Assembly: GCA_003132305.1 (NCBI GenBank)
Contig: PKXJ01000032.1
Span: 377,275-441,274 of the forward strand
DNA length: 64,000 bases
Direction: 5' to 3'
Source of the DNA: Acidimicrobiaceae bacterium
GTDB lineage: Bacteria; Actinomycetota; Acidimicrobiia; Acidimicrobiales; RAAP-2
Each line of letters begins with the position of its first letter. Position 1 is the first letter of the stretch. Below, in pieces: positions 1 through 64,000 of this stretch. The notes beneath the pieces are model-generated. The model saw only the letters and a program-made list of their open reading frames with translations, searched no databases and was not told the DNA's origin. The translations under genes and the position numbers were made by a program.

Positions 1-670
1 GTGGTCGTGAGAGCGTCGTGAGCACGTAGGTCGGGCGAAAACCGAGCGCCGTGGCGAGATCTTTTCCCGAAAGTGACGTACGGCGAGTCGACTCGATCGT
101 TCGAATCGCGTGCGCGTCTTCACAGAGCAGCCACACGTCGTCGCCGAACCATCCAAAGCGCACCCACGTCGAACCGTCGTCGGGTCGACGGAGCAGCTGC
201 GGCCCTCGATCGGCACCGATAAGCGCGACACTCGGTCGTTCGCCACGAAACTCCCAGTAGGGCGCGCTCGGGCCTCGAAAGCCAAAGAGCGGGCCGTCGG
301 CGGGACTCGCCAACTGCTCAAGCCAGCCGCGGACCCTTCGTCCCCGGTACGTGCCGAGGCGTCGGGGCAGATCGAGCAACGTCACCGCCTCGGGTTGGGC
401 GAGATCGTCGCGCTCGACGTTCTCGGCGAGCTGGCCCTCCACGACGTCAAAGGCCGCGAGGTCCGTCTCGACGTGCGCGGGCCACGGGACGCGCCAACGC
501 ACGATGGCCTGACTCGCGAGGTCGACCACCGTGGTTGACTCGTTGGTCGACCCGAGCACGAGACCGTGGACCGTCGAACCGCCCGACAGGTCCACCGACG
601 CCCGTTGGGGTGTTCGTTCGATGAGCCGCTTGGTCGCTCGAACGGCGGGGTCACGATTTAAGAGAGCCAC
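1..670 (-). CDS. Unknown protein, 3' end cut by the window edge
   Basis: An open frame on the minus strand starts at a GTG at 670 and runs without a stop to base 1, giving about 223 residues. The start lies 13 bases inside the end of the upstream thioredoxin-domain gene, so the two are probably translationally coupled. The product starts MALLNRDPAVRATKRL and is rich in Trp, Arg and Asp, with no predicted membrane segment or signal peptide and no motif I recognise. Overlapping frames on both strands lack the alternating charged/hydrophobic pattern of a folded protein, so I take this frame as real. Function unknown. Confidence 0.6.
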   Translation of the reverse strand, partial: MALLNRDPAVRATKRLIERTPQRASVDLSGGSTVHGLVLGSTNESTTVVDLASQAIVRWRVPWPAHVETDLAAFDVVEGQLAENVERDDLAQPEAVTLLDLPRRLGTYRGRRVRGWLEQLASPADGPLFGFRGPSAPYWEFRGERPSVALIGADRGPQLLRRPDDGSTWVRFGWFGDDVWLLCEDAHAIRTIESTRRTSLSGKDLATALGFRPTYVLTTLSRP

Positions 671-2670
671 GAGTGACGAACCTCTCGAAGTTGCGCGTCC
701 AGCGCGTCAACGCTGGACGCGGGGAGCGAGCAGACGCCCCCACGACAGACGTACGCGAGACCCTCGTCGCGATCGACGAGAAGCGGAGAGGTGCCTGATC
801 CAGTAATCAAAATCGTGCGCGGCATCGCCATCGATCGTACGTGATGAGCCCAGTCGCCTTGAACGCCCGGAATAACGACCTCCACGCCCTCGAGCGCGAA
901 TCCGGCCGCCGCGACGAGGTCGGGTACGGCGCTCGGGTGAGAGACCAAGAGTGTTCCCGCGAGTTCTACGAGTCGTTGCGCCACGACGAGAAGCTCCTGG
1001 TCGCCTCGACAGAGTGCCGTGCGCGCGAGGGCGCGCGTCGACACCGCGTGGGCCGAGGGTGTCGCACCGTCGAAGATCTCCTTTGGTCTCGTTGCCAGAT
1101 CGCCCACGAGGTCACTCTGGCTAAAGACACCGCCGCCCTGCGACGGTGTCTGGGCGCTCGGCACCGGCCCATCCCAGTAGTGATCGATCAGAAAGTGCGC
1201 GACGTCGTTCGCGCCCTCGAGCCATTCGTCGTCACCGGTCAATTCAAAAGCGTCGATCATCGCGTCGACGAGCCAAGCCACGTCGCTCGCTGTCGCGTGC
1301 GCCTGACGACGCTCCGTTCGCCACCACGTGGCGTCCGAGAAGTGTGTCGTCGATAGTGAGCGCAACAGGTCAAGACCGTACGTCTCGAAGTCGCGATCGT
1401 CGCTGCGAAGCAACGCCGACGCGATCATGGCGTTCCACTCCAAGATGACCTTTTCGTCGCGACTCGGCTGCACCCTCGTCGCACGCTTCGCCATCAGTGC
1501 CGTGTGCGCGAGGCTGAACGACGACGGCGTGAAGAACGGTTCGCCGTCACCCAGGCGCGGAATGGATCGACCTTCGAACCGACCGGGTGCCTCGACCCTC
1601 CAGCGAGCCAGCACGTCGACGAGCCGATCACTCAGGGCGTGTTCGCGCAGCACTTCTTCGATCTCGTCGGCTGTCCAGGTGACGTGCGAACCTTCGACCC
1701 CACCGGCGTCGGCGTCGAGTGACGACGAGTAGCCGTCGTCACGACGTAGTTCGCGCACGACGAAACCGAGGGTGTCCAGCGCCACCTCTCTCCACTCGGA
1801 CCGATTCATTGCGAGGCTGGCTTGGAGATAGCAGCGCGCGAGCAGCGCTTGATCGCTCAGCATTTTCTCAAAGTGTGGGACGTGCCAGACCGCGTCGACG
1901 CTGTAGCGCGCGAAGCCCCCACCGAAGTGGTCGTAGAGACCGCGACGCGACATTGCGTCCAGCGTTCGAGTGACGGCGCTACGCGCTTCATCGTCCTCGA
2001 ACTCGAGCAGGGCCTCAACGAGGCTGGGACGAGGAAACTTCGGTGCCGTACCGAATCCGCCGTCGGCGTCAACTTGCTCGATGAGTTCGGCGCGTAGGTG
2101 ACGGCGAACCACGCTGAGATCGATCGCGTCTCGAAAGGGTGCGAGATGGTCGATGAAGAGAACTTCGCGCGCGAGAGCGTCCGAGAGTTCACCGGCCTGG
2201 CGTTCGACGAGTTCTCGCTGGTTGATCCAGGCTTCGTGCAAGGCCTCCAAGAGACGCGCAAAACCGACTTGACCACCGCGATCAGTGGGTGGGTAGTAGG
2301 TACCGGCCATGAAGGGCTTTCCATCGGGCAAGAGAAAGACGGACATCGGCCAGCCGCCGTGTCCGGCGACGAGCTGCGTCGCGGCCATGTAGAACGCGTC
2401 GACGTCCGGTCGCTCCTCACGATCGACTTTGATGGGGATGAAGTTCTCGTTCAAGAGCCGAGCAATCTCTATATCCTCGAAGGACTCGTGGGCCATGACG
2501 TGGCACCAGTGACACGCCGCGTAGCCCACGGATAGAAATATCGGTCGGTCAGTGCGCTTCGCTTCGTTAAGCGCGTCCTCGCCCCACGTGCGCCACAAGA
2601 CGGGGTTGTCCACATGATCCAAGAGGTAGGACGAGCCCAGCTCGTTCCTTACGTCTCTCAGTAGTGGCAT
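658..2670 (-). CDS. YyaL-type thioredoxin-domain protein (DUF255 / SSP411 family)
   Basis: About 670 residues. The N-terminal domain is thioredoxin-like with the family hallmark GYAACHWCHVM (CxxC at about residues 53-56), followed by NENFIPIKVDREERPDVD and GGWPMSVFLLPDGKPF. The rest is the (alpha/alpha)6-barrel-like region typical of YyaL and spermatogenesis-associated protein 20. The family's biochemical role is not settled; a redox or sugar-epimerase-like role has been proposed. The frame is open to a GTG at 2715, but the ATG at 2670 gives the usual family N-terminus (MPLLRDVRNELGSSYL) and a TAAGGT -10-like hexamer lies inside the longer form, so the shorter start is preferred. It overlaps the next minus-strand gene. 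Confidence 0.9.
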   Translation of the reverse strand: MPLLRDVRNELGSSYLLDHVDNPVLWRTWGEDALNEAKRTDRPIFLSVGYAACHWCHVMAHESFEDIEIARLLNENFIPIKVDREERPDVDAFYMAATQLVAGHGGWPMSVFLLPDGKPFMAGTYYPPTDRGGQVGFARLLEALHEAWINQRELVERQAGELSDALAREVLFIDHLAPFRDAIDLSVVRRHLRAELIEQVDADGGFGTAPKFPRPSLVEALLEFEDDEARSAVTRTLDAMSRRGLYDHFGGGFARYSVDAVWHVPHFEKMLSDQALLARCYLQASLAMNRSEWREVALDTLGFVVRELRRDDGYSSSLDADAGGVEGSHVTWTADEIEEVLREHALSDRLVDVLARWRVEAPGRFEGRSIPRLGDGEPFFTPSSFSLAHTALMAKRATRVQPSRDEKVILEWNAMIASALLRSDDRDFETYGLDLLRSLSTTHFSDATWWRTERRQAHATASDVAWLVDAMIDAFELTGDDEWLEGANDVAHFLIDHYWDGPVPSAQTPSQGGGVFSQSDLVGDLATRPKEIFDGATPSAHAVSTRALARTALCRGDQELLVVAQRLVELAGTLLVSHPSAVPDLVAAAGFALEGVEVVIPGVQGDWAHHVRSMAMPRTILITGSGTSPLLVDRDEGLAYVCRGGVCSLPASSVDALDAQLREVRHSWLS

Positions 2671-2687
2671 CGTGAACCCACCGTGAG

Positions 2688-2693
2688 ACCTTA
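2688..2693 (-). promoter_or_regulatory. -10-like hexamer TAAGGT of the YyaL gene
   Basis: TAAGGT on the minus strand lies 17 nt before the ATG at 2670, predicting a transcript that starts about 11 nt before the start codon. Its position argues against the GTG start at 2715. Confidence 0.35.
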
Positions 2694-2743
2694 GGCGTTC
2701 GCTTTCGTTTCGCACTCATCGCCTGCGAGGAACGAACCTTGCG

Positions 2744-3319
2744 TCAGACCTCACGCGAGGCGCGTTGACGTTCCCACTCATCCTTTCGAATGGCCATGAC
2801 AATCTCGTCGGTCCACTCATCCTTGACGAACTCGTTTTCGACGAGGTGGGCTTCTTGATGGAGTCCGACCTTTTCCAGCGATCGCACCGAGGCCGCGTTG
2901 CGCGCGTCGCATCGCCCGACGACTCGATGCAGCCCGTACTGGGTGAAGGCGAGGAGGAGGAGTTCTTCGTAGACCTCGCTCGCGACACCGAGACGTTGAT
3001 AGTCGGGGTGCAAGGAGCCGCCCATCTCACCCTGGCGGTGCTCGTTGTCGACCCATCGCAGCACGAAGTCGCCAATCACGCGTTTCGTGTCGCGAAGTTC
3101 GACGGCCACGTTGAGGATGTTGTCCTCGGTGGCCCCCTCGGGCTTGGCGAGGCGACCTAGCAACGTCTCGAGCGTCTCGGTGCGGTCGCGGGGTTCCGTG
3201 TAGAGGTAACGATTCACTTCCTCGTTGGCGTAAATGAGGGCGAGATCATCGAGATCGTCGAGCGCAAAGCGTCGCATCGTCAAACGAGTCGTCAGACGCG
3301 GCTGCGAGAGTTGAACCAT
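2744..3319 (-). CDS. GNAT-family N-acetyltransferase (RimJ/RimL type)
   Basis: 191 residues, the normal size for the RimJ/RimL branch of GNAT acetyltransferases, which transfer acetyl from acetyl-CoA to an amine. It begins with the typical LTTRLTMRRFALDDLDDL strand-helix unit; the acetyl-CoA loop is represented by HPDYQRLGVASEVYEELL (about residues 103-120), followed by GLHRVVGRCDARNAASVRSLEKVGL, the classic C-terminal part. The substrate cannot be told from sequence. The ATG at 3319 is preceded at 6 nt by TAGAAC, suggesting a leaderless transcript. The gene is upstream of, and collinear with, the YyaL gene. Confidence 0.9.
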   Translation of the reverse strand: MVQLSQPRLTTRLTMRRFALDDLDDLALIYANEEVNRYLYTEPRDRTETLETLLGRLAKPEGATEDNILNVAVELRDTKRVIGDFVLRWVDNEHRQGEMGGSLHPDYQRLGVASEVYEELLLLAFTQYGLHRVVGRCDARNAASVRSLEKVGLHQEAHLVENEFVKDEWTDEIVMAIRKDEWERQRASREV

Positions 3320-3325
3320 TCGTAC

Positions 3326-3331
3326 GTTCTA
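3326..3331 (-). promoter_or_regulatory. -10 element of GNAT gene, leaderless arrangement
   Basis: TAGAAC on the minus strand, then 6 nt (GTACGA), then ATG at 3319. One of a set of TANNNT-N6-start arrangements in this window. Confidence 0.45.
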
Positions 3332-3404
3332 GTTCGCGGCCGCGTCAGAGTGAAAGGGCGTCGCTGACTACTGTGAAAACGACGACAACGAGAAGGAGAG
3401 ATCG

Positions 3405-4367
3405 ATGACCGAGCCACTTCGCTGGGGCGTACTCGGCACCGGGGGAATTGCCCACACGTTCGCGAGCGATCTTCGCTTCACCGACGACGGCGTCGTCGCG
3501 GCGGTGGGGTCACGGTCGAAGGTTTCGGCCGACGCCTTTGGCGACGAGTTCGACGTACCGCGACGTCACGCGTCCTACGAGGACCTGGTTCGCGACGACG
3601 GGGTCGACGTCATCTACGTGGGCACTCCTCACCCCCTGCACTTCGCGAACGCCATGCTGGCCCTCGAGCACAAAAAACCAGTGCTCGTCGAGAAGGCCTT
3701 CACCATGACGGCTCAAGAGGCTCGCGACCTGGTCGCCGCGGCTCGCTCGAATCAGCTTTTCCTCATGGAGGCAATGTGGACGAGATTCTTACCCCACGTC
3801 GTGGCGTTGCGAGACTTGATCCATAAGGGAGCTCTGGGCGAGATCGTTACCATCGAAGCCGATCACGGCCAGTGGTTTGAGCACGATCCCGGTTCACGCC
3901 TCTTTGCCCCAGAACTCGGAGGGAGTGCCCTTCTGGACCTGGGCGTCTATCCCGTTTCGTTCGCGTCGATGCTCCTCGGCACGCCCGAGCGATTGACCGC
4001 GCTCGTCGATCCGGCCTTCAGTGGCGTCGACGGACAGGCGTCGATGCTCTTTGGCTACGCCCACGGGGCGCAAGCGGTCCTGAACTGTACGTCGGGCGCG
4101 CGTACCGCGACGCGCGCGTGTGTCTCGGGCACGGAGGCGCGAATCGAAATCGACGGGGACTTTTACGCGCCCACGTCCTTCACGCTCATCACTCGTGACG
4201 GCGACGAACAGCGGTTTGACTTTGCCACGCGGGGGCGAGGTCTTCACTATGAGGCGCACGAGGTGGCGAGTTGCCTTCGAGATGGGAAACTCGAGAGCAG
4301 CGTCATGCCCTTGGACGAGAGCGTGTCCATCATGGAAACGATGGAAAGTGTCTTGAATTTTCTCTAG
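3405..4367 (+). CDS. Gfo/Idh/MocA-family NAD(P)-dependent oxidoreductase
   Basis: 320 residues. The N-terminal Rossmann fold shows GVLGTGGIAHTFA (residues 8-20) and DVIYVGTPHPLHF; the EKAFTMT segment supplies the family lysine of the EKP motif. The C-terminal alpha/beta domain begins near residue 125 (EAMWTRFLPH). The WTRF signature resembles dihydrodiol dehydrogenases and sugar or inositol dehydrogenases, so a sugar or polyol is the likely substrate (inference). A good ribosome-binding site (AAGGAGAG) lies 5 nt before the ATG. It is just upstream of a sugar ABC transporter but separated by about 290 bases with its own promoter signals, so a shared pathway is only suggested. Confidence 0.9.
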   Translation: MTEPLRWGVLGTGGIAHTFASDLRFTDDGVVAAVGSRSKVSADAFGDEFDVPRRHASYEDLVRDDGVDVIYVGTPHPLHFANAMLALEHKKPVLVEKAFTMTAQEARDLVAAARSNQLFLMEAMWTRFLPHVVALRDLIHKGALGEIVTIEADHGQWFEHDPGSRLFAPELGGSALLDLGVYPVSFASMLLGTPERLTALVDPAFSGVDGQASMLFGYAHGAQAVLNCTSGARTATRACVSGTEARIEIDGDFYAPTSFTLITRDGDEQRFDFATRGRGLHYEAHEVASCLRDGKLESSVMPLDESVSIMETMESVLNFL

Positions 4368-4438
4368 GGGTGCCGACAACGCTAGTTTCGAGCACGCACG
4401 CGAAGTAACCCGAAATACGCCTCGTCGCAGGAGATACT

Positions 4439-4455
4439 GAGCGACGAAGTCGCTC
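4439..4455 (+). terminator. Perfect 7-bp hairpin with GAA loop after the oxidoreductase gene
   Basis: GAGCGAC - GAA - GTCGCTC lies 72 bases after the oxidoreductase stop codon, flanked by a further CAGGAG/CTCCTG repeat. There is no T-run after it, so termination is only one possible role; a protein-binding inverted repeat upstream of the transporter operon is another. Confidence 0.35.
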
Positions 4456-4588
4456 CTGTCAACGGTGGGGTTCGTTGGCGTACGGCGCGAGTGATTTTTG
4501 GGGCCGTGCGAAACTCGGTGCCTGTGGATTCCTGGATGGCGAACTTCTTAGAGAACTCTTACGTGCTACCTTTTCCTGCGGACGTTGC

Positions 4589-4616
4589 TTGTCACGGGGC
4601 GTTCGAGAAGTAATCA
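4589..4616 (+). promoter_or_regulatory. Candidate promoter of the sugar ABC transporter operon
   Basis: TTGTCA (4589-4594) and TAATCA (4611-4616) are separated by 16 nt, close to sigma-70/SigA consensus spacing, and lie 46-73 nt before the ATG of the binding protein. An imperfect inverted repeat (TTGGCA ... TGCCA) lies between the -10 and the gene and could be an operator. Confidence 0.35.
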
Positions 4617-4661
4617 CAATGTTGGCATCGTTGGGGTGCCACTGAAGGGTTGGGGAAAACA

Positions 4662-5894
4662 ATGAAATTGAAAAAAGCTAGGGCCCTCACGGCCGTCGCT
4701 TTGGCGGGTACGTTTGCCGTCTTGGCGATTCCGACACTGAGTTCGGCGGGGGGAACTGTTTCTGCGACGACGTTTAACGCGAACTACACCACCATGGCGG
4801 ACTTGACGTCGATTACTCACGCTGGTAAGGGTGCGATTGGCGTTATCTTGCCGGACGAAGTTTCGTCGAACCGCTACGTCGACTTTGACGCACCGAACTT
4901 GACGACCGCTTTGACCGACGCGGGACTTCCGGCGACGGACCTAAGTGTTCAGAACGCGTTGGGTGTAGACGCCACTGAGATCAGCATTGCTCAGGGTGAC
5001 ATCGCTTCGGGCGACAAGGTGCTCATCATGGACCCACTCGACGCAACTACGGGTGTCACCATTGAGGCGGCGGCTGCCAAGGCTGGCGTAAAGGTCATTG
5101 ACTACGACCGTCTTACGGTTGGTGGAAGTGGCGCGTACTACGTGAGCTTCAACAACGTGGCCGTCGGTACGCTCATCGGACAGGGCGCGCTCTCCTGCAT
5201 CACTTCGTGGAAGATCAAGAAGCCACTGTTGTACGTGATGAACGGCAGCACGACGACTGACAACAACGCGGTGTTGTTCGCTCAGGGTTACGACAAGGTT
5301 CTCAACGCCAAGGGCTACAAGGCCAGTGTTGGTGGCGCCGGTAACTCAAAGACGATTGACGAAACTGGCACGGGTACGTGGACGCCTTCGCAGGCTTTGA
5401 CGGACTTCCAGGGCGCGTACGCCAAGAACCCGAAGATCAACGCGGTGGTGACGCCGAATGACGAGAACGCTGCGCCAATCATTTCGTACTTGCAAAAGAA
5501 GGGCCTCAAGCCCACTTCGATTCCCTTCACGGGTCAAGACGCCACGTTGACCGGATTCCAGAACATCATCTCTGGTTACCAGTGCGGCACCGTGTACAAG
5601 CCCATCTGGCAAGAGGCTCAGGCCGCTGCCGCGTTGGCTATCTACATGCGCGCTGGCAAGACACCTCCTGCGGCCCTCGTGAATGGCTCGACGACAGACC
5701 CGTCGAACAGTCGCAAGGTTGCCTCCGTGCTCTTGAAGGCCACGTGGGTTACGGCTACCAAGGTGGAGTCGACGGTTATCGCCAACGGTGTGATTAGCGC
5801 TGCTGCGCTGTGCACCAAGGTAAAGCCAGCCGTTAGGGGTGACAAGAAGATCACCTCCTACGCCGCTGACTGCAAGAAGTACAAGATTAAGTAA
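4662..5894 (+). CDS. Sugar ABC transporter substrate-binding protein (xylose XylF-like)
   Basis: About 410 residues. MKLKKARALTAVALAGTF starts a Sec signal peptide with an Ala-X-Ala-like cleavage region near SSAGG; there is no lipobox cysteine, unusual for a Gram-positive-type binding protein. The mature part is a type I periplasmic-binding fold, with GVILPDEVSSNRYVDFD resembling the xylose-binding branch, AAAKAGVKVIDYDRLTV and NAVVTPNDENAAPII hinge segments. It would deliver a pentose or similar sugar to the permease downstream. A TTG 12 bases upstream is in frame, but the ATG begins a textbook signal peptide. First gene of a three-gene operon. Confidence 0.88.
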   Translation: MKLKKARALTAVALAGTFAVLAIPTLSSAGGTVSATTFNANYTTMADLTSITHAGKGAIGVILPDEVSSNRYVDFDAPNLTTALTDAGLPATDLSVQNALGVDATEISIAQGDIASGDKVLIMDPLDATTGVTIEAAAAKAGVKVIDYDRLTVGGSGAYYVSFNNVAVGTLIGQGALSCITSWKIKKPLLYVMNGSTTTDNNAVLFAQGYDKVLNAKGYKASVGGAGNSKTIDETGTGTWTPSQALTDFQGAYAKNPKINAVVTPNDENAAPIISYLQKKGLKPTSIPFTGQDATLTGFQNIISGYQCGTVYKPIWQEAQAAAALAIYMRAGKTPPAALVNGSTTDPSNSRKVASVLLKATWVTATKVESTVIANGVISAAALCTKVKPAVRGDKKITSYAADCKKYKIK

Positions 5895-5915
5895 GTACGT
5901 AAGAACGGCTTCCCC

Positions 5916-6728
5916 ATGTCCGAGTCTGTTACCAGTAACTCTGCTCACGCGGAGGTGGTAGGGGGCTCGGACGTGGGTGGAGACGGCTCGATGCTGCTGA
6001 GCCTGCGGGGCATCACCAAGAGTTTCGGTGCCGTGCAGGCTCTTCGCCACGTCGATCTCGACGTGCCGGCCGGTCAAGTCACCGCTCTCATCGGTGACAA
6101 CGGTGCCGGAAAGTCGACCCTCATTAAGGCCATCGCCGGTATCTGGGAGCCCACGAGCGGTGAGAAGTTCTGGATGGGCAAGAAGATGCAAACCCACACG
6201 CCCAAGGACGCTGCCAATCTGGGCATCGCCACCGTCTATCAAGATCTTGCCCTCTGTGACAACCTCGACATCGTCGCCAACATGTACTTGGGCTACGAGG
6301 CCACCAAGCATGAGGTGTTGGACGAAATTGCGATGGAAAAGACGGCACAACAGACGTTGAAAGATCTGTCCGTTTCGACCGTTCAGTCAGTTCGTCAAAT
6401 TGTTGGTTCACTCTCGGGCGGTCAGCGACAGGCCATTGCCGTCGCGCGTGCCGTCATGCGCGACGCGAAGCTCGTCATCCTGGACGAGCCCACGGCCGCC
6501 CTCGGCGTCACCCAAACCGCACAGGTCCTGGATTTGATGACGACACTCGCCTCCAGAGGTATCGGCGTGCTCGTTATCTCGCACAACCTCAATGACGTCT
6601 TTGAAGTAGCCGATCGGCTTGCCGTAATGTATCTCGGCACACTGGTGAGCAGTGGGCCCAAATCGAACTACACCATGTCAAGCGCCGTAGAACTGATCAC
6701 CACCGGCACGACTTCTCGTGCCGCGTAA
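5916..6728 (+). CDS. Sugar ABC transporter ATP-binding protein (single nucleotide-binding domain)
   Basis: 270 residues with Walker A GDNGAGKST (about 60-68), Q-loop YQDLALCDNL, signature LSGGQRQ (166-172), Walker B LVILDEP (186-192) and switch ISHN. It powers import through the permease encoded next. RbsA/XylG proteins usually carry two such domains (about 500 residues); this has one, as in FrcA-like systems, so it must act as a homodimer. It follows the binding-protein gene by 21 bases. Confidence 0.93.
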   Translation: MSESVTSNSAHAEVVGGSDVGGDGSMLLSLRGITKSFGAVQALRHVDLDVPAGQVTALIGDNGAGKSTLIKAIAGIWEPTSGEKFWMGKKMQTHTPKDAANLGIATVYQDLALCDNLDIVANMYLGYEATKHEVLDEIAMEKTAQQTLKDLSVSTVQSVRQIVGSLSGGQRQAIAVARAVMRDAKLVILDEPTAALGVTQTAQVLDLMTTLASRGIGVLVISHNLNDVFEVADRLAVMYLGTLVSSGPKSNYTMSSAVELITTGTTSRAA

Positions 6729-6769
6729 TCGGCAACCGACGAGCCTCATTACTTTCGAAAGGCATTTTC

Positions 6770-8014
6770 TTGTCCGCGACATCTGACCCCGCGCCCGCCG
6801 CTACTGAGAACTCTCCTCGGACCAGCTTGAGTGGTCGCGTAGGGGGACTCATCGGTTCCGACGTGGGCATCGTTCCGGTTCTCATCGCCCTGGTAGTGCT
6901 CATCATCTACTTCCAGGTTCGAAGCTCCGTCTTTCTCTCGGCGGACAACGTCACCAACCTCTTTATCCAAGCGGTGGGCTTCATCTTGCTCGGTATGGCC
7001 GAGGTGTGGCTTCTGCTCTTGGGCGAAATTGACTTATCACTCGGCTGGGTCGCCGGCATGAGTGGGTCGATCGCGGCGATCTACACCAACGTAAAGTTTG
7101 GATGGCCCTGGTGGCTGGCGTTCCTCGCGGCGCTGGCGTTCTGCACGGCCATCGGTGCGCTGTGGGGCGTGCTCGTCGTGCGATTGAAACTTCCCTCGAT
7201 CATTGTCACGCTCGCGGGTAGCTTCATCGTGGAAGGTCTGCTCCTCTACATTCTTGACCACGTCTTTAACGGCGGTGGCGCGCCGGTGCAAAGCAACGTG
7301 CTCAGCAACTTGACCAACGGTGACCTGACGCCGACCTTCACCTGGATATTTGTCATTGCGGTGATTGTCATTTCGGCCACGGTGCTGATCGTGAGAGAAC
7401 GGGCGCGTAGGAAAGCCGTCCTCGTCGTCGCTCCGTTCTACCGGATCGTCGTCAAGCTCGCGGCGCTGAGTGTCATGGGAATAGTTCTGGCTCTTTTGTT
7501 CAATTCGAACCGCGGAAGCTTCATTCCGATCGAGGGTATGCCCTTCGCCGTGCCGTTGATCATTGGCATCGTGGCGATCTACTCCTTCATTTTGAGTCGA
7601 ACGAAGTTCGGTCGCTACATGTACGCCATCGGCGGTAACACCGAGGCCGCACGGCGGGCCGGCATTCCCGTCAACCGTTATCGCGTCTACGCCTTCATGC
7701 TTGGTGGCTTCACGGCGGGCGTCGGCGGACTCTTTTACGTGTCGCGACTCGGGGGATACTCCTCGAGTTCGACCGACTCCACCCTGGTGCTCTACGCCGT
7801 GGCGGCAGCGGTCATCGGCGGCACGAGTCTCTACGGCGGTCGAGGAAAGATGATCTACCCGTTGGTGGGTGGCATCATCGTGGCCGTTATCTACAACGGA
7901 CTCGTGCTGACCCAAGTGTCGGCACCCATGGAGTTCGTCGTTATTGGCGTGGTGCTTCTGGGCGCCGTGACGGTCGACTCGCTCGCACGGCGAAGTCAAT
8001 CTTTGCTCAAATAG
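6770..8014 (+). CDS. Sugar ABC transporter permease (XylH/RbsC-like)
   Basis: 414 residues with about ten hydrophobic segments. LLLGEIDLSLGWVAGMSG matches the RbsC/XylH signature region, as does the C-terminal YAVAAAVIGGTSLYGGRGK. The length fits XylH (about 390-430) better than RbsC (about 320). The start is a TTG preceded by GAAAGG at suitable distance. It ends the transporter operon and converges on menE with 33 bases between, a stretch containing the palindrome CCGGCGCCGG but no clear terminator. Confidence 0.92.
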   Translation: MSATSDPAPAATENSPRTSLSGRVGGLIGSDVGIVPVLIALVVLIIYFQVRSSVFLSADNVTNLFIQAVGFILLGMAEVWLLLLGEIDLSLGWVAGMSGSIAAIYTNVKFGWPWWLAFLAALAFCTAIGALWGVLVVRLKLPSIIVTLAGSFIVEGLLLYILDHVFNGGGAPVQSNVLSNLTNGDLTPTFTWIFVIAVIVISATVLIVRERARRKAVLVVAPFYRIVVKLAALSVMGIVLALLFNSNRGSFIPIEGMPFAVPLIIGIVAIYSFILSRTKFGRYMYAIGGNTEAARRAGIPVNRYRVYAFMLGGFTAGVGGLFYVSRLGGYSSSSTDSTLVLYAVAAAVIGGTSLYGGRGKMIYPLVGGIIVAVIYNGLVLTQVSAPMEFVVIGVVLLGAVTVDSLARRSQSLLK

Positions 8015-8047
8015 GTTCGCGCACGTGCCGGCGCCGGGCTGACAGCG

Positions 8048-9157
8048 CTAGTACAGGTTAGCCAAGTCACCGCGACGAATCTTGCCGTTACTCGTACGGG
8101 GAATGGCCGCGACGTAGCGAATCTCCTTGGGCTTGGCCCAGGGCCCCAGTCGATCGTTCGCTTCGGCGCGAATCGTGTCGTCAAGTTTCGTTCCGTCACC
8201 GACGACGAGGGCGACCACGCGCTGGCCCCAGTCGGAGTCGTCGACGCCGATGACCGCGACGTCGCTGACGCCGTCCAAAGCGGCGAGAACAGTTTCGAGG
8301 TCTTCGGGCCAGAGTTTCTCCCCGCCGGTATTGATGACGAAGCTCAATCGCCCACGGACACTGACGCGTCCGTCGACGACGTCGCCGGCGTCGCCCGTGG
8401 GAAACCAGTCATCCCTACCGTCAGGTCCGCGGGTCAGCGGTCGCGCCGAGGACCGGTACGAGCGAAAAAGCGTCGGGGTTCGCACACAGAGTTCGCCGTT
8501 CACGGCGGCTACCTCGACGCCGGGCAGGGCAAAACCGCTGTACACGACGCCCGATCCCGTCTCCGTCATTCCCCACGTGGTGACGACGTTGTCCGCCAAG
8601 GTGCCCGGCGGCCGCGCACCGCCCAAGAGCACGCGATAGAAGCCGCTGACGTCACATCGAGCGAGCTGGGTACGAACGAGCGCGACGTGGGTCGCGCCCC
8701 TAGCGGGCGCGCGTTCAATCTCGTCGGCGCCGCCCCACACGAGTGAGGCGTCGCTGAAAATTGCGCGTAGCAACACCGCGAGACCGCCGATGTGGTTGGC
8801 CGGCAGACAGGGAAACCAAATCGGGGGAGCGTCGGCGCGAAGCGTGCTCTGGGTAATCTCAGCGCTGGCGCGAAGCGCGTCCCAGGAGAGTTCCGCGGCC
8901 TTAGGTTCGCCACTGGACCCCGAAGTCAACATCACGAGGCCAATCTCGTCGTCCACCATTTGACCCTCACGGCGTTCGTGTCGTCCTCTCGCGTCGACGA
9001 TCACCGTGGCGCCGAGCCGCAGGAGCTCCTCTTCGCGACGGCGAGGCGAGAGACGCTGATCGAGCACGCAAAACGCGTCACCGTCGTCGACGCATCGGCG
9101 AAGGGCCCCTTCGAGTTCTGGTCCCAGCGGTAGGTCGAGCGCTAGCAAAGTTCGCAC
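8048..9157 (-). CDS. menE: O-succinylbenzoate-CoA ligase (adenylate-forming enzyme)
   Basis: 369 residues, short for the ANL superfamily as many MenE proteins are. The ATP loop is LTSGSSGEPKAAEL (about 78-90), the adenylate motif TWGMTETGSG (194-203), and the C-terminal hinge GRLSFVINTGGEKLWPEDLE with the catalytic lysine region SNGKIRRGDL. MenE activates o-succinylbenzoate to its CoA ester in menaquinone synthesis; the neighbouring menB, menA, menH and menD support this over other acyl-CoA ligases. Transcribed divergently from menB. The GTG start is preceded at exactly 6 nt by TAGTCT. Confidence 0.88.
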   Translation of the reverse strand: MRTLLALDLPLGPELEGALRRCVDDGDAFCVLDQRLSPRRREEELLRLGATVIVDARGRHERREGQMVDDEIGLVMLTSGSSGEPKAAELSWDALRASAEITQSTLRADAPPIWFPCLPANHIGGLAVLLRAIFSDASLVWGGADEIERAPARGATHVALVRTQLARCDVSGFYRVLLGGARPPGTLADNVVTTWGMTETGSGVVYSGFALPGVEVAAVNGELCVRTPTLFRSYRSSARPLTRGPDGRDDWFPTGDAGDVVDGRVSVRGRLSFVINTGGEKLWPEDLETVLAALDGVSDVAVIGVDDSDWGQRVVALVVGDGTKLDDTIRAEANDRLGPWAKPKEIRYVAAIPRTSNGKIRRGDLANLY

Positions 9158-9163
9158 TTAGAG

Positions 9164-9169
9164 AGACTA
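9164..9169 (-). promoter_or_regulatory. -10 element of menE, leaderless arrangement
   Basis: TAGTCT on the minus strand, 6 nt (CTCTAA), then the GTG start at 9157. Confidence 0.5.
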
Positions 9170-9372
9170 GGGCGAGCACTTTGTCGCCCTCGAGGTCGGC
9201 GGGTTGGTTTCGTGGCTTCACTACGTCACGGAGAGAGAGCTGGCGATCGGCACGACGATCCCTGGCAGTGCGTAAACCGCTTGGACGACCGCAGCTTCGC
9301 CAGTGATCCTCTTACTCTCTCCGAGCGTGCGGCGCCGAGTTTGTTGGTGGCCCCGTGTGAGAGAAAGGTAGC

Positions 9373-10275
9373 GTGGACCACATGGCCAAGACCGTGATTG
9401 AAGGCTCCCCGCACGACCCTCTAGAGGAGTTTCGCTCCCAGGCCCCGCCCTCGTGGCAACGAAAGGGCGAGTACCGCGACGTCATCTACGAGGTCGCCGA
9501 GGGCATTTCGCGTATCACCATCAATCGAGCGGAAGTTCGTAACGCCTTTCGTCCTCAGACGCTCTTCGAGTTGGCCCACGCCTTCGAACGCGCGAGGGAC
9601 GACATTACGGTCGGGGCGATCATACTGACCGGCGCGGGTCCCGACGCTTTTTGCTCGGGCGGCGATCAGAGCATTCGTGGTGACGACGGGTACATGGGAG
9701 ATGACGACGTCGCCCAGCACGGGGTCGGTCGATTGAACGTGCTCGATCTCCAGATCCAGATTCGCCGACTTCCGAAACCCGTCATCGCCCAGATCGCCGG
9801 CTACGCCATCGGCGGAGGACATATTCTGCACCTGGTGTGCGACCTCTCGATCGCGGCCGATAACGCGAGATTCGGCCAGACCGGCCCTCGCGTGGGTTCC
9901 TTCGACGGCGGCTACGGCTCGTCGCTGCTCGCGCGCACCATCGGTCTCAAGCGAGCGAAAGAAGTGTGGTTTCTCTGTCGTCAGTACGACGCGGCCCAAG
10001 CCCTCGAGTGGGGACTCGTCAACACGGTCGTGGCACTCGACGATCTCGAACAAGAGAGCGTCGCGTGGTGTCGTCAGATCTTGACGCTGTCGCCCATAGC
10101 GCTGCGCATGTTGAAGGCCGGCTTTAACGCCGCCGACGACGGACTCGCCGGCGTGCAGCAACTCGCCGGCGACGCCACGATGCTCTTCTACATGTCCGAA
10201 GAGGGCCAAGAAGGGCGTAATGCTTACCTAGAGCGTCGAAAGCCCGACTTTTCAAAGTTCCCCAAACGACCATGA
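9373..10275 (+). CDS. menB: 1,4-dihydroxy-2-naphthoyl-CoA synthase
   Basis: About 300 residues of the crotonase fold. Diagnostic MenB features include [12 protein letters not shown], the oxyanion region [15 protein letters not shown] and [17 protein letters not shown]. It closes the second ring of the naphthoquinone from o-succinylbenzoyl-CoA. Two starts are possible: GTG at 9373 with AGAAAGG 4-5 nt upstream, or ATG at 9382, which has TAGCGT 7 nt before it and would be near-leaderless. menA follows with a 4-base overlap. Confidence 0.95.
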
Positions 10276-11150
10276 TCGAGGCACCTGGGGAGTACCAACG
10301 CTGGGTCCTCGCGGCGCGGCCTCGAACGTTGCCCGCCGCGTGCGTGCCCGTCGTGATCGGGACACTCCTCATTCGTCCGCTCACTATCAACTGGCTTAAC
10401 TCGACGCTCTGTCTCGTCGTCGCGCTCGCTTTGCAGGTCGCGACCAACTACGCCAACGACTACTCCGACGGGGTTCGCGGCGCCGACGAAGAACGCGTCG
10501 GCCCCTTTCGCCTGACGGTCTCGAAGCTCGTTCCGGCGAGGAGCGTTCGAACGGCGGCGTGGCTCGGTTTCGCCGTGGCCGGCGTCGCGGGGCTGTGGCT
10601 ATCGTCTCGCACGTCGTGGTGGCTCGTGCTGGTCGGACTCAGCGCGATGTTGGCCGGTTGGTTCTACACCGGCGGCCCGAAACCCTACGGCTACTACGGC
10701 TTCGGCGAACTTTTTGTGTTTATCTACTTCGGCCTCGTCGCGACCGTCGGCACGGCCTACGTCCAACACCTCAACATTCCCACGCGCGCCTGGTGGCTGG
10801 GCGTCGCGGCGGGCTTCATGGCCTGCGCGCTCCTCGAAGCGAACAACCTTCGAGACGTCGACGGCGACCGCGCCGCGGGCAAGAACACGCTGGCGGCGCG
10901 ACTCGGTCGAAAGCGAGGCGCGTGGCTCTACGTGGTGTGCGTTGCGGGCGTCGTGGTGGGCGTAGTGGGCGCGCGCCAGTTGGCCGTGGTCATCGCGGCG
11001 GTCGTGCTCTACCTCCCGGCACTGCGGATGGCGTTCTCCGAGAAGAAGGGTCGAGAACTCGTCGTGTTGTTGGAGTACTCCGCGCGGGCCCAACTGGCAC
11101 TCGGCGCCCTGCTCGCGGTGCTGCTGACGACGAACTCCTACTGGGGCTGA
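10272..11150 (+). CDS. menA: 1,4-dihydroxy-2-naphthoate polyprenyltransferase
   Basis: 292 residues of a UbiA-family membrane prenyltransferase with about eight hydrophobic segments. The Asp-rich prenyl-diphosphate site is visible as [14 protein letters not shown] (about residues 58-71) and the second as [14 protein letters not shown]. It attaches the isoprenoid tail to 1,4-dihydroxy-2-naphthoate in the membrane. The start overlaps the menB stop by 4 bases; its 3' end overlaps that of convergent menH by 13 bases. Confidence 0.94.
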
Positions 11151-11887
11151 AGACTCGCGACCAGCGCGGCGACGTCAACGGGCCGTTCGAGGTGCGCGGC
11201 GTGACCGGCGTCGCGCACGAGTGCCGTGGTCGCGTTCGCGAGCGCTTCACTCATGAGTCGCGCTTCGCCGACGAACTTTCGATCGTTGGCACCGGCCACG
11301 ATCAGCGTGGGCACCGTTACCGAGGTGAGCTGGTCGCCGAGCCAAGCCTGCGTTCCGGTGCCGACGTTACGTAACGAGCTGGCGAGGCCCAAAGCGTCTC
11401 TGCTCCTCGCGGCGCGTTCGAGAGGATCGGCGGGCAGCGAGGCGAACATTGGTTGGGCGAGCCATTCGTCGAGGAAGGCCCCAGTGCCAATGCGCTCGAC
11501 GTCATCGGCCAACGCGTTGTCTCGAGCGCGGCGCGCCCGTCGCTCGCTTACGTCGCGGATGCCGAGCGTGGCGCTGAGCACCACGAGGCCGGAAAGTCGC
11601 TCGCGGTGGCGCAACGCGAAGTGCAAAGCGACGCGTCCTCCCATGGAGTAGCCGCCGAGGATGAAGGGTTTGCTCGGCAAAGCGTGCGCGAGGAGGTCCG
11701 CGGTCTCGTCGAGAGAGGCTGAAATTGTTGCGTTTTCACCGTGACCCGGCAGGTCGAGGGTTAAGAGTTCGTAGGTTCCTGTCAGAATGGAACGAAACGT
11801 ATGGCCCGAGTCCTTGGTTTGCGTGAAGCCGTGCAACCACACCAAGACCGGGCCGGAGCCGTCACGCTGTAAACCGAGGAGCGACAT
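11138..11887 (-). CDS. menH: Alpha/beta hydrolase, probable MenH (SHCHC synthase)
   Basis: 249 residues from the ATG at 11887 (MSLLGLQRDGSGPVLVWLHGF). The nucleophile elbow is GGYSMGGRVALHFA, with LHGFTQT as oxyanion region and a late GHAAHLERP histidine, so Ser-Asp-His is complete. MenH removes pyruvate to make 2-succinyl-6-hydroxy-2,4-cyclohexadiene-1-carboxylate in menaquinone synthesis; the assignment rests on position next to menD and menA. A longer open frame reaches 12004, but it would run into menD and adds an Arg-rich stretch unlike the family. Its first base is the first base of the divergent menD TTG. Confidence 0.82.
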   Translation of the reverse strand: MSLLGLQRDGSGPVLVWLHGFTQTKDSGHTFRSILTGTYELLTLDLPGHGENATISASLDETADLLAHALPSKPFILGGYSMGGRVALHFALRHRERLSGLVVLSATLGIRDVSERRARRARDNALADDVERIGTGAFLDEWLAQPMFASLPADPLERAARSRDALGLASSLRNVGTGTQAWLGDQLTSVTVPTLIVAGANDRKFVGEARLMSEALANATTALVRDAGHAAHLERPVDVAALVASLQPQ

Positions 11888-13563
11888 TGTCACGTAGCGT
11901 ACCGAGCCCCAGCGTGGCGCAGGCCACGTTCGCGGCCACACTCTTCGACGAATGGATCGACGCTGGCCTGTGTGACGTTGTTCTTTCGCCCGGCTCACGT
12001 TCAACGCCGCTCGTTCTCGCGGCCGCGGAACGCGAGGAACTTACCCTCCACGTGCGCATCGATGAACGCAGCGCCGGGTTTTTCGCTCTCGGAAGAGCCC
12101 TCGCGACGGAGTTGCCGGTGGTCGTGGTCGTCACCAGCGGCACCGCGGCGGCCGAACTTCACGCCTGCGTGGCCGAAGCCGATCTCTCGTACGTTCCCTT
12201 GATCGTCGTGACGGCCGACCGTCCGCCCGAACTGCATGGCGTCGGCGCGCCGCAGACCATTGAGCAGGGACACCTCTACGGGCCGATGGTCCGCCTCTTC
12301 GAAGAGCCCGGGGTCGCGCGCTACGACATGGCCAGTTCGTGGCGTCCGCTGGCGGAGCGACTTTGGCACTTCGCGCAGGGTCTGGTGGGCCCGGCGGGAC
12401 CGGTTCACTTGAACGCGGCCTTCGTCGAGCCACTCGTCGCCACGCCGCTCGACCTTCCCGATCGCGAAGAGGAGATGAAGTCGCCACGGGACGTTGACGA
12501 GCACCTACCCGACATCGAGACGTTCGACGTCGCGGGCCAGTCGGTGCTCTGCGTCGTGGGACGTGGCACCGACGCGGCCGTGATTGAAGAGTGTCGTCAA
12601 CTCAACTGGGTGGTGCTCGGTGACGTGACGGCCCAAGGTTCGCTGCCCTACTACGACGCGCTCCTTCGCTCCAGCGATTTTGCTTCGCGCGCGCGACCCG
12701 ATCTCGTCGTGCGCCTCGGAGGCGTACCGGCGTCGAAGGTGCTCGCGGCACAGCTTCGAGCGTGGAACGTTCGAACCGTAGGTGTAAGTGGCGCTGGCTT
12801 CGTCGCCGACCCCGACCATCTAATACACGAGTCGTACGCGGGCCTTCCCCACCGCGACTACGCGCCCCTCGTAGCCCATCACGACTACGCGTCGACGTGG
12901 CAACGCGCGTCGGATGACGTGGGCGAGTGGTTACATACCATCGACGACAACGAAACTCTGTTGAACGAACCGCTCATCGCGCGAGCGGTCGTGGCGGCGA
13001 GTAACGCGTCGGGCGCGTCACTCGTCGTGGGTTCGTCTATGCCCCTGCGCGACGTCGAGTGGTGGACGCCGTCACGATTAAGCGCCACGTACGCCAATCG
13101 CGGAGTGAACGGAATCGACGGCGTCGTATCAACGGTGCTCGGCGTGTCGGTCGGTTCGACGGCGCTGGGGCTCGTGGGCGATCTCACGATGCTGCACGAC
13201 GTGTCGGGACTCGTTGATGGACTCGGTGGTGCCGACGGATCGTGCGTGCTCGTCGTGATCGACAATCAAGGCGGGGGCATCTTTTCTTTCCTCCCGCAAG
13301 CCACGATGCTCGAGCGCGAGCAGTTTGAACGACTCTTCGGCACGCCTCGAGCGCACGACCTTGAAGTCGTGGCTGCGGCTTTTGGTCACCGGTCTATCTC
13401 CGTCACGACGGTTGATGAACTTCGTCACGCCATTGAGGAGGGTCTCGGGTCAGAGGGTCTCAGCGTGGTCGTGGCGAAGGTGCCGTCACGCGAAGAGAAC
13501 GTCACGCTGCACCAGGAGTGGAACGAGCACGTCGTCAGCCTGGTGTCGCGGAGTGGCGCGTGA
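11887..13563 (+). CDS. menD: SEPHCHC synthase (thiamine-diphosphate enzyme)
   Basis: 558 residues, typical of MenD. The N-terminal pyrimidine-binding domain has LSPGSRSTPLVLAAAE and DERSAGFFALGRA with the conserved Glu; the ThDP-binding domain contains GLVGDLTMLHDVSGL and VIDNQGGGIFSFLPQA. It joins isochorismate and 2-oxoglutarate. The TTG start has GAGGAG 5 nt upstream; a GTG at 11914 is the alternative. It is divergent from menH and its stop overlaps the GTG start of ccdA. menC and menF are not in the window. Confidence 0.95.
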   Translation: MSRSVPSPSVAQATFAATLFDEWIDAGLCDVVLSPGSRSTPLVLAAAEREELTLHVRIDERSAGFFALGRALATELPVVVVVTSGTAAAELHACVAEADLSYVPLIVVTADRPPELHGVGAPQTIEQGHLYGPMVRLFEEPGVARYDMASSWRPLAERLWHFAQGLVGPAGPVHLNAAFVEPLVATPLDLPDREEEMKSPRDVDEHLPDIETFDVAGQSVLCVVGRGTDAAVIEECRQLNWVVLGDVTAQGSLPYYDALLRSSDFASRARPDLVVRLGGVPASKVLAAQLRAWNVRTVGVSGAGFVADPDHLIHESYAGLPHRDYAPLVAHHDYASTWQRASDDVGEWLHTIDDNETLLNEPLIARAVVAASNASGASLVVGSSMPLRDVEWWTPSRLSATYANRGVNGIDGVVSTVLGVSVGSTALGLVGDLTMLHDVSGLVDGLGGADGSCVLVVIDNQGGGIFSFLPQATMLEREQFERLFGTPRAHDLEVVAAAFGHRSISVTTVDELRHAIEEGLGSEGLSVVVAKVPSREENVTLHQEWNEHVVSLVSRSGA

Positions 13564-14303
13564 TCGCGTCCCTTCCGGCGTCGCTGTTCGTCGCAATTCC
13601 CCTCGCGATCGCGGCCGGTCTCGTTTCCTTTCTCTCGCCGTGCGTCTTGCCGCTCCTGCCGGGTTACCTGGCGTTTCTCAGTGGCGCGGCGGGGAGCATC
13701 GAAGGTCGCACCGGACGGGGCCGGGCCTTCGTGGGCTCGGTGGCCTTCGTCATTGGCTTCGCCCTGGTCTTCGTCAGTCTCGGCGCTCTCTTTGGTGAAC
13801 TTGGTAAAGAGCTGCACACGCATCAACGAATCTTGGAAGAGATCTTTGGCGTAGTGACGATTGCCCTCGGGCTCTTTTTCGCCGGTTGGTGGCCGTCGTC
13901 GTGGTTGCAAGGCGAGCGTCGCGTTCATCGACTTCCTCGGGTCTCTATTCTCGGCGCGGCGGCACTGGGCTTCACGTTCGCGCTCGGTTGGACGCCGTGC
14001 ATTGGCCCGACCCTCGCGGCCATTTTGGGTCTCGCGGCGTCGTCGTCGAACGCGACGGCACTGCGCGGGTCGATCCTCGCGTTCTTCTACTGTCTCGGAC
14101 TCGGCATCCCCTTCGTGGTGGCGGCCCTCGCCACCGAGTGGATGGCGAGGGCGTCGACGTGGCTACGTCGTCACGCCCGGGTCATCGGACTCGTGGGGGG
14201 AGTGTTACTCATCGTTATTGGCGTGTGCGAAGTGACGGGTTGGTGGCACTCCTTCGTGCTCTGGCTCCAGGTTCACTTCCCCGCGTCCAACGCCCTGTTT
14301 TAG
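13560..14303 (+). CDS. ccdA: Cytochrome c biogenesis / thiol-reductant membrane protein CcdA
   Basis: 247 residues, six hydrophobic segments. The two CcdA redox cysteines are seen in SFLSPCVLPLLPGYLAF (first helix) and LGWTPCIGPTLAAIL (fourth helix). CcdA passes electrons across the membrane to extracytoplasmic thioredoxin-like proteins for heme-c maturation or copper-site assembly. No ResB/ResC-type genes are adjacent; the SCO proteins encoded in the oxidase island could be clients (inference). The start is the GTG overlapping the menD stop (GTGA). Confidence 0.9.
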   Translation: MIASLPASLFVAIPLAIAAGLVSFLSPCVLPLLPGYLAFLSGAAGSIEGRTGRGRAFVGSVAFVIGFALVFVSLGALFGELGKELHTHQRILEEIFGVVTIALGLFFAGWWPSSWLQGERRVHRLPRVSILGAAALGFTFALGWTPCIGPTLAAILGLAASSSNATALRGSILAFFYCLGLGIPFVVAALATEWMARASTWLRRHARVIGLVGGVLLIVIGVCEVTGWWHSFVLWLQVHFPASNALF

Positions 14304-14316
14304 CGAACGAGCCTCG

Positions 14317-14322
14317 TAGACT
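14317..14322 (+). promoter_or_regulatory. -10 element of tyrS, leaderless arrangement
   Basis: TAGACT, 6 nt (AAAGCG), then the ATG at 14329. Confidence 0.5.
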
Positions 14323-14328
14323 AAAGCG

Positions 14329-15609
14329 ATGAATGTTCGTGACGACTGGAGCTTTCGCGGTCTGATTCACTTGACCACCGACGACGAAGTCTTTGATCGT
14401 CTGAGTGCCGGCTCGGTCACCGCGTACGTCGGCTTCGACCCCACGGCGTCGTCACTGCACCTCGGCCACCTCTTCCCGCTGTGCAATCTGCGCCGACTAC
14501 AGATGGCGGGCAACGCGCCAATTGCGCTCGCCGGTGGCGGGACCGGGCTCATTGGCGATCCGAGCTTCAAGGACGTGGAGAGGCCCCTACTCACGCGCGA
14601 AGTGCTCGACGCCAACGTCGAGGGAATCGGCGAGCAGATGAGCCGCTTTCTCGACTTTTCACCGAGCGCCGGCAGGGCCCGGGCGAAGCTGTTGAACAAC
14701 GCGGACTGGCTCACGACCATTGGTCTGACCGACTTTTTGCGCGACGTGGGCAAACACTTCACGGTCAATCAGATGATCGCGAAAGAGTCCGTGAAGAGCC
14801 GCTTGGATCGCGACGACGCGGGGCTCTCCTTCACGGAGTTCGCCTACATGCTCCTGCAGGCCTACGATTTTTTGCGCCTGAATCTCGATCACGGTTGCAC
14901 CCTGCAACTGGGCGGATCCGATCAGTGGGGCAACATCACCATGGGCACTGAGCTCGTGCGAAAGTCGACCGGGACGCCAGCGGCCGGTCTCACGTCGCCG
15001 CTTCTCCTGCGAGCGGACGGGACAAAATTCGGCAAGTCAGAAGGGGGCGAGCAGGTGTGGCTGGACGCTACGCGCACGTCGCCGTTCAAAATGCACCAGT
15101 TCCTCCTCAACAGCGACGACAAGGTGGCGCCGGCCCTGCTTCGTTTCTTCACCTTCCTCGACCACGAGGCCATCCTCGAACTCGACGAGGCCACGAACAC
15201 CGCGCCCCAAGAACGCCGGGCCCAGCGGGCGCTGGCCAATGAAGTCGTCGCCGTGGTGCACGGCGAGGAAGCGGCCGTCAAGGCGGAGCGCGCCGGCGAG
15301 GCACTCTTCTCCGAGTCCATTGCCGAACTCGACGAGGCGACGTTGCTCGAAGTCGTCGCCGACGCGCCCTCGTCCACGTGGTCGCGCGAAGAGCTCGCGA
15401 TCGGCGTCGATCCAGTGGATCTCTTGGTCGCCAGTCACCTCGCGAAGTCCAAGGCCGAGGCGCGTCGGTACCTCGAACAAGGCGGGGTGTACCTCAACAA
15501 CGTTCGTCTCGACGTCGCGTCGCGCGTCGGTCTCAGTGACGCTCTGCACGGACGGTACTTGGTGATGCGACGCGGGCGTCGACAGTTGCACCTCGTGGTC
15601 GCGGCGTGA
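14329..15609 (+). CDS. tyrS: Tyrosyl-tRNA synthetase
   Basis: 426 residues, normal for bacterial TyrRS. Class I signatures are HLGH (residues 44-47) and KFGKS (233-237); the tyrosine pocket includes YVGFDPTASSLHLG and QLGGSDQWGNI. A C-terminal S4 RNA-binding domain spans about 360-426 (AKSKAEARRYLEQGGVYLNN). It charges tRNA-Tyr. A small lipoprotein gene follows with a GTGA overlap. Confidence 0.97.
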   Translation: MNVRDDWSFRGLIHLTTDDEVFDRLSAGSVTAYVGFDPTASSLHLGHLFPLCNLRRLQMAGNAPIALAGGGTGLIGDPSFKDVERPLLTREVLDANVEGIGEQMSRFLDFSPSAGRARAKLLNNADWLTTIGLTDFLRDVGKHFTVNQMIAKESVKSRLDRDDAGLSFTEFAYMLLQAYDFLRLNLDHGCTLQLGGSDQWGNITMGTELVRKSTGTPAAGLTSPLLLRADGTKFGKSEGGEQVWLDATRTSPFKMHQFLLNSDDKVAPALLRFFTFLDHEAILELDEATNTAPQERRAQRALANEVVAVVHGEEAAVKAERAGEALFSESIAELDEATLLEVVADAPSSTWSREELAIGVDPVDLLVASHLAKSKAEARRYLEQGGVYLNNVRLDVASRVGLSDALHGRYLVMRRGRRQLHLVVAA

Positions 15610-16040
15610 TTCGAGTCATCGGTGTCCTCCTCGCCGCCGGACTTCTCCTCGGTGCCTGCGGCTCGATCAGCGCCTCGAAGGCCCTGACGTCGTGGGCCGT
15701 ACAGAGTGGCTATCTCTCCACGGCGAAGTCACTCACCAACGACGCCCAGCGCTCGGCTAACGCCTTGAAGATCGCGTCAACGTCCAACGTCGACCTGCAC
15801 ACCGTGTGTGCCGTACTAGACCTCGAGACCGAGCAGGCGAACTCCTCGCTGCCGACGCCCGACAATCAAGCGACGTCACTGTTGTCCAAGGCCTACACCA
15901 ATCTCGGCGCGGGAGCGAGCGAGTGCTACGGCGCGGCGGCCGACGTCGCCCAGCGCGCGAAAGCGCTGCACTCTTTGACGAGGGGCGTCTCCGACCTCGC
16001 CGAAGCGTCGGCTCGAATCGCGAGCGCTTCGACGCCCTAG
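15606..16040 (+). CDS. Small lipoprotein of unknown function
   Basis: 144 residues. MIRVIGVLLAAGLLLGACGS is a lipoprotein signal with lipobox LGAC, so the mature protein would be lipid-anchored outside the membrane. The rest is Ala/Ser/Thr-rich and helical with only two further cysteines. No known family recognised. It is translationally coupled to tyrS (GTG inside the tyrS stop) and its stop codon shares CTAG with the convergent small gene. Confidence 0.75.
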   Translation: MIRVIGVLLAAGLLLGACGSISASKALTSWAVQSGYLSTAKSLTNDAQRSANALKIASTSNVDLHTVCAVLDLETEQANSSLPTPDNQATSLLSKAYTNLGAGASECYGAAADVAQRAKALHSLTRGVSDLAEASARIASASTP

Positions 16041-16261
16041 TTCGCGGGCGGACGCAGATCGATCTCGAGACGCAGAATGCCGTCCTCGAGCGTGGGGGTG
16101 GCGTCGCCGAGCATCGCGTAGTCCTGAAAGTCAATCTTCGCCGCCTCGATGAAGAGCAGACGTTCTGGACCCTCGACCGGCGGTAGGCCCCGGCGCTTCA
16201 CGGCGTCGGCACGATCGCGAAAGCGCTGAATCATTTCGTTGGGGTCAAAGGCTGGGCTCAC
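16037..16261 (-). CDS. Small conserved-looking protein of unknown function
   Basis: About 74 residues, acidic C-terminus, with segments FDPNEMIQRFRDRADAVKRR and LPPVEGPERLLFIEAAKIDF. No membrane segment or cysteine. The GTG at 16261 is chosen because TAGCAT lies exactly 6 nt before it; a TTG two codons earlier is also in frame. The 3' end overlaps the convergent lipoprotein gene by 4 bases. Function unknown. Confidence 0.65.
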   Translation of the reverse strand: MSPAFDPNEMIQRFRDRADAVKRRGLPPVEGPERLLFIEAAKIDFQDYAMLGDATPTLEDGILRLEIDLRPPAN

Positions 16262-16267
16262 AGGCAA

Positions 16268-16273
16268 ATGCTA
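16268..16273 (-). promoter_or_regulatory. -10 element of the small minus-strand gene, leaderless arrangement
   Basis: TAGCAT on the minus strand, 6 nt (TTGCCT), then GTG at 16261. On the plus strand, TAGTAT at 16300-16305 may serve the divergent small gene. Confidence 0.45.
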
Positions 16274-16376
16274 GGGGTTATAGAACGAGTTCGAGTTGGT
16301 AGTATGGATTCTCAACTCAGGGTTGTCGAGTTGTCGCCGCCGCCAGGTATTGGCCCGCGACGAGTGAGGAGTTGAC

Positions 16377-16589
16377 GTGAAAAAGGGTCGCCATCGCCGT
16401 TTCGTAGAAGCTCGTGAACTCAAGCGATCTACGGGTCCTCGCGCCACCACCTGCGTGGAGTGTGGCGCCGCCCCCGACGACGTGCACGCCGAGTGGTGCC
16501 TGGTCGAAGAGGATCGCTACGACGAGATCCTGGGCTCACTTCCTCGAACGAACTTTAACGAAGAGGACCCCCTCGCCGCCGAGGGCTAA
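16377..16589 (+). CDS. Small Cys-containing protein of unknown function
   Basis: 70 residues with a basic N-terminus (MKKGRHRRFVEARELKR) and a CVECG ... EWC cysteine set (residues 22, 25 and 37) that could bind a metal. No family recognised. The GTG start has GAGGAG 5 nt upstream. Its stop overlaps the stop of the convergent Cys-rich gene by 4 bases. Confidence 0.65.
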   Translation: MKKGRHRRFVEARELKRSTGPRATTCVECGAAPDDVHAEWCLVEEDRYDEILGSLPRTNFNEEDPLAAEG

Positions 16590-17326
16590 CCCTTCTTGCG
16601 CACTACCGGATGAGCGAGACGGGTGCCTTTGGGCTGCGTCGCGCGATTGTCGAGGTAGGCACGTAGTCGGTCGTAGACCGTCTTGCTGACCATCGCCGTG
16701 AGTTCTTCGCGCATTGAGTCAACGACGCGCGTCTTGCCAACGAAGGCCGACGCCGACTCCGTGCACCACCAGTGAAACTCCGCTCCGCCCGGACCCCAGT
16801 CGCGCCGATCCCACTGCGAGATTCGTGTGATCACGTGACCGTCGTCTTGGACCTCGTCGTCGCGATGCAGGGGCAGCTGCCAACAGACTTCGGGCTTCAG
16901 CGGAATGTAACTCTCTTCGTTGTCGATGGCCATCACGTGCAGCGCGCAGCCCGCGCCCCTTGGAAAGTCGGGGCGATTCAAAAAGATGCACGCGTTTTGC
17001 ACGAGCTTGGAGACGATCTCGCCGTTCTTCTTCACCCTCGTGGTGCCGTTCTTGCCCTTGGATTTGAACTGCCACTGGTCGGCGGTGAGCCGCTTCGCGG
17101 CCTTTTCGACGCGTCGCTGGTCTTTTTCGTCGACGAAGTGCGCGCCGTAACTACAACAGCCCTGGACGAGCTCGGGCGTCGGTCCGGTGAGCACGCCCTG
17201 GCAGCCGTTGCCAAAGATGCACGTCCAGTTGCTCTCGAGAAAGGTCACGTCGAACATCCAGGTCCGCTCGCGCTTGGTGTCTTCGAAACTCACCCACTCG
17301 TGGGCGTCGCTCGGTATAGAGGTCAC
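16586..17326 (-). CDS. Cysteine-rich conserved protein (possible YkgJ/DUF3109-like)
   Basis: About 246 residues. A cysteine cluster (WTCIFGNGCQ, QGCCSYGAHFVDEKD) plus later single cysteines (NACIFLN, GAGCALH, EVCWQL, WWCTES) suggests a metal-binding protein resembling YkgJ/DUF3109 families; the assignment is tentative. No membrane segments. The GTG at 17326 is preferred because TAAGTT lies exactly 6 nt before it; a TTG two codons upstream is also open. Divergent from nfuA, with both -10 elements inside a 55-base gap. Confidence 0.75.
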   Translation of the reverse strand: MTSIPSDAHEWVSFEDTKRERTWMFDVTFLESNWTCIFGNGCQGVLTGPTPELVQGCCSYGAHFVDEKDQRRVEKAAKRLTADQWQFKSKGKNGTTRVKKNGEIVSKLVQNACIFLNRPDFPRGAGCALHVMAIDNEESYIPLKPEVCWQLPLHRDDEVQDDGHVITRISQWDRRDWGPGGAEFHWWCTESASAFVGKTRVVDSMREELTAMVSKTVYDRLRAYLDNRATQPKGTRLAHPVVRKKG

Positions 17327-17332
17327 GGACAA

Positions 17333-17338
17333 AACTTA
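17333..17338 (-). promoter_or_regulatory. -10 element of the Cys-rich gene, leaderless arrangement
   Basis: TAAGTT on the minus strand, 6 nt (TTGTCC), then GTG at 17326. Confidence 0.45.
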
Positions 17339-17368
17339 GTGCGCGCGCCAGGTTTGGCGAAGCACCTC

Positions 17369-17374
17369 TAGACT
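17369..17374 (+). promoter_or_regulatory. -10 element of nfuA, leaderless arrangement
   Basis: TAGACT, 6 nt (TCGTTC), then the ATG at 17381. Confidence 0.5.
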
Positions 17375-17380
17375 TCGTTC

Positions 17381-18031
17381 ATGACCTCGATCGACACCTT
17401 TGACGTCCTAACGCTGACCGATGAAGCGCGCAACGTCGTCGTGGACGCCCTCAACAACGAAACTCCGAGTGAGACCTTGGCGCTGTGGGTGGAAGTGACC
17501 GGGACGCGCGGACCGGGCTACTCCTACGATCTCTACTTCTCCGAGTTGAACCTGGCCCCGAGTGACGCCGCGATAGGACGCGACGGTGAGGTCACCATTG
17601 TCGTGCCCGCCGCCAGCGTGGATCGTCTGCGCGGGAGTCGTCTCGAGTTCGCGAGCGAAGGGGGTGGGGGTCTGGTGCTCGTCAATCCCAACAGCCCCAC
17701 GCCCGAAGAGATCAACCCCGGTATACCGGAGGATATTTTGGCCCTCGGAGTCGACGGTCCCTTGGCCACGGTGGCCCTCGTGGTGCTCAACGAGCAAGTC
17801 AACCCCTCGATTGCCTCGCACGGTGGGCGCGCCGATCTCGTGGCGTTGGACGAAGTGAGTAAGACGGCCTACATCAAACTCTCGGGCGGTTGTCAAGGTT
17901 GCGCGATGAGTCGCCTGACCTTGACCCAAGGGATTGAGACGACGCTGCGCGAAGCCATTCCCGAGCTCGTTCATGTGCTCGACGTAACCGACCACGCGTC
18001 GGGCGTCAATCCCTTCTACTCACCAGAGTAA
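17381..18031 (+). CDS. nfuA: NfuA-type iron-sulfur cluster carrier
   Basis: 216 residues. The N-terminal half (about 1-105) resembles a degenerate A-type (HesB/IscA-like) domain without its cysteines; the C-terminal half is a NifU domain with the cluster-binding CxxC in LSGGCQGCAMSRLTLTQGIE (about 168-187) and the family ending VLDVTDHASGVNPFY. Such proteins carry 4Fe-4S clusters to target enzymes. Stands alone with its own promoter, just ahead of aroC. Confidence 0.88.
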   Translation: MTSIDTFDVLTLTDEARNVVVDALNNETPSETLALWVEVTGTRGPGYSYDLYFSELNLAPSDAAIGRDGEVTIVVPAASVDRLRGSRLEFASEGGGGLVLVNPNSPTPEEINPGIPEDILALGVDGPLATVALVVLNEQVNPSIASHGGRADLVALDEVSKTAYIKLSGGCQGCAMSRLTLTQGIETTLREAIPELVHVLDVTDHASGVNPFYSPE

Positions 18032-18052
18032 GAACCGCGAGACGGTTCAACC

Positions 18053-18058
18053 TAGAAT
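18053..18058 (+). promoter_or_regulatory. -10 element of aroC, leaderless arrangement
   Basis: TAGAAT, 6 nt (CGGACA), then the ATG at 18065. Probably drives aroC-aroK-aroB-aroQ. Confidence 0.5.
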
Positions 18059-18064
18059 CGGACA

Positions 18065-19255
18065 ATGTTGCGCTTCCTCACCGCGGGTGAGAGTCACGGT
18101 CCGTCGCTAAGCGTCATCGTCGAAGGACTCCCGGCGGGGCTGAGCGTGCGCGTGGAAGAATTGGGGAACGAACTGGCCCGTCGTCGACTGGGCTACGGAC
18201 GCGGCCCCCGAATGCGCTTTGAGCGCGACGAACTTCGACTCATTGGCGGCGTGCGACATGGTCGCACGCTCGCATCACCCGTCGCGGTGGAGATCCTCAA
18301 CTCGGAGTGGCCGAAGTGGGAAGTCGAGATGTCACCCGCGCCGGGGTCCCCGAGCAAGAAGCTCACCGCGCCACGACCCGGTCACGCCGATCTCGCGGGA
18401 ATGCAGAAGTACGGCTTTGACGACGCGCGCGACGTTTTAGAACGCGCGAGCGCGCGCGAAACAGCGGCCCGCGTCGTCGCCGGTTCTCTCGCCAAATCGC
18501 TGCTGGCGACGATCGGCGTGGCGGTCGTCAGCCACGTGGTGCGCATCGGCGCGGCCACGACGCCCAGCAACGTCCGCCCGCTGCCCGAGGACCTCGAGCG
18601 GGTCGACGAGAGCGAAGTGCGCTGCTTTGACGCGACGAGCGAAGCGGCCATGATCGCGGAGATTAAGGCTGCCGCCAAGGAGGGCGACTCCCTGGGAGGC
18701 ATCGTCGAAGTCATCGCCTACGGTGTGCCGGTAGGACTGGGTAGTCACGTGCAGTGGGATCGAAAGCTCGACGGGCTACTGGCCGGAGCGCTGATGAGTA
18801 TTCAGGCCGTCAAGGCCGTCGAAATCGGTGACGGGATGGCCCAAGCGGGCCAGCGCGGCAGCGTCGCGCACGACGCCATCGCTCTCGATGAGAGCTTTAG
18901 CCCGGGCGGGGGTTTCGTGCGTCGCAGCGACCACGCTGGCGGACTCGAAGGCGGAATCTCCTCGGGCGCGCCGATCATAGCCAAGGTCGCGATGAAACCG
19001 CTGGCGACGCTGAATCGTCCGGTCCTCGAGACCGTGGACGTCGCGACGGGGGAGTCGACGGTTTCATTCAAGGAGAGAACCGACGTCACCGCCGTGCCGG
19101 CCCTAGGTGTCGTCTGTGAAGCCATGATGGCGCTCGTGATCGCGAACGAGGCGCAACGTAAGTTCGGCGGCGACTCGGTGGAGGAGTTCGTGCGCAATCA
19201 CGCTTCCTACGTGGCCAACTTGGGATCGACGGCCTCGGCCGCTCGTCCGGAGTAG
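18065..19255 (+). CDS. aroC: Chorismate synthase
   Basis: 396 residues, matching bacterial AroC. Family signatures are GESHGPSL near the N-terminus, RRLGYGRGPRM, and RASARETAARVVAGSLAK; the C-terminal RSDHAGGLEGGISSG lies in the FMN site. It makes chorismate from EPSP, the branch point for aromatic amino acids and for menaquinone made by the men genes here. First gene of the aro operon; aroK begins 2 bases after the stop. Confidence 0.97.
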   Translation: MLRFLTAGESHGPSLSVIVEGLPAGLSVRVEELGNELARRRLGYGRGPRMRFERDELRLIGGVRHGRTLASPVAVEILNSEWPKWEVEMSPAPGSPSKKLTAPRPGHADLAGMQKYGFDDARDVLERASARETAARVVAGSLAKSLLATIGVAVVSHVVRIGAATTPSNVRPLPEDLERVDESEVRCFDATSEAAMIAEIKAAAKEGDSLGGIVEVIAYGVPVGLGSHVQWDRKLDGLLAGALMSIQAVKAVEIGDGMAQAGQRGSVAHDAIALDESFSPGGGFVRRSDHAGGLEGGISSGAPIIAKVAMKPLATLNRPVLETVDVATGESTVSFKERTDVTAVPALGVVCEAMMALVIANEAQRKFGGDSVEEFVRNHASYVANLGSTASAARPE

Positions 19256-19257
19256 TC

Positions 19258-19758
19258 GTGGCTCGCCTTGTTCTGGTGGGACTGCCGGGCGCGGGAAAGT
19301 CCACGTTGGCCCGGGCGTTGGCCGACGTCTGGGGCTGTGCGGCGATCGACACCGACGACGTCGTCGCGTTGAAGGTGGGCACGCCGGTGGCGCAGTATCT
19401 GCGAGTGCACGGCGAGGCGGCCTTTCGAGAGAAGGAGTTCGACGCACTGCGCGACGCGTTGTCCAGCGACGGCGTCGTCGCGACGGGCGCGGGCGTCGTG
19501 ACGACGAGCGCGGCGAGAGGACTTCTAAAGAAAGTGCCCACGTTGTGGATCGACAGTGACGACGAGACGCTCCTCGAGCGCGTGAGCGACGGAGAGCGAC
19601 CATTGCTCGGCGAGGACCATCGTCAAGGGCTCGTGGATCTTCGCGTGCAGCGCGAGACGTGGTATCGCTCGAGCGCTCGCGCTCGCGTGGATTCGTCGGG
19701 CCCGCTCGACGAGGTCGTGCGTCGAATTCTCATCGAGGTCGATAGCGTGACGTCGTGA
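19258..19758 (+). CDS. aroK: Shikimate kinase
   Basis: 166 residues. P-loop GLPGAGKSTLA (residues 8-18), IDTDD shikimate-binding segment and the GEAAFREKEFDAL motif are present; the GAGVVT strand carries the third motif. It phosphorylates shikimate. GTG start; the end overlaps the aroB start by 4 bases. Confidence 0.95.
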   Translation: MARLVLVGLPGAGKSTLARALADVWGCAAIDTDDVVALKVGTPVAQYLRVHGEAAFREKEFDALRDALSSDGVVATGAGVVTTSAARGLLKKVPTLWIDSDDETLLERVSDGERPLLGEDHRQGLVDLRVQRETWYRSSARARVDSSGPLDEVVRRILIEVDSVTS

Positions 19759-20804
19759 ACGTGACGGTCGAACTAGAGGAACGTAGTTACGACGTCGTCG
19801 TTGACGTCGACGCGCGCCACCAACTGGGCGAGTTGATAAAGAGACGGGCGCCTCGCGCCAAGAGCGTCGCCCTCGTCACCTCTCCCTCCCTGGTTAACGA
19901 GACGTGGTTCGATATTGAGAGCGGGCGCGACCAGGCGGTGTTTTTGGTTCCCGAAGGAGAGTCGGCGAAGACGCTTGGTTCACTGGAGGAGTTGCTCGAA
20001 GCGCTCGCGCAAGGTCGACTTTCGCGTGACGACGTGATCGTGGGCGTCGGCGGCGGTGCCATCTGCGACCTCGCTGGCTTCGCCGCCGCCACGTACTTGC
20101 GCGGCGTGGCCTTGGTGCAGATTCCGACGTCGCTGGTGGGCCAAGTCGACGCGGCCATTGGTGGCAAAACTGGCGTCAACTTGCGCGCCGGGAAGAACTT
20201 AGTGGGCGCGTTCCACCAGCCACTGGGCGTTCTTTGTGACACCAGTGTTCTCGACACGTTGCCCGAACGCGAGCGCAAAAGCGGACTGGGTGAGGTCGCG
20301 AAGTGTTGGCTTCTCGAGGGACGTCCCGTTGACGAGCTCGTGACCACCTCTCTTTCGAGTCTGATTGAACTCTCGGTTCGGTTAAAGGCCGACGTGGTGT
20401 CGAACGACGAGCGAGAGGGAGGATTGAGGGTTCTCCTTAACTACGGTCACACGCTCGCACACGCGCTCGAAAAACTCTCGCTGCGCAGAGGTCCCGATGA
20501 GTTGCGCCACGGCGAAGCCGTCGCGATCGGTCTCGCCTTCGCGGTTCGACTCGCGAAAGAGCTCGACCTCGTTGGCGAAAACGAAGTGGCGAGCCACGAC
20601 GCGGTCCTCGAACAGTTAGGGCTGGTGACCGATTTGCCCGCACGCTACGACCCCGAGGAGTTGCTCGAAGCCATGGGCCACGACAAGAAGGCCCACCACG
20701 ATCTGAGTTTCGTGCTGCCGGGCCCCTCGGGCTTTGCCGTCGTGTCGGACATCGACGAGGCCAAGGTGCGCGACGTACTCGAGCGATTCCAGGGAGAACG
20801 ATGA
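19755..20804 (+). CDS. aroB: 3-dehydroquinate synthase
   Basis: 349 residues. The NAD-binding GVGGGAICDLAGFAAATYLRG, PTSLVGQVDAAIGGKTGVN and NYGHTLAHALE (metal-binding His) motifs are all present. It converts DAHP to 3-dehydroquinate, the first ring of the shikimate pathway. Coupled to aroK upstream and aroQ downstream by 4-base overlaps. Confidence 0.96.
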   Translation: MNVTVELEERSYDVVVDVDARHQLGELIKRRAPRAKSVALVTSPSLVNETWFDIESGRDQAVFLVPEGESAKTLGSLEELLEALAQGRLSRDDVIVGVGGGAICDLAGFAAATYLRGVALVQIPTSLVGQVDAAIGGKTGVNLRAGKNLVGAFHQPLGVLCDTSVLDTLPERERKSGLGEVAKCWLLEGRPVDELVTTSLSSLIELSVRLKADVVSNDEREGGLRVLLNYGHTLAHALEKLSLRRGPDELRHGEAVAIGLAFAVRLAKELDLVGENEVASHDAVLEQLGLVTDLPARYDPEELLEAMGHDKKAHHDLSFVLPGPSGFAVVSDIDEAKVRDVLERFQGER

Positions 20805-21244
20805 GTGGCGAAATCTTGCTGTTGGCGGGACCGAATTTGAATCTGCTGGGCGAACGGAGTCCGGAGATCTACGGAACGACGACGCTCCTCGAGCACGTCG
20901 GTCGATTTCGAGCTCTCGCGAGCGCGGCGGGCTTCAGTGTTCGAGATCTTCAGTCCAACTTCGAAGGTGACCTCATCGAGGCCGTGCACGCCGCGCGCGG
21001 AACGTGCGTCGCGATTGTCCTCAACGCTGGCGCTCTCACGCACACGTCGTGGGCGCTTCGCGACGCGTTGGCTACTTTCGACGGCGTCAAGATTGAAGTC
21101 CACCTGTCCAGTCCAGCCGCGCGCGAACCGTTTCGTCACGTCAGCACCCTCGCGGGCGTCGTGAACGGTTCCATCGCGGGCTTTGGCGCACTGAGTTACG
21201 ACCTGGCGTTCGAAGCGGTTCGTCGCATACTTGACGCGTCCTAG
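20801..21244 (+). CDS. aroQ: Type II 3-dehydroquinate dehydratase
   Basis: 147 residues. GPNLNLLGERSPEIYG contains the catalytic Arg/Tyr loop and LNAGALTHTSWALRDAL the substrate-binding Asn and His region, followed by EVHLSSPAAREPFRH. Dehydrates 3-dehydroquinate. Ends the aro operon; aroE is not in the window. Confidence 0.95.
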   Translation: MSGEILLLAGPNLNLLGERSPEIYGTTTLLEHVGRFRALASAAGFSVRDLQSNFEGDLIEAVHAARGTCVAIVLNAGALTHTSWALRDALATFDGVKIEVHLSSPAAREPFRHVSTLAGVVNGSIAGFGALSYDLAFEAVRRILDAS

Positions 21245-21267
21245 ATCGAGCCCGTAGTGCCGTTGCC

Positions 21268-21273
21268 TAGACT
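21268..21273 (+). promoter_or_regulatory. -10-like element upstream of efp
   Basis: TAGACT lies 35 nt before the efp ATG, predicting a short leader that contains GAAAGG ahead of the start. Unlike many neighbours this is a leadered arrangement. Confidence 0.35.
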
Positions 21274-21308
21274 GGGCTGCGCACGAATCGCGAAAGGCAC
21301 CCAGGCCC

Positions 21309-21872
21309 ATGGCCGCAATCTCAACCTCGGACATCAGAAATGGCATCACCCTCAAGATTGACGAAGGTCTCTTTACGGTCTTGGAGTTTCAACACGTCAA
21401 GCCCGGCAAGGGCGGTGCCTTCGTACGCACCAAGTTGCGCAACGCACGTTCCGGGGCCGTCATTGAACGTACCTACCGCGCCGACGAGCGTTTAGAACAA
21501 GCCATTATCGATAAGCGTGACACCCAGTACCTCTATCGCGACGGTGACGACTACATCTTCATGGACCAATCCAACTTCGACCAGTTGCCCGTCTCGTCCA
21601 AGAGTCTGGGCGAGGCGACGAACTTTCTCAAAGAGACCGGCAAGGCCATGCTGATCTCCTACGACGAAGAGATCATTGGAGTTGAACTGCCCGCTTCGGT
21701 GGAGCTCACCATCGCCGAGACCGAGCCCGGCGTGCAGGGCGATCGCGTGTCCGGCGCGCGCAAGCCCGCCACCCTCGAAACGGGTTACGTGGTTCAAGTG
21801 CCACTCTTCGTCGGTCCTGGTGAGGCCATTAGGGTCGACACTCGCACCGGTGAGTACATGACCCGAGCGTAG
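21309..21872 (+). CDS. efp: Elongation factor P
   Basis: 187 residues, the normal size. The three-domain EF-P shows the KPGKGGAFVRTKLRN loop with Lys34 at the tip that meets the peptidyl-transferase centre, followed by ERTYRADERLEQA and the C-terminal GEAIRVDTRTGEYMTR. It relieves stalling at polyproline stretches. nusB begins 1 base after the stop. Confidence 0.97.
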   Translation: MAAISTSDIRNGITLKIDEGLFTVLEFQHVKPGKGGAFVRTKLRNARSGAVIERTYRADERLEQAIIDKRDTQYLYRDGDDYIFMDQSNFDQLPVSSKSLGEATNFLKETGKAMLISYDEEIIGVELPASVELTIAETEPGVQGDRVSGARKPATLETGYVVQVPLFVGPGEAIRVDTRTGEYMTRA

Positions 21873-21873
21873 G

Positions 21874-22272
21874 GTGAGCGAACTCGGCCAGCGACGTCAT
21901 CTCGCTCGCGAACGAGCCCTGGAACTCGCGTACGAAGCCAGTATGAAAGGCCGTCCGTTCGCTTCGATCGTGAGCGAGTTGATGGTGTCGCCAGACGACT
22001 ACACGGTGGTGATCCTGACGTCCGCCGAAGAGAATCGTCTTCGAATTGAAGAACTCATCGCCGAGTACGCACACGGGTGGACCCTCGAGCGACTCGCACT
22101 GATGGACCGCTTGATCATGACGTTGGCGCTGGGCGAGCTGATGATGGACGACGCGCCGCCCGTGGCGGTCGTCCTTGACGAATCCGTGGAGTTCGCGAAG
22201 ACCTACTCCACGGAGGATTCGGCGTCTTTCGTCAACGGCGTTTTGGCGGCGTGTGTCGAACATCTAAAGTAA
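21874..22272 (+). CDS. nusB: Transcription antitermination factor NusB
   Basis: 132 residues of an all-helical NusB domain: RRHLARERALELAYEAS, DRLIMTLALGEL and a VALDESVEFAKTY-like segment. It joins NusE in antitermination complexes on rRNA operons. GTG start directly after efp. In many actinobacteria pyrR follows nusB; here about 13.7 kb of oxidase genes intervene. Confidence 0.92.
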   Translation: MSELGQRRHLARERALELAYEASMKGRPFASIVSELMVSPDDYTVVILTSAEENRLRIEELIAEYAHGWTLERLALMDRLIMTLALGELMMDDAPPVAVVLDESVEFAKTYSTEDSASFVNGVLAACVEHLK

Positions 22273-22302
22273 GAGGAGCCCCCCCGGTAAAGGAGTTGCT
22301 TC

Positions 22303-24039
22303 GTGCCCGGCATGAGTCAACAGTCGATTGATTTGACTAATGCCCTCGTGGTGTCGATGTTCCGTCACTCACTATTTGTTACCGGGTTGCTGTGGCTGGC
22401 GGTTATTGCGGTCGTAATGATGTTCGTCCTGGTAGTTACGCGAAACATATTCCGCTTCAACTTGTCCAGCGAAGGTGTCAACGAACCGCGGGCTCGAACC
22501 TACCTCCGCTGGGCCTTCGGAGCTATCTGGCTCTTCGATGGGGTCCTTCAGTTTCAAGCGTCCATGCCACTCGGCCTGGCCAACAACGTCGTCGCGCCGC
22601 TGACGACGAACACGCCCTCGTGGCTTCACGCGTTGATGGAGCACGGCATCTTCTTGTGGAACAGTCACCCCATCTCGCTGGCCGTAGGAGTGGCGTGGTT
22701 GCAAGTTGGCATTGGCCTGGTGCTGCTGGTCTCGAACGGACGGACCGGTCGGATTGTTGGTGGGGTTTCGGCCGCGTGGGCGGCTCTCGTTTGGCTTATC
22801 GGCAATGGTGCCGGCGGCATCTTCGTGACCGGCGCGTCATTCTTATTTGGTTGGCCGGGCGCGTCGTTCTTCTACGTCTTTGCCGGCGTGTGGATGGCCG
22901 TCAATCCCGAAACGTTTCGACGGTGGTTCTCTTTCGTCACCCTTCGAGTCTTGAGCGTGATCGTGGCGTTCGCGACGCTGCTGCAGTTTCTGCCCTCAAC
23001 CGAGTTCTGGCACGGTGGAAACGCCAACGCCCTCACCACCATGACCACGTACATGACCAAGATCGCCCAACCGCACGCACTGACGTGGCTCGTTCATCAC
23101 GTTGGTTCGCTCGCGGCGACGATGGGCGGCGGCTTTAACATCGTGATCATTTTGTGGCTGGGGGTCTGTGCGGTGGGTCTGTGGATGGCGGCCGCGCGAC
23201 GGTGGCGATGGCCGGTGTGGACCTTCGTCGTTGGGTGCGTTTTCTTCTGGCTCGTGTCCGAAGACACGTCAATCTTCGGCGGACTCTCCACCGACGTGAA
23301 CTCCCTGCTTCCCCTCGCGGTCCTCACGTGGTGTGCGTCACCGGCGCTGAGCGGACTTGAACCACGAGAGCGTCGACTGCCTCGTGAAGTGACGAGTAGC
23401 GCCGGTGCCGTGATAGCAACGTTTGCTTCGGCCATGATTCTCTTTTCGACGGTATTGATGGCCGGCACCACCTTCGCGAGCGCCGAGACCACGCTCTACC
23501 AGGCCCATAATGGTCCAGCGTCCGCAACGACGACGAAAGCAACCCCGTTTACTCTCACGGATCAGTTCAATAAGACGTACTCCCTGGGCGAACATAAAAA
23601 ACACGTCACGCTCTTGACCTTTCTCGATCCGCGTTGCTGGACCGACTGCCCGTTGCTGGCGAAACAGCTCGAGCACGTGCGCGCAGAGTTGTCCGCCAAC
23701 GCGAATCTCGACATCGTCGCGGTAGCGGCTGATCCGTACCACGAACACCTCTCAGACCTTCGTCACTTCATTGCGGTTCGCGGACTCGCCCACGTGAAGA
23801 ACTTTTACTTCGTGACGGGAAAGCTCTCGAGGGTTCGCAAGGTGTGGGCGTCGTACGGAATCGGTGTTTCCATGACGTCAGCGGACAAGATGAGCATTCA
23901 CTCCGATTTCATGTTCATTATCACCACAAAGGGCGAATTACGTTGGATTATCCCCGACGATCCACTGTCGAGTTCGTCGGGCGTCGCGTCGGCCGTCTCT
24001 GAGCTGCGCGGTCTGTTGGCGGATGAGGGCGTGAACTGA
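22303..24039 (+). CDS. Polytopic membrane protein fused to a SCO1/SenC-type copper chaperone domain
   Basis: 578 residues. Residues 1-395 form about nine to ten membrane helices of no family I can name, with several histidines near helix ends (SHPIS, HGGN, LVHHVG). Residues 412-578 are a thioredoxin-fold SCO domain with the copper motif CWTDCP (Cys445, Cys449) and the distal His533 in SIHSDFMFI. SCO proteins deliver copper to the CuA site of oxidase subunit II. The GTG start has AAAGGAG 7 nt upstream. First gene of the oxidase island; a second, stand-alone SCO gene lies 9 kb downstream on the minus strand. Confidence 0.85.
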   Translation: MPGMSQQSIDLTNALVVSMFRHSLFVTGLLWLAVIAVVMMFVLVVTRNIFRFNLSSEGVNEPRARTYLRWAFGAIWLFDGVLQFQASMPLGLANNVVAPLTTNTPSWLHALMEHGIFLWNSHPISLAVGVAWLQVGIGLVLLVSNGRTGRIVGGVSAAWAALVWLIGNGAGGIFVTGASFLFGWPGASFFYVFAGVWMAVNPETFRRWFSFVTLRVLSVIVAFATLLQFLPSTEFWHGGNANALTTMTTYMTKIAQPHALTWLVHHVGSLAATMGGGFNIVIILWLGVCAVGLWMAAARRWRWPVWTFVVGCVFFWLVSEDTSIFGGLSTDVNSLLPLAVLTWCASPALSGLEPRERRLPREVTSSAGAVIATFASAMILFSTVLMAGTTFASAETTLYQAHNGPASATTTKATPFTLTDQFNKTYSLGEHKKHVTLLTFLDPRCWTDCPLLAKQLEHVRAELSANANLDIVAVAADPYHEHLSDLRHFIAVRGLAHVKNFYFVTGKLSRVRKVWASYGIGVSMTSADKMSIHSDFMFIITTKGELRWIIPDDPLSSSSGVASAVSELRGLLADEGVN

Positions 24040-24154
24040 GAGCCGAAGCGCGGCGGCGGTGTAATTGGCTTGGGAGTTCGCCGTCAAGGGAAAAGAGTCG
24101 CCTCGCGAGAGGATCGGGGGTCACTCAACGCGCGGGGAGTGTCAATCGAGAGAG

Positions 24155-24487
24155 TCAGCGCGGCGGTTTCGGGGTGTTGGAGTGACCTTCGGGTGTACCG
24201 TCATGAACTTCTCGAAGGTACTCGTTGTAGGCACTCAAAGTCTCGTCGCTCCTGGTCACGGGCGAGTCTTTTCGAGGGGGAGCCTCACTCCTCTCTTCCT
24301 GCAACAGTTTTCGCCACATGTACAGCGCGTATCCCCCAAAAATGGGCCATTCAAAGACGTAGGCCCAGGAGAGGGAATTGCCGGAACGGGCCCGCAGATA
24401 CTCGAAAATAAAGCCCGAAACGCAGATAATCTCCACGAACGCGAGCGCCAGATCAATTCCGAGAATTCTCTTATTCTTTTCGCTCAC
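24155..24487 (-). CDS. Small membrane protein with SWAYVFEWP motif, copy 1
   Basis: 110 residues. Two hydrophobic segments (LGIDLALAFVEIICVSGFIF and YVFEWPIFGGYALYMW) are joined by the polar loop RARSGNSLSWAYVFEWP; the C-terminal tail is charged and cytoplasmic by the positive-inside rule. The same loop and second helix recur in the gene at 34445-34861, which supports this strand and frame over the plus-strand frames here. Function unknown; position suggests an oxidase-linked role. The GTG start has TAGTGT 8 nt before it. Divergent from the cupredoxin-like gene, convergent with the SCO fusion gene. Confidence 0.72.
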   Translation of the reverse strand: MSEKNKRILGIDLALAFVEIICVSGFIFEYLRARSGNSLSWAYVFEWPIFGGYALYMWRKLLQEERSEAPPRKDSPVTRSDETLSAYNEYLREVHDGTPEGHSNTPKPPR

Positions 24488-24566
24488 AAGTTTTCACACT
24501 AGTGACGCTGTTCGTTAATCTTGGTTCGGAGTCCCGTTGGGGGCGCCTCGTCGCAAGGAGTGGAAA

Positions 24567-25247
24567 ATGTCAAAGGAAGGGAGACTGGCAACGGTTCTTG
24601 GACTCTTCTTGGTGGCTGTAGCTCTTGTGGTGTGGGCGGTCGCCAGTTTCATAACGCCGGGCGTACCCGGCGGGGTCGTTAACTACACCAACACTCAAGC
24701 CGCCGGACAGCCGGTAAACCTAACGGTCGAGACCGTTGGATCGATCGGATTCGGTGCTCATCCGTCGTGGGTCTCGTACCTCACAAAGGATCCGCACACA
24801 GGCAAGTGGGTCCACGAGACGTCGTGGGAGTTGCCAGCTAACACGGTGGTTCACATGACCATCTATCAGTACGACAGCGGCAGCCCGCTCCGTAATCAGG
24901 AGTGGGGTCAGGTCCAAGGAACGATCGGCGATAACGCCACCTTGAACGGGAAGACCTTTAGTTCGTACAACTCGAACACTGGCACCGGCGTCGGCCACAC
25001 CTTCGCCGTACCGCAACTCAACTTGGTCGTGCCGCTGGTCGGCGTCGGTGGGAGCAACATCTGTGGGACCGCACCGTGTCTCATAAATTTCCCTCACAAC
25101 ACCGAAACCTTCAGTTTCAAGACACCGGGACCAGGTAGTTACAACTGGCAGTGCTTCGTGCCCTGTGCGTTGGGTTATTTGTTTGGTAATGGAGGAGCGA
25201 TGTCAGCGCAGAACTACATGGGCGGCGAGTTGGAAGTGGTGCAGTAG
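24567..25247 (+). CDS. Membrane-anchored cupredoxin-like protein
   Basis: 226 residues: an N-terminal anchor helix (about 8-28) and an exported domain. The domain has the order expected of a rusticyanin/sulfocyanin- or oxidase-CuA-type cupredoxin: GVGHTFAVPQ (His144) and a late GSYNWQCFVPC loop (Cys196, Cys200) followed by GNGGAM. The CxxxC spacing is that of CuA, but the CuA His is absent (Gly at that position), and the blue-copper CxxPGH motif is also not met. It may carry electrons to the oxidase or help assemble CuA. The ATG has AAGGAG well placed; the coxB-like gene follows after 2 bases. Confidence 0.72.
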   Translation: MSKEGRLATVLGLFLVAVALVVWAVASFITPGVPGGVVNYTNTQAAGQPVNLTVETVGSIGFGAHPSWVSYLTKDPHTGKWVHETSWELPANTVVHMTIYQYDSGSPLRNQEWGQVQGTIGDNATLNGKTFSSYNSNTGTGVGHTFAVPQLNLVVPLVGVGGSNICGTAPCLINFPHNTETFSFKTPGPGSYNWQCFVPCALGYLFGNGGAMSAQNYMGGELEVVQ

Positions 25248-25249
25248 TC

Positions 25250-26242
25250 ATGACCTCGGAGAACCCACCTAAGAACGACACGAATCACCTTCAACGTATA
25301 ACCGTCATCTGGATCATCGTTTCCATTATCGGTGACCTGCTGTATTGGTTCCTCGTCGGACCTCACGTGCCGCCGGGAAGGATGACCTCGACGGCGAAGG
25401 GCAATCAGTTCGACTTCAACGTGCTGTTCATTATCGCGTTTCCCGTCCTCGTCGGCATCTGGGAGTACATGTTGTACGCGGTTATCAATTGGCGATCGAA
25501 GAAAGAGGGCGTTCCCGAATCGGTGGGTGGGCCGCGGGCCGCGGAGAATAGGAAACTACAGACGTCATGGATCGCGATTACGACGGTCGTGGTCCTGCTC
25601 CTTGCGGCCTACGGCACGGTAGAAGTCATCGTGGGCAAAGGTTCCGGCGGCGGCGAAGGCCCGAACCCCATTTGGCAGCCGACCGGCGCCGTGAAGGCCG
25701 AGACCGCGGCGCTCGCGGGAAACGGGACTTGGTCGCCCAACAGCAACGAGGTTCTTCCGGTGCAGGTCATCGCGCAGCAGTGGAAGTTCACCTATCGTTA
25801 TCCAACGTTTGGGGGTTTTGAGTCTCCGTATCTGATACTGCCCAACGATACGAATATTGTGTTCAACGTGACGTCACTCGATGTGATTCACAGCTTCTGG
25901 GCGTATCAACTGGAAGTCAAAGCAGACGCCAACCCAATGGAAAACAACGTGGCGTTTACCAAAACGGAACAGTTGGGTAGTTTTGAGGTTCGCTGTAGCG
26001 AATTGTGTGGAATCTGGCACGGCGCGATGTTCAATTCTGGCCAAGTGCTCACGCCGGCGGCCTTTATGGCGTGGGCGACTAAAACCGAAGCAGCGAACGC
26101 AGTGAACACCAAGGACCTACCGCCGTTTGCCTGGACGTACGTGCCTGACGCTAATGGCTCATCCGGTGGTTACTACCCCGACGGAACGGTGACGCCGTAC
26201 AGTCCGGTAGAAGTGTACGGATCGAAGCAACCGAGTTCGTGA
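25250..26242 (+). CDS. ctaC: Cytochrome c oxidase subunit II
   Basis: 330 residues. Three hydrophobic helices (about 17-37, 55-79, 104-129) precede the exported CuA cupredoxin domain; canonical subunit II has two, so one helix is extra. The CuA ligands are complete: His214 (DVIHSFW), Cys249, Glu251 and Cys253 (RCSELCG), His257 and Met260 (WHGAM). The aromatic entry motif is AQQWKFTY. No CXXCH heme-c extension is present. It accepts electrons from an external donor and passes them to subunit I. Confidence 0.94.
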   Translation: MTSENPPKNDTNHLQRITVIWIIVSIIGDLLYWFLVGPHVPPGRMTSTAKGNQFDFNVLFIIAFPVLVGIWEYMLYAVINWRSKKEGVPESVGGPRAAENRKLQTSWIAITTVVVLLLAAYGTVEVIVGKGSGGGEGPNPIWQPTGAVKAETAALAGNGTWSPNSNEVLPVQVIAQQWKFTYRYPTFGGFESPYLILPNDTNIVFNVTSLDVIHSFWAYQLEVKADANPMENNVAFTKTEQLGSFEVRCSELCGIWHGAMFNSGQVLTPAAFMAWATKTEAANAVNTKDLPPFAWTYVPDANGSSGGYYPDGTVTPYSPVEVYGSKQPSS

Positions 26243-26300
26243 TGATGATCAACTCGGTATTGGAGCAGGCCTCAATGAATAAAGAAACGGAGATCGCGCA

Positions 26301-28265
26301 ATGACAATTAGCGCTGAACGACCGACGGAAGTTGAGAGCAGTCCGGTGTCCCCAGTCGCGATCCCTGAAAAAAGAGGATGGGGTAGTGGTTGGCTGAGCC
26401 AGCACCTGGGCACCGCCATACTCGGTGGATTTTTGGGCTACATCTTTGGACACTGGCTGGGGAACTACATCGCGAGCGGATACCCCTACATTGCCAACAG
26501 CGGTCAAAACTCCGTGGCCGACTTGTTGGCGTTGCTCTTCATGGTCGTTGGCTGGCTACTTGGAATTGGCGCGTTGAACTATCCACTCGCCAAGATGGTC
26601 GGTCGCGAAGCGAAGAGCGAAGTCGAGTACACGGGCTGGAGCAAGTACGTTCGCTACAACTTGGATCACAAAGTTGTCGGTTTGCAGTACGTGGTCGGCG
26701 TGCTCCTCTTCTTCTTCACCGGTGGACTACTGGCGATGGCCATTCGAACGGAGTTGCTAAATCCAACGACGCACGTCTTTAGCGCCGACACCTATATCAA
26801 GATCGTGAGTGAGCACGGAACGATCATGATGATGATGGCAACGTCCGTCGTTGTTGGACCACTTGGCAACTACTTCGTGCCACTCATGATTGGTGCTCGT
26901 CGTATGGCGTTCCCCCGCATTGAAGCGTTCAGTTTTTGGACCTTCCTGGTGGGTTACGCGGTGATTTTTTCAGCGCTGCCCTACGGCGGATTCCCGACCG
27001 GATGGACGGGCTACGCACCCTTGCAGACCCAAGCAGGACCGGGAATGATCTCCTACCTGTTCGGCTTTGCCATCATCGGCGTGGGCATGATGACCGCCGG
27101 ATTCAACATTGCGATCACGATCGTGAACTATCGTGCGCCCGGAATGACGTGGAGCCGCGTGCCAGTGTTCGTATGGGGAATCCTGTCGACGGCGGCCCTG
27201 TTGGTCTTGGCGACGCCCGTTCTCTTCTCCGCTGGACTCTTTGGGATTCTCGACAAGACGGTGCAAACGGCCTTTTTCGTGTCCGAACACGGTGGAAGTT
27301 CGTACCTGTGGGAGAACTTGTTCTGGTTCTTTGGACACCCCGAGGTCTACATCATGGCGTTGCCCGGTTTTGGCATCATCGGCGAAATAATTCCGGTCTT
27401 TACGAGAAAACCACTCTTTGCCTATCGGATCGCGGCCGCGGGAATGATCGGAGTGGCCCTGCTGTCATTCTTCGTGTGGCAACACCACTTGTTCCAGAGT
27501 GGCATCGACCCAGATATGCGTCCGCTCTTCATGCTCACCACGGAACTCATCTCCATTCCCACCGGATTTATATTCCTCGTGGGAATGGGCACGCTCTATC
27601 GAGCGAAAATAAGATTTGAAGTGCCGATGTTGTTCTGCATGGCCGTGTACTTCAACTTCCTGATTGGCGGCATATCAGGGGTCTTCCTGTCGGACGTTCC
27701 AGTGAACGTGACGGTGCACGGAGGCTTCTTCGTACTCTCGCACTTCCACTACACAATCATGGGGGGCCTGATCTTCGCGTTCTTCGCGGGTCTGTACTTC
27801 TGGTTGCCCAAGATGACCGGACGGACGATGAACAAGAAGCTCGGACTGTGGCATTTCTGGACCATGTTCGTGTTCTTCAACTTGACGTTCTTCCCCATGT
27901 TCATCATTGGTCTGCTCGGACAACCCCGTAGGGTCTTCACGTACGCAAAGAACTTGCAAAGCTGGAATGACTTTTCGTCCGTCAGTGCGTTTCTCTTGGG
28001 TGCTTCATTCCTCATCTTCATTGCTAACTTGATGTGGTCGCTGTTCATCAAGCCGCAGAAGTCACCGGCGAACCCGTGGGACTCTTTGGGGCTCGAGTGG
28101 CAGACGGCGACGCCCATTCCTCGCCACAACTTTGACCGTATTCCGGTGATCATGAACGACCCCTATCACTACAGCGAAGTCGGAGCTCCGGCGCTGGCTA
28201 ACTTTGGCGACGGCGGGACGGTTCATTCGGATAGTTCAACAGTTTCCAGTGATCCAGTTGAGTAG
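26301..28265 (+). CDS. ctaD: Cytochrome c oxidase subunit I (heme-copper oxidase catalytic subunit)
   Basis: 654 residues, about 100 longer than usual owing to two extra N-terminal helices. Heme and copper ligands are complete: His172 (SEHGTIM) and His483 for the low-spin heme, His481 (LSHFHY) for the high-spin heme, His346 (FFGHPEVY), His395 and His396 (WQHH) for CuB; Tyr350 is the cross-linked tyrosine and Glu348 matches E286 of type A1 enzymes. The D-channel entrance aspartate is replaced by Arg201 (GARRMAFPR), the following Asn pair reads EA, and the K-channel lysine is Ile424 (PTGFIF). An A-type oxidase with atypical proton paths. Confidence 0.95.
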   Translation: MTISAERPTEVESSPVSPVAIPEKRGWGSGWLSQHLGTAILGGFLGYIFGHWLGNYIASGYPYIANSGQNSVADLLALLFMVVGWLLGIGALNYPLAKMVGREAKSEVEYTGWSKYVRYNLDHKVVGLQYVVGVLLFFFTGGLLAMAIRTELLNPTTHVFSADTYIKIVSEHGTIMMMMATSVVVGPLGNYFVPLMIGARRMAFPRIEAFSFWTFLVGYAVIFSALPYGGFPTGWTGYAPLQTQAGPGMISYLFGFAIIGVGMMTAGFNIAITIVNYRAPGMTWSRVPVFVWGILSTAALLVLATPVLFSAGLFGILDKTVQTAFFVSEHGGSSYLWENLFWFFGHPEVYIMALPGFGIIGEIIPVFTRKPLFAYRIAAAGMIGVALLSFFVWQHHLFQSGIDPDMRPLFMLTTELISIPTGFIFLVGMGTLYRAKIRFEVPMLFCMAVYFNFLIGGISGVFLSDVPVNVTVHGGFFVLSHFHYTIMGGLIFAFFAGLYFWLPKMTGRTMNKKLGLWHFWTMFVFFNLTFFPMFIIGLLGQPRRVFTYAKNLQSWNDFSSVSAFLLGASFLIFIANLMWSLFIKPQKSPANPWDSLGLEWQTATPIPRHNFDRIPVIMNDPYHYSEVGAPALANFGDGGTVHSDSSTVSSDPVE

Positions 28266-28283
28266 CGAGAGAAGAGCAAAGTC

Positions 28284-28940
28284 ATGACTGACACGATCAA
28301 GAACTCTGACCGTCCGAGCAGCACTCCCGAGGAGCAGGAGTTCGAACTACGCGCTCACATTGGCTCGATCTGGAGCGGTGGTCGCCTGTTCATCGCGATG
28401 TATACCTTTCTGGACGCGTCGTTGGTCTTCAGTTATTTCTACCTTCGCTCGAGTAACAATGGCTTGCTCTGGCGGCCCAATCACGTCACTGCGCCCACGA
28501 GTTATGGGTGGGGGATCTACACCATGATCCTGCTCATGGGGCTCATGGCGTTTTACGGTCAGTCGCGTCTTCGTAAGGGCAGCGTGTTCGACTGGCAGAT
28601 TGCGGGCTGGATTGGTGTGGGGGCTGGTCTGGTGGCACTCATGCTGCAGATTTGGGAGTTCACGGCGGTGCCGTTCTACCCGGGATCGAGTGGCTACGCC
28701 TCAACGTTCATTGGCTACTCGGTGATGAACATCGGCACGCTGGTGGTCGTGACGTATTGGCTGGAGACGGCGCTCGCTCGGTCCTACCGACTGCGTAAGG
28801 AACTCGGCGGCGTCAGTCCCGTGCTATCCATGCACGAGTCAGCACAGTCCTTTCGCGCCAACGTCGCCGCGATGACGTACTTCTTTGGATTCATTGCTCT
28901 CGCCAGCACCCTTCTTTTTGCCATGTTTTACTTGCTGTAG
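28284..28940 (+). CDS. ctaE: Cytochrome c oxidase subunit III
   Basis: 218 residues with five membrane helices, matching short bacterial subunit III forms that lack the first two helices. Typical segments are GGRLFIAMYTFLDASLVFSYFY, FIGYSVMNIGTLVVVTYWLETA and the final MTYFFGFIALASTLLFAMF. Follows subunit I by 18 bases. Confidence 0.9.
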   Translation: MTDTIKNSDRPSSTPEEQEFELRAHIGSIWSGGRLFIAMYTFLDASLVFSYFYLRSSNNGLLWRPNHVTAPTSYGWGIYTMILLMGLMAFYGQSRLRKGSVFDWQIAGWIGVGAGLVALMLQIWEFTAVPFYPGSSGYASTFIGYSVMNIGTLVVVTYWLETALARSYRLRKELGGVSPVLSMHESAQSFRANVAAMTYFFGFIALASTLLFAMFYLL

Positions 28941-29014
28941 GGTCGCAGGATTTCGGGGAGTCGTGACGTGATCAAACGGTCAGTAGTTTTAGTACTAGAG
29001 ACGAGGTGGAAGTG

Positions 29015-29128
29015 ATGCTAGGTGTTGACAGTTATATTGGACCTCAAGTACAGACGCTGGTCGTTCTCTTGGGCACATTCTTCGGTGTCATTATTTGGCT
29101 GTTTTTCCAGCGCAAACACTCCGAGTGA
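29015..29128 (+). CDS. 37-residue single-helix membrane protein, likely small oxidase subunit
   Basis: ATG at 29015 with GAGGTGG 5 nt upstream, stop at 29126-29128. The product (MLGVDSYIGPQVQTLVVLLG, then TFFGVIIWLFFQRKHSE) is one membrane helix with a basic tail, in size and pattern like CcoQ or subunit IV-type small oxidase subunits. The GTG of the next gene overlaps its stop codon (GTGA), which implies translational coupling and argues that it is real. Too short for usual gene finders. Confidence 0.75.
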   Translation: MLGVDSYIGPQVQTLVVLLGTFFGVIIWLFFQRKHSE

Positions 29129-29946
29129 CGGCAGAGCTCGCGCAGAGATTTCAATCACGAAACAAGGTTTACGCCCGTAACTTTTTCGCAACCGCGGGAA
29201 TTGTCCTGTGGATACTCTTTCTCGTACCGCCGCTACTCGCGTGGACCAAGAGCTACGAGTACGTCCAGGCAATTCAGTTTTGTTTCTTCGCCGTGGTCAT
29301 CCCCTTCTTGTTGGTGGCCGGTGGCCCGTGGCGGTGGTTGGGACTGACGTCGAACGAACCATTCCGCTTTGGTAGTGACGGCGTGCTGGAGGCTCCAGCG
29401 AAGCCGCTTCTCTTCGATCGGATCGCGATTTCGAGGGCTCAGCGCAAAGGTCATCGACGGCCGGTGGTGTTGGCCATCATTTTCATCGGCCAGTCGATAG
29501 TTTGGCGATCGTCACCCGTCGTCGACGCAATGGTTCGTCACACTTGGCTTTCGGTTTTCGAATCGTTGGCGTTGATCGTGGCCGGTGTCTTTTTGTGGCT
29601 GGACTTGGTGGAAGCTCCACCGTTTCGACCCGGCGCCACCCGACCGTACCGTATTGGAGTGTCGACGCTTTCCATGTGGACCGTCTGGGTGCTGGCGTAC
29701 TTGATGGCGATGTCGCAGAACTCGTGGTATCGCAATATTCACCACGTGGCCGGACACGGACTATCGCAATCGGCCGATCAACAATTCACGGCGGGCGCGA
29801 TGTGGTTCATCACCGCCGCGGCTTTTCTTCCGGTGATTTTCTCGAACTTGAACCGCTGGCTCAAATCCGAAGACGACCCCGATGAAGAGCTCTATCAACT
29901 CGTTCGCCGGGACCCCACCAGGGGCTTCTTTGGCACGAATCCCTAG
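29125..29946 (+). CDS. CtaG-like membrane protein (divergent oxidase assembly factor)
   Basis: 273 residues from the GTG at 29125, about six to seven helices. It aligns by eye with the CtaG protein encoded at 34954: both have a PFLLVAGGPW / PVLIVAGAPW helix and a late SADQQ / FADQQ segment followed by a Trp-rich helix. The histidines of the CtaG HMxxH motif are replaced here (AIQFCF), so copper handling may differ. A TTG 30 bases upstream is in frame but lies inside the 37-residue gene. Likely assists oxidase assembly (inference). Confidence 0.72.
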   Translation: MTAELAQRFQSRNKVYARNFFATAGIVLWILFLVPPLLAWTKSYEYVQAIQFCFFAVVIPFLLVAGGPWRWLGLTSNEPFRFGSDGVLEAPAKPLLFDRIAISRAQRKGHRRPVVLAIIFIGQSIVWRSSPVVDAMVRHTWLSVFESLALIVAGVFLWLDLVEAPPFRPGATRPYRIGVSTLSMWTVWVLAYLMAMSQNSWYRNIHHVAGHGLSQSADQQFTAGAMWFITAAAFLPVIFSNLNRWLKSEDDPDEELYQLVRRDPTRGFFGTNP

Positions 29947-30118
29947 TCGGTGGCGTCTTCATCGCTGACGGGCTGCAGGGCGCGAACGCGGGACTCGGCG
30001 CGATCGGTTGAGGGGTAAAATTCACCGTAAGGACTTCACTGCGCCGAGGAAATCGTTTTTGAAGCGGAAGCAGTGACGTCGTACACAGGGTGTCGAGCGG
30101 AGACGTTCATAGCGGAGA

Positions 30119-31033
30119 GTGGGTCTCGTGCACAAGATATTGCATGGCTCTTACGCGAAACGTGCGTGCGGGCTCGGTGCCATGGTGGCCCTGGCTTTGT
30201 CGATGGCGACGTTGAGTCCCTTGTCCACGGGGGCGAGTGCCGCGTCGATTCAAGCCTCATCACCCTGCGGTCGCCCTGGGACGACCTCGTACAAGCACGT
30301 GGTGTGGATCTTGCTCGAAAATCAGGGCTACTCGGTCATTGGTTCATCGAGCGCGCCCTACCTCAACTCTCTGGCCAGCGCGTGCGGACTAGCCACGAAC
30401 GACTACGCGGTCTCTCATCCCAGTTTGCCCAACTACGTCGCGCTGACCTCGGGGTCGACTCAGGGAATCACCGACGACGGAGGACCGAGCGTGCATCCAC
30501 TTTCGGTGGCCAGCATCTTCTCGGAGTTGGGAAGCAACTGGAGTTCACGCGTGGAATCTATGCCCTCACGTTGTGATCGCGTGACGAGCGGCGAGTACGC
30601 GACGCGCCACAATCCCGCGGTCTACTACCGATCGATCACGAGTTCGTGTCAGCGAAACGACGTGCCGTTGAAACTCCCCCTCAACTTGAGTAAAGAATTC
30701 ACCATGATTGTCCCGAACGTCTGTCACGACATGCACAGTTGCCCGGTGACCGCGGGCGACGAGTGGCTTCGCCGCTACGTGTCAAAGATTATTGCGAGTC
30801 CCCAGTACCAGGCTCGTTCGCTCGTACTCTTCATCACCTTTGACGAGAACGACCTACAGTCGTCGAACCGGGTGCCGACGGTGGTCATCGCTCCCTCGGT
30901 GCCGCGCGGTCATCGAGTGGGCCAACGATTCACTCACTACTCTTTGCTGCGAACGACGGAGACGTTGTTGCACTTGCCGCTTCTGGGGAACGCCCGTTCG
31001 GCGTCGTCAATGCTCCAGCCGTTTCACCTGTGA
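30119..31033 (+). CDS. Secreted phosphoesterase / acid phosphatase family protein
   Basis: About 304 residues. A signal peptide precedes the ASAAS cleavage region (about residues 38-43). The mature domain has the PF04185-type order: HVVWILLENQGYSVIGSSSAPYLNSLA, then SHPSLPNYVALTSG, and later ITFDENDLQSSNRVPTVVIAP. Members cleave phosphate esters outside the cell. The start is uncertain: GTG at 30119 or 30128. It lies among oxidase genes with no obvious functional link. Confidence 0.82.
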   Translation: MGLVHKILHGSYAKRACGLGAMVALALSMATLSPLSTGASAASIQASSPCGRPGTTSYKHVVWILLENQGYSVIGSSSAPYLNSLASACGLATNDYAVSHPSLPNYVALTSGSTQGITDDGGPSVHPLSVASIFSELGSNWSSRVESMPSRCDRVTSGEYATRHNPAVYYRSITSSCQRNDVPLKLPLNLSKEFTMIVPNVCHDMHSCPVTAGDEWLRRYVSKIIASPQYQARSLVLFITFDENDLQSSNRVPTVVIAPSVPRGHRVGQRFTHYSLLRTTETLLHLPLLGNARSASSMLQPFHL

Positions 31034-31264
31034 GACAAACCCGAGTTGAGTCACCGTCACCAGGTAGTCACGTTGTTGAGGAATGTGACGCCACGTGTCT
31101 TCAAGAGAGACGTCGGGTGAACGATCAAACGTCCGACTCTCGTCCAAAGATGATTCGAGAGGTCGACGACTCGTGACGTCCGAGGTCGCGATCTCTGGCG
31201 TGGTGCAAGAACCATCAGCTTCGGGAGTTTTCTCTATGGTGACTGTTCGAAGAGAATGTTCACT

Positions 31265-31270
31265 TAAAAT
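31265..31270 (+). promoter_or_regulatory. -10 element of the His-rich membrane gene, leaderless arrangement
   Basis: TAAAAT, 6 nt (CGTGCC), then the ATG at 31277. Confidence 0.5.
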
Positions 31271-31276
31271 CGTGCC

Positions 31277-31984
31277 ATGACCAACGACGACGTTCGAAGA
31301 GGTCATCAACAGGCGCACGAAGGTGTCCCCAATGAGGATCGCCTAGTAGCCCTCGGTCACGCCATCGACTCCCGGGAACCTGGGCCGTCGAGTCCCGGGC
31401 AGCGGCTTCGACGCTACGTGGGAGTGGACGGCAATGCTCGGCTGACGTCGTCGGTAGCCGCGGTCATCTTTCTTCTGCTTGCTCTCGAAGGCGTCACAAT
31501 TTTGCGTATTGGCAACCTTCTCAACATGCACGTCTTCGTGGGGGTGCTTCTTATTCCGATCGTCGTGGTCAAGATATCTTCTGCGAGCTGGCGTTTCGCG
31601 AAGTACTACGCCGGCGACCCTGAGTATCGCCGCAAGGGACCGCCCGCGTTGATCTTGCGACTCCTTGGACCGATGGTCATTGCGCTGACCGTCGTCGTCT
31701 TCGCCTCGGGCGTCGGTCTCATTGTTCTCCCCGCGTCACTTCGACTTGAACTATTTTTCATCCACCGAGCAAGTTTCATTCTGTGGCTAGGGGTTTTGGG
31801 AGTCCACGTGCTCGGGCACTTGGGCGAAACAGTGCGCTTGGCACCGCGCGACTGGCTACGACGGACTCGTCGCCAAGTGGCGGGCGCTTCGTCGCGTCAG
31901 TGGTTACTGGTGTGGAGTGTGGTGCTCGGTCTCGTGGCGGCGCTGGCGATGACGCCCCTGGCTTACGGCTGGCACGGAAAGTAG
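31277..31984 (+). CDS. Four/five-helix membrane protein, possible b-type cytochrome
   Basis: 235 residues. A polar N-terminus of about 55 residues is followed by hydrophobic helices near 58-78, 82-100, 125-150, 160-182 and 208-230. Histidines sit in helix 2 (NMHVFVG) and helix 4 (FFIHRASF, GVHVLGHLGE), the pattern expected of bis-His heme b in cytochrome b561/DUF4405-like proteins, although no family is certain. It could pass electrons between quinone and the island's oxidase (inference). Confidence 0.65.
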   Translation: MTNDDVRRGHQQAHEGVPNEDRLVALGHAIDSREPGPSSPGQRLRRYVGVDGNARLTSSVAAVIFLLLALEGVTILRIGNLLNMHVFVGVLLIPIVVVKISSASWRFAKYYAGDPEYRRKGPPALILRLLGPMVIALTVVVFASGVGLIVLPASLRLELFFIHRASFILWLGVLGVHVLGHLGETVRLAPRDWLRRTRRQVAGASSRQWLLVWSVVLGLVAALAMTPLAYGWHGK

Positions 31985-32118
31985 TTGAAAGCCGTTAGAG
32001 GCGCGAGGTGAACGAGACCTTCTGGATTCTCGGCACCTTCTGAGTTGAGAGGTTGTGCGACGGGTTGAGTGTCGAGGGCGACGAGGGGATACGTGGAGAA
32101 ATCGCAGGACCGTATGTC

Positions 32119-32601
32119 TCAGTTGCCGTACTGATCCTCGGGGAGCGCGCTGAAGCGAAGGACGAGTAGGCCCAGCAGCAAAAAGACCACAACGCCAACG
32201 CCCACACCGAGCGAGATGAGGGTGTCGTTGAAGTCGCTCTTCGAGAGTGTGCTGCTGAGGGTCAGATGGGCCGAAGCGCTGAGAATGTCTCGAACGCCAG
32301 CCAGAATCCCAATCACGAGGAACGGCCGAACCGGAAACACGGAGGCTCGAAGATGACCGAAGACGGTGTGCGCGATGTCGAGAAGAATGATGACGACCAG
32401 GATGCCGTCGATGGCGGCGACCACGGTTTGGGGAAAGGAACCCCAATGGCTGAGAAAATCAATCACCGTGCGTACTAAAACAATGCCGGCGACCAGTAAG
32501 AGACTAGAGATGATCGCGTACTCGATCACGACAATGAACCATCGGATACTCACGTCGGCCGCCGTGTCGCGACGCTGCTGAGGGGCGAACGGAGTATCCA
32601 T
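32119..32601 (-). CDS. PsiE-family-like membrane protein
   Basis: 160 residues from the ATG at 32601 (MDTPFAPQQRRDTAADVSIR). Four hydrophobic helices: WFIVVIEYAIISSLLLVAGI, ILVVIILLDIAHTVFGHL, a central VRPFLVIGILAGVRDIL and the C-terminal LGVGVGVVVFLLLGLLVLRF. The order matches phosphate-starvation-inducible PsiE-like proteins (DUF/PF06146), role unknown. The open frame extends 33 codons upstream into non-membrane sequence without family features. On the opposite strand to the preceding gene and convergent with it. Confidence 0.7.
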   Translation of the reverse strand: MDTPFAPQQRRDTAADVSIRWFIVVIEYAIISSLLLVAGIVLVRTVIDFLSHWGSFPQTVVAAIDGILVVIILLDIAHTVFGHLRASVFPVRPFLVIGILAGVRDILSASAHLTLSSTLSKSDFNDTLISLGVGVGVVVFLLLGLLVLRFSALPEDQYGN

Positions 32602-32718
32602 AACAGCGCACCATAGCGCGAAGGGTTCAATGCTGTCACTTGCGTCGCCACTGGGTCGCCAGTGCTGGTTCACTGATTTCAGGATTCGAAATCCGCACAA
32701 AGAAGCACGAAGGTTCTC

Positions 32719-33396
32719 TTACGTGCCACTCAAGTGGGGCAGCTCCGGCAACTTCAACGCCAAGAGTCGGGTGCCGAGAACCTTTTCGGCGGACTTTACG
32801 TCGCTCAGCGCAAGTTGTCGATTTTTACTCAGTTTCACTTCCTCGGACGCGAGATTGCCAATCTTCGACGTCGAGCCGGGATTCGCGAACGAGTACTGGA
32901 TATCCTCGATTGAAGCTAGGGCGTTGGCCGTCATCCACCGTTCGACGACCCTGAGCATTCGATCGATGTGTTTGCCCGCGGTGGTGTCGACGACTTGAAT
33001 GTTGTTCGTCAAGTCGTAGACCGGTTGGCTCGCGAAAGAGCAGGCGATCCGGTCATCGGTGATCTGTTTGGGAATCTGTGCCAGATTTGACGACGTCAGT
33101 TGGCCCGCGACGTTTTCGTTGTAGAAACGAAAGGATTCGCTGACGGCAAAGGCACACGGTTTGATATCGCCGTTGATCTGTTTGATGGTCGCGTTCTGCG
33201 ACGCCGCGTCTTCAGCCTTCGAGATTCGGTGCGGCCAGTCAGTGACGACCGAGATGGCCGCAATGACCACCACGACGGCGGTGACAAGAAACCACGGACG
33301 CTTGTACCAGATGGCTTTCGCGAGCCCCAGGGACGATGTCGCCATTGAAGCCGGGTCGAAAGGTACTACTTCAAAGTCCGAGAACTCGTCAGTCAC
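32719..33396 (-). CDS. Single-pass membrane protein of unknown function
   Basis: 225 residues: a cytoplasmic N-terminus with an acidic start (MTDEFSDFEVVPFDP), one helix (WFLVTAVVVVIAAISVV, about 35-51), and an exported domain of about 170 residues with two cysteines (KPCAFA, IACSFA) that could pair. No family recognised. The GTG start overlaps the stop of the upstream SCO gene (GTGA), so the two are coupled; a role in oxidase copper-site assembly is possible. Confidence 0.75.
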   Translation of the reverse strand: MTDEFSDFEVVPFDPASMATSSLGLAKAIWYKRPWFLVTAVVVVIAAISVVTDWPHRISKAEDAASQNATIKQINGDIKPCAFAVSESFRFYNENVAGQLTSSNLAQIPKQITDDRIACSFASQPVYDLTNNIQVVDTTAGKHIDRMLRVVERWMTANALASIEDIQYSFANPGSTSKIGNLASEEVKLSKNRQLALSDVKSAEKVLGTRLLALKLPELPHLSGT

Positions 33397-34265
33397 TTGA
33401 CAAGACTATCTGCGGTCTCAGCAATTCCTTGGGCGTAAAGATGAATACTCGATGCGTCTAATGTGAAAGTGCCCGACTTACCTTCCGCCGCGAAAGGTTT
33501 GGCGTAGGCCTCAAGATTTCCGTTCGGCCCAATGAAGTACAGAGCATTATTGTGCGAGACCTCATTCGCCTTGGCACCCACGTAAACCCTGATGCCGTAC
33601 GCGGTCCACACGGCGTCAAGTTTCGCGACACTACCCGTTAAAAATTTCACCGAAGGTATCTTCGAGAGTCCCGGGACGATGAGCGCTCTACGTTCACCAG
33701 AGACTGACGTCTGGTTGGGATCGGTATTGACGATGACGAAGACGATCTTTGAACTCGCGGGGCCGAGTTCGTGACGCGCTTCGCGAATCTCCGATCCGAG
33801 CACTGGACAGATGTCATTGCAGATCGAGTTGTAGAAAGCCAGGACCACCACCTTGCCCCTTTGAGACGCGAGACTCCATTTCTTGTTCGATTGGGTCTTC
33901 AGCGTGAACACGGGCGCTTGCGCCGTGCCAATGAACTTGAGTCCGATGTAGGTTTCGAGCGATATCAGCGTGGGAGCGGAGGGATTGGTCGTGGTCGTCA
34001 AGTTACGTACGGGTGACGTCGGTGCGCTCACTCGAGGAGCCTTACCGTACGCTCCGAAAAAATGTTGAGCGACTTCGCCGCCGAGTCCGAGAAACAGTAT
34101 GGCGGCGACGGCCCACATCACGAACTTCGAGGACACCGGGACTCGTCCCGTTCGAAACGCCGCTCCGCGGTCCTTTGGAGCGTTCGCGGCTGAAAATATT
34201 GCCGCTCGCTGTTCGTCCGACAGTTCGCCCGACTCATTGGTAGGTCCAGGATTCATACTCGTCAT
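33393..34265 (-). CDS. SCO1/SenC-family copper chaperone, membrane-anchored
   Basis: 290 residues. One membrane anchor (about 48-64) is followed by a linker and a thioredoxin-fold domain with the copper motif CNDICP (Cys149, Cys153) and distal His238 (VSHNNALYFIGPNG). This is the complete SCO copper site needed to metallate CuA. Start ATG at 34265 (another at 34256) with AGGGACGG upstream and a TAGAGT -10-like element about 40 nt before it. Second SCO domain of the island. Confidence 0.88.
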   Translation of the reverse strand: MTSMNPGPTNESGELSDEQRAAIFSAANAPKDRGAAFRTGRVPVSSKFVMWAVAAILFLGLGGEVAQHFFGAYGKAPRVSAPTSPVRNLTTTTNPSAPTLISLETYIGLKFIGTAQAPVFTLKTQSNKKWSLASQRGKVVVLAFYNSICNDICPVLGSEIREARHELGPASSKIVFVIVNTDPNQTSVSGERRALIVPGLSKIPSVKFLTGSVAKLDAVWTAYGIRVYVGAKANEVSHNNALYFIGPNGNLEAYAKPFAAEGKSGTFTLDASSIHLYAQGIAETADSLVK

Positions 34266-34432
34266 TTTGCTGCCCGTCCCTGAACTCTGTCTTTACTCTA
34301 TCGGTCAGTGAATTTCGAAACGATCGCTGAGTGTGAACGGCCCAATCGTGACGCATGATTATCCGCTCCGTCGCTCGGGAAACCACGTTCGCTTCAAGTA
34401 AGCCGTCGTCTACTTTTTCGAGTTGTGCGGAG

Positions 34433-34438
34433 TAACGT
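34433..34438 (+). promoter_or_regulatory. -10 element of the SWAYVFEWP gene copy 2, leaderless arrangement
   Basis: TAACGT, 6 nt (GAAAAC), then the GTG at 34445. Confidence 0.5.
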
Positions 34439-34444
34439 GAAAAC

Positions 34445-34861
34445 GTGAACGGCATCGAAGGTTCGAACGATGAAGGTCCCGCGACGGACGGTGTCCCTCG
34501 ATTGTCCGGCGCGTCGGCCGTTAGGACCCACCTGGCGTTGCTCGTGGGCTTAGCGCTGTGCGGCGTGGCGTTTTGGTTCGAACTTGGAAGAGCGCAGGGG
34601 GGCAACGCGCTCAGCTGGGCTTACGTTTTCGAGTGGCCGTTGCTCGCGCTATTCGCGATCTACATGTGGTGGAAGCTGCTTCATCCCGGTTTCACCTTCA
34701 AACAACGTCACGCGAAACCCGCCCTTGCGCCAGAGTACGAAGGAATGCTCGCCGCGTGGCAAATTGAGCAACAGAAGATCGAGGCCTCGCGACTGGCGGA
34801 AGAGGCGCCGGCGTCGAAGCTCTTGGACGAAAACAATGGAACGACTCGAAGCGGTGAGTAA
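34445..34861 (+). CDS. Small membrane protein with SWAYVFEWP motif, copy 2
   Basis: 138 residues, two hydrophobic helices (ALLVGLALCGVAFWFEL and FEWPLLALFAIYMWWKLL) joined by the loop GRAQGGNALSWAYVFEWP. Loop and second helix match the gene at 24155-24487 (NxLSWAYVFEWP, YMWxKLL), so the two are paralogues flanking the oxidase genes. The tail is longer and charged. Function unknown. It is followed by ctaG after about 90 bases. Confidence 0.78.
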   Translation: MNGIEGSNDEGPATDGVPRLSGASAVRTHLALLVGLALCGVAFWFELGRAQGGNALSWAYVFEWPLLALFAIYMWWKLLHPGFTFKQRHAKPALAPEYEGMLAAWQIEQQKIEASRLAEEAPASKLLDENNGTTRSGE

Positions 34862-34953
34862 CCCCCCGCGCCCATCTCGTGATTGCAACGGCGACGAGCC
34901 CAGTTGGTACCTCGTCTACGTCGCGGGTCGCGTAGGGGTGGACCGGTGACGAA

Positions 34954-35901
34954 ATGAACTACGTGATTCATCACTGGTCCTTCGACCCATTCGTTGTCAT
35001 CGTGGCGATTACCGTGATGGCCAACGAACTCGGACTCTACCGGCTTCGCCAGCACTCGGTTCTCTCGCGAACGAAGCGTAGGCGGAGGAACTCCTTCGTT
35101 TTCTACGGGGGTCTCGCTGCACTCTTAGTGTCAATTTGCTCGCCGATTGACTACTGGTCTTCAAGTTACTTTTTCGTGCACATGCTCGAACACGTGATGA
35201 TTATGTTCCTCGCGCCGGTCTTGATCGTGGCCGGCGCGCCCTGGATTCCACTGATGTTCGCCCTGCCGGTCAAGACGCGGCGAAAGGTCGGTCGCTTCTT
35301 CTATCTCAGCAAGAAGGCTCGAGTTTTTCGGGCTATCGGCCATCTTGTTCGTTCGCCCTGGGTGGCGATCATTTCCTTCAACGCGGCCATGCTGCTGTGG
35401 CACGTGCCCGCGCTCTTTGAGTTGTCCGAACGAAATCAAGCCGTGCACGTGTGGGCCATGCACGGCAGTTTTTTCGTCACCGGCGTGTTGTTTTGGCTCC
35501 AGATTATTGAGTCGTATCCAATGAAGCCGTTGCGCGGTCCGACGTGGCAGGCCGGTTCGATAATCGCCACGAACGTCATCATGACCTTGCTCGCCATGTC
35601 GATGAGCATTTTAACGACCACCAGTTGGTACTCGGGTTACGCGCGCATCCCCGGCGTCACACTCTCGCCCTTCGCCGATCAGCAGATTGGCGCGGCCATT
35701 TTGTGGGTCTGCGGTGATTTTTGGGCCCTCCCGGCGCTCATCTTCATCTTCCGTCGAGCGATTGCGGACGAGGGATCATTTTCAAGTGTCATCGATCGAT
35801 TGACCGGGCGCGCCGCCACGCCCACGTTGGAGTCGTTTCGCCCCCAGCGAGTACCCGCCTCGACGCCAACGGATCGCCTGGAAGGAACGTCCGAGAACTA
35901 A
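34954..35901 (+). CDS. ctaG: CtaG-type cytochrome c oxidase assembly protein (caa3 type)
   Basis: 315 residues with about seven helices. The CtaG_caa3 hallmark FFVHMLEHVMIMFLAPVLIV (two His on a helix before a Pro) is present, as are LLWHVPALFE and the late FADQQIGAAILW. In Bacillus CtaG is needed for active caa3 oxidase. Last gene of the island before the pyr operon. Confidence 0.88.
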   Translation: MNYVIHHWSFDPFVVIVAITVMANELGLYRLRQHSVLSRTKRRRRNSFVFYGGLAALLVSICSPIDYWSSSYFFVHMLEHVMIMFLAPVLIVAGAPWIPLMFALPVKTRRKVGRFFYLSKKARVFRAIGHLVRSPWVAIISFNAAMLLWHVPALFELSERNQAVHVWAMHGSFFVTGVLFWLQIIESYPMKPLRGPTWQAGSIIATNVIMTLLAMSMSILTTTSWYSGYARIPGVTLSPFADQQIGAAILWVCGDFWALPALIFIFRRAIADEGSFSSVIDRLTGRAATPTLESFRPQRVPASTPTDRLEGTSEN

Positions 35902-35927
35902 CGCACTGCGGTGTCGTACAGCTTTGC

Positions 35928-35933
35928 TAAAGT
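35928..35933 (+). promoter_or_regulatory. -10 element of the pyr operon
   Basis: TAAAGT; predicts a transcript start near 35940 and a leader of about 48 nt that is almost wholly the PyrR-binding hairpin. Confidence 0.45.
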
Positions 35934-35944
35934 AGTGCCGAGTA

Positions 35945-35979
35945 TGTCGTGAAGCGGATCCTGTGAGGTTCGTACGACA
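35945..35979 (+). promoter_or_regulatory. PyrR-binding RNA hairpin overlapping the pyrR ribosome-binding site
   Basis: Lower stem TGTCGT (35945-35950) pairs with ACGACA (35974-35979). A purine-rich internal bulge (GAAG) and an upper stem-loop follow. Bases 35957-35970 read GATCCTGTGAGGTT, matching the PyrR binding-loop consensus ARUCCNGNGAGGYU at all but the first base; the hexaloop is CUGUGA. The 3' arm runs into ACAGGAG, the ribosome-binding site of pyrR, so PyrR-UMP binding should block translation, as described for mycobacterial pyr operons. Confidence 0.75.
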
Positions 35980-35987
35980 GGAGTCAG

Positions 35988-36557
35988 ATGAGTAACGAAA
36001 ACGATCGTCAGGCGCGAGGCCGCGGCCTGACGTTTTCTGCGAAAAGCCAACTTCTCTCTTCCGAGGACGTCACGCGCGCGCTCGTGCGAATGGCCCACGA
36101 GATAATCGAACGCAATCACGAAGTCTCGACGCTGTCGCTCATTGGACTCCAGACGGGTGGCGAGCCCTTCCTCACAAGGATGGCGGCGTTGTTGGGGGAA
36201 GTGACGGGCGAGAAGCCGCTCGTCGGACTGCTCGACGTGTCCTTCTACCGCGACGATCTTTCCGTGAACCCGGTTCCTCACGTATCCAGCACACTCATCG
36301 ACCACGATCTGACCGATCGCACCGTGGTCTTGGTTGACGACGTTCTCTTCACCGGTCGAACAATCCGGGCCGCTCTCAACGCCCTCACGGACTGGGGACG
36401 TCCCCGCTCGGTGCAACTCGCGGTCATGGTGGACCGGGGGCATCGCGAGCTGCCCATTCGTCCCGACTTTGTGGGCAAGAACCTTCCGACGTCGTTGGAC
36501 GAGGCCATCGTGGCCACGTTGGACGGCGTCTGGATCGGCACCGAGGTTGCGTCGTGA
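35988..36557 (+). CDS. pyrR: Bifunctional pyr operon regulator / uracil phosphoribosyltransferase
   Basis: 189 residues, PRTase fold. The PRPP loop is TVVLVDDVLFTGRTIRAAL (about 112-130) and the C-terminal RPDFVGKNLPTS is typical of PyrR. It senses UMP and represses the operon through the hairpin in its own leader. First gene of pyrR-pyrB-pyrC-carA-carB-pyrD-pyrF. Its stop overlaps the pyrB GTG. Confidence 0.95.
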   Translation: MSNENDRQARGRGLTFSAKSQLLSSEDVTRALVRMAHEIIERNHEVSTLSLIGLQTGGEPFLTRMAALLGEVTGEKPLVGLLDVSFYRDDLSVNPVPHVSSTLIDHDLTDRTVVLVDDVLFTGRTIRAALNALTDWGRPRSVQLAVMVDRGHRELPIRPDFVGKNLPTSLDEAIVATLDGVWIGTEVAS

Positions 36558-37537
36558 TCAACTCCCTGCGCGGCGAAAATCTGCTGTCCCTTCACGATCT
36601 CTCTCGAGACGCGGTGGTGGAGATCCTCGACGTGGCGGAGTCGTTCGTCGAGGTCAATCAACGCACGATTAAGAAGGTTCCGGCGCTGAAGGGTCGCGTC
36701 GTAGCGTCGCTCTTCTTCGAAGAGTCCACTCGAACGCGACTGAGTTTCGAGACAGCGGCCAAACGACTCAGTGCCGACGTGCTGTCGCTCGCTATCGCCT
36801 CGAGCAGCGTGAAGAAGGGGGAGTCACTGCGCGACACGATCGCTACCATCGACGCGCTCGGCATCGACGCGGTGGTCATGCGCCACCAGTCGAGCGGTGC
36901 CGCGCTTCAGGTCAGTCGATACGTGCCGCACGTGCGCGTTATCAACGGGGGAGACGGGCAGCATCAGCATCCGACTCAAGGCCTGCTCGACGCCTTCACG
37001 ATTCGCCAAATCCTCGCCGAACGCACGGGAACGACCGGACGAGCGTCGGGGTCAGCGTTGTTCGAGGGCCTCAAGATCTTGATCGTGGGCGACCTTCGCC
37101 ACAGTCGCGTCGCGCGAAGCGACGTGGCGGCCTACGTGACACTCGGCGCCGAGGTTCGAGTGGCGGCCCCGGGAACACTCCTGCCGCACGACCTCGAGAG
37201 TTGGCCCGTCGAGCTGGCGACGGACTTCGACGAGTCCCTGGCCTGGGCGGACGTCGTTGGTCTCTTGCGCTTGCAGCGCGAGCGGGGGTCCGGATTGCTG
37301 GTGCCGACGTTGCGCGAGTTCACGTCGACCTACGGATTGACCATCGAACGCGCGAAGAAGTTACGTCCCGAAACGATCATCATGCATCCAGGACCGATGA
37401 ACCGCGGCGTCGAGATTGATTCGCGAGTGGCGGACCTACCCGCCACGGTCATCGATCGCCAGGTCACCAACGGCGTGCCCGTTCGAATGGCGGTGCTCTT
37501 TTTGAGCGTGGCGGGATCAAGGGGAGAAAGACCGTGA
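36554..37537 (+). CDS. pyrB: Aspartate carbamoyltransferase catalytic subunit
   Basis: 327 residues. Carbamoyl-phosphate site FFEESTRTRLSFETAAKRL; MRHQSSGAA and NGGDGQHQHPTQGLLDAF follow in order, and the C-terminal HPGPMNRGVEI closes the aspartate site. No pyrI is present, as in other Gram-positive bacteria. GTG start overlapping pyrR; the end overlaps pyrC. Confidence 0.97.
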   Translation: MINSLRGENLLSLHDLSRDAVVEILDVAESFVEVNQRTIKKVPALKGRVVASLFFEESTRTRLSFETAAKRLSADVLSLAIASSSVKKGESLRDTIATIDALGIDAVVMRHQSSGAALQVSRYVPHVRVINGGDGQHQHPTQGLLDAFTIRQILAERTGTTGRASGSALFEGLKILIVGDLRHSRVARSDVAAYVTLGAEVRVAAPGTLLPHDLESWPVELATDFDESLAWADVVGLLRLQRERGSGLLVPTLREFTSTYGLTIERAKKLRPETIIMHPGPMNRGVEIDSRVADLPATVIDRQVTNGVPVRMAVLFLSVAGSRGERP

Positions 37538-38847
37538 GCGCCTTTGTCCTGCGTCAGGGTCTCGTCGTGGGCGAGTCGAGCAGCGAGGTTCGCGACGTCT
37601 TCATCCAAGACGGTCGCGTCCGTGAGGTTTCACCTCACGTCGACGTGCCGAGCGGCACCAAGGAGATCGACGCCGAGGGGTGCTGGGTCGGTCCGGGTTT
37701 TGTCGATCTACACACGCACTTGCGTGAACCGGGGCACGAAGAGGCCGAGACCATTGAGTCGGGCGCTCGAGCCGGCGCGATTGGGGGCTACAGCGCCCTC
37801 GTGGCGATGCCCAACACCGAGCCGGCGCTCGACAACGCGGCGCTCGTGGCGTACGTCATGGATCGTGGTGAGCGGTCTGTCGTCGACGTGGCGGTGGCGG
37901 GCGCCATCACTCAAGGTCGACGTGGCCTGTTACTGGCGCCGATGGCCGAAATGGCGGCGCTCGGCGTGCGAATCTTCACGGACGATGGAATTGGGGTCCA
38001 GGACCCTTCGCTGATGCGCCGAGCCCTCGACTACGCCAAGCCCCTCGGCGTGCGCCTGGCACAGCACTGCGAAGACGAGCTGTTGGCCGCGGGCGGCTCG
38101 ATGAACGAGGGGGCCTTAAGTAGTCGTCTTGGACTCACCGGTCGCCCCGCCCTCGCGGAAGAGCTGATGGTACTACGCGACCTCGAACTCGTTCGACTGA
38201 CGGGTTGTCCCTTGCACTTCTTGCACCTCTCGACGACACGTTCGGTCGCGCTCGTCGTGGCGGCGCGCCTCGAAGGTCTCCCGGTGACCTGTGAGGCGGC
38301 GCCCCATCACTTCACGTTGGACGAGAGTGCCTTGGAGTCCTTCGATCCGATCTTCAAGGTTCACCCGCCGCTACGTGGTGAGCGGGACGTGGAGGCACTT
38401 CGCGCGGTGCTCGTCGCTGGCCACGTCGACGCCGTCGCTACCGACCACGCCCCGCACGCGCCGGAGCTAAAGGAACTCCCATTCGACGAGGCGCCCGCGG
38501 GAATGTTGGGACTCGAACACGCGGCGTCGCTGACCTACGAAGCACTGGGCGCGGACGCGGCGAGTCCGCAAACGTTCTTCGCCCTGTTGAGCCGCGGACC
38601 GGCACGAATCGCTCAGCTGCGTTCTAGTGACGTTCGTCCCCGTCATCGCGCTCACGGCGGCGCGATGCAAGCGGGTGAAGACGCGAACGTGGTCGTCTTC
38701 GATCCACGCCAACGCTGGACGGCGCGCCGCGACGCGCTGCAGAGTCGGGCCATGAACACTCCCTACGACGGGCGTTCGATGCTCGGAAGAGTGAGCACTT
38801 TGATCGCGAAGGGCGAACTGGCGGTGGTTGACGGGGCGCTGACGTGA
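37534..38847 (+). CDS. pyrC: Dihydroorotase
   Basis: 437 residues of class I dihydroorotase. Metal site FVDLHTHLREPGHEEAETIESG (His-x-His), later TDHAPHAPELK with the catalytic Asp, and SDVRPRHRAHGGAMQAGEDANVV near the end. Closes carbamoyl aspartate to dihydroorotate. GTG start overlapping pyrB. Confidence 0.96.
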   Translation: MSAFVLRQGLVVGESSSEVRDVFIQDGRVREVSPHVDVPSGTKEIDAEGCWVGPGFVDLHTHLREPGHEEAETIESGARAGAIGGYSALVAMPNTEPALDNAALVAYVMDRGERSVVDVAVAGAITQGRRGLLLAPMAEMAALGVRIFTDDGIGVQDPSLMRRALDYAKPLGVRLAQHCEDELLAAGGSMNEGALSSRLGLTGRPALAEELMVLRDLELVRLTGCPLHFLHLSTTRSVALVVAARLEGLPVTCEAAPHHFTLDESALESFDPIFKVHPPLRGERDVEALRAVLVAGHVDAVATDHAPHAPELKELPFDEAPAGMLGLEHAASLTYEALGADAASPQTFFALLSRGPARIAQLRSSDVRPRHRAHGGAMQAGEDANVVVFDPRQRWTARRDALQSRAMNTPYDGRSMLGRVSTLIAKGELAVVDGALT

Positions 38848-39935
38848 GTCGTCCGAACGCGCAACTGGTCTTGAGTGACGGCACCACCTTTGAGGGGTAC
38901 GCCGCGGGCCATCTTCCCGATTCGGGATTCACGTCGGGCGAGTTCGTCTTTAACACCGCACTCAGTGGCTACCAAGAGGTCATTACCGATCCGAGTTACG
39001 CCGGTCAGATCATCTCGTTCACCTACCCCCACGTCGGAAACTACGGCGTCACGCCCCTCGACGACGAGGCCTCACGACCGTTCTGCGAGGGCGTGGTCGT
39101 GCGTGAACTGAGCGACGTTCCGTCGAGTTGGCGCTCCAGGGGATCACTCGAAGGGCTGCTGCGCCACCACGGCGTGCCGGCCATTGTGGGCGTTGACACG
39201 AGACGTCTCACGCGCCACCTGCGCGCGAACGGCGCGCTGCCGGGCGCCTTCGGCCACGGCGATCCCGACCTTATTGCTCGCGAAGCACAACGCGCGAAGG
39301 GCACCGACGGCACCGACTTCGTCACGAACGTGACGACGTCCGAGCCCTACGAAAAAGGCGACGGCGACCTGCACGTCGTGGCCCTCGACTACGGCATCAA
39401 GACGACAATGGTGCACGAGCTTTCGCGGCGTTTTCGCGTCACCGTGGTGCCCGCGACGATGAGCGCGGGTGCCGTCCACGAACTGCACCCCGACGGAGTC
39501 TTTCTCTCGAACGGCCCCGGTGACCCGGCGGCGCTCGGCGCCCAGGTCGCCGTGCTCGACGGGTTGCTCGGGACGGTTCCGATCTTTGGCATCTGTCTAG
39601 GCCACCAACTTCTCGCCGGCGCGCTCGGCGGCACGACCTTCAAGCTGCCCTTTGGGCATCACGGCAGTAATCACCCGGTGCAAGATCTCGTCACGGGCAA
39701 GATCGAGATTACGGCGCAGAACCATAACTACGCCGTAAACCCGGGTTCGCTCACGCGCGCGGTCGTGAGCCACGTCAACTTGAACGACGGCGTGATCGAA
39801 GGCATTCACGCCGCGAAGGAGCGCTGTTTTTCGGTGCAGTACCACCCCGAGGCGGGGCCCGGCCCGCACGACGCGCGCTACCTCTTTGAACGCTTCGACG
39901 CGCTCCTTCGAACGAACACGTTGAACGTCCACTAA
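38844..39935 (+). CDS. carA: Carbamoyl-phosphate synthase small (glutaminase) subunit
   Basis: 363 residues. N-terminal CPSase domain ([20 protein letters not shown]) followed by a class I glutaminase with nucleophile Cys in [17 protein letters not shown] and His/Glu in [12 protein letters not shown]. Supplies ammonia to CarB. carB starts in the stop codon (TAATG). Confidence 0.97.
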
Positions 39936-42900
39936 TGCCGCGTCGTGACGACCTCAAGTCCATCATGGTGATCGGCTCGGGTCCCATCGTTATCGGCCAG
40001 GCCTGTGAGTTCGACTACTCCGGCACGCAGGCCTGTCAGGTGTTGCGTGACGAGGGCTATCGCGTCGTGCTCGTGAACTCCAATCCCGCCACGATCATGA
40101 CCGACCCCACGACGGCCGACGCGACGTACGTAGAACCCCTCGATGCCGACGTCTTGATCGACATCATCGAACGCGAGCGGCCCGACGCGTTGCTGCCGAC
40201 CCTCGGGGGACAGACGGCGCTCAATCTCACGATGGATCTCGTGCGCCGCGGTGAGTTGGAGCGTCTCGGTGTTGAAGTGATCGGCGCGAGACCTGACGCC
40301 ATCTCGACGGCCGAAGACCGTGAACTCTTCAAGGAGGCGATGTCAGAGATCGGCCTCGCGGTGCCCGAGTCGGGTTTCGCTCGCTCGGTGGAGGACGCCC
40401 TCGGCATCGCTACGACGATTGGTTGGCCGATCATCATCCGTCCGAGTTTCATCCTGGGCGGCGCGGGCACCGGAATCGCGACGAGTGACGAGGAGCTGCT
40501 TCGACTCGCCGCCGAGGGCCTTAGCGCCTCGCCCATTGGTGAGATCCTCGTCGAGAAATCAGTCGCGGGTTGGAAAGAGTACGAACTTGAAGTGATGCGC
40601 GATAGCGCCGACAACTGCGTGGTGATCTGCAGCATCGAAAACTTTGACCCCATGGGCGTGCACACCGGCGACTCCATTACCGTGGCGCCCCAACAGACGC
40701 TTTCGGACGTCGAGTACCAAGAGATGCGCGACGACGCCTTTCGCGTCCTTCGACGCGTCGGCGTGGAGACGGGCGGTTCGAATGTGCAGTTCGCGGTAAA
40801 TCCCGACACGGGCGAGCGACTCGTCATTGAGATGAATCCGCGAGTCTCGCGCTCGAGTGCGCTGGCCTCCAAGGCCACAGGCTTTCCCATCGCGAAGATT
40901 GCCGCGCGCCTCGCGGTGGGCTACACCCTGAACGAGATTGAAAACGACATCACGAAGGTCACGCCCGCGAGTTTCGAGCCCGTCATTGACTACGTCGTCA
41001 CCAAGATCCCGCGCTGGGCCTTTGAGAAGTTGCCCGGTTCCTCGCCGCAGCTCGGCACGCGAATGCAGTCGGTCGGTGAGGTCATGGCCATCGGTCGCAA
41101 CTTCGCCGAATCGCTGCAAAAGGCCGTGCGTTCACTCGAACAAGGCCGGGCGGGCTTCGCTCTTGGAGACGATTCAGAGTTCGCCGAACTCGACACGGCA
41201 ACGCTCTGGGAACGTTGCGTGGTGCCCACGCCCGAGCGGCTCTTCGCTCTGCACGAGGTCCTCCTACGCGGAGCGACGTTCGAAGAGGTCGCCCAGCGCA
41301 CCGGCATCGACGGATGGTTCATCCACCAACTCGCGTGTATCGTCGAGCGAGAACGTGAACTCACCGGCGGCGTCGTGCTGGGCGGTCTCGACGCCCGGGC
41401 CTGGCGCCGTTACAAGCAGTGGGGATTTTCTGACTCGCAGATAGCCCAGTTCACGAACACGACGATCGAAGAGGTTTCGGCGCTTCGCCGAGCGAAGGGA
41501 GTGGTGACGACCTTCAAGACCGTCGACACGTGCGCCGCAGAGTTCGAAGCGTCGACGCCGTACCACTACAGCACCTACGAAGACACGAGTGAGGTGGAAC
41601 CCTCGTCGCGCGATCGGGTGATCATCCTTGGATCGGGCCCCAACCGGATTGGTCAGGGCATCGAGTTTGACTACTGCTGCGTCCACGCCTCGATGGCGCT
41701 GCGTGACATGGGGTACGAGACGGTCATGATCAACTGCAACCCCGAGACGGTCTCGACGGACTACTCCACCTCCGACCGGCTCTACTTTGAGCCGTTGACG
41801 CCCGAGGACGTGGCGGAGGTGATCGCGGCCGAACAGGCGGCCTGCGTCGGGGGCGCCCAACTGTTAGGCGTCATCGTCGCCCTCGGCGGACAGACCCCGC
41901 TCAAACTTTCACACTCCCTCGACCCGTCCTTGGTGCTCGGTACACCCGTCAGTTCCATCGACGTGGCCGAGGACCGCCAACGGTGGTCGCGGATCTGCAA
42001 CGCGTTGGGACTTCGCCAACCTCCCGGCGACGTCGCGCTCTCACTCGACGAAGCGCGCTCGATCGCCAAGCGCGTGGGCTATCCCGTTCTCGTGCGTCCG
42101 AGTTACGTCCTCGGCGGACGCGCCATGGAGATCGTCTACGACGACGCGTCACTCGAGCGCGTCATGAAAGATCTCACGAGCGCCCACGGTTCGTTAGCGA
42201 GAGAGGGCGCGGTCTCGCAGAGTCGACCCATCTTGGTGGACAGTTTCCTCGAGGACGCCATTGAAGTCGACGTCGACGCCGTTCGCGACACCCTGGGCGA
42301 CCTTTTCGTCGCGGGCGTTATGGAACACGTCGAAGAGGCCGGGGTTCACTCGGGGGACTCGGCCTGCGCCCTGCCCCCGCAAACGCTCAGTGGTGACGTT
42401 TTGACCACGTTGCACGAACACACGAAAAAGATCGCGGACGCGCTCGGTGTGGTGGGGCTTATCAACGTGCAGTACGCGGTCAAGAACGAGGAAGTCTTCG
42501 TTCTCGAAGCGAACCCTCGCGCCAGTCGCACGGTGCCCTTCGTCGCTAAGGCCACGGGCGTTCCCCTCGCCCAAGTCGCGGTGCGCGTGATGATGGGCCA
42601 CTCGCTCCAATCGCTGCGCGACCAGGGCGTCGTGCCCGACTCGACGCCGGTGCCCGCGTTCGTGAGCGTGAAGGAGGCCGTCCTGCCCTTCAGTCGTTTC
42701 CCCGGCGTCGACACCGTGCTCGGGCCCGAGATGCGTTCCACGGGCGAAGTCATGGGAATTGGCGAGAGCTTCGGCATTGCCTTCGCGAAGTCCCAACTGG
42801 CGGCCGGTACGCGTTTACCCGACAGCGGCCAGGTCTTTCTCTCGCTCGCCGATCGCGACAAGGTGTCGGGACTCGAACTCGCGCGCGAACTCGCGGCGTT

Positions 42901-43228
42901 GGGCTTTCGTCTGGCCGCGACCGTGGGTACGGCCGGCTACCTGCGCTCGAACGACGTGAAGGTCGACACGCTGGTGGGCAAGGTGGGGCTCGGTGACCTC
43001 GCCGTGAACGCCGTCAAGATGATTGCCTCGGGCGAGGTGCAGTTAGTCGTGAACACACCCTCGGGCTCGAGTGCGCGATCCGACGGCGCCGCGATTCGAG
43101 GCGCCTGCGTGGTTCACGGCGTGTCGTGCGTGACGACGCTCTCGGCCGGTTTCGCGGCCGCGAAGGGTATTGCGGACACGCGCGCCAAGGGTTGGCGTGT
43201 GCACACCCTCCAGGAGCTACACGCGTGA
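39935..43228 (+). CDS. carB: Carbamoyl-phosphate synthase large subunit
   Basis: 1097 residues, two ATP-grasp halves. The halves open with [20 protein letters not shown] and [19 protein letters not shown]; the first half keeps [12 protein letters not shown] and [13 protein letters not shown], the second [12 protein letters not shown]. The C-terminal MGS-like allosteric domain starts near residue 955. Makes carbamoyl phosphate for arginine and pyrimidines. Confidence 0.98.
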
Positions 43229-44133
43229 CGAGCCTCGCCACCCACGTCGGTGCCGTGGCTCTACGCTCGGCCGTGCTGACGGCGTCGGGTACGGCGGGAC
43301 CCGGTGACGAGCTCGCGGGTTACGGCGAACTCAGCGAACTCGGCGCCGTGGTCACCAAGTCGTTGGCGGCGTTTGCTTGGGACGGCAACCCCGCCCCGCG
43401 GGTCGTGGCCTCGGGCGAGCACATGGTCAACGCAGTGGGACTCGCCGGACCGGGCGTCGTCGCGTGGCGCGAACACGAACTGCCCGCGCTACTGGACCGA
43501 GGTGCCACGGTCGTCGGATCGATATGGGGCCGAAGCGTGAAAGAGTTCGCCGAAGCCGCGCGGGCCATGAGCGGCGCGGAGATCGTCGCCCTCGAAGTGA
43601 ACGCGAGCTGTCCGAACTTGGAGGGCCGGCGTGAGATCTTCGCCCACTCGCCGTCGGCCACGAGCGAGATCGTGGCCGCGTCACGCGTGGCGGGCGTGCC
43701 CCTGTGGGTGAAGCTCAGCCCGAACACGCCCGAACTGCTCGAGGTCGCCGACGCGGCCCTTCGCGCGGGCGCGGACGCGCTGGTTCTAGTGAACACGGTC
43801 TTGGGCCTCGTGATCGACGTCGAAGCGCGCCGACCGGCACTCGGTAACGGCGGCGGGGGCGTCAGCGGTTCGGGCATCTTGCCGGTCGCCCTGCGCGCGG
43901 TCTTCGAGTGTCGTGACGCGTTCGCGACGACGCCCATCGTGGGCGTGGGCGGCGTGTTACGTGGTGAGGACGCGGTCGCGATGCTGATGGCCGGCGCGAA
44001 CGCCCTCGAAGTTGGCACCGCGACGTTCGCCAATCCCCGAGCGCCGTGGCTCGTGCAACAACAACTTTCGAAGTGGATGACGCACCACGGCGTCGCCACG
44101 ATTGACGAACTGATCGGAGCGGCTCATGGCTGA
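43225..44133 (+). CDS. pyrD: Dihydroorotate dehydrogenase, class 1B type
   Basis: 302 residues from the GTG that overlaps the carB stop. [32 protein letters not shown] (catalytic Cys of class 1 enzymes), [15 protein letters not shown] and [12 protein letters not shown] match the NAD-linked class 1B branch, not the quinone-linked class 2 enzyme common in mycobacteria. Class 1B enzymes normally work with the PyrK flavin/iron-sulfur subunit, but no pyrK is in the operon. An open frame continues upstream inside carB and is not used. Confidence 0.93.
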
Positions 44134-44959
44134 GACCTTTGGCGTACGACTGCAGGAACGCTTGCGCGAACTGGGACCCCTGTGCGTGGGCGTCGACGCG
44201 AGCAGCGCGTTGCTCGACGCGTGGCACCGTCCCGACAGCGTCGAGGGTCTCGAGTTCTGCGCCCTCGCGGTCCTCGAAGCGGTGACCGGCGTGGCGGCCG
44301 CTATAAAGCCCCAGGTGGCGTTTTTCGAACGATTTGGCTCGGCCGGGTATCGCGTGCTGGAGCGGCTCATTCGTGACGCGCACGACGCCGAACTGCTGGT
44401 GGTCGCCGACGCGAAACGAGGTGACGTCGACTGGACCAACGAGGGCTACGCCCAGGCGTGGCTGCGCGACGAATCGCCGCTCGCCGTGGACGCGCTGACG
44501 GTGAGTCCCTACCTGGGCGTCGCGGCGCTGGGGCCCCTCTTCGACGCCGCCGCCGCGAGCGGGCGCGGCGTCTTCGTCGTGGCGGCCACCTCGAACAGTG
44601 AGGGGCGCAGCCTCCAAGAGGCTCGCACGTTCGAGCAGGAACGCGTGCAGGAGATGGTGCTGCGCAGCGTCGCGGAAATGAATCAGCGCGACGAGGGCCT
44701 TGGCTCGTTCGGCGTGGTGCTCGGCGCGACGCGCGACGCGCCCGACTTCGATCTGGCGACGATGCGCGGGCCCTACTTGGTACCGGGGCTCGGCGCGCAG
44801 GGCGCGGACGTGAAGGACGTGGCGCGTCTCTTCGAGCGATGCGAGCAAGGTACCGTACTCGTCAACGTGGCGCGAGCCATCTTGTTCGCCGGTCCCGAAC
44901 GACGTGGCCTTCTCGACGCCGCTCGAAGGTGGCGTGACGACCTGCGCGAAGCCCTCTAG
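44126..44959 (+). CDS. pyrF: Orotidine 5'-phosphate decarboxylase (type 2)
   Basis: 277 residues, the longer actinobacterial type. KPQVAFFERFGSAGYRVLERL and the catalytic VVADAKRGDVDWTNEGYAQ (Asp-x-Lys-x-x-Asp) are clear. Makes UMP, the PyrR ligand. Overlaps pyrD by 8 bases and ends the pyrimidine genes. Confidence 0.96.
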   Translation: MAETFGVRLQERLRELGPLCVGVDASSALLDAWHRPDSVEGLEFCALAVLEAVTGVAAAIKPQVAFFERFGSAGYRVLERLIRDAHDAELLVVADAKRGDVDWTNEGYAQAWLRDESPLAVDALTVSPYLGVAALGPLFDAAAASGRGVFVVAATSNSEGRSLQEARTFEQERVQEMVLRSVAEMNQRDEGLGSFGVVLGATRDAPDFDLATMRGPYLVPGLGAQGADVKDVARLFERCEQGTVLVNVARAILFAGPERRGLLDAARRWRDDLREAL

Positions 44960-44979
44960 CCACCGCGACGTTGGCGGAG

Positions 44980-44985
44980 TAGTCT
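44980..44985 (+). promoter_or_regulatory. -10 element of mihF, leaderless arrangement
   Basis: TAGTCT, 6 nt (GACCTC), then the GTG at 44992. Confidence 0.5.
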
Positions 44986-44991
44986 GACCTC

Positions 44992-45312
44992 GTGACACCG
45001 ACGCCGCCCACCCTGTCGCAGGAACAGCGAGTGGAAGCGTCGCGCTTGGCGGTTTCGAATCGGCGTCGTCGCGCCGAGGTAAAGCGACTTGTGAAGTCGG
45101 GTGAGTTGTCCCTCGACGAGCTCTTCAATCTGGCCGCGCGCGAAGAGTGCGTCGCGCAGATGCGCGCCTACGACTTGATAAGTGCGTTGCCCGCGATTGG
45201 TGAAGTGAAGGCCGAGCGCATAATGAAGAGCGCGTCGATCGCCAAGACTCGTCGCATTCGCGGACTCGGTCCGAAGCAACGCGCCGAGCTGTTTCGAGCC
45301 CTTGTCCGCTGA
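44992..45312 (+). CDS. mihF: Actinobacterial integration host factor
   Basis: 106 residues. The conserved core AAREECVAQMRAYDLISALPAIGEVKA, then ERIMKSASIAKTRRIRGLGPKQRAEL, contains the helix-hairpin-helix DNA-binding unit of mIHF. It is a small nucleoid protein restricted to actinobacteria and so helps place the organism. It sits directly before gmk, its usual position; gmk starts inside its 3' end. Confidence 0.95.
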   Translation: MTPTPPTLSQEQRVEASRLAVSNRRRRAEVKRLVKSGELSLDELFNLAAREECVAQMRAYDLISALPAIGEVKAERIMKSASIAKTRRIRGLGPKQRAELFRALVR

Positions 45313-45877
45313 TCCACTGATCGTCGTTCTTATTGGTCCCGGCGGCGTGGGTAAGGGAACCTTGGCCCAGCGCCTGGTCGAACTCGACGATCGCCTCTGG
45401 CTCAGTCGCAGTTGGACCACCCGCCAACAGCGCGCCAGCGAGCGCGGCGACGAGTATAACTTCGTCGATCGGGACACGTTTGAGCGCGCCATCGAGTCCG
45501 GCGCCTTCCTCGAATGGGCCGAATTTCACGGCCATCTGTACGGCACGCCCCTGCCGGAAAAGGCGAAGGACGCCGACGTGATCTTGGAGATCGAGGTCCA
45601 GGGCGCGGAGCAAGTCCTCGATCAGAACCCCGACGCGGTGGTCTTTTTGATCCTGCCCCCGTCCCTAGGGCGACTCGAAGAGCGTCTGCGAGCACGCGGT
45701 GACGACGAGGACCACGTCGCCGATCGTCTGGAAAGCGCACCCCTCGAGCTCGAAAAAGGTCGCCAACTGGCGTCGTACGTCGTCGTGAACGACGACGTTG
45801 AGCGGGCGAGTCGAGAAATCCTCTCTATACTGGAAGAACTCCGCCGGCATCGGCGCGACCCCTCGTCAAAGGACTGA
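45302..45877 (+). CDS. gmk: Guanylate kinase
   Basis: 191 residues. P-loop is GPGGVGKGTL (residues 12-21), with Gly where GPSG is usual; the GMP-binding RSWTTRQQRASERGDEYNFVD and FLEWAEFHGHLYGTP segments are normal, as is DVILEIEVQGAEQV. It phosphorylates GMP. The TTG start lies 10 bases inside mihF. Confidence 0.94.
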   Translation: MSADPLIVVLIGPGGVGKGTLAQRLVELDDRLWLSRSWTTRQQRASERGDEYNFVDRDTFERAIESGAFLEWAEFHGHLYGTPLPEKAKDADVILEIEVQGAEQVLDQNPDAVVFLILPPSLGRLEERLRARGDDEDHVADRLESAPLELEKGRQLASYVVVNDDVERASREILSILEELRRHRRDPSSKD

Positions 45878-45882
45878 CCACC

Positions 45883-46236
45883 ATGGCCGAACGCCCCACG
45901 CTCGTCGATCCACCCATTGAGAACCTCTTGGGTAAGGTCGGCGACTCCAAGTTCACCCTGGTGGCCGTGTCGGCCATCCGAGCGCGCGAGATCAACGAGT
46001 ACTACAACGGACTGGGATCGGGTCACGGCGCCCTGATTCCCCCGCAGGTGACGTCGCTGTCGAACAAGTCGTTGTCGCTCGCGATGGAAGAGCTCTACGA
46101 AGGCAAGCTGCTGTTTCACCGCCCGACCAGCGAAGAGCTCGAGAACGAGCGACTGCAGGCCGAGGCCGTCGAGCAGGCTCGCCAGGACGCCAACAGTGAC
46201 CTGGACGCCTTCACCGATGCCCTCCGCGACGCCTAA
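45883..46236 (+). CDS. rpoZ: RNA polymerase omega subunit
   Basis: 117 residues, with the MVNPPIENLL-like start LVDPPIENLLGKVGDSKFTL, AIRAREINEYYNGL and a C-terminal tail of acidic/Gln-rich helix. Omega assists assembly of RNA polymerase. Follows gmk by 5 bases; coaBC starts inside its 3' end. Confidence 0.93.
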   Translation: MAERPTLVDPPIENLLGKVGDSKFTLVAVSAIRAREINEYYNGLGSGHGALIPPQVTSLSNKSLSLAMEELYEGKLLFHRPTSEELENERLQAEAVEQARQDANSDLDAFTDALRDA

Positions 46237-47449
46237 TTCGCCGACTCCTCGCATTGTCCTAGGCGTTGCTGGCGGAATCGCCGCCTACAAGGCCGTCGAA
46301 CTGCTTCGATTGCTTCGTGAGAAGGGCTACCACGTAGCGCCCGTCCTCACCCCCGACGCCACTCGATTCGTCGGACTGGTCACCTTCTCCGCGCTCGCGA
46401 GCGAACCGGCGCGAACGAGCCTCTACGGCGATCCCACGACACCGATTCCCCACACCTACCTCGGTTCGAACGCTTCGTTGATCGTGGTCGCCCCCGCGAC
46501 CGCCCATCTCATCGCGCGCTACGCCATGGGTCTCGCCGACGATCTCCTCACCGCCACCCTCCTCGCCACCCGCGCGCCGGTGTTGCTCTGCCCCGCGATG
46601 CACACCGAGATGTGGGTGCAGCCCTCGGTGCAAGAGAACCTGGCGACTCTTCGCCGTCGCGGCGTGCTCGTGCTCGAGCCAGAAGTTGGCCCCTTGGCCG
46701 GGGGCGACGTGGGGACGGGGCGTCTACCCCAACCAGAAAAGATCGCCGCGCTGATCGAGAAGATCGTCGAGGGCTACCGGGGCGCGTTGAGTGGCGTGCG
46801 GGTCCTGATCAGTGCCGGGGGCACGCGCGAAGCGATTGATCCCGTGCGGGTGCTCTCCAATCGCTCGTCCGGGCGACAGGGTTACGCCCTGGCGGACGCG
46901 GCGTGTCGAATGGGTGCGACCGTGACCTTGGTCTCGACGGTCGAAAGATCGCTCAACCTCGACACGGTGAGCGCCATCGAGGTGGTGCCCGTCGAGAGCG
47001 CCGCGGAGATGCACGAGGCGATGATGAAACGAGCTCTCGAAAGTGAGTGCGTGATCATGGCCGCGGCGGTGGCGGACTTTGCGCCCCGAGCGTCGAGCGA
47101 AAAGCTGAAGAAGCGTGATGGAGTACCCGAGCTGCATCTGGAGCGCACGCCCGACATCCTGGCCGATCTCGTGGCGCAGCGAGCGAATGGTCAGATCATC
47201 GTGGGCTTCGCCGCCGAAACGACCGACGTTCTGGCGAACGCGCTGGAGAAGTTGCGCGATAAAGACGTCGACCTGCTCGTCGTGAACGACGTCGCCGCGC
47301 CGGGCGTGGGCTTTGAGCACGCCACCAACGAAGTCCTCCTCCTTAGTCGCCACGAAGAGCCCGAACGCGTCTCGCTTCGTTCGAAAGAAGCGGTCGCGTG
47401 GGAGATCTTGGCTAGGGTGGCTGCATTGTTACCTCAAGGAGCCCAATGA
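46217..47449 (+). CDS. coaBC: Bifunctional phosphopantothenoylcysteine decarboxylase / synthetase
   Basis: 410 residues from the ATG at 46217. The N-terminal flavoprotein CoaC domain has [20 protein letters not shown], the PASANT-like [19 protein letters not shown] and [10 protein letters not shown]; the CoaB domain begins near 190 ([24 protein letters not shown]) and carries the FAAET and VVNDV motifs. Two steps of coenzyme A synthesis. A GTG 21 bases upstream is in frame but lies deeper in rpoZ. Confidence 0.96.
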
Positions 47450-48642
47450 GCGACCGGACCCTCTTTACGTCGGAGTCGGTGACCGAAGGGCACCCGGACA
47501 AGATTGCCGATCAAGTGTCCGATGGGGTCCTCGACGCCATTCTCACCCAGGATCCCTTCGCGCGCGTCGCCTGCGAGACGCTCCTCACCACGGGGCTGTG
47601 CGTCGTAGTGGGAGAGATCACCACGACGGCCGTCGTCGACATCACCGCTAGCGCGCGGCGCACGATTCTCGACATTGGCTACGACGACGGGGCCAAGGGC
47701 TTTGACGGAAAGAACTGCGCCGTGCTCGTCTCGCTCGACAAGCAGAGTCCCGACATCGCCGGCGGCGTCGACGTGGCGCTCGAACATCGCACCGGATCGG
47801 GTGGTGAGGACGAACTGAACGCCCTCGGCGCGGGTGATCAGGGCATGATGTTCGGCTACGCCTGCAGCGACAACGACGACTTCATGCCCCTGCCAATCTG
47901 GTTGGCGCACCGATTGTCGATGCGTCTTTCACAGGTGCGGCGCTCCGGTCAAGTTCCCTATTTGCGACCCGACGGCAAGACCCAGGTGACCATTGCCTAC
48001 GAAGATGGCCGCCCGGTGGGCGTGGACACCGTGCTGGTCTCCACCCAGCACGAGGACGGCTACGACCACGAAATGATTCAAAGCGACGTCATCGAACACG
48101 TGATCCGTCCCATGTTGCCCAACGACCTCGACACGAGCTCGACGCGGATCTTCGTCAATCCCTCGGGAAAGTTCGTCCTCGGCGGACCCCACGCCGACGC
48201 CGGTCTCACCGGAAGAAAGATCATCGTCGACACGTACGGCGGCATGGCTCGACACGGCGGGGGCGCCTTCTCTGGTAAGGACCCCTCCAAGGTGGACCGT
48301 TCGGCGGCCTACGCCGCGCGCTGGGTCGCGAAGCACGTCGTCGCGTCCGGGGCCGCGGCGCGTTGTGAAGTGCAAGTCGCCTACGCTATCGGCGTCGCTC
48401 GACCGGTCTCGGTGCTGGTGGAGACCTTTGGCACCGAGCGCGTCAATCGCGCCAAGATTGCCAAGGCCGTCGACGCGCTCTTCGACCTTCGTCCCGCCGC
48501 GATCATTCGCGACCTAGACCTGCGCCGCCCGCTCTATCAGCGAACCGCGGCGTACGGCCACTTCGGAAGAAGTGACCAGGGCTTCACCTGGGAGCAGACG
48601 CCTCGGCTTGACGACCTGCGCCGGGAACTGTCGCTGGCCTAG
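47446..48642 (+). CDS. metK: S-adenosylmethionine synthetase
   Basis: 398 residues. Signatures include [31 protein letters not shown] and [19 protein letters not shown]. Makes AdoMet from methionine and ATP. AAGGAG lies 6 nt before the ATG, which overlaps the coaBC stop. priA starts on its last base. Confidence 0.97.
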
Positions 48643-50351
48643 TGACCGCGCGCGCGGTACGCATCATCACCGAGGTCGCCGCGGTCGATCGGCCCTTTGA
48701 CTACGCGCTGAGTGAAGAGACGAGCCACGTGGGCGTGGGCGACCGCGTGCGCGTCGACTTCAATCACCGTTCGGTGCGCGGCTGGGTTATCGACGGGGCC
48801 ACGCCGTCGCGGGAACTAAAGACCGTCAAGAAGTGGCTCGGCTACGGTCCGCCGTCGTCACTGTTGGAGTTCTTGAAGTGGGCGAGCGAGCGATGGTACA
48901 GCTCGTGGTCGCGATTTCTCTTGAGCGCGTCACCGCGGCGCGTCGTCACTACGTTGCCTCGTGCGCCAACGCCCGCGCCTTTGGCCCTCGCGGTGAAGGA
49001 GTCGGCGTGGAACGCGCCGGTGGGCGTCATCCAGCTCGCGCCGACGACTGATCCGCTGGCGGTGGTGCTCGGCGCCTACGAGACAACGCGCGAGTCGGAA
49101 GGTTCGCTGCTCGTTTTGGTCCCGACCGAGAGTTGGGCCAGCCGTCTTCGTGGTCGACTCGAACAGCGCGGCTGCGCCGTGGCCTCGGGCGAGGAACAGT
49201 GGGACCGCATGCGCGCGGGCTGGCCCGTCGTGGTGGGCGCTCGAGGCACGGCGCTCGCGCCAGTGCCTCGTGTCGCGGGCGCGGTCATTATCGACGCCGA
49301 CGACGAGTCGTACCGCTCGAGCGCGACGCCCACGTGGGAGGCCGTGTCCATGCTTCGTGAGCGTTGCGCGAGGGACAAGGCGCCCCTGTGGTGCACGTCG
49401 ATGATTCCCTCGCCCGCGGTGCTCAATCGCGCGGGCTACGAAAAGGACGGTGACCTCGTAGGAGGTTGGCCTCGCGTGGTGGTCGTGGATCGACGACTGA
49501 GCGATCCCCACGAAGGTGTCCTGGGCCGAGCCGCACTGGAAGCGGCCCGTCGAGCACTCGAGGGAGACGATCCGGTGGCGGTTGCGGTGATCTTGCAGCG
49601 TCTCGGAACGGGGCGACTCTTGGCCTGCGTGGCCTGCGGTGAACTAGCCCGATGCGCGTCGTGTCAACAGGCTGAAGAAGAGGTGGGCGAACAGTTGGCG
49701 TGCGCCGAGCGCCACGAGTTTCGCGCGCGGTTCTGTCGAGCGTGCGGCTCGACGAACTTGAAGCGACTGCGCGTAGGCGTGACGACGCTCGCCCGCGACG
49801 TTGGCGCGCAACTCAATCAGCCAGTCAGTGAAGTCACGGCCTCACTCGACCCGTCGGCCTCGCTCGAGCGAGTGGTCGTCGGCACCGAGGCGACGTGGCA
49901 ACGGGTGCGCCGTTGTGGCGTCGTGATCTTTGTGGACTTCGATCAGTATCTGCTCGCGCCGAGAGACTCCGCTCGACGAGCGGCCGTCAACGCGGTCGGC
50001 AAAGGCGGAAGACTCGTCGGATCGCGCCGCGAAGGCCGTGGGCTCGTGGTTCTTCAGACGCGCCGCGGTGACGACGCGGTGGTGCACGCTCTGCTCGAAG
50101 CCGACTTTGACGCCCTCATCGCCGAGGACGTCGCTACGGCAGAGTTGTTGTCGCTCGCTCCCTACGGCGCCAGCGCGGAAGTGTCGGGCGAGGGCGCCAA
50201 CGCGTTCGTCGCGGAACTCTCCCTCGGCGTGGTCAGCGTGCACCAGACGCCCACGGGTTACCTCGTGCGCGCGAGGGACGTCACGACGTTGACGAACGCA
50301 CTTAAAAGTGTGGAGCGACCCGCGCAGAAGTTTCGCGTCGCGGTGCAGTAG
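48642..50351 (+). CDS. priA: PriA-like replication restart protein without helicase motifs
   Basis: 569 residues, shorter than the roughly 730 of E. coli PriA. The N-terminal 3'-DNA-binding domain is present (VDRPFDYALSEETSHVGVGDRVRV). Cysteine pairs of the zinc region are seen: CVACGELARCASC, LACAERHEF and FCRACGSTNL. Walker A (GxGKT) is absent where LAPTTDPLAVVL stands and the DEEH box reads DADDE, so ATPase activity is unlikely. Actinobacterial PriA is commonly degenerate in this way. Position between metK and def is typical. Confidence 0.88.
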   Translation: MTARAVRIITEVAAVDRPFDYALSEETSHVGVGDRVRVDFNHRSVRGWVIDGATPSRELKTVKKWLGYGPPSSLLEFLKWASERWYSSWSRFLLSASPRRVVTTLPRAPTPAPLALAVKESAWNAPVGVIQLAPTTDPLAVVLGAYETTRESEGSLLVLVPTESWASRLRGRLEQRGCAVASGEEQWDRMRAGWPVVVGARGTALAPVPRVAGAVIIDADDESYRSSATPTWEAVSMLRERCARDKAPLWCTSMIPSPAVLNRAGYEKDGDLVGGWPRVVVVDRRLSDPHEGVLGRAALEAARRALEGDDPVAVAVILQRLGTGRLLACVACGELARCASCQQAEEEVGEQLACAERHEFRARFCRACGSTNLKRLRVGVTTLARDVGAQLNQPVSEVTASLDPSASLERVVVGTEATWQRVRRCGVVIFVDFDQYLLAPRDSARRAAVNAVGKGGRLVGSRREGRGLVVLQTRRGDDAVVHALLEADFDALIAEDVATAELLSLAPYGASAEVSGEGANAFVAELSLGVVSVHQTPTGYLVRARDVTTLTNALKSVERPAQKFRVAVQ

Positions 50352-50422
50352 GTACTGTTCTCGAGACACCATCGCGACAATCCCGGGACGTCTGATCGGG
50401 TTGGGCGACTTATGGCGGGCGG

Positions 50423-50428
50423 TAACCT
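50423..50428 (+). promoter_or_regulatory. -10 element of def, leaderless arrangement
   Basis: TAACCT, 6 nt (GATGGA), then the GTG at 50435. TTGGGC 16 nt upstream (50401-50406) may be the -35. Confidence 0.5.
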
Positions 50429-50434
50429 GATGGA

Positions 50435-50968
50435 GTGAGTACGTTGCCCATTCGAATCTACGGTGACCCGGTGTTGACCGCGGCGACGACCGAGATCGAG
50501 AACATCGACGCCAAGGTCGCCGCCCTCGCGCAGTCGATGATCGAGACCATGCACGAGGCCCCGGGCGTCGGGCTCGCGGCCAATCAGATCGGCGTTCAAA
50601 AACGACTCTTCGTCTACGACAAGGGCGACGGTCCCCACGTGGTCGTCAACCCCGTCATCGTGGAGACGTCGGGGGAGTGGCTCCACGACGAAGGCTGCCT
50701 CTCGGTACCGGGACTGAACTGGGAGATCCTTCGTCCGAACGCCGTGCATCTACGGGGCTACGACCTCGACGGCAACGAACTCGACATCGAGACCGACGAG
50801 TACGAAGGCCGCATCTTCCAACACGAAGTCGATCACTTGGACGGGGTGCTACTCATCGAACGGCTGACGGACGAGCAGAAGAAGGAAGCGAAGAAGATTC
50901 TACGAAAACGCCGTCTTAATCTCTCGCGCGACGATCACGACGGACTTCACCAACTGCTTGGCGACTAG
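50435..50968 (+). CDS. def: Peptide deformylase
   Basis: 177 residues with all three motifs: GVGLAANQIG, EGCLSVPG (metal Cys) and HEVDHLDGV (metal His pair and catalytic Glu). Removes the formyl group from nascent proteins; fmt follows immediately. The C-terminal helix extends about 15 residues past the usual core. Confidence 0.97.
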   Translation: MSTLPIRIYGDPVLTAATTEIENIDAKVAALAQSMIETMHEAPGVGLAANQIGVQKRLFVYDKGDGPHVVVNPVIVETSGEWLHDEGCLSVPGLNWEILRPNAVHLRGYDLDGNELDIETDEYEGRIFQHEVDHLDGVLLIERLTDEQKKEAKKILRKRRLNLSRDDHDGLHQLLGD

Positions 50969-51841
50969 GTGCGCCTCGCGTTTCTCGGTACGCCCGACGC
51001 CGCCGTACCCTCGCTGGAGGCCCTGGTCCACGCGGGTCACGACGTCGCGCTCGTGATCACTCGACCCGATCGCCGTCGGGGCCGGGGAGGTGAACTCTCG
51101 CCTAGTCCCGTCAAGGCCGCAGCGTTAGCGCTCGGACTTTCCGTGAGCCATCGACTCGCCGATCTCGAAGAGTTCGACGTGGAGCGGGGCGTCGTGGTCG
51201 CCTACGGCGCGATCATTCCCGAACCACTGCTTCGAAGAGTACCGATGCTCAACGTGCACTTCTCACTGTTGCCGCGCTGGCGCGGCGCGGCACCGGTGCA
51301 ACGGGCCCTTCTCGCCGGCGACGAGGAGACCGGCGTGACGATCATCTCGCTCGAGCCGTCGCTCGACACGGGTCCCGTTCACCTCGAGCGGCGGATTCGT
51401 ATTGACGAAAAGACCGCGCACGAACTCACCGCGGAGCTGGCCGTGCTCGGCGCGGGGGCGCTCCTCGAAGTCCTTGGATCACCTCGTCTCCTCGAACATC
51501 CGAAGGTTCAAGTAGGTGACGCCACGTACGCCGAGAAACTCACCAAAGAGACCTACCATCTGACGCCCGAGATGTCGGCGTCTCTGGCCCTTCGAACGGT
51601 GCGTCTCGGCGGTGCGTATCTCTTCGTCGCCGCGACGCGCGTGGGCGTGGTGTCGGCGCACGCCTCGAACACGGCGCTTCGTGAAGGTCTCGTGGACTTA
51701 GTTGAAGGAAACGTCTTACTCGGCACCCGCGAGGGCGCTCTCTCGCTCGGCGACGTACGTCCCGCGGGTTCGAGAACGATGAGCGCCCCAGCGTGGTGGT
51801 CGGGTCGTCGAGCCGACGACGGTCCGCTCGCGTGGTCCTAG
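50969..51841 (+). CDS. fmt: Methionyl-tRNA formyltransferase
   Basis: 290 residues. N-terminal formyltransferase domain with FLGTPDAAVPSLEAL, then the SLLPRWRGAAPVQRALLAGD signature with catalytic His-Ser neighbourhood (NVHFSLLP). The C-terminal OB domain is shortened relative to E. coli (315). GTG start directly abuts the def stop. rsmB, often next in actinobacteria, is absent here. Confidence 0.95.
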   Translation: MRLAFLGTPDAAVPSLEALVHAGHDVALVITRPDRRRGRGGELSPSPVKAAALALGLSVSHRLADLEEFDVERGVVVAYGAIIPEPLLRRVPMLNVHFSLLPRWRGAAPVQRALLAGDEETGVTIISLEPSLDTGPVHLERRIRIDEKTAHELTAELAVLGAGALLEVLGSPRLLEHPKVQVGDATYAEKLTKETYHLTPEMSASLALRTVRLGGAYLFVAATRVGVVSAHASNTALREGLVDLVEGNVLLGTREGALSLGDVRPAGSRTMSAPAWWSGRRADDGPLAWS

Positions 51842-51871
51842 CGCGTCTCCGAGGAAAATGTCTACCCCCGT

Positions 51872-51877
51872 TAGGCT
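51872..51877 (+). promoter_or_regulatory. -10 element of rpe, leaderless arrangement
   Basis: TAGGCT, 6 nt (GAACGC), then the GTG at 51884. Confidence 0.5.
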
Positions 51878-51883
51878 GAACGC

Positions 51884-52573
51884 GTGACGGTGATAGAGGC
51901 TGGCCCGCCGGGCAAGATTCGAATCGCGCCGTCGATTCTGGCCGCTGATTTCGGCAATCTGGGCCGGGCCGTCGAGGAGATCGACGCCGAGTCCGACTGG
52001 CTTCACGTCGACGTCATGGACGGCCACTTCGTGCCCAACGTCTCACTGGGACCTCCAGTGGTGGCGTCGCTTCGCCGCTACAGCAAAAAGTTTTTCGACT
52101 GCCACTTGATGATGTCCGAGCCGGGGCGCTACCTGGAGGCCTTCAAGAAGTCGGGCGCGAACGGTTGTACCGTGCACGTCGAGGTCGGAGGAACGGCGTC
52201 GCTCATTCGTGACGCTCGCGCGCTCGGTCTACGCGTGGGCCTCGCCGCCAATCCCGACACCCCCTTCGAAGCCGTCGCGCCGTATCTCGGCGACGTCGAT
52301 CTCTTATTGCTGATGACGGTCTTTCCGGGCTTTGGTGGTCAGTCCTTTATTGTCGACGTTATGGACAAGGTCGAACAAGCTCGTTACGAAGTGGAGAAAA
52401 GTGCACTCGCCCTCGACATCGAGGTCGACGGGGGTATTGACGTTTCTACCGCACCGCGCGCGGTACGCGCGGGCGCCAACGTGTTGGTCGCGGGCTCGGC
52501 GATCTTTGGCCAGCCCGATCCCTTCGCCGCCGCCAAAGCCCTTCGCGCTGCGGCGTACGAGGGGCGCCAATGA
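51884..52573 (+). CDS. rpe: Ribulose-phosphate 3-epimerase
   Basis: 229 residues, TIM barrel. APSILAADFGNLGRAVEEI, HVDVMDGHFVPNVSLGPPVV and MTVFPGFGGQSFI carry the metal and catalytic residues; VDGGIDVSTAP is the phosphate loop. Interconverts ribulose-5-P and xylulose-5-P. Ribulose-5-P is also a RibBA substrate, and rib genes follow, coupled by a 4-base overlap. Confidence 0.96.
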   Translation: MTVIEAGPPGKIRIAPSILAADFGNLGRAVEEIDAESDWLHVDVMDGHFVPNVSLGPPVVASLRRYSKKFFDCHLMMSEPGRYLEAFKKSGANGCTVHVEVGGTASLIRDARALGLRVGLAANPDTPFEAVAPYLGDVDLLLLMTVFPGFGGQSFIVDVMDKVEQARYEVEKSALALDIEVDGGIDVSTAPRAVRAGANVLVAGSAIFGQPDPFAAAKALRAAAYEGRQ

Positions 52574-53556
52574 AGTTCGCGCTCTCAGAGTTGATGTCGA
52601 TGGCGATGGACGAAGGCGAGAAAGCTCGTCTGCACGCGCCGCCGAATCCCTGGGTGGGGGCGCTCATCGTGAACGACCGCGGCGTCATCGTGGGCGACGG
52701 TCACACCCAGGCACCCGGTGAGTCACACGCCGAGGTCGAAGCGCTTCGTCGTGCCGGCGGCGCCGCTCGCGGCGCCACGATGATCGTGACCCTCGAGCCC
52801 TGTTGTCACGTCGGGCGAACCGGGCCGTGCGCCGAGGCCATTATCGAAGCGGGTATTGCGAAAGTCGTCATTGGCACCATCGATCCCGATCCGAGAGTTT
52901 CGGGTAAGGGAGTTGAACTCTTAAAAGCGTCGGGCGTCGACGTCGAGGTCGGCGTCGAGGAGGAGAACGTTCGTACCCAACTCGCGCCCTACATCTGGCA
53001 TCGTGTGACGGCGCGTCCCTACGTCGTGGCGAAGATCGCGAGCACCCTCGACGGGGTAGTCGCGATGGCCGACGGTAACAGTCAGTGGATCACCGGTCCC
53101 GCGGCTCGACGCGACGCGCACGTCCTACGCGCACAGAGTCAAGCGATCTTGGTGGGAGCGGGCACGGTAAGAAGTGACGATCCGGCCTTGACGGCCCGGC
53201 TCGACGACATCGTCCTCGAGCCGCTTCGCGTCGTGCTCGGCCGCGCGCCCGAGTCGGCCAAGGTGCGTCCCTGCCTCGAACTCTCCGGCGATCTCGGGCA
53301 CGTGCTCGACGAACTGGGCCACCACGACGTGCTGCAACTTCTCGTGGAGGGCGGTCCGACCACGACGAGCGCGTTCCTCGACGCCGGGCTAGTCAATCAC
53401 GTGGTCTGGTATCAGGCCGCAGCGTTCGCCGGCGGCGAGGGAACGCTCGCGGCACTGCGCGGACTCACGACCCCTACGATGGAAGCCTTACGGCGGGGCC
53501 GGATAGTCGACGTTCGTCGAATCGGTGAAGACATTCGCATTGACGTGGAGGTTTAA
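52570..53556 (+). CDS. ribD: Bifunctional riboflavin deaminase/reductase
   Basis: 328 residues. The deaminase domain shows the zinc site HAEVEAL and PCCHVGRTGPCAEAI; the reductase half begins near 145 (RPYVVAKIASTLDGVVA) with DAHVLRAQSQAILVGAGTVRSDDP and LLVEGGPTTTSAFLDAGLV. The reductase domain is slightly shorter than in E. coli. Overlaps rpe and ends on the first base of ribBA. Confidence 0.94.
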   Translation: MKFALSELMSMAMDEGEKARLHAPPNPWVGALIVNDRGVIVGDGHTQAPGESHAEVEALRRAGGAARGATMIVTLEPCCHVGRTGPCAEAIIEAGIAKVVIGTIDPDPRVSGKGVELLKASGVDVEVGVEEENVRTQLAPYIWHRVTARPYVVAKIASTLDGVVAMADGNSQWITGPAARRDAHVLRAQSQAILVGAGTVRSDDPALTARLDDIVLEPLRVVLGRAPESAKVRPCLELSGDLGHVLDELGHHDVLQLLVEGGPTTTSAFLDAGLVNHVVWYQAAAFAGGEGTLAALRGLTTPTMEALRRGRIVDVRRIGEDIRIDVEV

Positions 53557-54776
53557 TGGCGCTATCAACGATCGAAGAGGCGATAGACCAGATTCGCAGT
53601 GGCGGCATGGTCGTCGTGGTCGACGACGAAGATCGCGAGAATGAGGGCGACCTCATCATGGCGGCCGGGGACGTCACGCCCGAGAGCATGGCGTTCTTCC
53701 TCGAATTCACCTCCGGCGTCTTCTGCGCTCCCATCGAGAGTCAGCGCGCCGACGAGCTGCAGCTACCGCTCATGGTACTCGCCAACACTGAAGCCCAGCG
53801 AACGGCGTTCACGGTGTCGGTCGACTATCGCCACGGCACGACCACGGGAATTTCCGCCCACGACCGCGCGATAACGATTCGTGCCCTCGTCGATCCCACG
53901 ACGCGCCCGAACGATCTCAATCGACCGGGTCACATCTTTCCCCTGCGTTATCGCGAGGGGGGCGTCCTGGAGCGCGCGGGCCATACCGAGGCCACCGTGG
54001 ACTTATGTCGGATGGCCGGCAAGTTCCCCGCGGGGGTGCTCTGTGAAATCGTGACCGAGGACAAGACCGACATGGCGCGGCTGCCGGAACTCGAGGTCTT
54101 CGCCAAGAGTCACGACCTGCCTATCATCACCATCGCCGATCTCATTCGCTATCGCCGCCGCCACGAGAAGTTGGTCCGACGCGTCGCCGAATCCTCGTTG
54201 CCAACGGAGTTCGGTGAGTTCCAGGCCCACGTCTTTGAGAGTGTGCTCGACGGCGAACAGCACATCGCGCTCGTCTACGGGGTCATTGAGAACGTTGACA
54301 ATCTGTTGGTGCGGGTCCACTCGGAGTGTTTGACCGGTGACGCGCTGGGATCGTTGCGCTGCGACTGTGGCCCACAGTTGAAGATGGCCCTGGCGAAGGT
54401 TGCCGCCGAAGGCGCGGGCGTGATCGTCTACCTCCGAGGCCAAGAAGGTCGAGGCATCGGACTCGCGCACAAGATTCGCGCGTACGCCCTCCAAGAAGAC
54501 GGTCGCGACACGGTGGACGCGAACCTCGAGCAAGGTCTTCCGGTGGACTCTCGCCAGTACGGCACCGGCGCGCAGATTCTGGTGGATCTCGGCGTGACGT
54601 CGATGCGCCTCATGACCAACAACCCGGTCAAGTACGGCGGCCTCGAGGGCTTTGGCCTCAACATCGTTGAGCGCGTTCCCCTCGAAAGCAGTCCAACACC
54701 TTTTAACATTGACTACCTGCGCACGAAGCGCGAACGGATGGGTCACCTGCTCGAGGGACTCGATGACGTCCAGTAA
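53556..54776 (+). CDS. ribBA: DHBP synthase / GTP cyclohydrolase II
   Basis: 406 residues. DHBP synthase half: VVDDEDRENEGDLIMAAG and the RPGHIFPLR-like segment; GTP cyclohydrolase II half from about 205: HSECLTGDALGSLRCDCGPQ (zinc cysteines), RGQEGRGIGL and TNNPVKYGGLEG. Supplies both precursors of lumazine. ribE (riboflavin synthase), usually between ribD and ribBA, is missing. Confidence 0.97.
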   Translation: MALSTIEEAIDQIRSGGMVVVVDDEDRENEGDLIMAAGDVTPESMAFFLEFTSGVFCAPIESQRADELQLPLMVLANTEAQRTAFTVSVDYRHGTTTGISAHDRAITIRALVDPTTRPNDLNRPGHIFPLRYREGGVLERAGHTEATVDLCRMAGKFPAGVLCEIVTEDKTDMARLPELEVFAKSHDLPIITIADLIRYRRRHEKLVRRVAESSLPTEFGEFQAHVFESVLDGEQHIALVYGVIENVDNLLVRVHSECLTGDALGSLRCDCGPQLKMALAKVAAEGAGVIVYLRGQEGRGIGLAHKIRAYALQEDGRDTVDANLEQGLPVDSRQYGTGAQILVDLGVTSMRLMTNNPVKYGGLEGFGLNIVERVPLESSPTPFNIDYLRTKRERMGHLLEGLDDVQ

Positions 54777-55305
54777 GGACACGGCGTTTAATCCCGACGA
54801 GACGGCCTCGTTTCGCGCGCGCGCGGGTGAGTATCTGGAGGGATCCTCTGGTGGAAGAGGATTTCGCGTGGCGATCGTCTGCGCGAGGTTCAACGGGGCG
54901 ATCACGGCGCGCCTGCTCGACGGCGCCCTCAGTGCGCTCGAAGAGGCCGGGGTTGATCGCCGTGACATCTCCATTGGCTGGGTGCCGGGCGCCTTCGAGA
55001 TTCCCTTGTTGGCGTTGGCCTACGCTGACGCCGATCGAGCCTTTGACGCAGTGATCACGTTGGGCGCGGTCATTCGTGGCGACACCGGTCACTACGAGGT
55101 GGTGGCCGGTGAGTGCGCGAGAGGCGCGCAAGACGTCCAACTGAGCACGCGCGTCCCGGTCATTTTCGGCGTGCTTACTGTCAACACCGTCGAGCAAGCG
55201 CTCGAACGATCGGAATCGGACGAAACGAACAAGGGCCGAGAAGCGGCCCAGAGTGCGCTCGCGATGGTCAGCGTACTTCGCCAAGGTTCACTCGCGAGTC
55301 CGTGA
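54763..55305 (+). CDS. ribH: 6,7-dimethyl-8-ribityllumazine synthase
   Basis: 180 residues from the ATG at 54763. Core motifs are VCARFNGAITARLLDGA, VPGAFEIPLLA, GAVIRGDTGHYEVVAGE (catalytic His) and FGVLTVNTVEQALERS. The N-terminus is about 25 residues longer than average (TSSKDTAFNPDETASFR...). Overlaps ribBA by 14 bases and couples to the cold-shock-like gene. Confidence 0.95.
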   Translation: MTSSKDTAFNPDETASFRARAGEYLEGSSGGRGFRVAIVCARFNGAITARLLDGALSALEEAGVDRRDISIGWVPGAFEIPLLALAYADADRAFDAVITLGAVIRGDTGHYEVVAGECARGAQDVQLSTRVPVIFGVLTVNTVEQALERSESDETNKGREAAQSALAMVSVLRQGSLASP

Positions 55306-55508
55306 ACGTTCTCGGCGTCGTTCAGTCTTTCGACGATAATCGCGGCGATGGTGTCGTGCGCAGTGACACCGGCGAGTCCTTCTACTTCCACTGCGTGTCC
55401 ATCAGCGACGGCACTCGACACGTTGACGAAGGTGTCCGGGTGTGCGCACACCGCTCCGTGGGTCATCGAGGTCGCGACGAGGTCGTCTCGTTGCAACAAG
55501 TCCACTGA
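55302..55508 (+). CDS. Small cold-shock-domain-like protein
   Basis: 68 residues. The pattern GVVQSFDDNRGDGVVRSDTG, then ESFYFHCVSISDGTR, follows the cold-shock domain order (strand with Phe-Asp, Gly-x-Gly, FYFH RNP-like motif, DGTR) but RNP aromatic positions are only partly kept. Probably binds single-stranded RNA or DNA. The GTG overlaps the ribH stop (GTGA). A longer frame inside ribH is not used. Confidence 0.75.
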   Translation: MNVLGVVQSFDDNRGDGVVRSDTGESFYFHCVSISDGTRHVDEGVRVCAHRSVGHRGRDEVVSLQQVH

Positions 55509-55537
55509 TCAACAAAGGCCACGAAAGTGCGACGCGC

Positions 55538-55552
55538 CTCTTCAAAGAAGAG
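55538..55552 (+). terminator. Hairpin between convergent genes
   Basis: CTCTTC - AAA - GAAGAG, 29 nt after the cold-shock-like gene and before the 3' end of the convergent secreted-protein gene. Symmetric position could serve both genes. No T-run follows. Confidence 0.4.
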
Positions 55553-55578
55553 TGACTCGCCACTGCGTCGACGAATGA

Positions 55579-55950
55579 CTAGCTCGATTTACCGGAGTCC
55601 GTACCCGATTTTTGGGGCGCAGCGCCGAGGGCAATGAGCGCCGCGCTTCGTCTCGCCGCGGCTTGAATGATGGCGGCCACGTACGTCTGGCGCGCGGCGC
55701 TTCGTTGTGCGGACGTGGTCGCCTGCGCGAGTACGTATTCGTAGATGGCGTGAGCTTGCTTCACGGCGGAGCGAAAGGTGATCTGAATGGCGCGTTGTGA
55801 CGCGCGGTAGGCCGACTCGTCTTGATGGAACGTTCGCAGCGGTGCCGATCCGTTTTGTTGTGTACCGGCCGAAGCGAGCACGGGCGTGGAGAGCCCCAAT
55901 GTGGCAACGATGCCCAGCGCAATCAGCCCTCGCGACGTCAACTTCCTCAT
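55579..55950 (-). CDS. Small secreted protein of unknown function
   Basis: 123 residues from the ATG at 55950. MRKLTSRGLIALGIVATLGL starts a signal peptide with cleavage near VLASAG. The mature part is a long Ala/Gln/Arg-rich helix (SAVKQAHAIYEYVLAQATTSAQRSA in part) typical of coiled-coil surface or periplasmic-type small proteins. No family named. TACGCT lies 7 nt before the ATG, so the transcript may be near-leaderless. Divergent from the two-component operon. Confidence 0.7.
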   Translation of the reverse strand: MRKLTSRGLIALGIVATLGLSTPVLASAGTQQNGSAPLRTFHQDESAYRASQRAIQITFRSAVKQAHAIYEYVLAQATTSAQRSAARQTYVAAIIQAAARRSAALIALGAAPQKSGTDSGKSS

Positions 55951-56015
55951 AATCGAAAGCGTACCGAGAGAAAGTGAGAAAGTACTGTGAAGCAACTGTC
56001 GAAACGTTGAGAAGT

Positions 56016-56027
56016 CCCTTATAAGGG
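56016..56027 (+). promoter_or_regulatory. 12-bp palindrome upstream of the two-component operon
   Basis: CCCTTATAAGGG is a perfect palindrome in the 130-base gap between the secreted-protein gene and the response regulator, 29 nt before the TACGCT -10-like element. A candidate operator. Confidence 0.35.
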
Positions 56028-56055
56028 CTCCCTGATGGCGCTACTCGTGAGACAG

Positions 56056-56061
56056 TACGCT
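56056..56061 (+). promoter_or_regulatory. -10 element upstream of mini-ORF and response regulator
   Basis: TACGCT, 6 nt (CACCCT), then an ATG at 56068 that opens a five-codon frame. Confidence 0.45.
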
Positions 56062-56067
56062 CACCCT

Positions 56068-56085
56068 ATGGCGGTGCGACCTTGA
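56068..56085 (+). CDS. Five-codon leader mini-ORF (MAVRP-stop)
   Basis: ATG GCG GTG CGA CCT TGA. Its stop overlaps the TTG start of the response regulator (TTGA), and its ATG sits where a leaderless transcript would begin. It may load ribosomes that re-initiate at the TTG. Very short, so chance is possible. Confidence 0.35.
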   Translation: MAVRP

Positions 56086-56771
56086 CGACCATCTTGATCA
56101 TTGACGACGAACCGGGCGTTCGCGACCTGCTCGAAGACGCGCTGGGCAACGCCGGGTACCAGACCCAGTGCGCCACCAACGGGGCCGACGGGCTCGACCA
56201 GCTCCGGCGTCGGAGTGCGGACCTGTGCATCGTGGACATCAACATGCCCACCATGAACGGGTTCGAGTTCTTGGAGAAGCTGAGGGCTCACGACACCAAG
56301 ACGCCCGTGCTGATGCTCACGGCGCGTGATTCGAGTGACGACGTCGAACGCGGTCTTCGGGTTGGCGCCGACGACTACGTTCGTAAGCCCTTCAGCCTTG
56401 AGGAGCTACTACTGCGCGTGGCGGCCATTCTTCGCCGGACGGGCATCGACGAGAACGATGACCACGTGTTCAAGTGCGGCCCACTCGTCATGAATATCGA
56501 CCGCCACGTGGTCACCTTTAGAACCGAGGAGATTGAACTCTCCGCGACCGAGTTCCGCTTACTAGAACTCCTGCTCGAACACCAAGATCGAGTCGTGACG
56601 CGCGAGCAGTTGCTCCGCGAAGTATGGAACATCGACTTTGACTCGGAAACGTCGGTACTCGACACGTACATCTCCTACGTCCGACGCAAGATCCATCGTG
56701 ACGACTTCGCGCCCATCACCACGATTCGAGGTGTGGGCTTCAAGTTGGTGGATCAGGCCCCTCGCCAGTGA
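56082..56771 (+). CDS. OmpR/PhoB-family response regulator
   Basis: 229 residues. Receiver domain with IIDDEPG (acidic pocket), phospho-acceptor Asp52 (CIVDINMPTMNG) and Lys102 (VRKPFSLEEL); winged-helix DNA-binding domain from about 132 with LSATEFRLLELLLEHQDRVV and DTYISYVRRKI, ending TIRGVGFKLV. The sequence resembles MprA/TcrA-type actinobacterial regulators. Signal unknown. The start is a TTG; no ATG or GTG is available nearby in frame. The kinase overlaps its stop. Confidence 0.93.
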   Translation: MTTILIIDDEPGVRDLLEDALGNAGYQTQCATNGADGLDQLRRRSADLCIVDINMPTMNGFEFLEKLRAHDTKTPVLMLTARDSSDDVERGLRVGADDYVRKPFSLEELLLRVAAILRRTGIDENDDHVFKCGPLVMNIDRHVVTFRTEEIELSATEFRLLELLLEHQDRVVTREQLLREVWNIDFDSETSVLDTYISYVRRKIHRDDFAPITTIRGVGFKLVDQAPRQ

Positions 56772-58129
56772 GGATTGCCACACGCCTCACCCTCCTCTTC
56801 GTACTCCTGACGTTGCTGGTGTCCTTTACGGTGGGCTGGTTCGCGGTGGTGATGAGTTCGAGAGCCCAGTACGCGACGCTCGACAGTTCCATCAATTCGG
56901 TGGTCGACAGTGGCCTCGGCGATCCCAACACCGCCCTCAGTAACGCCCTCTACGTCGTGCAACGCGACAGTTACAACCTGACGCTGGACGTGGTCTACCC
57001 GTCGGGTGAGATCACGCAGGTGAACACCCCGACGGTGCCCCTCAAACGCCGCCCAACGATCGCCAACGTCAAGGCTTCGCTGTCGCGCGTCGTTCAAGTG
57101 AGCAATCTTCCGGGCTTTCAGATTCGATCGCTCAACGTCGGCGGGGCCGACTACCTCGTCGTGGCCGCTTCGACGTCGGGCATCAAGAAGCAGAATCAAC
57201 ACCTCGCGCTCTTAGTCGCGGGCGCCGCCATCGTGGCCGCCCTCTTGGGCCTGGTGCTGGCGCGCGAAGTGATGCATCGCGATCTTCGCTCGATGGGACG
57301 ACTCATTGACTACGCCGGCGACGTGGCCGGCGGAGACGAGACGGGACCCGTGCCGCCCAGCGAAGGCAGTCGGGACTTAAAAGAACTGCGCGGGGCGCTG
57401 GTCATCATGGTGGACGCGCTGCAAGAGCGCATCGCCCTCGAAGCGCAGAACGCCAACGTCATGCAGCAGTTCATCGACGACGCGTCGCACGAGCTGCGTA
57501 CGCCGCTCACCGTCGTCAAGGGCTACAACGAACTTCTGGCCAGTGGCCGGGCGAGTCCCGAACAGCAGGTCCGCGCCGTCACGAGAGTCCAACGCGAGGT
57601 CGAACGCATGGAGGAACTCGTTCGAGACCTCTTGTTACTCGCCGAAGTTCGCGAGGCGCCCCATCACGCCGAGCAACTGGTCGATCTCAGCGAGCTCCTG
57701 CGCACGCGCGTGGGCGAGTTTGCTCTGGAACACCCCGAACGACGCCTCACCAGTGCACTGGCGTCGGGGATCACGATCCACGCGCGCGTCGACTTCGTCG
57801 ACCGCCTCCTCGGCAACGCCTTCAATAACGTCCTTCGCCATACGAAGAGCGACGCGCCCCTTCACGTGACACTGGCCGCCGCGAACCAGGAGGCGTCGCT
57901 CGTCATTGAGGACGGGGGCGCGGGACTGCCGTTCTACGGGGTGCGCCCGCAACGCTTCCAGCGATTCGACGACTCGCGCTCTCGCGAGACTGGCGGTTCG
58001 GGACTCGGCATGAGCATCATGGCCGACGTCGCCGAGTCGCTCGGCGGTGCGATGACCACCCAGGCGAGCTCCCTCGGGGGGCTCGCCTTGCACTTCGTGT
58101 TGCCGCTCGCGGTGTCGGTGAAGTCCTAG
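56768..58129 (+). CDS. Sensor histidine kinase
   Basis: 453 residues. Helix 1 (about 5-28), an exported sensor region (30-140), helix 2 (145-165), a HAMP-like linker, then the kinase core: H-box DDASHELRTPLTVVKGY (His241), N-box GNAFNNVLRHT, G1 EDGGAGLP and G2 GGSGLGMSI. Phosphorylates the regulator encoded upstream. Ends one base before the convergent DUF1844 gene. Confidence 0.93.
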   Translation: MRIATRLTLLFVLLTLLVSFTVGWFAVVMSSRAQYATLDSSINSVVDSGLGDPNTALSNALYVVQRDSYNLTLDVVYPSGEITQVNTPTVPLKRRPTIANVKASLSRVVQVSNLPGFQIRSLNVGGADYLVVAASTSGIKKQNQHLALLVAGAAIVAALLGLVLAREVMHRDLRSMGRLIDYAGDVAGGDETGPVPPSEGSRDLKELRGALVIMVDALQERIALEAQNANVMQQFIDDASHELRTPLTVVKGYNELLASGRASPEQQVRAVTRVQREVERMEELVRDLLLLAEVREAPHHAEQLVDLSELLRTRVGEFALEHPERRLTSALASGITIHARVDFVDRLLGNAFNNVLRHTKSDAPLHVTLAAANQEASLVIEDGGAGLPFYGVRPQRFQRFDDSRSRETGGSGLGMSIMADVAESLGGAMTTQASSLGGLALHFVLPLAVSVKS

Positions 58130-58426
58130 CTAGGTAGTCGGGGTACTCTTCGCGCGCACGTAGGCCTGTTGAACTTCCGCTAAGGCGCTCCGATAGAGAT
58201 CAACGTGCTCTCCGAGTCGCTCACCACCGGCGTTCACCATCGCCGCGACGGTGTCAATGACCAGCTCGGCGGCGGCGAGATTGGGTGGCGTTTCGCCGAG
58301 CCGCAGCGCCGCGACTTGGAGCAGTACGAAGAGATGGTTTCCAAGGATCGCCTCGGCGGGCGCGGCGCGCAGGTACGCGATCTCGTCGGCTTCGTTGAAC
58401 TCGGCCTCGCTCGTTGGATCGCTCAC
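58130..58426 (-). CDS. DUF1844-family small protein
   Basis: 98 residues from the GTG at 58426. The central ILGNHLFVLLQVAALRLG and NLAAAELVIDTVAAMVNAGGERLGEH segments match DUF1844, and the location divergent from infC is its usual place in actinobacteria. Function unknown. The open frame extends far upstream through infC and is not used. TACGTT lies 7 nt before the GTG. Confidence 0.82.
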   Translation of the reverse strand: MSDPTSEAEFNEADEIAYLRAAPAEAILGNHLFVLLQVAALRLGETPPNLAAAELVIDTVAAMVNAGGERLGEHVDLYRSALAEVQQAYVRAKSTPTT

Positions 58427-58659
58427 GCGAACCAACGTAGCGTTTCGAGGGCCGCTCGAAAGACTGGCGCCACGTCGAAACCGTGCACGACGACATCCTT
58501 CAAGCAGGCAACGGCGCCGAGGGACGTCACGTTGTCGACCGGGACGGCCGTCTGATAACGTAGTTGAGCAGTTCAGCAAGCGAGGTTGGCAGTGCCAACG
58601 TCCACCTGGCCACCAGCGTGCGTCCGGGTTCCCGGGAGTTGTGCGCCTCGCTTGCCGTG

Positions 58660-58680
58660 GCGACACCGCAGTGGTGTCGC
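58660..58680 (+). promoter_or_regulatory. 8-bp perfect hairpin in the infC leader
   Basis: GCGACACC - GCAGT - GGTGTCGC ends 7 nt before the AAGGAG ribosome-binding site of infC. No T-run follows. Position fits a leader element controlling infC-rpmI-rplT, an operon often autoregulated by L20 or IF3. A second small repeat (GTTGGC AGT GCCAAC) lies further upstream near 58587. The 270-base gap otherwise shows no gene. Confidence 0.45.
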
Positions 58681-58699
58681 GTAGAGCAAGGAGAGAGTT

Positions 58700-59308
58700 A
58701 TCGCAACAGTGCCTGGAGACCACCGCGTCAATGACCGTATTCGTGTCGAAACCGTTCGCCTGATCGACCAAGATGGAAATCAGCGTGGCGTGATGGCAAC
58801 GCGTGACGCGTTGGCGCTGGCGAGAAGCCTCGATTTGGACTTGGTGGAGATTGCGCCGACGGCGCAGCCGCCGGTGTGCCGCATTATGGACTACGGCAAG
58901 TTCAAGTTCGACGAGGCCCAAAAAGCCAAGGAGTCGCGACGAAAGACTCTCAACGTGGGCGTCAAGGAGATGAAGTACCGCCCGAAGATCGGCGCCGGTG
59001 ACTTCGACACCAAGACGCGGCTCGTGGAGAAGTTTCTGGGCGAAGGTCACAAGGTGAAAGTCACCATCATGTTTCGCGGTCGCGAGTCGGCCCACCCCGA
59101 GTTAGGCAAGAAGATTCTCGATCGCATTGTCGAGAAACTCGAGGACGTGGCCAAAGTGGAGTCCGCACCCAAACTCGATGGTCGCAACATGATCATGGTG
59201 CTCGGGCCTGACAGGAAGTCCAAGGCTAAGAGCGTCGAAAGTTCGAAAGTAGTTGTAGGTCAAGAAGAGTCGCCGTTAGGCGCTGAAGTTTCGCTAGAGG
59301 AGGGCTGA
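58700..59308 (+). CDS. infC: Translation initiation factor IF-3 (probable ATC start)
   Basis: 202 residues from an ATC at 58700, or 199 from the GTG at 58709. AAGGAG (58688-58693) lies 6 nt before the ATC but 15 nt before the GTG, so the rare ATC codon is favoured, in line with the rare AUU/AUC starts known for infC and its self-repression. The protein has the N-domain HRVNDRIRVETVRLIDQDGNQ, LVEIAPTAQPPVCRIMDYGKF and the C-domain FRGRESAHPELGKKILDRI. The C-terminal tail is acidic and longer than in E. coli. Confidence 0.93.
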   Translation: MATVPGDHRVNDRIRVETVRLIDQDGNQRGVMATRDALALARSLDLDLVEIAPTAQPPVCRIMDYGKFKFDEAQKAKESRRKTLNVGVKEMKYRPKIGAGDFDTKTRLVEKFLGEGHKVKVTIMFRGRESAHPELGKKILDRIVEKLEDVAKVESAPKLDGRNMIMVLGPDRKSKAKSVESSKVVVGQEESPLGAEVSLEEG

Positions 59309-59309
59309 A

Positions 59310-59504
59310 ATGCCAAAGATGAAGACAGACAGTGGTGCGAAGAAGCGCATCAAGGTCACGGGCAGCGGCAAGCTGCGCCGTCGCAAGGCCTTCCGTGGAC
59401 ACCTCATGGAAAAGAAGTCGTCGGTACGCTCGCGGCGTCTTGGTCGCCAGACCGAGATCGCGCCGGGTTCGATGAAGCACGTCAAGCGCATGCTGGGTCT
59501 GTAG
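59310..59504 (+). CDS. rpmI: Ribosomal protein L35
   Basis: 64 residues, MPKMKTDSGAKKRIKVTGSG at the start and the Lys/Arg-rich L35 core. Starts 1 base after the infC stop, with GAGGAG inside the end of infC. Confidence 0.96.
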   Translation: MPKMKTDSGAKKRIKVTGSGKLRRRKAFRGHLMEKKSSVRSRRLGRQTEIAPGSMKHVKRMLGL

Positions 59505-59533
59505 AGAGAACGAGTTAGGAAAGAGGTAGTGCT

Positions 59534-59893
59534 ATGGCACGAGTAAAGAGGGCCGTCAACGCCAAGAAGCACCACAAGGCAATTCTCGAAGAGGCGAAGG
59601 GTTACTACGGCGATCGCAGCCGTACGTTTCGCAGTGCGAACCAGGCCGTACAGCACTCCGGGGTCTACGCGTTTCGAGACCGTCGCGCTCGTAAGGGCGA
59701 GATGCGAAAACTGTGGATCCAGCGCATCAACGCGGGTAGCCGGTCGCACGGTATGAGTTACAGTCGCTTCATCGCCGGGCTCAACGCCGCGGGTATCGAA
59801 GTCGACCGTCGCATGCTGGCGGAACTGGCCGTGAACGACACGGGCGCCTTTGGCGCGATCGTCGCTCAGGCCAGCGCCGCACTGACGAAGTAG
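59534..59893 (+). CDS. rplT: Ribosomal protein L20
   Basis: 119 residues. [37 protein letters not shown] and the C-terminal [17 protein letters not shown] are typical. AGGAAAGAGG precedes the ATG. Third gene of the infC operon. Confidence 0.97.
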
Positions 59894-59928
59894 GACTCAT
59901 CGAGGCCCTGGGGTCTTCACACCAACGA

Positions 59929-60720
59929 GTGCGTCGACTTCGACGCCTCGCCCAGAAACGCTCGCTTCGATGGAGTGAGGGGACCTGCGTTATCGAGGGT
60001 CCGGACCTGGTGATCGCGGCCCTTGACGCGTCGGTGGCGTTCGAGGCGATCTACGTGGACGCGACGCGTACCTCCAGCGCGACGCTCGCTGACCTGCAAA
60101 CTCGGGCCGCCGCGAAGGGGGTTCGCGTCTTCGCACTGGCGGAGGGCGTGCTCGAGCGCGTCGCGGACGCCTCCACGCCCCAACCGGTGCTCGGGGCCGT
60201 GCGTCTCCCGCTGGTCGACGTTGCCGCGATTGCCTGTCGCGGGCTCATCTTGGTGCTGCACGACGTGCGCGATCCCGGTAACGCGGGCACGCTCATTCGC
60301 TCCGCCGACGCCGCGGGAGCGAGCGGTGTTGTCTTCACCGGACGCTCGGTGGATCCCTTTAATCCCAAAACGCTTCGCGCGACGGCCGGTTCGATCTTTC
60401 ACGTACCCGTCGCGGTCGACGAGCTGATCGTCACGCTGGCGTCCTTCGTCGGCCGGGGGGCGACGACGTTCGCCACCGTGGTGCGCGGGGGAGTAAGTCA
60501 TCGAAAGGTCGACTTCACCGGTCCCACCGTCGTCGTCATTGGCAACGAAGCCGAGGGTCTCGACGAGGCGTCGATCGCGCTCTGTCAGGGCTCGATCACC
60601 ATCGAGATGGCCGGGGCGAGTGAGTCACTCAACGCGGGGGTCGCGGGTTCGCTCATTGCGTTCGAATCTCTCTGGCAACGTGAAGGCACGACGACAAGTC
60701 CGCCAACCCCTAGCCTTTAG
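59929..60720 (+). CDS. SpoU/TrmH-family RNA 2'-O-methyltransferase
   Basis: 263 residues. An N-terminal substrate-binding domain (SLRWSEGTCVIEGPDLV) leads to the knotted SPOUT domain with the three motifs VLHDVRDPGNAGTLIRSADA, VVIGNEAEGLDE and IEMAGASESLNAGVAGSL. It methylates rRNA or tRNA using AdoMet. The GTG start has no convincing ribosome-binding site, and the in-frame codons just upstream read ALGSSHQR, resembling the conserved start of the family, so translation may begin earlier at a non-standard codon. Located between rplT and pheS as in many actinobacteria. Confidence 0.9.
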   Translation: MRRLRRLAQKRSLRWSEGTCVIEGPDLVIAALDASVAFEAIYVDATRTSSATLADLQTRAAAKGVRVFALAEGVLERVADASTPQPVLGAVRLPLVDVAAIACRGLILVLHDVRDPGNAGTLIRSADAAGASGVVFTGRSVDPFNPKTLRATAGSIFHVPVAVDELIVTLASFVGRGATTFATVVRGGVSHRKVDFTGPTVVVIGNEAEGLDEASIALCQGSITIEMAGASESLNAGVAGSLIAFESLWQREGTTTSPPTPSL

Positions 60721-60725
60721 GAGTT

Positions 60726-61799
60726 ATGACCACGTCACCACTCGAGCAACTTACTGAGCAGACGGCGGAACTCCTCGCCTCAATTGAAGCTTTGGCAACC
60801 ATCGAGGCACTGCGCGAGGCCGAAGCGTCGCTAACGGGAAAACGTTCGATTCTCTCCACTTTGCAAAAATCGCTGGGCGCGCTCGAACCCGACGCGCGCA
60901 AGGCCGCGGGTGCCGAGCTGCAAGAGGCTCGCCGCGTGGTGGAATCCGCGCTCGAAGCGCGCCGGGTGCTGCTGCTGCGAGACGCCCGACGGGCGTCACT
61001 GGAAGCGGACCGCCTCGACCTCGGTGACGTGATCGTGAGTGACGTCCACTGGCCTCTTTCTATTGGCCACCCCGGACTCGTCGCGCTGACCCAACGAGAG
61101 CTCGAGGACGTATTCGTGGGCATGGGTTTCTCCGTGGCCGACGGTCCCGAAGTCGAGAGCGACTGGTTTAACTTTGAAGCCCTGAATATTCCCCCGGGCC
61201 ACCCGGCGAGGGGCCTGTGGGACACGTTCTACGTCGAACTCGGCGAGCCCGAGACGGTCGTGTTGCGCACGCACACGTCGCCCACCCAGATCCATCTCAT
61301 GGAGCACGCCGTGTCGACCAACACGTTGCCCATTCACTCGGTGATGCCCGGACGCTGCTACCGACGAGACACCCCCGACGCGCGCCACCTCGTTGGTTTT
61401 CATCAGATCGAAGGACTGGTCGTCGACCGCGGCATCTCCTTTGGCGACTTAGCCGGCGTGATCGAGACCTTCACGCGTGCCTACTTCGGACCCGACATCG
61501 CCTCGCGGCTGCGCCCGGGCTACTTCCCCTTCACCGAACCTTCGGCGGAGTTCGAAGTGACCTGCACCATCTGTCACGGTGACGGGTGTCGCACGTGTTC
61601 TGACACGGGGTGGATTGAGCTGGGGGGCTGTGGCGTGTTGGACCCCGCGGTCCTCGAGGCCGTGGGTATTGACGGCGACGAGTGGAGCGGTTTCGCCTTT
61701 GGCTTTGGCGTCGACCGCTGCGCTCAGATGCGCCACCAACTAGGCGACATGCGCGCGTTGATCGAGAACGACACGCGCTTTTTGGGACAGTTCTCGTGA
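60726..61799 (+). CDS. pheS: Phenylalanyl-tRNA synthetase alpha subunit
   Basis: 357 residues. Coiled-coil N-terminus (to about 85), then the class II core: HPGLVALTQRELEDVFVGMGF, RTHTSPTQIHLM, PGRCYRRDTPDARHLVGFHQIEGL. A zinc-knuckle CTICHGDGCRTC (about 279-290) is present, as in many non-enterobacterial PheS. AGGAG precedes the ATG. pheT overlaps its stop. Confidence 0.96.
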   Translation: MTTSPLEQLTEQTAELLASIEALATIEALREAEASLTGKRSILSTLQKSLGALEPDARKAAGAELQEARRVVESALEARRVLLLRDARRASLEADRLDLGDVIVSDVHWPLSIGHPGLVALTQRELEDVFVGMGFSVADGPEVESDWFNFEALNIPPGHPARGLWDTFYVELGEPETVVLRTHTSPTQIHLMEHAVSTNTLPIHSVMPGRCYRRDTPDARHLVGFHQIEGLVVDRGISFGDLAGVIETFTRAYFGPDIASRLRPGYFPFTEPSAEFEVTCTICHGDGCRTCSDTGWIELGGCGVLDPAVLEAVGIDGDEWSGFAFGFGVDRCAQMRHQLGDMRALIENDTRFLGQFS

Positions 61800-64000
61800 A
61801 GATCTCGCTGACCTGGCTTCGCGAGTTCGTCGATCTTGACGAATCACCCGACGAACTGCGCGAGATCTTGGACGACCTCGGCTTAGTTGTTGAGGGCGTG
61901 CAACATGTCGGCGAGGGACTCCGCGACGTCGTGGTAGCGCGCGTGGAGGAGATTCGAGCCATTGAGGGAGCCGACCGCGTGCGCCTGGTCGTGGTCGACG
62001 CCGGCGACGGCCCGCTCGAAATCGTCTGTGGCGCGACCAACTTTGCTGTCGGCAACTTCGTGCCACTGGCCCCCGTGGGTGCGGTGCTGCCCGGGGGCTT
62101 CGTCATCGCCGAGCGAACCATGCGCGGCGTCACGTCGCACGGGATGCTCTGTTCGCCACGCGAACTGGAACTGAACGATGATCATCAGGGACTGATGGTG
62201 CTCGATGAGCTGATCGAGCCTCGCGTTGGTGAGGGTCTCTTAGAGGCGCTCAAGATCGCCCCCGACGTCATCTTTGACATCTCCGTTGAAGTGAATCGAC
62301 CCGACGCGTGGTCCGTCGAGGGCGTGGCGCGCGACCTCGCGACGAGACTGCGCCGTCCCCTGCGCGCGCCGTCGATCGCCTCACCGAACGACGCCGGATC
62401 GTCGGACACTTTTGCCGCGGCGGGGATCGACGACCCCGATCTCTGCGGTCGACTGACGGTGTCGGTACTGCGTAACGTGAAGGTCGCCTCGTCACCGTCG
62501 TGGGTCGCTCAGCGTCTGCGGAACGCGGGAATGCGACCGATCTCGAACGTCGTGGACGCCTCCAACCTCGTCATGTTGGAACTGGGCCAGCCCACCCACC
62601 CGTACGACGCCGCGCACGTGGCGAAGAGAACGTTGCGGGCGCGCCGAGCACGAGCGGGCGAGACCCTGACCACGCTCGACGGCGTCGAACGTGAACTGGC
62701 CAAGAGCGGTCGGGGACTCGGTGACACCGGCGAGGACTGCGTCATCGTCGACGGCGACGATCGAGTCTTGGGGTTGGCGGGCGTCATGGGAGGCGCGGCG
62801 AGTGAGATCAGCGCCGACACCACCGACGTACTCCTCGAGGCGGCCTACTTCGACCCGATGACGATCGCGCGCTCGTCCAAGCGCCACGCGCTGCGCAGTG
62901 AGGCGTCGAATCGATTCGAACGTGGCGTTGATCCGCACCTGGCCCTTCGCGCGGCGGCGCGCTTCGTCGAGATCCTGACGCAAAGCGTGCCCGAGCTGTC
63001 CTGGCTTTCGAACCCCCTCGACGTGTGGGGCGACGTCCCGACTCCGCCCACGATCTCGCTACGCGACGCCGACGTGGAGCGTCTCTTAGGTGTACCCATC
63101 GCGAGAGACGAGGTCACGACCCTCCTGACGGGTCTGGGCTTCACGGTGAAGAAGAAGAAACAACATCTGAAAGTCACCGCGCCGAGTCGCCGGCTCGACG
63201 TTCGAGAAGGCGCGCTCGGGCGAGCGGACGTCATCGAAGAGGTCGCTCGTCTCTACAGCTATCGCCGCCTGCCAAGACACAGTCCCACCTGGCCCGAACC
63301 GGGCTTTCTTACGGCACGCCAGCAACTGCGCCGCCACGTGCGCGACGTGGTCGTCAACGCGGGCGTGACGGAGGCGTGGACGCCCACGCTCGGCAGCGAC
63401 GCCGACTTCGATCTTGTGCATCCCGGGATAGCGCGCGTGCGCGTCACTAACCCCCTCGCCTCGGATGAGTCGGTACTTCGAGCGACGATGATCACCGGGC
63501 TCGTTCGCGCGTGGGCCAAGAACTTCGAGCGCGGGACCGGCGACGTGATGCTCGGCGAGTTTGGCGTCGTCTTTCAACACCCGAGCGCTACGACAGAGCC
63601 TCGTATGACGAGAGGCGGCGCCGGGGGCACGTTGACCTTGGCGCTGCCCTCAGAGAACGAGCGGCTCACGATTGTGCTGGCCCGACCCGAAGACGACGCG
63701 AGTAGCGCGGTCGCGCTCTGGGACGTGCTCGCGCAACGCCTCGGACTCGCCGACGTCGTGGTTCGATCATCAAATGAGCCGCCTCGAGGACTGCACCCGA
63801 CGAGAACGGCCGCCCTCGTTGATCGTGCGTCGGGCGCGCTGCTCGGCTACGTCGGCGAAGTTGACGCGGAACTGGTGAACGCGATCACCGTCGCACCACC
63901 GCTGCGGCGTCTCGGTCTTCTCGACGTCGACCTGGACGCGTTGGCCGATCCGACGTTGGCCACGCGCGCCTCAATGTTCGTAAGCGTGCCGAGTCGATAC
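61796..64000 (+). CDS. pheT: Phenylalanyl-tRNA synthetase beta subunit, 3' end beyond the window
   Basis: 735 residues are visible from a GTG overlapping the pheS stop; no stop is reached before base 64000. Domains in order: N-terminal KISLTWLREFVDL, tRNA-binding OB domain (ARVEEIRAIEGADRVRLVVV; ATNFAVGNFV), B3/B4 editing domain (ISNVVDASNLVMLELGQP; SKRHALRSEASNRFERGVD), B5 domain and the class II-like core. Only the last 60 or so residues (anticodon-binding FDX-ACB end) are missing. Confidence 0.97.
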   Translation, partial: MKISLTWLREFVDLDESPDELREILDDLGLVVEGVQHVGEGLRDVVVARVEEIRAIEGADRVRLVVVDAGDGPLEIVCGATNFAVGNFVPLAPVGAVLPGGFVIAERTMRGVTSHGMLCSPRELELNDDHQGLMVLDELIEPRVGEGLLEALKIAPDVIFDISVEVNRPDAWSVEGVARDLATRLRRPLRAPSIASPNDAGSSDTFAAAGIDDPDLCGRLTVSVLRNVKVASSPSWVAQRLRNAGMRPISNVVDASNLVMLELGQPTHPYDAAHVAKRTLRARRARAGETLTTLDGVERELAKSGRGLGDTGEDCVIVDGDDRVLGLAGVMGGAASEISADTTDVLLEAAYFDPMTIARSSKRHALRSEASNRFERGVDPHLALRAAARFVEILTQSVPELSWLSNPLDVWGDVPTPPTISLRDADVERLLGVPIARDEVTTLLTGLGFTVKKKKQHLKVTAPSRRLDVREGALGRADVIEEVARLYSYRRLPRHSPTWPEPGFLTARQQLRRHVRDVVVNAGVTEAWTPTLGSDADFDLVHPGIARVRVTNPLASDESVLRATMITGLVRAWAKNFERGTGDVMLGEFGVVFQHPSATTEPRMTRGGAGGTLTLALPSENERLTIVLARPEDDASSAVALWDVLAQRLGLADVVVRSSNEPPRGLHPTRTAALVDRASGALLGYVGEVDAELVNAITVAPPLRRLGLLDVDLDALADPTLATRASMFVSVPSRY

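Follow-up and report, generated by a model that had tools for sequence, protein, structure and literature searches.

Basic residues at the D-channel mouth and glutamates within both channels in a clade of A-family oxidases: a possible rebuilding of proton paths

The oxidase operon in the window

The window, by which we mean the whole stretch of 64,000 nucleotides analysed from an Acidimicrobiaceae bacterium, harbours a set of heme-copper oxidase genes in which a gene for a SCO1-domain protein is followed by genes in the order cupredoxin-cox2-cox1-cox3-like-ctaG. The genes and the features of cox1 are given below. Residue numbers of the R. sphaeroides enzyme were taken from the 1M56 sequence, in which D132, E286 and K362 fell in place on checking.

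22303..24039, + strand: protein with a long N-terminal part (probably membrane, judged by eye) and a SCO1/SenC domain for copper delivery (PF02630, residues 414-545)
24537..25247, + strand: membrane-anchored cupredoxin-like protein (invariant residues, weak fold matches)
25250..26242, + strand: cox2, its CuA motif CSELCGxxHxxM apparently intact (PF00116; TIGR02866 below cut-off)
26301..28265, + strand: cox1, 654 aa, A-family heme-copper oxidase subunit I of a subgroup with a basic residue at 132, Glu139 and no channel Lys
26406..26477, + strand: extra N-terminal helix 1 of cox1, residues 36-59 (AlphaFold2/DSSP)
26514..26567, + strand: extra N-terminal helix 2 of cox1, residues 72-89 (AlphaFold2/DSSP)
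26898..26903, + strand: Arg200-Arg201, R. sphaeroides 131-132, the D-channel mouth, normally with Asp132 (codons read directly)
26922..26924, + strand: Glu208, R. sphaeroides Asn139, the asparagine gate of the D-channel (codon read directly)
27087..27089, + strand: Met263, R. sphaeroides Ser201, upper D-channel (alignment)
27342..27350, + strand: Glu348-Val-Tyr350, with the residues corresponding to E286 and Y288, unchanged in 28/28 clade members
27543..27545, + strand: Glu415, R. sphaeroides 353, helix VIII, a proposed replacement for Lys362 (sequence alignment)
27552..27554, + strand: Ser418, R. sphaeroides Ala356 (alignment)
27570..27572, + strand: Ile424, R. sphaeroides Lys362 (alignment)
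28284..28940, + strand: membrane protein called cox3-like from its position alone (no Pfam/NCBIfam match at E 0.001)
29095..29946, + strand: CtaG, Caa3_CtaG assembly factor (PF09678)

The cox1 product (26301-28265) matched PF00115 at 428 bits, and its best NCBIfam model was TIGR02891 (557 bits, below the curated cut-off of 671). An earlier, sequence-only reading of this DNA had described an intact redox core. Alignment to R. sphaeroides 1M56 bore this out, as His172 and His483 (heme a), His481 (heme a3), His346, His395 and His396 (CuB), Glu348 and Tyr350 are all present. The AlphaFold2 model (pLDDT 84) matched R. sphaeroides aa3 (2gsm_A) with a Z of 52 and 1.2 Å over 497 residues. The same reading had proposed that extra helices mark an unusual A-family subgroup, and the two modelled N-terminal helices support this. 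Judged by hydropathy, two extra N-terminal hydrophobic segments are found in 25 of the 28 clade members and one in the other three.

Cox2 carries the motif CSELCGxxHxxM, which we take to be the CuA pattern, so that the electron donor would be a small carrier rather than quinol. As for the cupredoxin-like protein, H154, W204, C206, C210, M222 and M228 were invariant in 29/29 aligned rows. A search of Pfam and NCBIfam found no family for it, and its AlphaFold2 model was of moderate confidence (pLDDT 71), with weak matches to cupredoxin folds. Its top PDB hits, at non-significant E values of 0.34-0.65, were chains of AcoP from Acidithiobacillus ferrooxidans, likewise a membrane-anchored cupredoxin encoded with oxidase genes (PMC4059628). 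The AcoP ligand pattern C-x6-H-x4-M is however absent; the window protein has C206-x3-C210, M222 and M228, with no His between. Its Cys pair resembles that of CuA, but the second His is missing, and it may form a copper site of a kind not described before. A role as an electron-transfer or assembly partner is possible.

The order cupredoxin-cox2-cox1 was found at 24 of the 28 loci of the clade, comprising all 19 from Actinomycetota (the window, L114-L124, L034-L038, L227 and L228) and five of the nine from Chloroflexota (L191-L195). A cupredoxin beside the oxidase could not be upheld for the clade as a whole, as L196-L199 have neither cupredoxin nor cox2 in the roughly 1.4 kb of upstream sequence covered. 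In three of these four Chloroflexota loci, a SCO1-like stretch lies upstream of the Glu139-type cox1 instead. The window genome has a second, canonical A-family oxidase with GAPDMAFPRLNAL and PTGIK, which the earlier reading did not mention. Two CtaA-like loci were also present in this genome, so heme A synthesis is probably available.

Channel residues and classification

At the mouth of the D-channel, Arg201 aligned with D132 of R. sphaeroides 1M56, confirming the Asp-to-Arg change first read from the sequence. A second claimed change, Asn-Asn to Glu-Ala, held in part. Glu208 does occupy the position of N139, but Ala209 at N140 is ordinary, Ala being the commonest residue at 140 among the tabulated oxidases that bear K362 and E286 (39/82). 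Judged by sequence, the special feature of the window cox1 is the pair formed by Asp132 to a basic residue and Asn139 to Glu.

This signature was found in 28 distinct sequences, 19 from Actinomycetota and nine from Chloroflexota, which are referred to below as the E139 clade. Position 132 is Arg in 24, Lys in three and Gly in one, and position 139 is Glu in 27 and Gln in one. At position 201 we found Met (19), Leu (6), Ile (1), Asn (1) and one other residue. The remaining D-channel residues are mostly retained in the clade (N121 in 27, N207 in 27, Y33 in 28, S142 in 22 and E286 in 28), and the window protein itself has E286, N121, N207, Y33, T359 and Y288. A sequencing or frame error was rejected because 28 different sequences share the signature, and a pseudogene on the grounds that every ligand is present and the operon is conserved.

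In the K-channel, the reported Lys-to-Ile change was also upheld, Ile424 aligning with K362 of 1M56, and Gly361 occupies the position of S299. The idea that the loss of Lys is peculiar to the window protein was rejected; 88 of the 189 sequences tabulated at that stage had no Lys362, and 86 of these 88 fall in one clade. Three further marks, absent from the earlier reading, are Glu415 (353), Ser418 (356) and Met263 in place of Ser201. Position 356 helps outline the K-channel in simulations (PMC10341450), and position 353 would lie approximately one turn beyond it on helix VIII. Glu353, Thr359 and Tyr288 are each present in 28/28 members of the E139 clade. Six actinobacterial sequences (L176, L230, L231 and L233-L235) combine a K362-to-Leu change with E353 and S356 within the canonical A1 branch, and have no extra N-terminal helix.

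We then compared the window protein with the oxidase types defined previously. The A1 type is defined by twelve channel residues (P. denitrificans numbering; PMC3084760), five of which differ. Asp124, Asn131 and Ser193 of the D-channel are replaced by Arg201, Glu208 and Met263, and Lys354 and Ser291 of the K-channel by Ile424 and Gly361. The other seven are represented by Asn190, Asn269, Tyr130, Ser211 and Glu348 (Asn113, Asn199, Tyr35, Ser134 and Glu278 of the D-channel) and by Thr421 and Tyr350 (Thr351 and Tyr280 of the K-channel). The A2 mark, a Tyr for the D-channel Glu in the motif YSHPxVY (PMC8361435), is absent, the window sequence being FFGHPEVY with Glu348. The alternative K-channel of B-type enzymes has Thr, Ser and Tyr for Lys354, Thr351 and Ser291 (residue order partly from Table 2 of PMC12901375), where the window protein has Ile424, Thr421 and Gly361. 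In C-type enzymes the active-site Tyr is on another helix with none at Tyr280, whereas Tyr350 occupies the A/B position. A B- or C-type identity was rejected on the basis of fold, sequence matches and these channel residues. TIGR02891 was the best model and the best PDB matches were A-family proteins, and we assign the window cox1, on sequence and fold, to the A family but outside the named functional types (A1, A2, B, C).

Compared with the canonical A1 aa3 oxidases of R. sphaeroides, P. denitrificans and bovine origin, the window protein shares the fold, the redox ligands, E286, Y288, N121, N207 and T359, and differs in D132R, N139E, S201M, K362I, S299G and the two extra N-terminal helices. 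Two additional N-terminal helices also define the two-extra-helix (2TM) COX1 group of PMC8239418, and the window cox1 has both. According to that study, iron oxidisers of the group have a type 0 CtaA; loss of the K-channel within archaeal family A had already been described there, as had the two-extra-helix group itself. The two extra helices and Glu353/Ser356 in place of Lys362 are shared with this group and with a sister clade that bears E286 and no Lys362. Ten sister-type loci that we examined (L125-L133 and L040) display the same cupredoxin-cox2-cox1 order as the window. The sister clade differs in that D132 is kept in its 21 rows, and N139 in 22/22 rows so grouped. In the open literature, to which our search was for the most part confined, we found no description of a clade with D132 to basic and N139 to Glu, nor of the Glu353/Ser356 partner, which may be among the supplementary K-channel variants of PMC8239418.

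Joint changes, phylogeny and distribution

The residues were tabulated for 201 distinct sequences after removal of duplicates (L039 duplicates L013, and L038 duplicates a locus of G493); L042 and L232 were dropped, with no frame fitting the motif filter. Asp132 occurs with Asn139 in 166/166 sequences, and 34 of the 35 sequences without Asp132 are also without Asn139. The 132/139 pairs in these 35 are R-E (23), K-E (3), G-E (1), R-Q (1), E-S (3), G-S (2), R-S (1) and E-N (1). The K-channel gave a similar picture, with Glu353 in none of 107 sequences bearing Lys362, and Glu353 together with Ser356 in 93 of 94 sequences without it. A single sequence, L065, is the exception in both cases, having Glu132 with Asn139 retained and having lost Lys362 without gaining Glu353, and this counts against the reading of rebuilt proton paths developed below. 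The near exclusiveness of both joint changes (132/139 and 362/353) supports it.

A tree was calculated with the channel columns masked for 120 rows, consisting of all 88 Lys-less sequences of the 189 and a sample of Lys-bearing ones. The main Lys-less clade (86 rows), the E139 clade (28) and the sister clade with D132 and E286 (21) each received a UFBoot value of 100. A mixture-model tree of 72 rows agreed, with 100/99 for the E139 clade; both trees hold A-family rows only. In the trees, each of the joint changes arose twice independently. A single origin was rejected both for the loss of D132 (p-AU 0.0004, with five of six Bacillota sequences used) and for the loss of Lys (p-AU 0.0002), although the groups tested were named after an earlier tree had been seen, which weakens these tests. 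In an independent-pair sign test, there were only two informative pairs per joint change, too few to reach significance. The six Bacillota sequences (L047, L185, L186 and L188-L190) form a separate lineage without D132, with Glu, Gly or Arg at 132 and Ser139 in 6/6. All six have Trp at the position of Arg482, and four copies are found in G296.

These results bear on the possibility of ordinary drift, according to which the fold tolerates the changes, other surface groups take up protons, and pumping is normal. Surface groups other than Asp132 can indeed feed the D path in enzymes without subunit III (PMC8361435). On the other hand, proton uptake by the D path is blocked in model enzymes that carry D132N (PMC4321873, PMC8361435). 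Drift would also not be expected to give near-fixed joint replacements and a supported clade in which Glu139 and Glu353 are conserved, and we consider it improbable.

The distribution of the signature was examined in genomes, with residues read only in the best matches. The relatives had been drawn with queries from the same family, and many are sequences from metagenome-assembled genomes (MAGs). Among 296 genomes of the class of the window, 12 had a match above 700 bits and all 12 carry the signature; the matches of up to 546 bits that were read retain Asp132. Seven of 396 genomes of the phylum carry it, four of them already among the 12, as do nine of 201 genomes of Chloroflexota, the phylum of the Ktedonobacterales MAG L040. 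The signature was not seen among matches at E <= 1e-150 in 199 genomes of Bacillota, the phylum of L047. In 398 Pseudomonadota genomes there was no match at E <= 1e-155, a result of little weight as the search had no positive control. A tblastn search of plasmids gave 970 matching records, and the 12 listed among them were 40-42% identical; ten of these 12 are annotated as oxidase subunit I and two are unannotated. In a scan of named genomes, the matches listed were largely ordinary COX1, but L034 (isolate bog_723), L035 and L036-L039 among them are clade members, the last four being from Actinomycetes/Actinobacteria MAGs.

One clade member (L011, genome G014) is from Acidimicrobium ferrooxidans ICP-T, an iron oxidiser with an optimum of pH 2 (PMC3035218). 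The other COX1 of this strain (L247) is canonical, with D132, N139 and K362 in GAPDMAFPRLN, GHPEVY and PTGIK. Cells grown on iron show a-type spectra (PMC5143472), and because the canonical oxidase is also present, this signal is not assignable to the Glu139-type enzyme.

Within one genus, the Glu139 type was present in five of 14 genomes and a D132-bearing type in nine of 14, the two types being only about 40% identical. When L115, L117 and the window were compared with L125, L126, L128, L131 and L132, several loci turned out to have the same gene for a SCO1-domain protein and the same small ORFs at their flanks, a picture that would fit replacement of the oxidase cassette in situ. Two genomes, G488 (L160 and L221) and G875 (L192 and L242), each hold a Glu139 type and a D132-bearing K-less type, indicating that the two types are more than alternative forms of a single gene.

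Possible proton routes

The sequence-only reading concluded that proton uptake must use other routes. The standard entry residues of the D and K channels are indeed absent, but the word "must" is too strong. The same channels may be rebuilt, because E286, N121, N207, Y33, T359 and Y288 are kept and carboxylates are present at 139 and 353. Glu139 in 27/28 members, and E286, Y33, T359 and Y288 in 28/28, are expected of a path in use. We favour, at a probability of roughly 0.47, a functional, CuA-fed A-family oxidase whose proton paths have been rebuilt rather than simply lost, and in which pumping is reduced or absent.

In the D path of such an enzyme, the acid would have shifted inward from Asp132 at the mouth (now Arg) to the gate position Asn139 (now Glu208), below the conserved Glu286. 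On the K side, the protonatable side chain would have been relocated on helix VIII from Lys362 (now Ile) to Glu415 (353), nearer the active site, with Ser418 (356) one turn below; Glu415 is proposed for this role from its placement in the alignment. Electrons would enter via CuA, possibly with help of the cupredoxin of the operon, and the protons forming water would still be supplied by the cytoplasm, along one of these carboxylate routes or both, with reduced or absent pumping. Such an enzyme would be a fitting second oxidase for conditions with little redox span to spare. In the oxidation of iron in acid, for example, the span would be too short to afford pumping. No rusticyanin (TIGR03095) was found in the window genome, which counts against this reading.

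The effects of mutations in ordinary oxidases provide a framework for these proposals. N139D, N139S and N139T retain O2 reduction and lose pumping (PMC12901375), alterations close to the D mouth reduce the stoichiometry or cause uncoupling (PMC8361435), and in K362M the reduction of heme a3 is blocked (PMC12901375, PMC8361435, PMC4321873). The mutants N139D and D132N/N139D share with the window protein an acid at 139, and the double mutant also the absence of an acid at 132; the window protein differs in being natural, with Arg at 132, Glu at 139 and no Lys362. The D132N/N139D double mutant, a close engineered parallel, is reportedly recoupled.

An Arg at the D mouth should repel protons, and this speaks against a rebuilt D path. 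In the E139 clade, the upper D-path residues Ser201 (to Met/Leu) and Ser197 (to Ile/Val/Ala/Met) are also mostly non-polar, which argues for a closed one. The main rival to rebuilt paths is that the D path is sealed, with Arg200/Arg201 and Glu208 forming a charged plug, and that a single K-like path through Glu415, Ser418, Thr421 and Tyr350 serves the enzyme as in ba3; pumping may still occur at about half stoichiometry. The B-type ba3 of Thermus thermophilus also has no Lys362 and has an Arg (Arg100) at the D132 site with an inactive D path, and enzymes of the B and C families use the K path for the protons that form water and nevertheless pump approximately 0.5 H+/e- (PMC12901375, in part Table 2). 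Glu353 in 28/28 members is also consistent with a single K-like path. However, E286 and Y33 are kept in 28/28 and N121 and N207 in 27/28 members, and all four are present in the window protein, whereas ba3 has I, F, V and I at these positions (Table 2 of PMC12901375); overall, the sequences of ba3 and the window protein match only weakly (phmmer E about 1e-10). Gly132 is paired with Glu139 in one member and Arg132 with Gln139 in another, so a fixed salt bridge between 132 and 139 is not required. Taking both sides into account, we regard a sealed D path as somewhat unlikely.

A further alternative is that, both cytoplasmic entries being blocked, the chemical protons enter on the exit side from the acidic exterior. 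The D132N enzyme has been interpreted as receiving its protons by leakage through the exit channel (PMC4321873). An enzyme fed in this way would, however, consume no cytoplasmic protons and, given an outside electron donor, conserve no energy, and Glu139 and Glu353 would need no conservation. Uptake from outside is thus highly improbable.

The coupling of O2 reduction to proton pumping in cytochrome oxidase is an old problem that has been approached largely through mutants of Asp132, Asn139 and Lys362, and a natural lineage in which the same positions are fixed differently, together with partner changes, provides a test from evolution. Our results suggest that evolution rewired a proton pump, with loss of the channel-entry residues and acids placed deeper in the same helices or channels. 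A broader proposal, which we put forward tentatively and with more doubt than confidence, is a natural class of A-family oxidases in which both channels are rebuilt on carboxylates (Glu139 for Asp132, Glu353 for Lys362) and which operate as non-pumping or low-gear enzymes near the thermodynamic limit. If true, these would be a natural counterpart of the engineered decoupled and recoupled mutants, and an oxidase for respiration near that limit. The full pump assumed for every genomic A-family oxidase may be wrong in these bacteria. Acidimicrobium ferrooxidans is a cultured type strain grown on iron, and direct testing is therefore possible.

Two further marks of the clade lie beside the redox centres. 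Gln394 (R. sphaeroides 332), which adjoins the CuB histidines, is Gln in 28/28 members, and at Glu171, next to the heme a ligand His172 (R. sphaeroides His102), an acid is found in 19/28. Both residues might tune redox potentials.
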